A stretch of DNA of 34,710 nt from Caldifarciminota bacterium (lineage in GTDB: Bacteria; Hydrothermota; Tepidihabitantia; Tepidihabitantales; Tepidihabitantaceae). Location of the stretch: contig JAPLUO010000454.1 of NCBI GenBank assembly GCA_026397595.1, forward strand, positions 1-34,710, written 5' to 3'. The translations under genes were made by a program, and so were the position numbers. Below the pieces are notes generated by a model. It had not been told where the DNA came from. It ran no database searches and was given only the letters and a program-made list of their open reading frames with translations. Of the stretch, positions 1 to 34,710 are shown in pieces (within the stretch, counting starts at the first letter, position 1; the number at the start of each line of letters is the position of its first letter).

Positions 1-320
1 CGGGTGAAGCCGCAGAGTTGTTTCAGGCCCTCGTCCATTTCGATCTCCCGGATGTCTTCCATCGTCCGGCCTGCCTGTGCGTGGCCGCACGCAGACAGGC
101 CACCACCGCAGAGCGTCAGGACCAAGGGGAGCACGTACTCCTGGGGTTTGAACCCGTGGCCGGAGCCTGGTGCCGGCAGGTTCTCTTTGATGCTCTTCCT
201 GACGCCCAGCACCAGCGCGGCTTCCTGAAACAAAGCCAGGCCGGCTCGGCCGGTGATGGTGTCGCGAGTCGCCGCAAGCTGGAAATCAAGTCGTTCCTGT
301 GTCACAGCCGGTCCAAACAT
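1..320 (-). CDS. IS1380-type transposase, N-terminal part (runs off left edge of window)
   Basis: Reverse-strand translation from ATG at 320: MFGPAVTQERLDFQLAATRDTITGRAGLALFQEAALVLGVRKSIKENLPAPGSGHGFKPQEYVLPLVLTLCGGGLSACGHAQAGRTMEDIREIEMDEGLKQLCGFTR. 'TGRAGLALF...ALGVRKSI', 'L.L.L.GGG' and 'MEDIREIEMDEGLKQLCG' are characteristic of IS1380-family N-termini. Open to the window edge, so absent from the ORF track. Confidence 0.75.
   Translation of the reverse strand, partial: MFGPAVTQERLDFQLAATRDTITGRAGLALFQEAALVLGVRKSIKENLPAPGSGHGFKPQEYVLPLVLTLCGGGLSACGHAQAGRTMEDIREIEMDEGLKQLCGFT
68..101. repeat. 34-bp imperfect palindrome (17-nt arms, 13/17 matched) inside the transposase reading frame
   Basis: ggcctgcctgtgcgtgg / ccgcacgcagacaggcc; encodes LSACGHAQAGR between the GGG and MEDIREIEMD motifs. 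Confidence 0.75.
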
Positions 321-465
321 CTGGCTGCTCCCTTCTTCACCTGACGGGTGAGGTAGTTGCATACCGTTTAGACGCAGGTGATACAAAGGAAGTAGCCTCT
401 TCTTTTCACCCCGACTCAGATTTCAATGTCGGGACTAGGGAGTGCGTGCGTCCGGGATTACTCGC

Positions 466-494
466 TTGACGCCGTCCGCACTCATGCGTATAAT
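466..494 (+). promoter_or_regulatory. sigma70-type promoter TTGACG-N17-TATAAT abutting the ATG at 500
   Basis: TTGACG 466-471, 17-nt spacer, TATAAT 489-494; only 5 nt lie between the -10 box and the ATG. Confidence 0.75.
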
Positions 495-499
495 GCGAA

Positions 500-2707
500 A
501 TGGCACCGGACGGACCGTACGCTGGCTCGCGGCGCACGCCGGGCTTGTCCGCAGGAATCGCGGACGTCATTCCCTTCGTCCTGCTGGCTATCGGGACGGC
601 GATCTCCTGTTACGTCTTTGTGGCGCCGGGACACCCCTTGACGGTCGATGCCTGGCCGCATCTCTCGCGCACGAAGATAGTCTATGAGGCGTTGCGAGAT
701 GGGCACTCGCCGTTCTGGTCCTTCATGTTCTATTCCGGCTACCCGGCGCTCCGCTTCTACAGCCCCCTGTTCTACTTCGCGGGCGGCGTCCTGGCCCTGG
801 CAACCCGGGGTGACATCCTTCTTGCCCTGCGGATTCTCCTGGTTTCGCTCCAGATGCTGTCCGTCTGCGCCATGTTCCTTCTTCTTTGGCGACGCGTCCG
901 CGATGTCCAGGCAGCGGCGCTCGGTTCGCTGGTCTATGTCTTTGTGCCCTGGCGGGCACATCTCCTGGGCGGGTATGCCCATTATCCTCAGGCGATGATC
1001 TACGTTTGGCTGCCATTGATGTTCTTCTTCCTCGACCGGCTGATGGCTCGGCGCGACCGCCGCGACGCGCTGATGCTCGGCCTCGTCGTTGTGCTCAGCC
1101 TGCTCTCCCATATCATCTACGCCGCGGCAGCGGTCGTCTTTCTCTGCCTAGTTCTTCTGCTCGGCTTCCCGCGATCAACCCGGGAACGCGGAACGCGGGC
1201 GCCCGTCGCCCAGCTCGTCCTCTCCGCACTCGCTGCTTTGGCGTTGAGTGCCTTCTTTCTCATTCCTCTCCTCGCCGAATACCGGAGCCACGCTTTCCTT
1301 CAGCCTTCACTGTCTGTTGCGGCTCCGGACCTGCGGGCAGTTCTGGGTTTCCTTCCCAGACTGCAAGGCCGCTACGGCGGCTATCTTGGACTTAGTGTTC
1401 TGACTCTGCTCCTGTTGGCGATTGTCACGGTTGGCTCTGGAACCCGACGCCGGTACGCCTTGTCGGTCACGCTCTGCCTGGTCATCTCATCGTTGTACGT
1501 ATTCGTCCTGCCCTCGCTCGGCGCGGTCGGTTCGGCGCTCGCCCTGAACCTGCCGCCCGAGCGCTTCCTGGTCTTCTTCCTGTTCTTTGCCGCACTCCTG
1601 ATTGGCTCGGCCTGGTCGGCTTGGAAGGCGCAAGTGGGACTCCTGCGCAGATTCTCACTGCTGGCGTTCATCGTGCTGGTCGAGGTCATCGCGGTGGACT
1701 GCACGGGATGGAACCTTCTGGACTACAACTACCCGAAACAGCGATTCCTAGCTGCGCGGCCGGGCGTTTACTCGCTTATTGCGGCAGAGGACCACAGCAA
1801 GATCCTCGACCTGACCGTTCTCAGGGACAAGGTCGACGACTTCATGCGCACCGAGTCCTACCCTGCGATGGGCTTCATGTTCGGCAACCTGCCTACGCCC
1901 CTGGGTCCCTTCTATCACCAATTCGCCCCGCGGTCTATGCTCTACTGCTATCCTTGGATTAACGCGGCGGCAGCCGACCTGGGCGATACGACGAGCCGGG
2001 GCGTTGCCACCCGCACTCGGAAGGCTTTGGCACTGATGGGAGTGAGCCACGTGCTGATGTACCCGAAGTCACTCCAATGCCCGCCGCCGGGAGACTCCTC
2101 GTGTCCCAGTCTTCTGACGAAAGATGGTTTTCGCTGGGACAGCCGGTTTGTGGTACCCGGCGAACGGCCCTACCTTGTGTTCGGAGCGACCGGGTTCGGC
2201 ATGGTCCTGGCAAGCAATCGCATCCGGCCCGTGCCCGCAGAACGCGTAGTTCAACAGAGAACCTTGCGTATCGCCGACGACTGGCAGGCACTGCTGGACT
2301 CGGTCTCAGTCAACGACACGCTCAGCGAACTCTCCTACATCCCGGTCACCACGCGCGACCGGTTCGACTCCCTGCCGGGCCGCCCCGGGCTGAGCGTCGC
2401 CGCGACGTCAATCCGGGACCAGGATGTGACGGTCCGGCTCACAGCAAGCTGCGACTGCTTCTTGCGCCTGGCGGTAAGTTACTACCCTGAGCTCAGGGTG
2501 ACGGTCGACGAGAACGTGGTTCAGTTCCGGGAAACCAAGGACCACTTCATCTACCTGCGCTGTCCCGAGGGCACGCATACGGTGAGAGTGACCGCCCCGC
2601 TCACCCCGGTTCGACGCTGGACTTTCGCCGTCAGTGCCCTGGCCGCAGTACTGCTGATTCTGGGGCTGGCCCTGCCCGAGCGCCGCAAGGGTCAGCCTGC
2701 ATCCTGA
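500..2707 (+). CDS. polytopic membrane protein (resembles 6-pyruvoyl-tetrahydropterin-synthase-related / YfhO-like glycosyltransferase-type membrane proteins)
   Basis: 735-aa ORF with many hydrophobic segments; 'HPLTVDAWPHLSRTKIVYEALRDGHSPFWSFMFYSGYPALRFYSPLFYF' N-terminal motif typical of this family. Confidence 0.75.
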   Translation: MAPDGPYAGSRRTPGLSAGIADVIPFVLLAIGTAISCYVFVAPGHPLTVDAWPHLSRTKIVYEALRDGHSPFWSFMFYSGYPALRFYSPLFYFAGGVLALATRGDILLALRILLVSLQMLSVCAMFLLLWRRVRDVQAAALGSLVYVFVPWRAHLLGGYAHYPQAMIYVWLPLMFFFLDRLMARRDRRDALMLGLVVVLSLLSHIIYAAAAVVFLCLVLLLGFPRSTRERGTRAPVAQLVLSALAALALSAFFLIPLLAEYRSHAFLQPSLSVAAPDLRAVLGFLPRLQGRYGGYLGLSVLTLLLLAIVTVGSGTRRRYALSVTLCLVISSLYVFVLPSLGAVGSALALNLPPERFLVFFLFFAALLIGSAWSAWKAQVGLLRRFSLLAFIVLVEVIAVDCTGWNLLDYNYPKQRFLAARPGVYSLIAAEDHSKILDLTVLRDKVDDFMRTESYPAMGFMFGNLPTPLGPFYHQFAPRSMLYCYPWINAAAADLGDTTSRGVATRTRKALALMGVSHVLMYPKSLQCPPPGDSSCPSLLTKDGFRWDSRFVVPGERPYLVFGATGFGMVLASNRIRPVPAERVVQQRTLRIADDWQALLDSVSVNDTLSELSYIPVTTRDRFDSLPGRPGLSVAATSIRDQDVTVRLTASCDCFLRLAVSYYPELRVTVDENVVQFRETKDHFIYLRCPEGTHTVRVTAPLTPVRRWTFAVSALAAVLLILGLALPERRKGQPAS

Positions 2708-2878
2708 TCCACCGCCCGGGCAATCGGACGACTCCCGCCACCGATTGCAGGCTGCCGCGGACGGAATCAGGAGATGCCTGCTCGGCGCCAGACTCCAGCC
2801 GTCAGAACAGGCGTGAATGCACAACTGCAAGAATCGCGGCGCCAATTCGTGCGATGGCAGCCGGGCGGTATGATTCAT

Positions 2879-2951
2879 GTCGCACTGACATAACTCACTG
2901 GCGGAATGCGAGTTAGCAGACCGGGTTCAAATCTGTGGAATCAGTCGTGGG
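2879..2951 (+). repeat. diverged direct repeat, copy A (partner 3403-3475)
   Basis: gtcgcaCtgacataacTcac...gttagc...gggtt versus gtcgcaGtgacataacAcac...gttagc...gggtt. Confidence 0.6.
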
Positions 2952-3402
2952 ACGACGTGAGACATTGGCTCGGCTGCATTCCCTGACATGACTATGCGGT
3001 TAACTCATCAGATGAAAGACGGTGATGTCGCCTGCTTTGCTTGGCCAAGTAGACCCAGAAGTCCTGCATGCCTGTACCGGAGCGCGCTAAGTGCTGTTTT
3101 CCGCACACTACCGGGTCATACGTCTCGCCGGTAGTTACGAGCGAACACCTCTCGAGCGAGGACTGAACGGCGACCATCTCAGGCCAAATGAGGGTCGTCC
3201 TGACGGACCGGCTGATGCGGGCGCAGATACGGACCCAAGGCTTGGGTCTGCCCCCGGAAGCTGCCAGATACCCCAAGCGTACGCAGACCGTTTCCGTCCG
3301 AACCTCTCTTCATGCAACCCTACCTTGGTGGCCGGTTTCCCGGCGGTTATCGAAGTGAATCGCTACGGCAGTCGCCCAGCATCGCCAAGTGGACGAATCT
3401 GT

Positions 3403-3475
3403 GTCGCAGTGACATAACACACCGGTAGAACGTAAGTTAGCGTACTGGGTTTGAGTCCGCAGACTCGGTCGCGGA
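3403..3475 (+). repeat. diverged direct repeat, copy B (partner 2879-2951)
   Basis: Alignment by eye with copy A, roughly 70% identical. Confidence 0.6.
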
Positions 3476-3563
3476 GAATGCGAGAATTCGCACCAAGTCG
3501 ATTCCTGAAGCGCAACCTCCACATTACTAACTAGTTACGGACGAAACGCCTTGAAAATGATGG

Positions 3564-3579
3564 TGGCACGGCAACTGCA
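3564..3579 (+). promoter_or_regulatory. candidate sigma54 promoter (TGGCACG-N4-CTGCA) upstream of flp copy 1
   Basis: tGGcacggcaactGCa has the required GG-N10-GC spacing and a single mismatch to TGGCACG-N4-TTGCA. Confidence 0.5.
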
Positions 3580-3768
3580 ATGGACGATGTGAGTACCGCT
3601 TCCTGCGGGTCTGCCGTGGGAGGCGAAGATACTGACCTGAAGCCTGGGTCTGTTTGCGGAAACCGCGCAGTCATTGCATTGCTGGGTTACATCCACGGGA
3701 ACTTGACGCGGTCGGCTGCTGCAGAACCAGAAAAAGAGGCAGAGCATGGCACGACCAGAAAGGGTCTA

Positions 3769-3948
3769 ATGACACGCAAAGCACTCGGGGCCGCCAAGGC
3801 CCTCCTACTTGATGAAAGCGGTCAGACGATGTTGGAGTACATCGTAATCGTGGTTTTCGTCGTTATCGCCGCGATTATCGGTTTCCGGCTGGTCAAGGGC
3901 ATCGTGACACGAAGCGTCAAGAAGGCGTCCGCTTCTATCGAGCAATAG
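3769..3948 (+). CDS. flp: Flp/Tad major pilin, copy 1
   Basis: MTRKALGAAKALLLDESGQTMLEYIVIVVFVVIAAIIGFRLVKGIVTRSVKKASASIEQ; class IVb pilin 'G-Q-T-M-L-E-Y' processing region followed by a hydrophobic helix. Confidence 0.85.
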   Translation: MTRKALGAAKALLLDESGQTMLEYIVIVVFVVIAAIIGFRLVKGIVTRSVKKASASIEQ

Positions 3949-3970
3949 CCGGCGCTGGATTTGGAACCTA

Positions 3971-4049
3971 ACCACCAGGATGCCGGGATCACGATGGCGT
4001 CACCCGAATTACCTGACGCACGCTCTCGTGGTCCTGGCATTCCGGGTGG
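3971..4049 (+). terminator. long imperfect stem-loop downstream of flp copy 1 (candidate 3' stabilising or attenuating structure)
   Basis: accaccaggatgccgggatcacga (3971-3994) versus tcgtggtcctggcattccgggtgg (4026-4049); an analogous structure follows flp copy 3. Confidence 0.45.
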
Positions 4050-4097
4050 CATGGCTTCCGCAAAGAAGTAGCGCATGATATGGCCGGAAGGAGTCAG

Positions 4098-4276
4098 ATG
4101 ACACGCAAGGCACTCGGGGCCGCCCAAACCCTCCTGCTCGTGAGTCCGGTCAGACGATGCTTGAGTACGTCGTGATTGTGGTCTTCGTCGTTATCGTCAT
4201 GTTTATCGCTTTCAGAATGGTCGGACCCATGATCCATCGCAACATCACGCGAGCGTCAACCTCTATCGAGCGGTAG
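4098..4276 (+). pseudogene. flp: flp pilin pseudogene, copy 2, with a 1-nt deletion frameshift
   Basis: Colinear with copies 1 and 3 but 179 nt instead of 180: 'ctgctcgtgagtccggtcagacgatg' versus 'ctgctcgacgagtccggtcagacgatg'; both reading-frame halves remain recognisable (MTRKALGAAQTLLL / EYVVIVVFVVIVMFIAFRMVGPMIHRNITRASTSIER). RBS ggaaggag retained. Confidence 0.85.
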
Positions 4277-4474
4277 TCATCGCTGACTCCGGAGCCTGGA
4301 CGCCAACATGCCGAGAGCACAAGAGCGGTGTTTGTGCATCGCCACTCACGATAGCCTCTTCTATCCTGCATTCCGGGTATTGCACCTCACCCCTCTCGCG
4401 AGATCCCGACTTCTTTGCCGGACGCAGCCATGCAACTGCCTTTGGCTCAGACACTTGATGCAGTCATGTATTCC

Positions 4475-4502
4475 TTGACGTTCCTCCAGATTCCGCTATG
4501 AT
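4475..4502 (+). promoter_or_regulatory. candidate sigma70 promoter TTGACG-N16-TATGAT upstream of flp copy 3
   Basis: TTGACG 4475-4480, TATGAT 4497-4502. Confidence 0.45.
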
Positions 4503-4677
4503 CGAACATAAGTATCGCCTTCACGTTTAGACGTAAGGGTGGAGATACAGACACGAAGACAGGGTCTGTCCGCGGAAACCTCCACGTTCTGGTTCTCGTG
4601 GGTTTACGTGCACTAGGACTTGAGTAGGTTGGCTGCCACAGAACCACAACATGATACGACCAAAAGGGGGATCATTC

Positions 4678-4857
4678 ATGATACGCAAAGCGCTTGGGGC
4701 CGGCAAGGCCCTCCTGCTCGACGAGTCCGGTCAGACGATGCTTGAGTACATCGTAATCGTGGTTTTCGTCGTTATCGCCGCGATTATCGGTTTCAGACTG
4801 GTCAAGGGCATCGTGCAGCGAAGCGTCAAGAAGGCGTCCGTCTCTATCGAGCAATAG
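4678..4857 (+). CDS. flp: Flp/Tad major pilin, copy 3
   Basis: MIRKALGAGKALLLDESGQTMLEYIVIVVFVVIAAIIGFRLVKGIVQRSVKKASVSIEQ, nearly identical to copy 1. Confidence 0.85.
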   Translation: MIRKALGAGKALLLDESGQTMLEYIVIVVFVVIAAIIGFRLVKGIVQRSVKKASVSIEQ

Positions 4858-4999
4858 CCGGCGCTGAATCCGGAACCTGACTTCCGGGATGCCAGGATCA
4901 CGAGAAGGTTAGCTCAGTGTTCTTGACGTACACTCTGGTGACCTTGGCATTCCGGGCGGCAGGGCTTCCGTTTCCGGATCAGGACTGTCGGCGCTGAAG

Positions 5000-5560
5000 A
5001 TGCAGACTATGACAGGTTTCCCGCCCGTCGCCATCGATGTTTTTACGCTTCTTCTGTTGGGGCTGTGCGTCTATTGGGACCTGAGATACAGGAAAATCCC
5101 CAACTGGGCCACGCTGCCCGGCATCGTTCTGGGGCTCGGAGTGAACGGCCTGTTTGGTGGCTGGGCAGGGATGAAGGCTTCAGGCATCGGCCTCCTCGTC
5201 GGCTTCGGAGCTCTGCTGGTGTTGTTTGTGCTCGGCTGGATGGGCGGCGGCGATGTTAAGCTGATGGCTGCCGTCGGGGCGCTGAAAGGCTATCCGTTCA
5301 TCGTCTCGGCGCTGTTCTACTCATTAATCGTGGGCGTGGTAATTGGTGTCGCCCTGCTGATCTGGAACCGCAAGACGCTGCGCACGTTTAAGAACCTCTT
5401 CTATGTCGTGGGCTCCCGCGTCTCGCGCCTGGTCCCGAAACAGAACATCGTCCGCGAAGAAACCCAGAAGCTGCCTTTCGGGCTCGCCATCGAGCTCGGG
5501 ACTATATGGGCACTGGTCATGGGTTACGCGTGGAGTCCGCTGAGATTCGCTTTCCAGTGA
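5000..5560 (+). CDS. cpaA: Tad prepilin peptidase (A24-type, CpaA/TadV)
   Basis: 'VYWDLRYRKIPNW' and 'GWMGGGDVKLMAAVGAL' active-site motifs in a polytopic membrane protein. Confidence 0.85.
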   Translation: MQTMTGFPPVAIDVFTLLLLGLCVYWDLRYRKIPNWATLPGIVLGLGVNGLFGGWAGMKASGIGLLVGFGALLVLFVLGWMGGGDVKLMAAVGALKGYPFIVSALFYSLIVGVVIGVALLIWNRKTLRTFKNLFYVVGSRVSRLVPKQNIVREETQKLPFGLAIELGTIWALVMGYAWSPLRFAFQ

Positions 5561-5570
5561 TTTCCACGAC

Positions 5571-5652
5571 CGAGGACGGAAGACGGAGGACCGGAGATGG
5601 AGGATGGAAAACGTTCTTCGTTCGTCGTTCTTCTCTCCTTGTTCCTCGCTCC
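5571..5652. repeat. purine-arm/pyrimidine-arm low-complexity palindromic element (R1), intergenic
   Basis: cgaggacggaagacggaggaccggagatggaggatgg ... cgttcttcgttcgtcgttcttctctccttgttcctcgctcc. Confidence 0.7.
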
Positions 5653-5690
5653 TGTGAACCGCGAAAACGCACCTGGCGGCCGCATTAGCG

Positions 5691-6125
5691 ATGACCTCCA
5701 TCTCGCCGGGAAACGCGCAGGACGCCGTGGCGATTCTGAGCGCGTACGGCATGCCGGACCCGAACCAGACGGTGCGGACCCTTTGCGGCATCCCCGGTTT
5801 CCAGCAGGGCGATACTACCGTGTGGCTCGCGCGCCTGGCCAGTGCCTACGTGAGGACCGGCGAGCCGACCTGCGACACCGGCACGGCACCGGGCAAGACC
5901 CGCAAGCACATTATAGTCGATATTACCTACATCTACCGCTGTTCGTTCCTCCCGTTTGGAGACGTCTGGGGGCACTCGGGGCTCAACGCGTTCATCAGCT
6001 ATCTCAGGGGACTCCCGCCCCCGATTCCTGTTGTTATCGAACCCGCCGTCAACATGCTTGAGGATGCTTGGCGATGGAACGTCCCGCTCCACGGCCACGC
6101 AGTAACTGACTACTGGGGAAGCTAG
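5691..6125 (+). CDS. hypothetical protein in Tad locus; possibly a TadE-like protein that has lost its N-terminal TM segment
   Basis: 144-aa ORF between cpaA and a TadG-like gene; no N-terminal TM, with element R1 lying immediately upstream. Confidence 0.5.
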   Translation: MTSISPGNAQDAVAILSAYGMPDPNQTVRTLCGIPGFQQGDTTVWLARLASAYVRTGEPTCDTGTAPGKTRKHIIVDITYIYRCSFLPFGDVWGHSGLNAFISYLRGLPPPIPVVIEPAVNMLEDAWRWNVPLHGHAVTDYWGS

Positions 6126-6129
6126 CGGC

Positions 6130-7794
6130 ATGAAAACACAAGAGACAAAGGACGAAGGACAAGGAAAGGGGTCTGGGATTCAAGAAATCCAGGATTCCAG
6201 TGTCCGGCGCTGGCCCCCTCGAATCCTCGAATCCTTGAACCCTATCCGGCTGCTCCACGACACCGGCGGGCAGGTCCTGCTGCTCGGCATCATCGTGGTT
6301 ATCGCGCTGCTCGTGTTCACGCTGGCGATACCGAACGGAACCCAGGCGGTGACTCAGAAGATGCGCGCGCAGACCGCGGCTGATGCCGGGGCATTCACCG
6401 GCTCTATCTGGCTTGCCCGGACGTTCAACCTGAGTGCGAACATGAACATCGGCATCAAGAGCGTGTACACGTGGATGACCGTACTCACCGTGGGCTCGGC
6501 CCTGGCGCAAGCGCTTTACAGCGACAGCCTCGATCCGTCGGTAGAGGCAATGGGAGCAGCGATGAGTTCCGCGCTATTCGGGAACTCCAACCCGGTCACT
6601 GCTTCTCACGACCAGTATCCGATTTCGATTCAGAGGCTTGGCGAAACCGGGCAGTGGCTATCCGACCTGCAGGACGACATCGCGGTGGTCTTCCCGGCGC
6701 TGGCGCAGACGCTGGGGTCTGAGCAGGCCCGCCGGAACGCAAGCGGCGGGAACGCCTCGTCGCAAAATCCGGGCGGCATGGTACTTGTCCGGACCAATGA
6801 TACGACACCCCTGCTCGTGACCGACCACAGCGGCGACAGCCTGATGTACTCTGACCTGCTTCAACTCGGAGCTTCGTTGGAGCATATCCCGACCAACGAC
6901 TCCAACATCGGCCCTGCCAACGGAGTAGTCCTCGTTGACTCGCATAATTTTGAGATCAAGGCCTACTATGGCGACAGCAGCAGATGGATCACGCTCAAAC
7001 AGGGCCTCATCGGCAAGCTGATCGTGCATCAGTGGTACGATACCTTCCCCAATGAGCCTGACTCTCTCCACAAGATCTACTCCAGGCACCATTTCTACCG
7101 TATCGTAAATGACCCGCAGTTAGAAAGCGCCGTCGGAAAATCCTGGATCGGCCAAGGGGTCGGGATTTGGTATATTGACAGTCTAAAAAAACGCCAGCCG
7201 AAATGGCGTGTCTACGGCAAGCACTCGTATTCGATCCCCCACCCCGGCGACACGGTCTGGGTGCACCAGTCGCATTGGCAGCGCAACACCGAACCGGGAT
7301 GGGGCCCTTTGCCCCCCGGCGATACGGCGGATGGCGCTTATCCCTATATCGACAGCGGATATGACATTGTCAAATCCGGTGCCTTCTACACCGGTTTCTA
7401 CCACGGCGCCGATTCGACCAACGGCCACCAGGGCCCGAAGGTCCTACCCCGCCGGGTCAATCCCGACCGCAAGTTTCACGCGGTGGCTTACGTCTGGCGG
7501 CTGGGAGCCGGCACCTCCCCCCGCGGCCTGAGCCCGGCCGTGGGCGGATCGCTTTTCCCGCGAACCAGGGTCGCGGCAGCGTATCCGCTGCTCACCGTTG
7601 CCCGCTCCGAACCTTATCTGGCGGCGAGCGCTCCCACCGCGTATGAGTACTACTTCACTCCGGCCTGGGACGTCAGACTCACTCCGCTCGACTCGGCCGG
7701 AGTGCAGGACATCTGCAATGACGAGGCGTACGACACTCTTGGCCTTAGCACCCTTGACCTCGAGGGCTTGCGCCGGTATGTTCTGTTGCCATAA
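6130..7794 (+). CDS. TadG-like Flp pilus-assembly protein
   Basis: 'GGQVLLLGIIVVIALLVFTLAIPNGTQAVTQKMRAQTAADAGAFTGSIWLART': hydrophobic segment followed by a TadE/G-like 'QTAADAGA' motif. Confidence 0.7.
   Translation: MKTQETKDEGQGKGSGIQEIQDSSVRRWPPRILESLNPIRLLHDTGGQVLLLGIIVVIALLVFTLAIPNGTQAVTQKMRAQTAADAGAFTGSIWLARTFNLSANMNIGIKSVYTWMTVLTVGSALAQALYSDSLDPSVEAMGAAMSSALFGNSNPVTASHDQYPISIQRLGETGQWLSDLQDDIAVVFPALAQTLGSEQARRNASGGNASSQNPGGMVLVRTNDTTPLLVTDHSGDSLMYSDLLQLGASLEHIPTNDSNIGPANGVVLVDSHNFEIKAYYGDSSRWITLKQGLIGKLIVHQWYDTFPNEPDSLHKIYSRHHFYRIVNDPQLESAVGKSWIGQGVGIWYIDSLKKRQPKWRVYGKHSYSIPHPGDTVWVHQSHWQRNTEPGWGPLPPGDTADGAYPYIDSGYDIVKSGAFYTGFYHGADSTNGHQGPKVLPRRVNPDRKFHAVAYVWRLGAGTSPRGLSPAVGGSLFPRTRVAAAYPLLTVARSEPYLAASAPTAYEYYFTPAWDVRLTPLDSAGVQDICNDEAYDTLGLSTLDLEGLRRYVLLP
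6139..6243. repeat. palindromic low-complexity element R2, in-frame in the TadG-like N-terminus
   Basis: gacaaaggacgaaggacaagg..gggattcaagaaatccaggattccag ... ctcgaatcctcgaatccttgaaccct (imperfect inverted repeat). Confidence 0.6.
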
Positions 7795-7798
7795 TAGG

Positions 7799-8485
7799 AT
7801 GATGATGAAACGTCAAGACTCACACCTGACGCCCGATGCTCGACGCCGGGCGTTGAATGCCGGACGTCCCGCTCCTCGTGTGTCCGGCGTCTGGCGTGCA
7901 GCGCGTCGGGTCTCTGACGACCGCGGCGTTGCGGCACTCGAGGGGCTGCTCGTTCTCGCGCTTTTCGCCGGCGTGCTTCTCGCCTGCCTGTTCCTTGTCC
8001 AGTGGGGTACGTACCTTCAGTCCGCGCAGATGGGCGCGCGACTGCTGGCATTCGATGCCGGCGACATCGCGCTCGCCAAGCTCGGAAAAGCACCGAACCA
8101 ACCCACCCAGCAGTTCGCGAGCCAGGATTGGCGCACGCTGGTCGCGAGCCCCGGGGCAATCTGGCTCGGCGGAGTGTTCGCCCTGTCGAGCGGCGGTTTC
8201 TCGGGCAGCGTGACCGGCACGGCGCAGGGGCGGCTGCCGGGCCAGGGGCCGTCATTGTTCAACTATTCTCCTGCGACCATGGGCTACGGCGCTCGCAACT
8301 GGGCCGCGGCATCGAACCCCTGGGCAGTGCCCGAGTCGGTTGTCCAGTTGACCTTCCTGCGCGTCGCGTACAAAGTCGGACGTTACCAGGTGGACACGAG
8401 CCAGATTCCTTCGATGGTCGTGGAGTCAATCCCGCAGCAGATTGCCATCGTGGAGACGATATTCCGTCGCGTAGGAATCTGGTGA
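7799..8485 (+). CDS. TadE-like minor pilin / pilus assembly protein
   Basis: 'DDRGVAALEGLLVLALFAGVLLACLFLVQWGTYLQSAQMGARLLAFDAGD'; the ORF-track start at 7598 overlaps the previous gene, and ATGATGATG at 7799-7807 is the more likely start. Confidence 0.65.
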   Translation: MMMKRQDSHLTPDARRRALNAGRPAPRVSGVWRAARRVSDDRGVAALEGLLVLALFAGVLLACLFLVQWGTYLQSAQMGARLLAFDAGDIALAKLGKAPNQPTQQFASQDWRTLVASPGAIWLGGVFALSSGGFSGSVTGTAQGRLPGQGPSLFNYSPATMGYGARNWAAASNPWAVPESVVQLTFLRVAYKVGRYQVDTSQIPSMVVESIPQQIAIVETIFRRVGIW

Positions 8486-8489
8486 GTCG

Positions 8490-9305
8490 ATGAAAGTGGT
8501 GCTGCGCGTAATCCTGACCGTGCTACTGGTTATCCTGGGGCTGGAGGTGGGCATCAAGCTCACGCCCGGGCTGGCATCGTGGACGGGAGCCGTTCCTCAT
8601 TCCTCATTCCTCGTTCCTCATCCCTCGTTCCTCGGTCCCCGGTCTCCAGTCTCCCCCGCAGCGCAGCCGGACTGGGGCGGTGGCCGGTTGTCGTTCCCGG
8701 TCGGCTCGGCTACCGCTATCATTGACTCGGTCACAACAGCATCCGCAGAAGACCCGCCGAAAACGCAAGCCTGGTCCGGCCAGGCGGGCGGCGTCGTACT
8801 CCGGCAGAAGTCTGGCACCGATTATGCCCTTACGCTGGCTTTGCCTACTCCCGGTCAGCCCGGCCGGTGCGGGCTGTTTCAATTGCCTTCATCCGACCAC
8901 TTCAAGAGAGAACTCCTTCCGGCGGCGAAAGATGCGGAAGCGCCTGCCCCGGATATCCCTCTCTACCCGCAGTCAAGCTGCCGGATGCAGGTCGGACGTG
9001 GCACTGCCTGTTTTGTCGGATTCTACCTTACTCCCGACAGCGTTGAAGCGGTCCGCTCATTCTACGTACGGACCCTCAGTAAGCTCGGCTGGCAGCGCAT
9101 AACGACGGGAGACGGAAGACGGGAGACGGGCCGGACCGGTCCCCGGTCTCCGGTCTCCGGTCATTCCGTGCTGGAGACCTTCGCAAAGCGCAATGAGGAC
9201 CGGACGGTTGTCGTGCAGTTGAGGAAACAGGACTCGGTAACGACCCGCATCGGCCTGGTCGCGATGATGTCCGGAGGGAGTCCTGACCGTAGCGAAAGGA
9301 AATAA
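8490..9305 (+). CDS. Tad-locus hypothetical protein with N-terminal TM
   Basis: MKVVLRVILTVLLVILGLEVGIKLTPG; starts 4 nt after the preceding stop; contains two low-complexity inserts. Confidence 0.65.
   Translation: MKVVLRVILTVLLVILGLEVGIKLTPGLASWTGAVPHSSFLVPHPSFLGPRSPVSPAAQPDWGGGRLSFPVGSATAIIDSVTTASAEDPPKTQAWSGQAGGVVLRQKSGTDYALTLALPTPGQPGRCGLFQLPSSDHFKRELLPAAKDAEAPAPDIPLYPQSSCRMQVGRGTACFVGFYLTPDSVEAVRSFYVRTLSKLGWQRITTGDGRRETGRTGPRSPVSGHSVLETFAKRNEDRTVVVQLRKQDSVTTRIGLVAMMSGGSPDRSERK
8591..8656. repeat. pyrimidine-arm low-complexity insert R4, in-frame
   Basis: cgttcctcattcctcattcctcgttcctcatccctcgttcctcggtccccggtctccagtctcccc; encodes PHSSFLVPHPSFLGPRSPVSP. Confidence 0.7.
9104..9162. repeat. 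palindromic low-complexity insert R5, in-frame
   Basis: gacgggagacggaagacgggagacgggccggaccggtccccggtctccggtctccggtc; encodes GDGRRETGRTGPRSPVSG. Confidence 0.75.
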
Positions 9306-9311
9306 GCAACT

Positions 9312-10055
9312 ATGGTGGAACCCGAAAAAACCGGCCTGCTGTCCAAGAACGCATGGCGATCACTGATACTTGCCGTTGTCCTGGGCCTGGTCGGGATAGC
9401 CCTGATGAGCTACTATCTTCGTTCCCGGGATAAGAAGAAGGTGACGATCATGGTCGCGGTGGCCACCCGGCAGATTGCCGGCGGTGACACCATCAAGCAC
9501 GGCATGATCGTCCCGAAGGAGCTTCCCGATGGCGCAATCGGCGGCAACTTCGTGGACGGCAAGGACATCATCGCAGTGGAAGGGAGGATCGTGGGCGTTG
9601 ACATGGACCCGGGCCAACCCCTCTACTGGAATGCCATCCCCCTCGCGTCCCAGGGCGGGTACGATCGCTACTTAAGACCCGAGAACCGCGACCGGGCATT
9701 CGCCATCACCTTTTCGGGCGCGCTCGGCGGTGCGGCATTACCCGGGGATGTAATTGACATCCTGGGCACGTATTCCGGACAGGCATTCGAGGTGCTGCCC
9801 GCGGTGACGGTCATCGGCAAGGTCGGACAGACGCTGGTGCTGAACGTGACACCGGAAGAGGAACTGCTGCTCCTCGCCGCGCAGCCCTGCAACCTGACTC
9901 TATCCCTACGCAGCAAGAAGGAGCCACAGGAAGACATGAAACTCAAACCGGTCGGGCTTGGTGACGTTCTACCCCAGTCCCAGGTGCTGGGAAGAGCAAG
10001 AACGGCGAGATTGCGTGACACGCTCGGACCCTCGGGGACAATCCGCCGTGACTGA
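9312..10055 (+). CDS. cpaB: Flp pilus assembly protein CpaB/RcpC
   Basis: N-terminal TM, SAF-like 'VAVATRQIAGGDTIKHGMIVPKELPDG', 'PGDVIDILGTY', 'LVLNVTPEEELLLLAAQPCNLTLSLRS'. Confidence 0.85.
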   Translation: MVEPEKTGLLSKNAWRSLILAVVLGLVGIALMSYYLRSRDKKKVTIMVAVATRQIAGGDTIKHGMIVPKELPDGAIGGNFVDGKDIIAVEGRIVGVDMDPGQPLYWNAIPLASQGGYDRYLRPENRDRAFAITFSGALGGAALPGDVIDILGTYSGQAFEVLPAVTVIGKVGQTLVLNVTPEEELLLLAAQPCNLTLSLRSKKEPQEDMKLKPVGLGDVLPQSQVLGRARTARLRDTLGPSGTIRRD

Positions 10056-10074
10056 CAGTCGAAATGGGGGTAAC

Positions 10075-11238
10075 ATGCGTTGCCTGACCTTGTTGATCAT
10101 TCTCCTGACGACCGCCGTCGTCGGCACGGCCTACGCGTACGAGGAAGAAGTGACGGTCGGCGTTGGGGAGCAGAGGATTGTGCCGGTCCCGCCCGGGAGC
10201 GACATCACTTTCACCGGCCCGCTGCATATCGTGCGACTGGATGCCGGGAGGGTCAAGATCATCGGCGACGGTGCCGGGTGGGGCTCGGTCACCGTGAAAA
10301 GCGGGAATGAAATCTCCCAGTACTCGGTCACGATCGTCACCATCCCCCCGGAGCAGACGATCGCCAAACTGAAGTCACTGATGGGAGATATCGGACTGAC
10401 CTACTCTACGGGCGGCGGCCAGGTTATCGTCGAGGGACGAATTGAAACCTCCAAGGACCTGGAGCGTTTCAATCGGGTAATGGAGATGTTTCCCGGGGTG
10501 GTCAACATGGTTGTCATCGCCGCCAAGGAAGCTCTAATCGACATCGCCGTCACCCTCGTCGAGGTGGAGGCCACCACGGCCGCGGATCTTGGACTCCTCA
10601 ACATCGCTCCGCCGACCGCCTCGGCCACGATGACCGGCACGATCCCGCTGGGCGACATCACTGCAGGGAAGATCAATACCGGCGACTTCGACGTGAACGT
10701 CGCTTTGTCCACCCAGCTTCTCAACGCGCTTAGTGCACAGATCCAGGGCGGCCGGGCCAAGATCATCGCCAACCCGAGGATCATCACGCAGAACCGGAAA
10801 GAAGCCTCTATCACTTCCGGGGGCGAGATACCATATCGGGTGGTCGGCGCAACCGGAGCCCAGGGCGTGGAGTACAAGCAGTATGGCATCACATTGCGAG
10901 TGACGCCGGAAGAGCGGGCGAACGACGTGCTCCTGCAATTGCACCTGGAGTCGAGCGAACCGGTCGGTACGGTGAACGGCGTCAGCGAGAATCCGCTGAC
11001 CTCACGCAGCGTCGACCTCAACCTCGCGGTCGACAAAGACAAGACGCTGGCCGTCGCCGGTCTCTACGACGCCGTTACTTCCCGCGACACCCGGGGCGGC
11101 TGCCTCGTTCCACTGTTCGCGACCTCCTCATCCACCCGGAAACGCGAGATAATCGTCCTGGTCACCCCACGCGTATCCTTTGACGGCATCGGGCAGGATT
11201 ACTTTAAGATGGTCAATCCCAAGGACCTGAAGAGGTAA
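10075..11238 (+). CDS. cpaC: type II/III-like secretin CpaC/RcpA
   Basis: 'GGGQVIVEGRIETSKDLERFNRV', 'AKIIANPRIITQNRKEASITSGGEIPYRV', 'YGITLRVTPE'; ATG at 10075 preceded by gggggtaac. Confidence 0.88.
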   Translation: MRCLTLLIILLTTAVVGTAYAYEEEVTVGVGEQRIVPVPPGSDITFTGPLHIVRLDAGRVKIIGDGAGWGSVTVKSGNEISQYSVTIVTIPPEQTIAKLKSLMGDIGLTYSTGGGQVIVEGRIETSKDLERFNRVMEMFPGVVNMVVIAAKEALIDIAVTLVEVEATTAADLGLLNIAPPTASATMTGTIPLGDITAGKINTGDFDVNVALSTQLLNALSAQIQGGRAKIIANPRIITQNRKEASITSGGEIPYRVVGATGAQGVEYKQYGITLRVTPEERANDVLLQLHLESSEPVGTVNGVSENPLTSRSVDLNLAVDKDKTLAVAGLYDAVTSRDTRGGCLVPLFATSSSTRKREIIVLVTPRVSFDGIGQDYFKMVNPKDLKR

Positions 11239-11242
11239 TGCG

Positions 11243-12892
11243 ATGTCGTTGAAGGTCGAAGACGGGAGACAGAAGACGGAAGACGGAAGACCGAAGACCG
11301 AAGACGGTCTCCGGTCCCCGGTCTCCGGTCCTCAGTCCCCGGTCCCCGGTCCCCAGACCCCGGTGCTTGCCGACCCCGAAGCGTCCAAGAATCTCGCCGA
11401 GTTGTTCGATCAGACCAACCGGCTGCTGGCAACCGGCTTCGTCAGCCGCAGCCGGACGTCTCCGGAAGAGAAAGAACCTGCCCCCGGTCAATCGGCCGAG
11501 AGCCGCGACGACGGCCGGCCTGGCATCGGAACTCCCGGGACGATGCCGAACCTGTCGATACCGGCGGGCACCCGGGACGTCGACCGCGAAGCGCTGCCGG
11601 AGACAGCGCCGCCGGCCGACGATGGGTTGCTTGAACTCAAGCAGCGCGCCCATGACGAGCTCCTGAAACGCGTGAACAAACAGAAGCTGAGTTTCGAAGG
11701 GCTCGGCGATGGCGAGTTCCGGGACCGGGTAACCGAAATCCTGAGGATCATACTCGCGGAGCCCTCGACCGTGATTCCACCCGGGTGGACGCGGCAGTCG
11801 CTGTTGTCGGAGCTGCTCAATGATTTCCTCGGCCTGGGCCCGCTCGAGAAGTACCTGGCCGACGATACGGTTACCGAGGTCATGGTGAACCGGCCCGACC
11901 AGATATACGTTGAACGGAAGGGCCGGCTGGAGCTGACCAGCGGGCGGTTCCTGAATGAAAACCAGATCCGCGCCGTGATTCAGCGGATAATCCAGCCGCT
12001 GGGCCGGCACGTTGATGAGGCCGTGCCCTATGTTGACGCCCGGCTCCCCGACGGTTCGCGCGTGCACGTGATAATCCCGCCGCTGGCCCTGAACGGTCCG
12101 AAGGTGACGATCCGGAAGTTCTTCAAGAACAGGCTGACTACGGACGACCTGCTCCGGCTGGGTTCGCTGAGCCGGCAGATGGCCGGATTCCTCGAGATGA
12201 TGGTCAAGGCGCGGGCCAACATCCTGGTCTCGGGCGGGTCCGGCAGCGGCAAGACGACGCTGCTGAACGTTCTCTCCAACTTCATCCCCGACAATCAGCG
12301 GATTATCACCGTCGAAGACGCCGCCGAACTACATCTCAACAAGCATCACGTTATCACGCTTGAGGCCCGGGCCGCAAGCGTCGAGGGCACCGGCGCCGTG
12401 TCGATCCGCGAACTGGTCAGGAACACGCTGCGCATGCGGCCGGACCGAATCGTGGTCGGGGAGTGTCGCGGCGGCGAGGCGCTGGACATGCTGCAGGCGA
12501 TGAATACCGGCCACGACGGCTCCATGACTACGATTCACGCCAATTCCCCAAGGGATGCGCTGGCCCGGCTGGAGACCCTGGTGCTGATGGCCGGCGTGGA
12601 TCTCCCGTCGCGCGCAATCCGGGAACAGATTGCATCAGCGATCAACATCGTGGTCCAGACCGGGCGCATGCCTGACGGTTCACGCAAGATAAACCGCATC
12701 ACGGAGGTTTCCGGAATCGGGGAGAACGCCGTTTTCATGACGCAGGAGATATTCCTCTTCAAGCAACAGGGAATCGACGCTGCGGGTCGGATCATCGGCC
12801 GGTACCAGCCGACCGGCACGATCCCCAGGATCGTCGAGCAGTTGCGCGCCCGGGGAGTCAAGGTCGCCATGGAGGTGTTCGCTGCTGCTTAG
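11243..12892 (+). CDS. cpaF: Tad secretion ATPase CpaF/TadA
   Basis: Walker A 'VSGGSGSGKTTLLNVLS', 'RIITVEDAAELHL', 'LRMRPDRIVVGECRGGEALDMLQAMNTGHDGSMTTIHAN'. Confidence 0.93.
   Translation: MSLKVEDGRQKTEDGRPKTEDGLRSPVSGPQSPVPGPQTPVLADPEASKNLAELFDQTNRLLATGFVSRSRTSPEEKEPAPGQSAESRDDGRPGIGTPGTMPNLSIPAGTRDVDREALPETAPPADDGLLELKQRAHDELLKRVNKQKLSFEGLGDGEFRDRVTEILRIILAEPSTVIPPGWTRQSLLSELLNDFLGLGPLEKYLADDTVTEVMVNRPDQIYVERKGRLELTSGRFLNENQIRAVIQRIIQPLGRHVDEAVPYVDARLPDGSRVHVIIPPLALNGPKVTIRKFFKNRLTTDDLLRLGSLSRQMAGFLEMMVKARANILVSGGSGSGKTTLLNVLSNFIPDNQRIITVEDAAELHLNKHHVITLEARAASVEGTGAVSIRELVRNTLRMRPDRIVVGECRGGEALDMLQAMNTGHDGSMTTIHANSPRDALARLETLVLMAGVDLPSRAIREQIASAINIVVQTGRMPDGSRKINRITEVSGIGENAVFMTQEIFLFKQQGIDAAGRIIGRYQPTGTIPRIVEQLRARGVKVAMEVFAAA
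11256..11363. repeat. palindromic low-complexity insert R6, in-frame at the CpaF N-terminus
   Basis: gaagacgggagacagaagacggaagacggaagaccgaagaccgaagacggtctccggtccccggtctccggtcctcagtccccggtccccggtcccc; encodes VEDGRQKTEDGRPKTEDGLRSPVSGPQSPVPGPQTP. Confidence 0.8.
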
Positions 12893-12944
12893 TGTTATTG
12901 CCTACGCCGCGGTCTTCGGGGCCCTGGTTCTCGCCGGTCTCGTC

Positions 12945-13724
12945 GTGGTGCAGGTCGCTACCACCTACCGCCGCCGATTTCTCGCGCGGACCGAAGAGCA
13001 GGTAGTGGCGCTCTACCTGGGCGTCTCCCCGGAACGGCTGTGGCTGTATACGCTGCTCGGCGCGACCGCCGGCGCGCTGCTGATGGCCCTGGTGTCGAAT
13101 TTCAGGCCGCTGATGGTCGCTGCGGGCGCGGCCGCCGGGTTCATGGTACCCCGCCTCTACCTGAACAACACGGAGCAGCGGCGACGTCGGAAGTTCGACG
13201 CCCAACTGCTTGAGGCCATCCCCATGCTGGCCGGCGCAATGAAGGCGGGGATGAGCCTGCTGCAGGCCATGGAGCAGATCACCCGGGAAATGGGCCCGCC
13301 GATCCGTCAGGAATTCGCCCACGCCCTGCAGGAGAACCGGGTCGGGAAACCGCTCATGGAGGCCCTCAATGACATGAAGAATCGACTCCGCACGGATGAC
13401 TTGAGCATCACCGTAGACGCCGTCGGCATCTCGCAGGAAACCGGCGGAGTGCTGTCCGAAGTATTGATGAAAATCGCAGAGACGATCAAATCGCGGAACC
13501 GAGTCCGGACCAAGATTGACACCCTGACCGCACAGGGACGGCTCCAGGGAATCATCATGAGCCTCATGCCGTGGGGGCTGGCGGCCATCCTGTTCCTGCT
13601 GGACCCTGAGCTGATGCGCCCCATGTTCACCACAGGAACGGGTCAGATCATCCTGGTCGCCATCGTCATTCTCGAAATAATGGGCTGGCTTGTAATCCGA
13701 AGGCTCGTCTCCATCGACGTTTAG
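12945..13724 (+). CDS. tadB: Tad inner-membrane protein TadB (true start probably upstream; in-frame TM-coding sequence extends to about 12880)
   Basis: 'RRRKFDAQLLEAIPMLAGAMKAGMSLLQAMEQITREMGPP' type II secretion F-domain motif; upstream in-frame codons read LLLSVIAYAAVFGALVLAGLV without an ATG. Confidence 0.85.
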   Translation: MVQVATTYRRRFLARTEEQVVALYLGVSPERLWLYTLLGATAGALLMALVSNFRPLMVAAGAAAGFMVPRLYLNNTEQRRRRKFDAQLLEAIPMLAGAMKAGMSLLQAMEQITREMGPPIRQEFAHALQENRVGKPLMEALNDMKNRLRTDDLSITVDAVGISQETGGVLSEVLMKIAETIKSRNRVRTKIDTLTAQGRLQGIIMSLMPWGLAAILFLLDPELMRPMFTTGTGQIILVAIVILEIMGWLVIRRLVSIDV

Positions 13725-13731
13725 GAGGCCT

Positions 13732-14610
13732 ATGCTACTTGCCATATCGTTGCTCCTCTTTGCCGTCGTTGCTTTCCTCGTTGGCCGTTGGTACTACCGG
13801 CGGTCTAAGCTGAAGGCGGCGATGCCGAAGCGTGCGGAAGATGACGTGCCCGAGCTTTTCAGGGCTTTCCGGCCGCTGATCCGGCTTCTCGCCGGCTACA
13901 ATAAGCTTATCCCGCTGCCCGGAATCAGAGAACGGTATGCGCACCAAATTGAACGGGCCGGACTGAAGTTCGAACTGACCGCCGACGAGTTCATTGCCAT
14001 CAAGGAAATCGCCGTGCTGGTAATGGCTGTGATTGCACTCCTGATTCAGGCCGCCCTGGGTCAGAGCTGGCTGATCGTCCTTGCCATCGTCTTCATTGGC
14101 ATGGTGTTTCCGGACCTCCTCCTATCGGGGGCGGTGAAAAAACAGGAGCACGCCTGCTTGCGGGCGCTGCCCGGATTCCTGGACCTGCTCGCTCTTTCGG
14201 TGGAAGCCGGAATGGGCTTTGATTCAGCCGTGCGGAAGCTGACAGAGGTGCTCGAGTCGGGTCCGCTTATTTGGTGGTTCCAGGCGTATCTGCGAAGCAT
14301 GAACGTGGGCAAGCCGCGCACCGAGGCGTTGCGGGAGATGGCCCGGAAGCTGGACCTGCCTGACCTGACCACCTTCACCAATGCGGTGGTCCAGGCTACG
14401 TCGACGGGCGCGAGCATGGGACCGGTGCTAAAGACGGAAGCGGCCGAGATGTTGTTCCGCCGGTTCGAGCGGGCTGAGAAAGCGGCGCACGAACTGCCTG
14501 TGAAGATACTCTTCCCCCTGTTCGTTTTCGTTTTCCCGGCTACCTTCATGATGATCCTTGGGCCGATGTACTTCCAGTTCGTGACGTCGGGCACAGCAGG
14601 TGCACTGTAA
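13732..14610 (+). CDS. tadC: Tad inner-membrane protein TadC
   Basis: 'ALPGFLDLLALSVEAGMGFDSAVRKLTE', 'KAAHELPVKILFPLFVFVFPATFMMILGP'. Confidence 0.88.
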   Translation: MLLAISLLLFAVVAFLVGRWYYRRSKLKAAMPKRAEDDVPELFRAFRPLIRLLAGYNKLIPLPGIRERYAHQIERAGLKFELTADEFIAIKEIAVLVMAVIALLIQAALGQSWLIVLAIVFIGMVFPDLLLSGAVKKQEHACLRALPGFLDLLALSVEAGMGFDSAVRKLTEVLESGPLIWWFQAYLRSMNVGKPRTEALREMARKLDLPDLTTFTNAVVQATSTGASMGPVLKTEAAEMLFRRFERAEKAAHELPVKILFPLFVFVFPATFMMILGPMYFQFVTSGTAGAL

Positions 14611-15233
14611 TGATTGAAAATTCCGACCTCCACGGCGTCGAGTACCCTTCCGGCGAGCCGCCGACAGTCGAGGAAGCGACTCAGCGGAAGCGTCCGGCCA
14701 AGACCGGAAGGCTGGCCGGCATCGCCCTGCTTGCGCTCCTCGCGATCGTCGCGGTCATCGGCTTCACGCCAGGTCTGCGGAAGGAATTCCTGGGCCAGAC
14801 TGCGAAGATGCTTCCGAAACGTGTCGCTCCGTCCCCGGCGGATCCGGAGCCGATTCCGGCAGTGCCGGTCTTGTGGGATGGGCTTGACGTCAGCTCGATG
14901 CCCGCCGATGTCGCGCAGGACCTGAGAATGGGCAAGTACTACTACGACCGGCGCCTGCCCGGCAATTTCGGTCTGGCGATCGACTACTGGAAGCAGACGG
15001 TAGCTCACACCGAAGGAACAACCCGCGATGAGCTGCAGCGTCTTGTTGCGTCGGCCGAGAACGAACTGGCCCGCCAGTTCAGCAGTGACTCGGGTGACGC
15101 CTTCGTGCTGCTCAAACAGGGCAAGCGGGCCGAGGCAGTGATCCTGCTGGAGAAAATGCGGGCTGACTACAGCGACATCAACGCCCATCAGTACGTCTGG
15201 GCGTCGCGGATGCTGGCCCGACGACGCCGCTGA
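14610..15233 (+). CDS. single-TM TPR-like protein of Tad locus
   Basis: One TM (GRLAGIALLALLAIVAVIGF), helical C-terminal half with tetratricopeptide-like spacing; start overlaps the tadC stop. Confidence 0.55.
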   Translation: MIENSDLHGVEYPSGEPPTVEEATQRKRPAKTGRLAGIALLALLAIVAVIGFTPGLRKEFLGQTAKMLPKRVAPSPADPEPIPAVPVLWDGLDVSSMPADVAQDLRMGKYYYDRRLPGNFGLAIDYWKQTVAHTEGTTRDELQRLVASAENELARQFSSDSGDAFVLLKQGKRAEAVILLEKMRADYSDINAHQYVWASRMLARRRR

Positions 15234-15239
15234 CCGGAC

Positions 15240-15530
15240 ATGGACCAGAAGTCACGAGTTTCGAGTTCCGAGTTCCGAGTTACGGACCGGGAACTGCGAC
15301 AGGTTGAGACCATCGAGTTCCGGCTCCCCCGCATCACGCATCGCTCATCACTCATCGTTCATCACTTGCGGACGCTGCTCCGCGATGAGACTGCAGTCAC
15401 GTACACCGAGTACGTCGTCGCCGCCCTCGCCATTGCGCTTGGGGCCATCGCCGCCTCCCGGGCGATTGCCGGCGTCCTGGTCAACTACCTCCATCGTATC
15501 TACCTGGTAGTCACGTTGCCGATACCCTGA
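15240..15530 (+). CDS. divergent Flp-like pilin with repeat-derived N-terminal extension
   Basis: 'LLRDETAVTYTEYVVAALAIALGAIAASRAIAGVLVNYL' resembles the Flp core; the preceding ~40 aa are encoded by low-complexity insert R7. Confidence 0.55.
   Translation: MDQKSRVSSSEFRVTDRELRQVETIEFRLPRITHRSSLIVHHLRTLLRDETAVTYTEYVVAALAIALGAIAASRAIAGVLVNYLHRIYLVVTLPIP
15251..15367. repeat. low-complexity insert R7 (CGAGTTC- and CATCACT-type tandem units)
   Basis: cgagtttcgagttccgagttccgagttacgg ... gcatcacgcatcgctcatcactcatcgttcatcac. Confidence 0.65.
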
Positions 15531-15620
15531 GGCTGAGGCCGAGGCTAAGGTCAAGGTTAAGAGCAAGACCAAGTCCAAGGCGCCCCTGGCCTTAACCTTA
15601 ACCTCAACCTCAACCTCTCC
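15531..15620. repeat. intergenic palindromic low-complexity element R8
   Basis: ggctgaggccgaggctaaggtcaaggttaag ... ccttaaccttaacctcaacctcaacc (about 18/21 complementary in the inner arms); begins immediately after a stop codon. Confidence 0.75.
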
Positions 15621-15625
15621 TTCCG

Positions 15626-17170
15626 GTGCGTAGATTCCTGGTCCGCGCACTCCTTCCGAGCCCCGGGGTCGGTGCGGCGATTGCCGTATTCGCTGCCACG
15701 CTGGGACAACCCAACAATCCCGATACGCTCTGGCACCTTGCGGTCGGCCGGTGGATTTTCGCCCACCACGCGGTACCCGACATCAGTCGTTTCTACTATT
15801 CAGCGACCACCGGCTTCGGGTACGACTACTCCTGGCTGTCTCAGGCGGTCCTGTTCGGCGCCTACCGGTTGCTCGGCGGGGCGGGCATCGCAATCCTGAA
15901 CTCGGTCGTGGCCGGGTTCATCTTCTACCTCATCTACAAACTGCTGGAACGGAACAGCGCAAACCTGCTGGTGAACTTCGGCGTGCTCGGGCTTGCCTTC
16001 GCGACGATCACGGCTTACCTGTCCGGACGGCCGGTGATGTTCACCGTCGCGTTCCTCACGCTGGAGGTCTTCATCCTCTCCGGTTTCGTCCAATCCCGCT
16101 CCTCCCTCCTCCCTCCTCACTCCTCCCTCCTCACTCCTCACTCCTCACTCCTCCCTCACTCCTCCCTCCTCCCTCCTCACTCCTCACTCCTCACTCCTCG
16201 CGCCTCCCTCCTCATCTGGCTGATTCCCCCGATGACGGCCCTGTGGACTAATCTGCACCCGGGTTTCGCGGTCGCTCCGCTCCTGATTCTCGCGTTCCTG
16301 CCCCTGGCCCGAACGGCCCGGGACCGCCGGACTTTGGCCGTGTGCCTGGCCGCCACCGTAATCGCGATCATCCTCAACCCGTATGGATGGAGGATGTACC
16401 TGATGCCCCTGGAGACTGCCAGGTCAATGTCCATGCTTCGGGGGCTGTCCGAGTGGACCAGCGTTTCCGGCTGGGAGACGGTGGTCTGGGGTTGTCTCGT
16501 CGCACTGGTCACCTGTGGCTTGTCATTGCGGCGGCAACCCCTGCCGGTGATACTGCTCGTCGCGCTGGCTGCCCTTGCGGCCGGAGTGAGCAACCGCAAC
16601 ATGCCGCTGTTCGGAGTAGTCGTAGTGTTTGCTCTCGGCCGGACCCTGCTGCCGGCTCTCGCCCCCGTGTTCGGACGGTCCGGCCTGATTCGGAAGTTCG
16701 ACGTGAAATTCGAGGCCGCCGGCGGCTGGTTCTGGGTCATCGCGATCCCCCTCCTCCTCATCGGTTCTCACTTCTCCCCTCTCGCCTCTCGCCTCCTGCC
16801 GCTGGACCTCGAATTCAACTTCTCTGGCTACCCTGCCGCCGCGGTCCGCTACGTCGAGAACCACGATTGCCCGGACAATCTCTTCGTACGCGAAACATGG
16901 AGCAGCTATCTGTTGTGGGCGATGCCGGACCGGAAGCTCTTCTTCGACGCCAAAGGCGGATTCAGCCGGGAAGCTGCCGAAGCCCATTCCGAGCTCGTCA
17001 AGCCCAAGGCCGGCTGGCGTGACGTTGCCGACCGCTACGGCCTTTCGACGTTCCTGCTCGAGCGCGGCAGTCCGCTCGCCGTCGTCCTCAGCGAGGCTGC
17101 CGACTGGCGTCGAGAGTACTCCGATTCACTCGCCGAGGTCTTCGTGCGCCGCGCAGCCGTGCGGGAGTAG
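15626..17170 (+). CDS. polytopic membrane protein, GT-C glycosyltransferase-like
   Basis: GTG start; 'PDTLWHLAVGRWIFAHHAVPDISRFYYSATTG...YDYSWLSQ' and multiple TMs. Confidence 0.6.
   Translation: MRRFLVRALLPSPGVGAAIAVFAATLGQPNNPDTLWHLAVGRWIFAHHAVPDISRFYYSATTGFGYDYSWLSQAVLFGAYRLLGGAGIAILNSVVAGFIFYLIYKLLERNSANLLVNFGVLGLAFATITAYLSGRPVMFTVAFLTLEVFILSGFVQSRSSLLPPHSSLLTPHSSLLPHSSLLPPHSSLLTPRASLLIWLIPPMTALWTNLHPGFAVAPLLILAFLPLARTARDRRTLAVCLAATVIAIILNPYGWRMYLMPLETARSMSMLRGLSEWTSVSGWETVVWGCLVALVTCGLSLRRQPLPVILLVALAALAAGVSNRNMPLFGVVVVFALGRTLLPALAPVFGRSGLIRKFDVKFEAAGGWFWVIAIPLLLIGSHFSPLASRLLPLDLEFNFSGYPAAAVRYVENHDCPDNLFVRETWSSYLLWAMPDRKLFFDAKGGFSREAAEAHSELVKPKAGWRDVADRYGLSTFLLERGSPLAVVLSEAADWRREYSDSLAEVFVRRAAVRE
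16099..16213. repeat. pyrimidine-only low-complexity insert R9, in-frame in the membrane protein
   Basis: (ctcctccctcctccctcctcactcctcactcctcact)n; encodes SSLLPPHSSLLTPHSSLLPHSSLLPPHSSLLTPRASLL. Confidence 0.85.
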
Positions 17171-17488
17171 CAGCATGTTGCAGGTCCGAGGCAGTCGGAC
17201 CATGTTCACGAAGACACCGTGCCACCTCAGTCTTGATGACGTTCCGGCCAGTGAAAACAGTGAAAGACTGGAGCGACTCGCAACAGCTTTCCATAAGGCT
17301 CGGTGGAAACATCGCCCGAAAGCTCCCCGGAAAGCTCGCCGGCTCATCCGCCAATCGCCAATTTCCCGTGGCCCAATCCGGTTACAGAACCCGGATTCTC
17401 GCCTGATACGAAGAAAATCGGGGGTGTCCCGACTTCCCTCCTTACTCATTTCCGCGCTGACCGGCCTGCGCATCGCACCCGCGCCCGT

Positions 17489-17523
17489 CAATGATCTTTT
17501 ATTGTGTCCCCCGAACTCTGACG
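17489..17523 (+). repeat. dispersed repeat copy 1 (CGNNCGTCAATNATCTNTNANTGTGTCCCC)
   Basis: gtcaatgatcttttattgtgtcccccgaa matches the element near 18980-19012; adjoining 'gatggcaggggagacg' recurs at 19372-19390. Confidence 0.55.
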
Positions 17524-17679
17524 GACAACGGCTCATGCCTTGCGTTGATGGCAGGGGAGACGTCCGCGCGTCGGTCCGGTTGGACATTGTATCGGGACCC
17601 GCTCTTAGGTCAGCATCTTGACACGCTTGCGGCCAGAAATTGGGGGAGTGTCCCTCGCCGGTCCCTATTAGGTGACTGT

Positions 17680-17827
17680 GGGGTTGTTGAAGAAGGGTCT
17701 TACTGCGTTCCGTCAGCGAGACGGACAGGATGACGCTGGTGCAAGTAACGCTACTGCGCCAGTTGCGGACGGTCGTTTCCGCGCCAAGCCTCGACCTAGC
17801 CCCAGAGTGGGGTTTTTCAACAGCCCC
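17680..17827. mobile_element. 148-bp MITE-like element with 5-bp TSD ACTGT
   Basis: ACTGT(17675-17679)|ggggttgttgaag...tttttcaacagcccc|ACTGT(17828-17832); termini GGGG[T/C]TGTTGAA in inverted orientation. Confidence 0.65.
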
Positions 17828-17865
17828 ACTGTCCCTCATTCCCCGCGTCTCTCTTTCAGTCCGTG

Positions 17866-18846
17866 CTACTCCCGGATGATATACACGCCGGCCTCGCCCG
17901 AGGCAGTATAGACGTAGCCGTTGCCGCCTCGGCAGATGCGACGGGTGAACCCGGTGAAGTCCGCAAAGTCCATCTCTACCGAGAAAGAGCTGGTTCCAGG
18001 CTTGTTGATGACCTTGTCGATAGTAACCGTAGATGAGTCCGCCACGTAGATGGAAACTTCCTGCACCCCGTCGGTCGCGGCCGTGGCGTAGGTGGAAAGG
18101 CTGCCGCCGCCTCCCCCTCCGCAGAGGTCAACCGTGTCGGGAGTCGGTGAGTAGTACACAACTACGCCCGAGTCGCCCTGCGAGATGATGCAGTACCCGC
18201 CGGCCGATACAGTCACGCCCTCGGCTCGGTTGTGCTTGCCGAGCTGTGTCGTATCGAGGACCAGTCCGAGAGATTCCTCGGGGCATACGTTGAAGACCCG
18301 CACGCCCCAGTCGCGCAGCGAAACGAAGAGCCTCGAGTCGTGCCGGGCCAGCCCGGTCGGGCGACCGGCCAACGGCACGAAGCCGATTGCGTCCGGTACC
18401 CACGAGTGGGTGACGTCGAAGACCGAGATGCCATCGGCCGAGGCCATGTAGAGCCGGGTCGAGTCCTCCAGCAGCGCGGTGACCCCGGCGCTTTCGCCCA
18501 GCGGGCTCAGCGAGAATACCCCGCCGCTTCCCTCCAGGTTGAATCCATACAGGCCCTTGTTCAGGCCGGCGTAGACGGTCCTCGCGCCGAATGCCACGCA
18601 TACGCACTTCTTGAACAGGATGAGCCGTTGAAGGTGCTGCGGCGACTTCGGATTGGAGATGTCGAGGAACAGTATCCCGGAGTCGTTCTGCGCGACCACC
18701 AGCGTGTCGTTGCGTGCCGCCACGTCCCAAGCGATGTCGGCAGTTGCGTAGCGCGACGTCGGGTGGCGATTGAACAGGTCGCAGGTGATGGACGTTGCGG
18801 CCAGGAGTGTGACTACCAGAGCTGCCGTTCGGGTTCTTGTGAACAT
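17866..18846 (-). CDS. secreted lipoprotein with LVIVD-like beta-propeller repeats
   Basis: MFTRTRTAALVVTLLAATSITCDLF lipobox-like signal; repeats 'GILFLDISNPKSPQHLQRL', 'GISVFDVTHSWVPDAIGFVPL'; RBS agagaggtaag before the ATG at 18846. Confidence 0.7.
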   Translation of the reverse strand: MFTRTRTAALVVTLLAATSITCDLFNRHPTSRYATADIAWDVAARNDTLVVAQNDSGILFLDISNPKSPQHLQRLILFKKCVCVAFGARTVYAGLNKGLYGFNLEGSGGVFSLSPLGESAGVTALLEDSTRLYMASADGISVFDVTHSWVPDAIGFVPLAGRPTGLARHDSRLFVSLRDWGVRVFNVCPEESLGLVLDTTQLGKHNRAEGVTVSAGGYCIISQGDSGVVVYYSPTPDTVDLCGGGGGGSLSTYATAATDGVQEVSIYVADSSTVTIDKVINKPGTSSFSVEMDFADFTGFTRRICRGGNGYVYTASGEAGVYIIRE

Positions 18847-18931
18847 CTTACCTCTCTTTATTCGAGTTGGCTCGACCATTGCTGAATTCTAGGACTTGCG
18901 GGCCGGGATGTCAAGGCTGCGGGCGGAAGAG

Positions 18932-19201
18932 TCAAGATGTCCCGAAGCTTCCCGGAATGGGGTGCTTGTTGTTGACTCCAACGTGCGTCAATAATCTCTC
19001 ACTGTGTCCCCGGAAATACTCCAGCACATAATCACCCGAATTATCCGTCCAGGCTCGCCACCACGTTTCCCGGTCAACCCCGAGTATCGCCGACACGCTT
19101 GGGCCGGGCGGTTCCGACACCTCGAGCGATACCAGAGTGTGGAACAGGTCGAATTGAACGGCCCGGACGTGCGCGAGGTCGGACGGTGATTCGGCTGACA
19201 C
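18932..19201 (-). pseudogene. truncated HAD-superfamily hydrolase N-terminus
   Basis: 'RAVQFDLFHTLVSLEV' HAD motif I; readable only to '...DYVLEYF', then runs into the ggggacacagtgagagattattgac repeat; no HAD motifs II-IV follow. Confidence 0.6.
18980..19014 (+). repeat. dispersed repeat copy 2 (CGTGCGTCAATAATCTCTCACTGTGTCCCCGGAA)
   Basis: About 27/34 match by eye with the copy at 17489. Confidence 0.55.
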
Positions 19202-19501
19202 CCTGATTATCTCATACCGGTCAGGGCTGGGTGCAGTTCTGCCGGGGTGGTTCGGGATTCGCCATCAGCCGAAGCGTACCAATTCGGGCTGGGATGTCAA
19301 TGCAGCGGAGTTGGACAGCCGAGGCTGACGGTTGCGGTCAACGGCTCACGGTGTACGTTCTCATCTCGCGCTGATGGCAGGGGAGACGCTGCTCGCACGG
19401 CGGGAATCTCCCCGGAATTACTACGAGCTTACGACTTACCTTGGACGTAGATGCTGTGTTTCTCATTGCTATGCGAGGGGCAGTAGCTGTCGGCTGTCAG
19501 C

Positions 19502-21118
19502 TCACTGACGCTGCACGATGACCTTGCAGACGGCTTGAGGTTGGGCCTGAGCCTGCGCTACTCGCACGAAATAGACCCCGTTCGGCACGAGTCGGCCATG
19601 CTCATCCCGCGTGTCCCACGTGACCGAAACCCGGTCGCCGGTCCTACCTGAAGGCACCTGAAGCCCGCGCACCGTCCTGCCTGCGATGTCTACGATTCTC
19701 AGATCAGTTTGATGTTCGTCCGCGCGCACGGTCAGCCTGCATAGCCGCGACACAACGGTTGGGCTGACGCTCAGTATCGGCACAAGGCGTCCCGGTGTCG
19801 TGCTGTTCTCGGCCACTCCCGGGCCAGTGGGCGGGTACTTGGCAATCAGGTAGTCCTGCTGCGCGAGCTTGCCTGTGGTCAGCGAGCCGCCGACGAGGAT
19901 GTTTCCGCGGTCGTCTACCTCGACAGCATTCAGGAAGTTCACATAGATGCTTGTACCCCGCAAGCGGGCCGTCCACGCTGTGTCTCCACCCGGGTCATAC
20001 TTGATGATGAGGCACTCATCTCCGTATGTCGTGTCCCCGCTCAGACCGACGATATACATTGACCCATCGGCAGCGATGTCCATGCCATAAGGGTAGTCAC
20101 TTCCATTAGATGGCCCGTTGTAGACCGAACTCCACAGTAGATTGCCCGCTGGGTCGTACTTGAGGGCCAAGATGTCCGGCGTACCCGGAGTGTTGCTCTG
20201 TGCGCCCGCTACATAGACGTTACCGGCACCGTCAACGCGGACCGTCATTCCGCCGCCATGCTGGAAGACTCGCTTCCAGAGGGTGTCGCCTGCCGGGCTG
20301 AGTTTCATTGTCATAACCGAGGCGACAACCGGCGCGCAGTAGCCGGTGACGTACACATAACCCGCTGTGTCCACCGTGATGTCATTACCTCCGAAACTCG
20401 CGTCAGGCAGTGCCAGCTTGTGCACCCACACAGGGTTGCCCAGAGAGTCGTACTTGATGGTGACAGCGCAGTCGCGCCCGGATTGCCAAGAATGGCCGGT
20501 CACGTATGAAAACCCGCGGGAGTCCGTGGCCACGGCCACAGCTTCGTCGAGGCCGGTACCCGGTCCACCGTAGCGGCTAAGCCACTTGAGCTGGCCCGCG
20601 GAGTCGTAGCTGATTGTAGCGTAGTCGTACTGGGCGCCATTGCTTCCTGAGTAGCCGGTCACCACGCACCGGCCGTTCGAGAAGAGAGCCAAATCCTCGG
20701 GGATGTCAAGGTAGTGGCTTGTGTCAGAGTAGCGGACACGCCAGGCTTCGCTGCCGTCTGGCCGGTATCTGACCGTGGCGAGGCACCACACACTGGAAGA
20801 GTCTTTGCTGGCCACGGCGACGTAGACGTTGCCTTGCCCGTCGACCGCAACTGCGCATCCTTTCTGTACAAAACCCGGGTAAGGGTTGTACTCCGATTGC
20901 CACCGGACTTCACCCGCCGGACTGAGTTTCACGGTTGAGGCTGACGTGCTGGAGGCGCGTTCCATTTCACCCGTGACGTAAACGTAGCCTGAATCATCTA
21001 CTGCGAGAGCTTTGACCACGTCAGCGCCACGGGCACCGTCGTCAATCGTCGTAATCCACTGCTGCGGTTGTGCCGGCTTGAGCAGGCACATCACAAGAAT
21101 CACCGCCAGTCTGCGCAT
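19502..21118 (-). CDS. secreted SBBP-type beta-propeller protein with C-terminal FlgD/Por-sorting-like domain
   Basis: Repeated 'VDDSGYVYVTG', 'DGQGNVYVAVASKDSSS', 'YDSAGQLKWLSRYGGPG'; C-terminal 'LRIVDIAGRTVRGL...VTWDTRDEHGRLVPNGVYFVRV'. Confidence 0.8.
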   Translation of the reverse strand: MRRLAVILVMCLLKPAQPQQWITTIDDGARGADVVKALAVDDSGYVYVTGEMERASSTSASTVKLSPAGEVRWQSEYNPYPGFVQKGCAVAVDGQGNVYVAVASKDSSSVWCLATVRYRPDGSEAWRVRYSDTSHYLDIPEDLALFSNGRCVVTGYSGSNGAQYDYATISYDSAGQLKWLSRYGGPGTGLDEAVAVATDSRGFSYVTGHSWQSGRDCAVTIKYDSLGNPVWVHKLALPDASFGGNDITVDTAGYVYVTGYCAPVVASVMTMKLSPAGDTLWKRVFQHGGGMTVRVDGAGNVYVAGAQSNTPGTPDILALKYDPAGNLLWSSVYNGPSNGSDYPYGMDIAADGSMYIVGLSGDTTYGDECLIIKYDPGGDTAWTARLRGTSIYVNFLNAVEVDDRGNILVGGSLTTGKLAQQDYLIAKYPPTGPGVAENSTTPGRLVPILSVSPTVVSRLCRLTVRADEHQTDLRIVDIAGRTVRGLQVPSGRTGDRVSVTWDTRDEHGRLVPNGVYFVRVAQAQAQPQAVCKVIVQRQ

Positions 21119-21248
21119 CGCTGACTCCTTTCTTTGAGTCGGCTTCAGACTGCCGCCGTCTGCCAGACGGCAACATTATGCCACCAGACTGCCGAGACGT
21201 CAAGGACTGACTTGGTGCGGCTAATCGGCGCTGGCGCGAAAGTAAAGC

Positions 21249-21277
21249 TTGACAGGCCGTCTATCCAGCAGTAGAAC
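21249..21277 (+). promoter_or_regulatory. candidate sigma70 promoter TTGACA-N17-TAGAAC for the secreted-protein operon
   Basis: TTGACA 21249-21254, spacer 17, TAGAAC 21272-21277. Confidence 0.5.
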
Positions 21278-21334
21278 TGTCGCAAATCAGGAGGACATCT
21301 GTTGAATGCACTCAGGCTGGACCGACATCAAGCC

Positions 21335-21356
21335 CCGCCGACCGACCCGTCGGCGG
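21335..21356 (+). other. GC hairpin ccgccgac-cgaccc-gtcggcgg in the predicted 5' UTR
   Basis: 8-bp perfect stem. Confidence 0.5.
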
Positions 21357-21542
21357 CTGCCCGTCAGCGCGCCCGAGCGTCCAGGCATCCTCCTGTTGCC
21401 CGGCCAGCCCGGCGAGTAAGAAGATGAAGCTGACGCGTCGGATGGACCCTCAGATTGCACGTCAGGGCCGGTCGGCACCGCGCGAGTTGGCTCTGTGGCT
21501 GCGTTTGTTCGGGTCTAATTGAGGATGACCGGGAGGTGAAGG

Positions 21543-23285
21543 ATGCGTCAAATGCGAGATGAACGGCAACAGAAGTGTCAAGTGAGACCGGCGGCCACGT
21601 GCGTTGCCCTTGCTTGGCTGTGCATGGTGGTTCTGATGAGCGGGCCGAGGTGCGCGTCCACCGGGTGTAGCGTTTGGAACGGTTCAACGGAGCGTTACTG
21701 GGTGGCTCGACACCTGACGGTCGGTACCTTCCGCGAAGACGCTCTCTCCTGCAGCCTGCGCGTGAACCCGTCATATGTCCAGTCGGGTAGCTGCACATGG
21801 TACAATCAGCTTACATTGAAAGGGTTCGGATCGAGCGGGACCTTCGTCTTCGGCGGAGTCGGCTCGTCAGAGACCTTCGTTCCACGCTCGGACAGCCAGG
21901 CGGAGCACCACGGAATAAACTGGAACGCCTCTTGGGACAGCCAGATTCCGACCGACAGCTACGAGATATCGGGATGCATAATCCGCCACAACAACTCCAC
22001 GTTGGTAGATTCGCCGTTCTCTATCGAGGCAGAACCGAACGTTAGGTCGTTGGTTGTGCGGTCAAACTTCGGGTTCAGGCTGCTGCCGTACTATGGCGAC
22101 CAGCGATACGGGAACTCGACGGAGACTCTCGGTTTTCAACGTAGCTACTCCCTTTGCGTCCAGGCCAAGAGCTTAGAGGATACAACCAAGGACTGGGGTC
22201 TTGACGGAGTGGAAATCCAGTGGCATCCTAAGCCAGGATGCAACGAGACCATCGTGTCGTCTATGGCCAGCACGAGAGAACTCAGGTACGATAGCGTGGA
22301 AGGAGTCGGAGGTTTGTCCGAGTGTACGGTGAAGCTCCCGTCATCCTGCGGGATCGAGACGGAAGATACGATTATCGCCAGCGCGTCGGGGTCTGCCGAC
22401 GCCAAGTTCGCCGTCATTCGCATACCGGATGCTGACATGGACGACGACCCGGTCTTGCCCGGTGCCCCTGACAGCCTGCACGAATGGTATCCGTATACGA
22501 CACAGCCTTACCTCGGAGACGGCCTGTGGGGCACTGGAGATCTCGGGTCACCGGACGGCAAGGACGTCGTCCTGGAGGTGGACTACTGCTGGCCCGACCT
22601 CGGCGCTAACGACGGCGAGGCGCGGCAGAGGCTGGACTCAGCACTCACAAAGGTCCAGGACATCTTCTACACGACCGGCGGCATCAACGTGTACTACGAC
22701 TTGGACGAAAAGCTGGAACTCTCAGATGTCCCGAGAGGGATGGGGGACACAACAGCCATGCGTGTCCTCAAGGAACACCGGAACTGGGGAGGTAGAGGGG
22801 ATGCATTTCAACAGGGGTGTCTGCATCTAATAGTTGGCGGAACGGACGACAATCCGAAGGACATGGCCATGACCGAGTACGCGTATGTCGTGCACAGGGG
22901 CATGTATTACGGAAGCACGGGACTCTCGCCCGATGGGCAGAACGATCAATTGAAGGAAGTGGGCTGCTTCGCCTTTCCAGTAGCGTTCGACTCCCGCTTG
23001 ACCTGGGGCCAGATAGGCAGCGGCGTCGGAATGACGAAAGAGGCCTATCTCGCGCTAGCCATAGCCCACGAGGTCGGTCACGCGCTCGGACTCACTCATC
23101 CGCAGGACGGAGAATGGTCGAGCGTCATGTCACCCGGGTTCGGGGCATTCAGGGACTACACCTACTACGCGCAATTCAAGAATCCCCCTCCTGACGAGGT
23201 GAGCCAGCACTGGCAGATAAACGCGCGCAAGCTGCTCGGTCGGGATGGTTGTGAGATACGTGGGAATCGCTGGATATACCAATAG
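21543..23285 (+). CDS. secreted metzincin-like zinc metalloprotease
   Basis: N-terminal signal-like segment; 'AIAHEVGHALGLTHPQDGEWSSVMSPG' = HExxHxxGxxH plus a Met-turn-like SVMSP; RBS gggaggtgaagg before the ATG. Confidence 0.7.
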   Translation: MRQMRDERQQKCQVRPAATCVALAWLCMVVLMSGPRCASTGCSVWNGSTERYWVARHLTVGTFREDALSCSLRVNPSYVQSGSCTWYNQLTLKGFGSSGTFVFGGVGSSETFVPRSDSQAEHHGINWNASWDSQIPTDSYEISGCIIRHNNSTLVDSPFSIEAEPNVRSLVVRSNFGFRLLPYYGDQRYGNSTETLGFQRSYSLCVQAKSLEDTTKDWGLDGVEIQWHPKPGCNETIVSSMASTRELRYDSVEGVGGLSECTVKLPSSCGIETEDTIIASASGSADAKFAVIRIPDADMDDDPVLPGAPDSLHEWYPYTTQPYLGDGLWGTGDLGSPDGKDVVLEVDYCWPDLGANDGEARQRLDSALTKVQDIFYTTGGINVYYDLDEKLELSDVPRGMGDTTAMRVLKEHRNWGGRGDAFQQGCLHLIVGGTDDNPKDMAMTEYAYVVHRGMYYGSTGLSPDGQNDQLKEVGCFAFPVAFDSRLTWGQIGSGVGMTKEAYLALAIAHEVGHALGLTHPQDGEWSSVMSPGFGAFRDYTYYAQFKNPPPDEVSQHWQINARKLLGRDGCEIRGNRWIYQ

Positions 23286-23297
23286 GACCAGGAGAAT

Positions 23298-24521
23298 ATG
23301 ACTATGAAGCCTTCGAGATTGGTCTTTGTGACACTGATGTTCGCAGCAGCAGCAACCGCGGCAAGCCTGCTACAGGCAGTCAACAAAAGCCTGCCCATGA
23401 CCACCGCAGCCGTTGATATCAGGTGTCCTATCGGGAGCGTCTGCGATGATGGGGCGGTATGGCTCTGCTGGTGGCAGAAGTACCCGGACAGTTGGTTCGG
23501 CAGCTCGGTACGGTCCGACATTGGCATCTTCTGCAGGCTGTTCGACAAGAATGGGCGCGATATGGTGCGACCCATGCGCATCGTTGCGCCGCGCGGGCCA
23601 GGAGACGCGATGACCGGGCAGAATCCATCTCCCTTCTTCGCCTGCGCGACGCCGGATGGCGGGTTCGTCGTTTTCATGAGCGACTTCTTTCCAGACCCTC
23701 GACCAAGAGACACCGGGTTTGCGGGTGTGGTCACCTCGACTGGCGAACACGGCAAACACCGTACCCGGGTCGTATCCGTGTCCCGCAGGGGGCGCATTAG
23801 CTCTGTCCTGCTGAATTCCTCAGCAGGAGGTAGTAGCTGGATCAAGGTCGCATTCGGTTCAGATGGCGTGATGCACTGCTTCACCAACGACCTCCAAGAC
23901 CATGCCAGTTACGCGCGACTCGCTTTGAGGGACGGGCGTCTCTCGATACTGGATACCGTCCGCCTCGACTTCCCGGTTCCGGGCATGACGCGCCTGGTGT
24001 CCTGGGTGCATGACGACAACATCAGGGTCGCCATCCGAATACTCGGGCGGGATACGCTCTTGGTAGTTCATGCCGGCAAGACGCGCGATTTTGACCACAC
24101 CCTATGGGAGTCAGCCCCAAGTGGATTGATGACTTCATATCGGCTCAGGCTCCCTGAACTGGCCCTGATCGATTCCGCATCCGGAACAGACTCCACTTTG
24201 GCCGGTGTCTCGAGTGTCGGCGTATTTCACCGGCGAGCCTCTCTGGTCGAGACAAAGCGCGGTTTCCTCTTCTATCTGCCCTACCCGCAGGGGATGCGCT
24301 CCTTCGGCCTCGACACTGTGGGGAAGCCCGTTTTGGGCGCGAGGAATGAGAACTCAGTGCGTTCGCCACGGACTCTGGGTGCAACCGGCACGCAGTTCAT
24401 CGAATTCGCCAACAGGGGCTATGGCCCACCATGGTCCATGGAGTGGTTTGGCCTGGACTCTGCCGGAAACACCTACTGTGAGGTACAGCGGTCTGACTCA
24501 GTTCCGGGCAGGATACGCTAG
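23298..24521 (+). CDS. secreted hypothetical protein
   Basis: MTMKPSRLVFVTLMFAAAATAAS signal peptide; 12 nt after the upstream stop. Confidence 0.65.
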   Translation: MTMKPSRLVFVTLMFAAAATAASLLQAVNKSLPMTTAAVDIRCPIGSVCDDGAVWLCWWQKYPDSWFGSSVRSDIGIFCRLFDKNGRDMVRPMRIVAPRGPGDAMTGQNPSPFFACATPDGGFVVFMSDFFPDPRPRDTGFAGVVTSTGEHGKHRTRVVSVSRRGRISSVLLNSSAGGSSWIKVAFGSDGVMHCFTNDLQDHASYARLALRDGRLSILDTVRLDFPVPGMTRLVSWVHDDNIRVAIRILGRDTLLVVHAGKTRDFDHTLWESAPSGLMTSYRLRLPELALIDSASGTDSTLAGVSSVGVFHRRASLVETKRGFLFYLPYPQGMRSFGLDTVGKPVLGARNENSVRSPRTLGATGTQFIEFANRGYGPPWSMEWFGLDSAGNTYCEVQRSDSVPGRIR

Positions 24522-24531
24522 GGAGGTCTAC

Positions 24532-27500
24532 ATGAAACGAATGAGACGCGCGACCCTCTTCGCATGGCTCGCTTGCTTCTCAGTTCTCCAAGCCAAGCTG
24601 GTCCCGATTCCATGTCTCACTGCCCCCCCCATTCAGCGGCTCACGAGGTCGGAAGCCAAGGAACACTGGGGTCAGGACCCGTTCGGGAATTGCCACGGAG
24701 TCGACATGATGCCATTGCCAAGGCTCGCGACGGGTGACTCCATGCCGATTGCCTTTGTCGTCACGGACCCAGGCCGGGAACAACTCAAGTACGGTATGTG
24801 CTACGAGGCGGGCGAAGAACGATGGATGGACTCGCCGGGCGAATGTGGACAGGTCGGGTTTCAAGGCGACAGCCTGTTCTACGTTCGCGGCGTGTCTATT
24901 GACACGTTCATGTACGAGCAGAGTTCGACGAAGCTATATGCCTACGTTGCCTCCAGAAACTCTCTCAGGATTCAGAGGTTCAGATTCGACGTCACGGCAC
25001 ACACGCTTTCCTACCTCAATGATATCTACTCCACGAATGTGGGCAGAATCGACGATGTCTGCTGCGCTAGAGCGCCGGATGGGGTCTCCTCCGGCGCGTA
25101 CGTCGCGGTGGTGAATTCGTGCACGTCAGTGCTTACTATCCTGGGCGTGAGCAAGACCAACATGAGTGTCACGACTCTGGCGGAGGTCGGGGAACCCGGC
25201 GGAGGGGACAACCAGTTCAGTCAGCCCGAGGGTGTTTGGATAGTCAAGAACATCGACCCCCAGAACGGATACTACGACATCTACGTTGCTGACAGGGGAA
25301 ACTCCCGGGTTGCCCATTTGCACTTTGACCCGGAACACAATCAACTGAGCTGGCAAACGGCGCTCGTGGTCCCGGGCGCGGATTTTGTGGACGTAACTGC
25401 AAACGCGTCGGGGTATGTCTATGCCGTAGACTATTCCGGTGGTAGGCTCGTCGTTTTCGCCCCGGACCTGGCCGAGGTCGCATATGACTACTATGGGTCC
25501 GGTTTCGACCATCCGGTCGAAGCGTCCGTCTACAAGGACGAGTTGGTGGTTACTGAGTGGTGGAGCGACAATGCCGGGATACAGTATTTTCGAATCGTAC
25601 CCGAGATTCAGGACCTTAGGGGCAGCGGCATGTTCGACGCGACGATAGACTCGAGCTTCTGCAAGTTCAACCTCTCGGAGCTTCCGGGATACGTCACAGT
25701 CTCCATCAAGACTGACCCGGAGAGAGTGTTGCTGCAAGACTCGCTTGTGTACCCTGGAGACACGGTCACGGTGTGGTGGGACGGGCGGGATACTCAGGGC
25801 CATCTGGCGATACCCGATGTCTACCAGTTCAGGGTAAGTGTGGAGTTCAGACAAGGCAATCAGGATTCCTTACTCACGGAGGTCAAGTACCTGCCCGACA
25901 CCGTTAAGGGGACTACGCTTTCGTCCGGTGTGTATGCCAGCGCCACATGGGACACGTTGCACGAGCCGTACGTGCTGTCTGGGCACGACTTCAACATCAA
26001 TGGCGGTTCCCACAGCGCTACTTTGACGATACAGCCGGGTGTGCGGGTGATGTTCCACGATTCAGTGGTCAGCCGGACCATCTACGTGCATACTGATGAC
26101 CGGATTGAAGCCCTCGGCACTGCCCAGAAGCCGGTCTACTTCATGCTACATCGCACGATGGCTGAAGGGTTCAATCCTGCCAAGCGCGGCTGGTGGGGTG
26201 GCATCCACTTCTATTCTGGCTCGAACGGCGCGAAGTTCAACAACTGCGCATTTGAGAACGGCGGCTACAACGTGGTCTATTCGAGCACTCCAAACTCGGG
26301 GGTCCTCGTGGACTTCGACAGTTGTCAATTCCGAGGGGCCTGTGGTCGTGCCATCCAAGTGGATTCAGATAGCGCCCGCGAGCGTATTGACATCGATAAT
26401 TGTCATTTCGAGTACTGCGCTGACTATCCGATATTTACCTTGAGAGCCCCGGCCGTCGCGGACGTGTCCGCCACCTGCACATTCGAGAACAACGGTGCCA
26501 ACAACCAGTTCAACGCCATACGGGTGTATGCCGGTACCGGCGATGGGGCTATAGCCAGTAGCTGCACATGGCGCAACTGCGGAACCGGATTTTTCTACCT
26601 GATCATGGAACACGACCTTACTGTCATGTCCTCTACCGGTGGCAATCCAGTGCTCACCATCGAACCTGGTGTAACCATCCGGCTGAGAGGGGATTGCGGC
26701 ATCCAGGTTGGGTCGTTGACCCAGGGTGGCGCGATTGTCGCCCTCGGCCAGGCGAGCGCCCCGATAACCTTTAGGGGCGCAGATAGTGTATGGAACGGGA
26801 TGGAGCTGGCGAAGTGCGCTGGTGCGTGTTCGCTTCGCTATTGCGTGTTCAGAGAGGGCGTGCAGAAGCAGCGGGCGACGTACCACTCATTCCAATACTA
26901 CCCGATGCTCTGGTGCCACGAGAACCAAGCGTCGCCCTGGATATACAGGTGTAAGTTCCTCGATGCGGAGAGGGACATACCGAACCAGTACGGCACGGGC
27001 ATTTGTATAAAGAAAGCCACGCCACACATTGAAGGCTGCAAGTTCCACAACAACGATGCCGGCATAATCGGCGAGTTCAGCGGCGGGCGGTCTTGTGAGG
27101 TCGACTATTGCCAGATCGACAGCGGAGGAGAGGGGTACCGCATCCTCGGCGTCGCCCATGGGGCGCTGCCCAAAATCCAATACTCGAACATATTCCAGAA
27201 TGACTATGGTGCGATCAACTACGACGGTGACGCCTATCTGAACGCACAGCACAACTGGTGGGGGCCAGACAACCAGACCCGCCCGGGCTGGCCGGGCAAC
27301 GGCAACAACGACGTGTATGGTGGTTACGTCTCGTATGATCCGGCGGAGTCACTCTCCTACCCGATGTGGTGCACTGACGTGCAGGTCTGTTCTATCATCC
27401 GACCTTCGGTATTCACGGCGCCGGATACCCTGGCGCCCATGGGGACAGCCCGCAACAACTTCGAAGAGCAGGTCATTCTGACTGCGACGATGCGCATCGG

Positions 27501-30500
27501 AAGCGTGTACGCGGATACCGTGTTGGATACCCTCGCCGCGTATGCAACCGATTCAATCGTGTTCGACACGGTCGCACTCGACACCGGGACGTACACGGTG
27601 GTGTTCAAGGTTTCTATGGCCGGGGATGAGATACCGGCGAACGATTCGATAGTGCAGACAGTGCACGTGCGTGAGGAACGGGACGTGGCCGCAGACGCGG
27701 TCCTGTCGCCGCCGGATTGGATACTGAGCGACACCACCGTAGTCGACACTCCCGTAGGCGTGGTCCACAACTACTATCACTCGACTCTTGAGTTCCCCGT
27801 CACGTTCACCATCGGCGAGAACTACACGCGGACCGAGACCTGTAGCGTCGATTCAGGGCAGACTGATACCCTGTGGTTCCCTCCGTGTACGCTGGCCGTC
27901 GGTCACTATTCGGCGGTCTTCTACACCGACTGCGAGAAGGATACTAACCGTCACAACGACACGATCAGCTACACGGTTGCCGTGCGAGAGTCGATTGACG
28001 CGGCTGCCGCCTACATCATCGAGCCGGCGGAAAGCCTGTACACGGTTGAAGATACGCTTGATTTTGCCGTCAGAGTCGCAAACAACGGAAACGTGGCATT
28101 ATTGCTGCCGGTCAATCTGTATGTCGACAATGACATCATTCAGACGGTGTCCGTCAACGTCGACGCCCACGATTCGGCCACGGCCTCGTTCGACAGCCGG
28201 ACTCTGGTTTCCGGGCAGCGTTGGCTCAAGTATGAGGTGGACCTGGATGGCGATGATAATCCAGCCAACGATACTGTTGCCAAGGGCATCACCGTCAAGG
28301 CTGGAGATTTCTGGGTCGAGCAGCCCGCGCCGGAGGAGTCCGTCGCACGGCTGTGCTGGGATGGCGATCAGCACGTCTACGCCGCGGCCCGGAACGAGCT
28401 GGCGATAGAGCGGTTTGACATGGCGACCAGGACGTGGACGTCGCTGGCCTGTCCGCCGTTCGGAGGTCCGGTGTCCGGCATCACCGCGCTGGACGGCCAA
28501 ATCTATGCGCTGGGCGTGCCCGGCGCCGGCCTGTCGACGACCAGGCGCGGACCCGCCCCTGCTGCGCAACCGTTTTCGCCCGCCCGTGCCGTTGGAACGC
28601 AGAGCCCGAGTGGTCCCAGACTCGACCAAGAGCCTAGCCTTTACCGGTACGAGGCTGACGGCGACTCATGGGTCTTTGTCACCGGCTGCCCGTGCGCAGC
28701 CACGTTGGGTCAGGGTGCCGCGCTCGTGGGCGACGATACGACCAAGCTTTACCTGCTCGACGGTACGAGCAGCCGGCTCTACTCCTACCATATCGAGGCC
28801 GATGTCTGGGACTCCGTGCAGACACCGGTGCTGTTCAACTACCGCGGTGCGGCCGACTGGGGCCGCGGCGGGCTGTATGCGCTGTCCGATTCGCTGAACC
28901 TCTGGAGATACGCGCCCGGCGGCGGCTGGTGGCCGGTCTCATCGCCGGGCGGCCCGGGACTACTACCAAGACTGCCGAGTTACGACCCGGCTATTTGCTG
29001 CGACCCGGTGCTGGATCGGCTGTTCACGTTCTACTTCGGCTCTCTGGGCGGAATCACGAACGGAATGGGCTTCCGCGAGCGCTCCAATCAGTATGGTGGG
29101 GCCTGGATGCTTCGGGCCGGGCTTAGTAGCGAAACTACTGAAGTGTCACTTTGCTTCGGTTCGACTCAGGCCTACTGTCTGGACGGACGAGGGGGCTTCT
29201 GGCGCTACCGGCCGGCACCGTTGTTTGATGCCGCGGCGGTCACAGTGGTCGTGCCCGACACCGTGCCGCGAGAGAGCTCATTTGTGCCAAAGGGCGTGAT
29301 TCAGAATGGATGGAATGATTCGCTGCAGATCGACGCGCATCTGTCAATGGGCGCTTACCATGATGTCCAGACCGTGATTGTGCCACCGCAGACCTGGGAC
29401 ACCGTCGAGTTCGCACCAGAATCTCTGCAGCCCGGCATCTACCAGGAGACGCTGCGAACAACGTTGATCGGCGATAACTATCCGTTCAATGACACGGCGC
29501 GAAGGAATCTGACTGTTCGCTATCGTCGCGACGCGGCCGCAGTCGAGATAGTAGTCCCTCGGGACTGGGTGCCGGCTGAGAGCCTGATTCACCCGGTCGG
29601 GGTGATCGAGAACCGACTAGATGACACGATGTCGATCTGGGCCTACATGACTATCGGCTCGCAGTACGCCGACTCGGAGCTGGTAACGTTGGCCGCCCTG
29701 AGCGACAGCGAAGTCGAATTCGATACCCTCCGGCTGCCGGTCGGTGAGTATGAAGCGGAGTTGCGGGTCAGCGTTGCGGGCGACGAAGTGCCGGAGAACG
29801 ACCACATGTTCGGCGAGGTCGAGGCAAAGGCGGGCGACTACTGGTGGCCCCTGGCTCCTTCCCTGGCATCAGCGCCGCTTCTCGTGGCCGGCGGGCCGGA
29901 ACGAATCTATGCCTTTGACAAGCAGAGCGCTGAGTTCGACCGGTACGGCATCACTTCTTCTGATTGGGACAGCATTGGGGTGACTGGCTACAACGCGCAG
30001 ATATCTGCGTGTCGCCACGGCCAGAACCTCTATGTTCTTGGCAAGTTGTCGGGGACGGGTCCGTATGCCGTCATCACTTGCGACACAGCCAACTTCGTGT
30101 GGCACTCGTTTGGAGGCCCACTGCCCCCCTTGAAGGTGACAGATTACTCCCGGCTCGCGGTCTCCAGCAATGGCACGGTGTACCTGCTGGCTCGTGCACA
30201 ATCGGGCCCCGGAATCTGCTTCTGGAGGTCCAACGGCGGAATACTTTGGGCGTCCCAGCAAGTCCTCGCCGAGACGCTAAGCAGTCGCGCCTCGGTTGCC
30301 TATGACGGCGCGGACCATATCTACCTGCTCACCGGGTCAATGGGACGGTTGTACAAGTATGGCCTCACCCAAAACCAGTGGGACACTGCTCTTACATCGC
30401 TGCAACTGGCTGCTCCAACCACCAGCGCGTTGACGTGCGATTCCGCGCGGCAGCGGCTGTATGCGTTCTGGGCTAGTCCGAACGCGCTGGGCAGCTTCTG

Positions 30501-32997
30501 GTCATATGACGTTGTTCAGGACACGTGGCAGCCGCGCCAGGCGCATCCGTGCCCGGTTGACGCACCGGCGCTCGCCGCTCAAAATGGTTATGTCTACGGG
30601 CACAGCGGCGCAGCCGACACCGCGTTTGCAGTGTACGTGCCGATGCCGGATACTGACGTGGCCGCACTGGCCATACTCTCGCCACCGGACACGGTGCGCA
30701 GCGACTCTTTCTTCCGCCCGACCGGTGTCGTGCAGAATCTGTCACCATGGCTGTTGGGCTTCTCGGTGGAGTTCTTCACCACCAGCCGACAGCTCCTGCA
30801 GTATGTCGAGCTCGAACCGGGCGCATCGGACACGGTTTATTTCGATTCGATTCAGCTTCCGATGGGAATCCAACAGGTGACTCTCACAACGCTTTGCCAA
30901 GGTGACCAGAGACCGGCCAATGACTCGTCCTCGACCGCGGTCATTGTCCGTCTTCCGCAGGACATAGCTGCCTTGGAGGTGTTGTCTCCGGTTGGTGAGA
31001 TAAGGTCAGACAGCCAAGTTGTACCAACGGGGCTTGTGGAGAATCTCTTCGACGAATCTCTTGACGTGTGGGTCCACATGCGGATCGGTAGCGTCTATAG
31101 AGACTCGCAGTTCGTTTCGCTGCCACCCAGTGAACCTGAGACGGTGGCCTTCGTCGCAACCTACCTACCGCTCGGGCTTCACGAGGTGTGTATGAGCGTG
31201 TTGTCTGATGAAGTGCCCGAGAATGACAGCGTGACGGATAGCTGCGAAGTCACCGGCGGCAACTGCTGGATACCGCGCGCCGACTATCTGCAACACACAA
31301 GCGTCAATCTGGTGGATTACGAACCGGGTGGTGCATACGCCATCGGTCACTTCAACTGTGGCGGTGGCTCCAAGCTCTTTTCGCGCTACGCAGCAGATGG
31401 TGATACGTGGCATCAGCTCCCGGAATCGCCACTTGAGGAGGGTGCTTCTGCCGCCTGCCGGAGTGGCACCAAAGTGTACGCGGTCGGGGGATTCGATATG
31501 CCGGGTGTTCGGGCCGCCGTCAGGCGGGGCTCTGGGCCGGCGTTCAGCAACTCGAACGATGGCATCGTCTGCTTTGACGAGGTTGCCGGCACTTGGGACA
31601 CAGTGACGGTGGACGTGGATGCAGGTCCCGGGCTGTACGCATCAGGTGATGACCTCTACGGGTTGGGGGTGGACCCGGACCCGGCCGGGAACTGGTCGAA
31701 GTACGTCATCTCCGAGGACTCGTGGTACGACCTGTCTCCGATGCCGGAGTCCTTGGTTGACTGGACGTCGGGCGCACATGACGGCGGAGACCATGTATAC
31801 GTTCTCACCGGCTCGAGCGGCGAACTCTACAGGTACGACATCTCCCAGGATACTTGGGTTGCTCTCCGGTCTTTGGAGAGCACGACGCCGGCGTGGGCCG
31901 CGCTCGCCTGTGACGCGACGCAAGGCTGCCTGTACGCCTTCTGGACTCCGGACGGGAGCCCAGACTGCTTCTTCAGCTACAGCATCGAAGGAGATAGCTG
32001 GCATAAGCTCGCAGCTTTTCCCTACCCGTACCAGATACGCTATCCATCTGTCTCCGCGTGGGCGGGGAAGGTGTTCGCGTCTTCATCGCGCTATCCTTGG
32101 GACACAACCGAGAACTTTGCTCAGTACGTTCCGGTGCCGTCTTTGGACGTTGCTGCACTGGAAATCCTAGGCCTGCCGGATACGGTCCGGTGCGATACCT
32201 TGGTCCGACCACTTGGAGTGGTTCTGAATTCCGGTAATGCGTATATGCATTGTGACGCCAGATTCGTGTGCGGATCAGACACGCTCCATGAGGTGATCGA
32301 CCTGCAGCCTTGGCAGCAGGACACGGTTGCCTTCGATTCGACATACTTGGACCCCGGGCTGTGGAATGCGGAACTAGTCGCCACGTGTTCCGGCGACGAG
32401 AACCCGGCGGACGACACGGTTCACAGCGCAGTCATGGTCGAAGGTCCATGGGAGCCTCGAACGCCGCCGGCCGCTTTCTATGGAGGCCGGCTGGACGCCG
32501 ACTCAGCCTGGGTATACGGAGCAAGCGAAGAGGACCACAGCGCGGCGATGTGTTCTCTGCAGACCCAGACCTGGGAGCAACTGACACCGACGCCGTTCGA
32601 CTCGGGCTGCATTGACCTGAGCCAGCGCGACGGCAGGCTGTACGCCGTTGGGATTCCGTGCGGCTTCGGTTCCAGTTCAGCAGTCTACACCATACTGCCC
32701 AGAGACACGGTTTGGCAGCTTGTCACTGACAGCCTGCCGGTCGCTCTCGATCCATCGGACCCCGCATGGATAGTCGCGACCGCAGACGGTATCTACCTTG
32801 AGCCTGCATACGGTCAGGAATTCTGGCTCTACCGGTTCGATTCACTCGGCGGTGGCGCTTGGGAGCAGAAGCATCAGGTGCCGATGTCGGTGCACTGGCC
32901 CTGTGCAGTCGATTGGGACCGTGCCGACGCCATATACCTGATGTCGCTACCAATCGTGGCTGCGGCGCAGACGACCTTCTACCTGAAACCTGCGTGA
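24532..32997 (+). CDS. giant modular secreted protein (propeller / beta-helix / CARDB-like / Kelch-like repeats), 5' and central part; prematurely terminated inside a MITE TIR
   Basis: ATG 24532 (gggagg RBS; MKRMRRATLFAWLACFSVLQA signal), not 24205 as in the ORF track. Repeating ~100-aa modules 'D.AA..I..P...V..DS...P.GVV.N......V...IGS.Y.D...V.L......V.FD...LP.G.Y...L.V...GDE.P.ND'. Confidence 0.8.
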   Translation: MKRMRRATLFAWLACFSVLQAKLVPIPCLTAPPIQRLTRSEAKEHWGQDPFGNCHGVDMMPLPRLATGDSMPIAFVVTDPGREQLKYGMCYEAGEERWMDSPGECGQVGFQGDSLFYVRGVSIDTFMYEQSSTKLYAYVASRNSLRIQRFRFDVTAHTLSYLNDIYSTNVGRIDDVCCARAPDGVSSGAYVAVVNSCTSVLTILGVSKTNMSVTTLAEVGEPGGGDNQFSQPEGVWIVKNIDPQNGYYDIYVADRGNSRVAHLHFDPEHNQLSWQTALVVPGADFVDVTANASGYVYAVDYSGGRLVVFAPDLAEVAYDYYGSGFDHPVEASVYKDELVVTEWWSDNAGIQYFRIVPEIQDLRGSGMFDATIDSSFCKFNLSELPGYVTVSIKTDPERVLLQDSLVYPGDTVTVWWDGRDTQGHLAIPDVYQFRVSVEFRQGNQDSLLTEVKYLPDTVKGTTLSSGVYASATWDTLHEPYVLSGHDFNINGGSHSATLTIQPGVRVMFHDSVVSRTIYVHTDDRIEALGTAQKPVYFMLHRTMAEGFNPAKRGWWGGIHFYSGSNGAKFNNCAFENGGYNVVYSSTPNSGVLVDFDSCQFRGACGRAIQVDSDSARERIDIDNCHFEYCADYPIFTLRAPAVADVSATCTFENNGANNQFNAIRVYAGTGDGAIASSCTWRNCGTGFFYLIMEHDLTVMSSTGGNPVLTIEPGVTIRLRGDCGIQVGSLTQGGAIVALGQASAPITFRGADSVWNGMELAKCAGACSLRYCVFREGVQKQRATYHSFQYYPMLWCHENQASPWIYRCKFLDAERDIPNQYGTGICIKKATPHIEGCKFHNNDAGIIGEFSGGRSCEVDYCQIDSGGEGYRILGVAHGALPKIQYSNIFQNDYGAINYDGDAYLNAQHNWWGPDNQTRPGWPGNGNNDVYGGYVSYDPAESLSYPMWCTDVQVCSIIRPSVFTAPDTLAPMGTARNNFEEQVILTATMRIGSVYADTVLDTLAAYATDSIVFDTVALDTGTYTVVFKVSMAGDEIPANDSIVQTVHVREERDVAADAVLSPPDWILSDTTVVDTPVGVVHNYYHSTLEFPVTFTIGENYTRTETCSVDSGQTDTLWFPPCTLAVGHYSAVFYTDCEKDTNRHNDTISYTVAVRESIDAAAAYIIEPAESLYTVEDTLDFAVRVANNGNVALLLPVNLYVDNDIIQTVSVNVDAHDSATASFDSRTLVSGQRWLKYEVDLDGDDNPANDTVAKGITVKAGDFWVEQPAPEESVARLCWDGDQHVYAAARNELAIERFDMATRTWTSLACPPFGGPVSGITALDGQIYALGVPGAGLSTTRRGPAPAAQPFSPARAVGTQSPSGPRLDQEPSLYRYEADGDSWVFVTGCPCAATLGQGAALVGDDTTKLYLLDGTSSRLYSYHIEADVWDSVQTPVLFNYRGAADWGRGGLYALSDSLNLWRYAPGGGWWPVSSPGGPGLLPRLPSYDPAICCDPVLDRLFTFYFGSLGGITNGMGFRERSNQYGGAWMLRAGLSSETTEVSLCFGSTQAYCLDGRGGFWRYRPAPLFDAAAVTVVVPDTVPRESSFVPKGVIQNGWNDSLQIDAHLSMGAYHDVQTVIVPPQTWDTVEFAPESLQPGIYQETLRTTLIGDNYPFNDTARRNLTVRYRRDAAAVEIVVPRDWVPAESLIHPVGVIENRLDDTMSIWAYMTIGSQYADSELVTLAALSDSEVEFDTLRLPVGEYEAELRVSVAGDEVPENDHMFGEVEAKAGDYWWPLAPSLASAPLLVAGGPERIYAFDKQSAEFDRYGITSSDWDSIGVTGYNAQISACRHGQNLYVLGKLSGTGPYAVITCDTANFVWHSFGGPLPPLKVTDYSRLAVSSNGTVYLLARAQSGPGICFWRSNGGILWASQQVLAETLSSRASVAYDGADHIYLLTGSMGRLYKYGLTQNQWDTALTSLQLAAPTTSALTCDSARQRLYAFWASPNALGSFWSYDVVQDTWQPRQAHPCPVDAPALAAQNGYVYGHSGAADTAFAVYVPMPDTDVAALAILSPPDTVRSDSFFRPTGVVQNLSPWLLGFSVEFFTTSRQLLQYVELEPGASDTVYFDSIQLPMGIQQVTLTTLCQGDQRPANDSSSTAVIVRLPQDIAALEVLSPVGEIRSDSQVVPTGLVENLFDESLDVWVHMRIGSVYRDSQFVSLPPSEPETVAFVATYLPLGLHEVCMSVLSDEVPENDSVTDSCEVTGGNCWIPRADYLQHTSVNLVDYEPGGAYAIGHFNCGGGSKLFSRYAADGDTWHQLPESPLEEGASAACRSGTKVYAVGGFDMPGVRAAVRRGSGPAFSNSNDGIVCFDEVAGTWDTVTVDVDAGPGLYASGDDLYGLGVDPDPAGNWSKYVISEDSWYDLSPMPESLVDWTSGAHDGGDHVYVLTGSSGELYRYDISQDTWVALRSLESTTPAWAALACDATQGCLYAFWTPDGSPDCFFSYSIEGDSWHKLAAFPYPYQIRYPSVSAWAGKVFASSSRYPWDTTENFAQYVPVPSLDVAALEILGLPDTVRCDTLVRPLGVVLNSGNAYMHCDARFVCGSDTLHEVIDLQPWQQDTVAFDSTYLDPGLWNAELVATCSGDENPADDTVHSAVMVEGPWEPRTPPAAFYGGRLDADSAWVYGASEEDHSAAMCSLQTQTWEQLTPTPFDSGCIDLSQRDGRLYAVGIPCGFGSSSAVYTILPRDTVWQLVTDSLPVALDPSDPAWIVATADGIYLEPAYGQEFWLYRFDSLGGGAWEQKHQVPMSVHWPCAVDWDRADAIYLMSLPIVAAAQTTFYLKPA

Positions 32998-33191
32998 ATT
33001 CCCCATGTTAGAGCTTCGGAGTTCGGGTTCTTTTCAGGGCGAACTTCACACTTTGTGGGGCACCTCTCCGCATAATCTTAGGCTAACCAAAAGGTAGTCT
33101 AAGATTATGAGCAAAACGGACGTGGGCCTCAAGCTATGCGCGGCTTCAAGCCCCGCCTTAGATGGGAAATTCACGCAGGTTTCAGGTTCTA
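32977..33191. mobile_element. 205-bp MITE-like insertion (32982-33186) with 5-bp TSD TTCTA
   Basis: TTCTA(32977-32981)|CCTGAAACCTGCGTGAATT(32982-33000) ... AATTCACGCAGGTTTCAGG(33168-33186)|TTCTA(33187-33191); internal hairpin cataatcttag...ctaagattatg at about 33070-33109. Confidence 0.9.
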
Positions 33192-33819
33192 TGCCTACTC
33201 GACCAGCGCTGACACATGGGCTGAACTGCCGGACCTGCCGTTCGAGGTCAGCCCCGGGCTGGCGCTCGCCGCTGAGCCGTGCGGGAATCGCGTCTTTGCA
33301 CTCGCCCCGAGCGATTCCGGGACGGTGCTGTGGGAATACAGTGCATTAAGCGGCACCTGGACTCAGCGGCCCTCTCCGCCATGGGTCGGTGACGTCGGCA
33401 TGTCTGCCGCGTTTGCTGCTGGCAACGTGTACGCGCTGACCGGCTTTGAGATGACACCCGGCTGGTTCTGGTGTTATGACCCCTCGTTTGAACTGAATCT
33501 CGGCCGACATCTGGAAGGTGTGGCCGGCGCATCTCAGCCGCTGTTGCGTTGGACATGCACATGCGAACCGAATCCATTCGTGGCACGGACAACCATACGG
33601 TGGCAAGTTCCCAAGCTCTGTGACGTGTCGCTGAAGGTGTACAACACCGCTGGTCAGATGGTCCGCCTGCTGCGGCAGGGAAGTGTGAAGCCGGGCATCT
33701 ACACGACTACCTGGAATGGCTGCGACGGCCGTGGGCGTCACGTCGCTGCAGGCGTTTATTTCTGTACGCTGGAGAGCGGCCAGAAGAGGATTAACAGGAA
33801 AGTCGTTCTAACGGACTAG
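33192..33819 (+). pseudogene. separated 3' part of the giant protein, including C-terminal sorting-like domain
   Basis: Same frame as 24532-32997; 'AYSTSADTWAELPDLPFEV...' continues the Kelch-like propeller; C-terminal 'LKVYNTAGQMVRLL...YTTTWNGCDGRGRHVAAGVYFCTLESGQKRINRKVVLTD'. Confidence 0.85.
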
Positions 33820-33912
33820 CTCTGGCTTGGGCCAGCGGATCGAGTGGGGGCGACTTTGCAACCGTCCCCTCTCACATCACCGGACGCGCTTTATTGCATC
33901 CGGCGGTTGGTC

Positions 33913-33984
33913 AACGGTGTCTACTTCCACACGCTGGACAATGGTGCGACGAGAATCAGCAAGAAACTTGTCCTGACAGAATGA
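33913..33984 (+). pseudogene. orphan second copy of a sorting-domain tail
   Basis: Translates NGVYFHTLDNGATRISKKLVLTE*, paralogous to AGVYFCTLESGQKRINRKVVLTD* ending at 33819. Confidence 0.75.
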
Positions 33985-34004
33985 CCTCCTGACCCTCCCA
34001 CCCC

Positions 34005-34037
34005 AAGGCTGCCCGCGTTCCTGCGGGCAGCCTTTTC
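34005..34037 (+). terminator. rho-independent terminator
   Basis: aaggctgcccgc-gttcct-gcgggcagcctt followed by ttct; 12-bp perfect stem. Confidence 0.85.
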
Positions 34038-34078
34038 TCAAGTGCCTGTACGGCCGGAGGCGAGGTTTCGGGCGCAGA

Positions 34079-34522
34079 GTGGACACGGTCGGCGGGCCGC
34101 GTTGGGTCGCGGATTTCTGGGGGCATGTGAAGAGCACGAAACTGGCTATGACAGATTCCATCACAGAGTTTAGGACAGAGTTTCCGGTAGAGTCTATCTT
34201 GGAGTCTGGGATAGAGTCTCCGGTAGATTCTATCTTGGAGTCTCGGTTGGTATCTATCTTGGATTCTATCTTGGAGTATCGGTCAGAATCCAGGGCAGAT
34301 TTTATCTTGGAGTCTCGGTTGGAGTCTCGGCCAGATTCTATCTTGGATTCTCGGTCGGAATCTACCTTGGATTCTATCTCGGTTTCTATCTTACGGTCCA
34401 GGTTGGATTCTATCTTGGAGTCTCGGATAGAATCGCCTTTAGAGTCGGGGTTGGAACCATTCCCCCAATCACCGGGGGGTCGAGGCCGGGGGGTGGCGTT
34501 TTCTGCGTGTATGTATCAGTAA
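34079..34522 (+). CDS. tetrapeptide-repeat ORF ([DE]S[IR]L)n spanning the 12-nt array; coding status uncertain
   Basis: Open frame through the entire array (GTG 34079 or ATG 34148): ESILESGIESPVDSILESRLVSILDSILEYRSESRADFILESRL... Confidence 0.35.
   Translation: MDTVGGPRWVADFWGHVKSTKLAMTDSITEFRTEFPVESILESGIESPVDSILESRLVSILDSILEYRSESRADFILESRLESRPDSILDSRSESTLDSISVSILRSRLDSILESRIESPLESGLEPFPQSPGGRGRGVAFSACMYQ
34154..34453. repeat. 25 x 12-nt in-register tandem array, GA[G/T/A]TCT-N6 units, with 18 GANTC sites
   Basis: Alternating unit types GATTCTATCTTG and GAGTCTCGGTTG with no indel over 300 nt. Confidence 0.9.
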
Positions 34523-34654
34523 TTCAAGGGGTTGGAAATTGAGGCGTCGAAAAGTCGCATGTTCCGGGACCGGGTCACGGCGGGCGAGACCGGGGTGCAT
34601 TATTTCGGGCTCCTGATGATGATAGTCTATTGAGGACCTAAAAAGAGGAGCAAT

Positions 34655-34710
34655 CATGCTGGAAAGTGAATTGGAGCCCGAGTTCGTGAGTCTGCTGGAA
34701 ACGATTCGCC
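34655..34710 (+). CDS. start of an unidentified gene, truncated by window end
   Basis: aaagaggagcaatcATG; MLESELEPEFVSLLETIR... Confidence 0.5.

Follow-up and report, generated by a model that had tools for sequence, protein, structure and literature searches.

A giant gene for an extracellular protein, located at positions 24532 to 33819 on the forward strand of the window (the whole stretch of DNA analysed here, 34,710 nucleotides), is interrupted by a 205-bp MITE. We consider it highly probable (roughly 0.92) that this MITE is non-autonomous, of type I and derived from an IS1380-family insertion sequence (IS), that it inserted recently and truncated a T9SS-type gene, and that it belongs to a near-random burst of insertions and is no dedicated switch. 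Type I MITEs arising from co-resident IS and genes inactivated by MITEs are both well documented (PMC6382973, PMC3542288, PMC4853749; reviewed in PMC10969869), and the kind of event is ordinary.

The element spans positions 32982 to 33186 and was compared by blastn with a full-length IS on contig C389 of the same genome. It was assigned no strand, and a transposase remnant within it would read on the reverse strand. The TSD TTCTA flanks it on both sides (32977 to 32981 and 33187 to 33191). Its terminal inverted repeats (TIRs; 32982 to 33006 on the forward strand and 33162 to 33186 on the reverse strand) agree at 24 of 25 positions with one mismatch, including a perfect stretch of 19 bp (CCTGAAACCTGCGTGAATT, 32982 to 33000, with its reverse complement at 33168 to 33186). 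The interior holds the first 26 nt of a transposase gene (33048 to 33073 on the reverse strand, ATG at 33073 to 33071), which end at a deletion junction with TGT microhomology (33048 to 33050), and an inner inverted repeat CATAATCTTAG...CTAAGATTATG (33071 to 33109, no strand assigned) retained from a hairpin of the parent IS at the transposase start codon. Translation showed that all six reading frames are closed by stops, and a protein-coding, in-frame MITE of the Rickettsia palindromic element type (PMC10969869) was thus ruled out. Being short and non-coding, and possessing TIRs and a TSD, the element has the characteristics of a type I MITE. The sequence-only reading had described a MITE-like element of this length with 19-bp perfect TIRs and TTCTA on both sides, and this was borne out by inspection of the sequence and by further copies. 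Because those copies, in the same genome, are 99-100% identical and have TSDs of their own, the element is real and chance is excluded.

The IS on C389, the only one of its kind in the assembly, is 1,444 bp long and has a perfect 25-bp TIR, the TSD TAGAA and an intact-looking transposase of 434 aa. The transposase matches the IS1380 model NF033539 (E=2.4e-82; 276.8 bits against a cut-off of 180) as well as PF13701, and its residues D141, D220 and E333 are invariant among relatives; it is a DDE transposase of the IS1380 family. Its TIR resembles those of relatives (loci L057-L066), and together with the 5-bp TSD it agrees with the TIRs and 4-5 bp duplications of that family. By blastn, MITE positions 1-139 correspond to IS positions 2-140 (94% identity) and MITE positions 137-205 to IS positions 1377-1445 (93%), the two segments meeting at a TGT common to both. 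The MITE is therefore the first 139 plus the last 69 bases of a C389-type IS, with the interior deleted. The C389 copy is only 93-94% identical, and the true source may be a sister IS copy absent from the assembly. Relatives of the C389 transposase within its subgroup, with 44-67% identity over most of their length, occur with related ends in MAGs of many phyla, many of them from groundwater. Plasmid-borne IS1380 transposases are less than 32% identical to it, and the C389 IS is a distinct subgroup of the IS1380 family. A search by sequence found no relatives of the transposase in the PDB. IS1380 has been identified as the outgroup of PiggyBac (PMC10813416); we make no claim of PiggyBac-like TTAA targeting, the TSDs here being 5 bp and merely AT-rich.

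On the transposase strand of the C389 IS and 17 relatives, the 3' arm of a hairpin ends at the start codon or a few bases before it (L026, positions 9552-9594 of C389; L057-L083 in relatives), and the inner repeat of the window MITE is its remnant. The register was taken from RNAalifold, and the alignment of the 18 IS1380-family sequences was almost ungapped. The hairpin comprises 16 pairs, 13 of which have changed on both sides among the 18 sequences, and 87.8% of cells are paired, a percentage biased upward because 18 of the 24 leaders were chosen for showing a hairpin or being related in sequence. Cells with double changes number 82, compared with a shuffle mean of 28, and slid controls are 24-40% paired; the double changes are not explained by row choice alone. 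Start-hiding hairpins that act against read-through transcripts are known for other IS. By analogy, this one plausibly hides the transposase start from read-through transcripts and serves as a translational guard. A literature search found no report of an IS1380 hairpin at the start codon.

The same element recurs elsewhere in the genome. At least seven copies were counted including that of the window, with at least six others that are near-identical, a number pieced together from copies most of which are cut by contig ends in a fragmented and probably metagenome-derived assembly (494 contigs, 6.6% contamination). Either the element or the full IS is present at ten genome sites, and the TIR was found at no other site in the genome. 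The search for other genomic copies and for a parent IS with matching TIRs, which the sequence-only reading had proposed as a check, thus found both. One full copy is located on C486 (TSD CTTAA), and half copies are located at the ends of C115, C221, C93, C88, C31 and C446. Five of these six halves break off after 134-139 element bases and one after 91, a pattern that would fit a repeat breaking a k-mer assembly. A copy without its first 66 bases was observed inside another secreted-protein gene (L029, positions 2119-2262 of C19), with coding sequence on both flanks; it is decaying or else results from an assembly join. Copies differ from one another by 0-2 bases, with one base, that at element position 139, being private to the window copy, and this near-identity points to a recent burst.

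Most of the sites appear to be genic. The C486 copy is inside a PKD-domain protein (488-codon frame). C31 and C93 have the common TSD TTGAA and, when joined, yield one open kinase-like gene (PF01636 in the left half, 3e-7), while C446 and C88, also with TTGAA in common, yield an 815-codon frame; the pairing of the halves is presumed in both cases. The C221 copy is probably coding on its single assembled side, and the C115 copy is intergenic. Besides the window copy, at least three and probably five copies are genic, and three of the hit genes resemble surface or secreted proteins. Mostly genic sites are expected of random insertion in a gene-dense genome before selection. Beyond one 31-bp chance-level match, the MITE was not found in 99 relatives; neither was it found in plasmids, nor its TIR in viral contigs. 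The C389 IS and the C115 MITE are flanked by short-period arrays similar to a degenerate tandem array of 12/24/36/108-bp periods (gagtctcggttggattctatcttgga type) in intergenic DNA of the window (34177-34431).

As assembled, the frame of the giant gene runs from 24532 to 32997 and encodes 2,821 aa. Joining the flanks in silico yields a single uninterrupted frame of 3,025 codons (...TTFYAYSTSADTW...), which confirms the ORF of about 3,025 aa from 24532 to 33819 that had been proposed on excision. The protein, characterised by translation, Pfam and a same-genus homologue, consists of beta-helix and Kelch-like repeats (Beta_helix, 3.2e-12; Kelch_6, 7.7e-8) and a C-terminal sorting tail. The first in-frame stop is, as had been noted, a TGA contributed by the TIR (32995 to 32997, forward strand). 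It is not, however, the sole cause of the break, since three further in-frame stops in the MITE (TAA 33073-33075, TAG 33079-33081 and TAA 33100-33102) bring the number to four. Furthermore, the divisibility of 210 nt by 3 says nothing in favour of excision, because an insertion of any length gives back the original frame once it is removed together with one TSD. The 209 codons downstream of the insertion include a severed T9SS-type C-terminal sorting domain (Por_Secre_tail / FlgD-like Ig; 33568 to 33807, forward strand). This piece matches TIGR04183 (T9SS type A sorting; E=2.5e-8) and Pfam FlgD_ig (3.8e-8), in agreement with the sorting-like domain suspected from the sequence. Apart from the MITE, the gene has no stops or frameshifts on either side. 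Because the same genome encodes SprA_N (SprA-type translocon component), many C25 peptidases and Por_Secre_tail at about 147 places, the lost tail is in keeping with a working T9SS and should matter for export. Without its tail, the truncated product most likely fails to be exported or anchored properly. Just 3' of the gene, at 33880-33985, there is also an orphan second copy of the end of the sorting tail (VNGVYFHTLDNGATRISKKLVLTE and a stop), which looks as if it were left over from a duplicated or recombined tail.

A relative of the giant protein, with an open frame of 2,829 codons, is encoded on contig C429 of the same-genus genome G005. It aligns with the joined protein without gaps across the insertion point (FFSYSTSGDSW vs FYAYSTSADTW), and its C-terminus is the same type of sorting tail. 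Since this homologue reads through the site to the same tail, the gene is truly interrupted. Homologues ending naturally at the LKPA stop without a downstream domain had been named as grounds for doubting the interruption, and the one in G005 instead continues to the tail.

Taken in order, an IS1380-family IS became the MITE by losing approximately 1.24 kb from its interior, between two TGT triplets, and a transposase of the IS1380 type, possibly that of C389, probably mobilises the MITE in trans. The MITE then entered, presumably recently, the giant T9SS-type secreted-protein gene at the AT-rich 5-bp target TTCTA, where its stops cut the protein short after residue 2,821, so that the sorting tail is lost. 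The insertion is most probably one among a recent, near-random burst that selection has yet to sort.

The sequence-only reading went further and suggested that the insertion could act as an on/off switch for surface attachment. Such a switch would require frequent precise excision of the MITE to toggle whether the giant protein is exported or anchored. Precise excision would indeed give an open frame with conserved residues, whole-IS precise excision is a known mechanism (IS492, IS1301; PMC5493358), and the surface or secreted character of three hit genes would suit it. Nevertheless, restoration of the frame is generic to every insertion with a TSD, and no link between the element and control of the giant gene is apparent. 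It is neither dedicated to a switched gene nor drawn to one as a hotspot, its copies being dispersed over several unrelated genes, including the kinase-like gene, at differing targets. The assembly also contains no empty allele, in which the joined junction would read GACGACCTTCTATGCCTACTCG: a search allowing up to 2 mismatches returned none. With no sign of regulated or frequent excision, the suggestion is unsupported; a switch is possible, yet the present data do not raise it above background, and we regard it as very unlikely. We likewise hold it improbable that an IS1380-derived MITE family favours secreted T9SS proteins and undergoes precise excision through the resident IS1380 transposase acting in trans, with reversible loss and restoration of the sorting tail.

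With several copies in the genome and many contigs terminating inside one, the left and right flanks could in principle stem from different copies of the repeat. However, the TSD is identical on the left and on the right, the two flanks are parts of a single gene over whose junction the G005 homologue aligns gap-free, and the window copy has its private base; a chimeric assembly is thus extremely improbable. Very improbable, too, is a domesticated insert, in which the truncated protein would be functional and LKPA its natural, element-supplied C-terminus. The otherwise clean frame on both sides would be expected of such a protein, but a recent insertion predicts an intact frame equally well. 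Moreover, the identical element with identical stops is present in several unrelated genes, and the sorting tail is kept in the G005 homologue and in about 140 other proteins of the genome.

A recently inserted, IS1380-derived MITE can be compared with several known systems. With the IS1380 family it has in common, through the C389 IS, an NF033539-type transposase, and further the CCTGAAaCCtGCGTGAA-type TIR known from relatives in other MAGs and the 5-bp AT-rich target duplication; the family member IS1247 has 1,672 bp, an imperfect IR and a DR of 5 bp (PMC3281130). Unlike an IS1380 IS, the window element consists of the two ends only, without a transposase. As in MITEAba12 and ISAba12 of Acinetobacter (PMC6382973), a short non-autonomous element accompanies a co-resident IS with the same TIRs and TSD length and inactivates a gene, whereas the window MITE comes from another IS family and its movement is presumed. 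MITE-made pseudogenes also occur in other environmental bacteria, with 15 of 147 MITE copies in ORFs in Anabaena sp. 90 (PMC3542288) and hupL interrupted by a MITE in Ca. Thiomargarita (PMC4853749). In contrast to both, copies here are few and most are apparently genic, consistent with a younger burst. On the other hand, IS492 and IS1301 (PMC5493358) likewise inactivate a surface-related gene that excision would restore, but the window element is non-autonomous, with no hotspot and no sign of excision.

Elsewhere in the window, 7-bp tandem repeats (up to 17 copies of CTCCTCA; 8591-8638, 11257-11364 and 16099-16214) lie near or in a Tad/type II secretion gene cluster. Where they are coding, a change in their length would shift the frame.

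A literature search found no report of an IS1380-derived MITE, and in the present case both the IS1380 parent type of a MITE and the deletion behind it can be read clearly. For gene callers the locus is a warning, as the two ORFs there are one gene. It further shows, in an uncultivated bacterium, a gene truncated by insertion at so early a stage that it is otherwise intact. The start hairpin may be a more general point, bearing on how IS1380 elements keep their transposase quiet.

Follow-up and report, generated by a model that had tools for sequence, protein, structure and literature searches.

The coat proteins of the archaeal filamentous viruses (Adnaviria) bind DNA with little sequence specificity. 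Their footprint is exact: as seen by cryo-EM, the coat dimers of AFV1 and SIRV2 (PMC5517147), and likewise that of SFV1 (PMC6105669), each take up 12 bp of A-form DNA. A search of the literature for bacterial homologues of Adnaviria coats, or for 12-bp arrays, found nothing on point. The stretch of DNA analysed here (34,710 nt, hereafter the window; contig C132 of a 4.7-Mb genome in 494 contigs, G000, our source genome) ends with an array of 12-nt units followed by the start of a gene for a coat-like protein. What could hold the pitch of such an array constant while its units change, and what is it doing in front of this gene?

The array of the window and its copies

The array spans positions 34154-34453 (+ strand) and comprises 25 phased, degenerate units of 12 nt without any indel, 18 of which start with an exact GANTC, just as the initial annotation had described it; both the unit count and the lag-12 identity bear this out. 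The latter amounts to 0.587 compared with a maximum of 0.344 across 2000 shuffles, making the array, by a wide margin, the strongest lag-12 stretch of the window, with no other 300-nt stretch comparable. Unit positions 1, 2, 4 and 5 are occupied by G (24/25), A (22/25), T (25/25) and C (21/25), respectively. The two interleaved unit types that had been proposed proved too few, as the spacers include ATCTTG, CGGTTG, GGGATA, CCGGTA, AGGGCA and others.

Directly 5' of the array lies a conserved head, CTGGCTATGACA (34142-34153, + strand; family form CAGGCTATGACA), which the alignment shows to be common to nearly all genomic copies; homology to one of them (C276) begins at 34131. On the other side, and on the same strand, there follow a conserved tail with a C-run/G-run inverted repeat, CCCCC...GGGGGG (34462-34479), kept across copies, a conserved leader motif between array and gene, GGTGCATTATT (34594-34604), recognized in the tail alignment of the copies, and a Shine-Dalgarno-like AGAGGAG (34645-34651). 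The gene itself, ORF1 (34656-34710, + strand), has its ATG at 34656, about 200 nt 3' of the array, and is truncated after 18 codons by the contig end; its start (MLESELEPEFVSLLETIR...) is identical to that of the full 123-aa ORF1 of copy C486. Elsewhere in the window are Tad-type pilus genes (6130-12889; TadE/G-like, secretin, T2SSE ATPase) and a repeat of ~220 bp (32981-33199), 97% identical in C486 and, over a 147-bp part, 98% identical in C379, which bears the inverted repeat CATAATCTTAGGCTAACC...GGTAGTCTAAGATTATG and looks like a recent MITE-type element. Degenerate heptanucleotide arrays of period 7 occur at 8591-8638, 11257-11364 and 16099-16214; being frequent elsewhere in the source genome as well (nine in 218 kb), they constitute a second class of fixed-period repeat.

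It had been suggested that homologous arrays with the same 12-nt phasing be looked for, and they exist in many copies in the source genome and its relatives. Blast places the window array at 21 sites of its own genome, and a three-unit GANTC pattern has 167/155 genome matches versus 4/0 for a control pattern; the copies have head and tail in common and differ in their flanking genes. A scan that presupposes no motif, measuring self-similarity at each lag from 5 to 24, was applied to 400 kb of G007, a relative assembled as one contig and belonging to the same family as the source genome, and to 218 kb of the source genome itself. It revealed 14 and six arrays, respectively, whose period is 12 or 24 and whose units are unrelated in sequence. 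With a stricter filter the figures, which refer to genome samples rather than whole genomes, were 13 and 4, respectively, and 5 in 80 kb of G003, and G006, G012 and G031, sampled over 80 kb each, showed no period-12 array. The median array length is ~26 units (69 arrays). Because two G007 arrays with different motifs nevertheless have ~430 nt in common at 79% identity, mostly in the tail, array motifs change faster than the ends, with the period fixed at 12. Some array ends in G007 and G004 (loci L162, L163, L164, L078 and L079) bear a common CGTAAGTSACG ~18-38 nt outside the array; confined to some of these copies, it was set aside as a general flanking motif. At another locus (L170:1392-1568), the 5' part of a group II intron (RF02001) runs directly into a 12-nt array; here the array element appears to be inserted within the intron, the intron being no part of the array.

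The 12-bp pitch of these arrays is constrained. When homologous arrays are compared, every gap comes to a net multiple of 12, over a total of 704 substitutions, and the few gaps of odd length are paired, each pair summing to 12 or 24, as ambiguous placement predicts. The flanks, on the other hand, accumulated 46 non-12 gaps across 437 substitutions, a large contrast even though overlap among the array pairs makes the counts not fully independent. Since a constraint on reading frame alone would permit changes of 3, 6 or 9 nt, none of which was seen within the compared arrays, it is the 12-bp spacing that is constrained. Dyad symmetry, as expected of a dimer site, reached significance in only 3/10 motif clusters (Fisher p=0.018) and was rejected on that count as a general rule of the arrays.

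Coat-like genes and their linkage to arrays

Downstream of the array, copies C486 and C379 carry ORF1 (~123 aa), then ORF2, ORF3 and a gene for an ECF sigma factor. ORF1 and ORF3 represent one domain family with no close counterpart in Pfam, NCBIfam or PHROG, and G005 and G007 each have a relative of ORF1 on the 3' side of an array, whose motif in G007 is altogether different; the G007 protein matches Sulf_coat_C at 9.6e-5, just under the cut-off. A profile (A2) built from 28 divergent coat-like members was searched against 177,635 PDB sequences, and its top seven matches were all Adnaviria coats, with E-values that are moderate, though consistent: 6d5f_a (3.3e-6), 5w7g_A/3fbz_A (1.6e-4), 6wq0 (0.0066), 3f2e (0.016), 3j9x (0.017) and 5w7g_B (0.034). 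In terms of proteins, they correspond to 6d5f (labelled 'Fimbrial protein', which we take to be the SFV1 virion), AFV1 ORF140 (two entries), 6wq0 (labelled 'structural protein', presumably a rudivirus coat), the SIRV coat (two entries) and AFV1 ORF132; the next match is unrelated (E=0.2). Individually, 13 of the 28 members match Pfam Sulf_coat_C (best 1.6e-5), hhalign returns P=5e-6 with AFV1 ORF132 and 9.5e-5 with SIRV2, and in a decoy search three coats came out best of 1941 targets. It is very probable, judging from these sequence comparisons, that the coat-like proteins are distant homologues of the Adnaviria major coat proteins (SFV1, AFV1, SIRV2).

The family has 69 matches in the source genome and is present in 28/28 genomes of the source order versus 1/119 other sampled genomes of the phylum; close relatives were not found in phage, plasmid and viral-contig collections. 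The operons counted encode one coat-like domain in 25 cases, two in 18 and three in 2, and across two-gene operons the first gene matches first genes and the second matches second genes, the two forming separate clades. Their 74 neighbour proteins belong to host-type, HTH, sigma and TA families (25 of 47 families listed); among them are, in G007, an XRE gene that separates the array from the coat gene and, in G000 and G005, an ECF sigma gene lying downstream. Within the 25 neighbour families listed no viral gene recurs, which speaks against reading the array operons as an Adnaviria virus or provirus. That two compact genomes (G006 and G012) keep a single array-less coat-like gene in the same gene order likewise favours domestication over proviruses, and the coat system is probably a bacterial, domesticated one.

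How tightly are arrays and coat-like genes associated? Linkage was measured on chosen genomes, and of the 41 operons that the protein profile by itself located in array-bearing genomes, 21 have a period-12 array on their 5' side, mostly at a distance of 30-300 nt, and only two have one on their 3' side. When all loci, including those from earlier steps, are considered, an array lies within 1 kb 5' in 27/47 operons and 3' in 2/47, whereas other periods (7 to 21) are represented 5' of 0-3/47. A further set had arrays 5' of 4/5 operons in G002, 3/7 in G015 (two counted before) and 1/2 in G018 (another family). At five G018 loci (L284, L292, L296, L300 and L304) the contig ends directly 5' of the coat-like gene, as if these assemblies broke inside arrays. 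The association is far from universal: none of 19 coat-like operons in compact genomes and none of eight in G008 has an array and, conversely, only one of the ~14 arrays in 400 kb of G007 has a detected coat-like gene adjoining. Moreover, gene pairs that are 60-80% identical can carry different array motifs.

Competing explanations and a proposed model

The initial annotation had offered three kinds of explanation for the array, namely a tetrapeptide-repeat protein, a protein-binding or methylation-dense cis element, and a satellite. Translation into a ([DE]S[IR]L)n protein on the + strand, or of the antisense strand, has a very slight chance of being correct: most copies keep the + frame open and have an ATG or GTG near the head, yet stops occur in several copies, there is no common end, the array of one relative is frameshifted internally, and indels come in multiples of 12 rather than 3, in-frame changes of 3, 6 or 9 nt being absent. 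Substitutions between homologous arrays of the source genome are distributed over codon positions 1/2/3 as 98/139/133 in the + frame, and as 26/49/48 when pooled from five independent array pairs, i.e. one column class is quieter and the second varies about as much as the third, in agreement with the earlier remark that synonymous sites are not obviously favoured. The dN/dS check that had been proposed likewise gave no clear synonymous excess, with a pN/pS of 0.66 in the tetrapeptide frame versus 0.67-1.08 in the other five, no better than two of them; on the codon-position pattern and the stops, coding on either array strand was set aside. Might the array act as RNA instead, folding or pairing once transcribed to form a structured leader of the operon? 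The + strand of the window does fold better than its dinucleotide shuffles (z=-4.98), and the conserved tail contains a hairpin, but folding is indifferent to unit order (window z=0.0) and the excess is missing from other motif families (C357, G018, G007), so that RNA structure was dropped as a general array feature and a leader role seems highly improbable; Rfam had no match within the window. Least probable of all, with hardly any chance of being right, is a CcrM-type, GANTC methylation-dense element for segregation or replication control. Despite a density of 18 phased sites in 300 bp, compared with ~5.9 per kb in the remaining window, few unit positions vary more than the C of GANTC (51/370 pooled substitutions), GANTC occupies less than half of the units in most sister arrays of other sub-families, and other array families are built of non-GANTC units. 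Nor did the genome yield a CcrM-type (RAMA) methylase in a search that was positive in the Caulobacter control; it does have 28 other matches to N6/N4 DNA methylases, with specificity unassigned, many inside long open frames.

Two further explanations take the linkage to coat-like genes into account. The arrays could be a selfish or neutral dispersed repeat, i.e. elements with conserved ends that are copied around the genome, slip by 12 nt and travel together with coat-like genes. The many orphan copies, the tails held in common by elements with different motifs, the element within a group II intron and the frequency of 12-nt indels would all suit such a repeat. A neutral array, however, should collect small indels as its flanks do (46 non-12 gaps there, none net in the arrays), and the linkage is restricted to the 5' side and persists across genera with motifs that are unrelated and genes that have diverged; indels of any length and the lack of a fixed genomic partner, the features of a neutral tandem repeat, are not those of the arrays. 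We thus regard this explanation as rather unlikely, and a plain satellite, as suggested earlier, would explain neither why arrays lie 5' of a single gene family nor why the pitch stays fixed as motifs change. Alternatively, the array could be an operator or enhancer for another factor, such as an XRE-type regulator or an ECF sigma, merely regulating the coat-like genes. The XRE gene of G007, the ECF sigma genes of G000 and G005, and the recurrence of HTH and sigma domains among the neighbours speak in its favour; yet few operons have such regulator genes (2-3 of 74 neighbours), whereas the array and its 12-bp pitch are general, making it improbable.

A cis-element role of some kind can thus be assumed with good confidence, and of the options considered at the outset a protein-binding element fits best. 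We lean, with less assurance, towards a more specific proposal, in which a bacterial module, a DNA-wrapping coat system, has the array as its cis-acting DNA half, and are about equally inclined to think that the coat-like proteins wrap the array directly, by analogy with their viral counterparts. In this view the module joins a run of ~26 sites, spaced exactly 12 bp apart, to the genes that follow immediately 3' and encode one or two small coat-like proteins, in rare cases three. These proteins would dimerise, as heterodimers in paired operons, much like AFV1 MCP1/MCP2, and one dimer would bind each 12-bp unit. Bound dimers would then nucleate a cooperative filament on the array, wrapping the DNA, probably in A-form, and the filament would either control the promoter of the coat-like genes or begin local DNA packaging. 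That the array precedes the promoter points to autoregulation, or else to wrapping that starts there, at a loading site, and spreads; the arrays are best read as 12-bp-registered nucleation or autoregulatory sites. The pitch as such is only consistent with a four-helix-bundle dimer wrapping 12 bp of A-form DNA. As similar gene pairs carry different array motifs, it may be the pitch, not the sequence, that the coat-like proteins read.

Several observations count against the coat-array proposal, i.e. the majority of arrays, which have no detected coat-like gene adjoining, the array-less operons of G008 and the compact genomes, the differing motifs of similar gene pairs, the patchy dyad symmetry and the low sequence specificity of the known viral coats. 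Perhaps arrays with no detected partner gene are targets in trans, remnants or non-autonomous copies. A bolder version, in which an order-wide, domesticated Adnaviria-like coat wraps chromosomal DNA or packaged fragments (in the manner of a gene transfer agent) into A-form filaments starting at arrays in 12-bp register, is speculative and, on balance, doubtful; were it true, cells would for the first time be seen to form an A-DNA nucleoprotein filament whose loading sites are encoded in the sequence. An order-conserved bacterial coat family paired with arrays at the pitch of the coat footprint would tie an isolated virus realm to cellular proteins and suggest that bacteria can use A-form DNA wrapping. 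A puzzling repeat is also turned into a directly testable prediction, one dimer per 12 bp.

Comparison with described systems

With CcrM/GANTC methylation systems the window array shares its many GANTC sites, but the motif of the arrays is not conserved and no CcrM-type enzyme was detected. The short degenerate tandem repeats of bacteria (heptanucleotide STRR) are dispersed, degenerate and of short period too, and period-7 arrays are even present here; unlike them, the period-12 arrays are strictly phase-locked and specifically linked to the 5' side of one gene family. Plasmid partition centromeres, in which an iteron array accompanies the gene of a DNA-binding adaptor, similarly place a direct-repeat array directly 5' of a small-protein operon. 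They differ in that no partition ATPase was found among the 25 of 47 neighbour families listed, in that the arrays exist in tens of chromosomal copies, and in that the proteins resemble viral coats rather than ribbon-helix-helix adaptors. A further parallel is offered by the nucleocapsids of the Adnaviria (SIRV2, AFV1, SFV1). In contrast to these viruses, the operons reside in multiple copies on bacterial chromosomes, with no virus-hallmark genes beside them among the neighbour families listed, and possess dedicated 12-bp arrays, none of which occurs in the SIRV2 and AFV1 stretches examined. What they have in common is the detectable sequence homology of the coat-like proteins, a tandem pair of paralogues of the kind known from AFV1 (ORF132/ORF140) and SFV1 (side by side in 18 operons, with a single domain in 25) and an array unit of 12 bp, equal to the published 12 bp per coat dimer, onto which a bacterial dimer would be predicted to fit.
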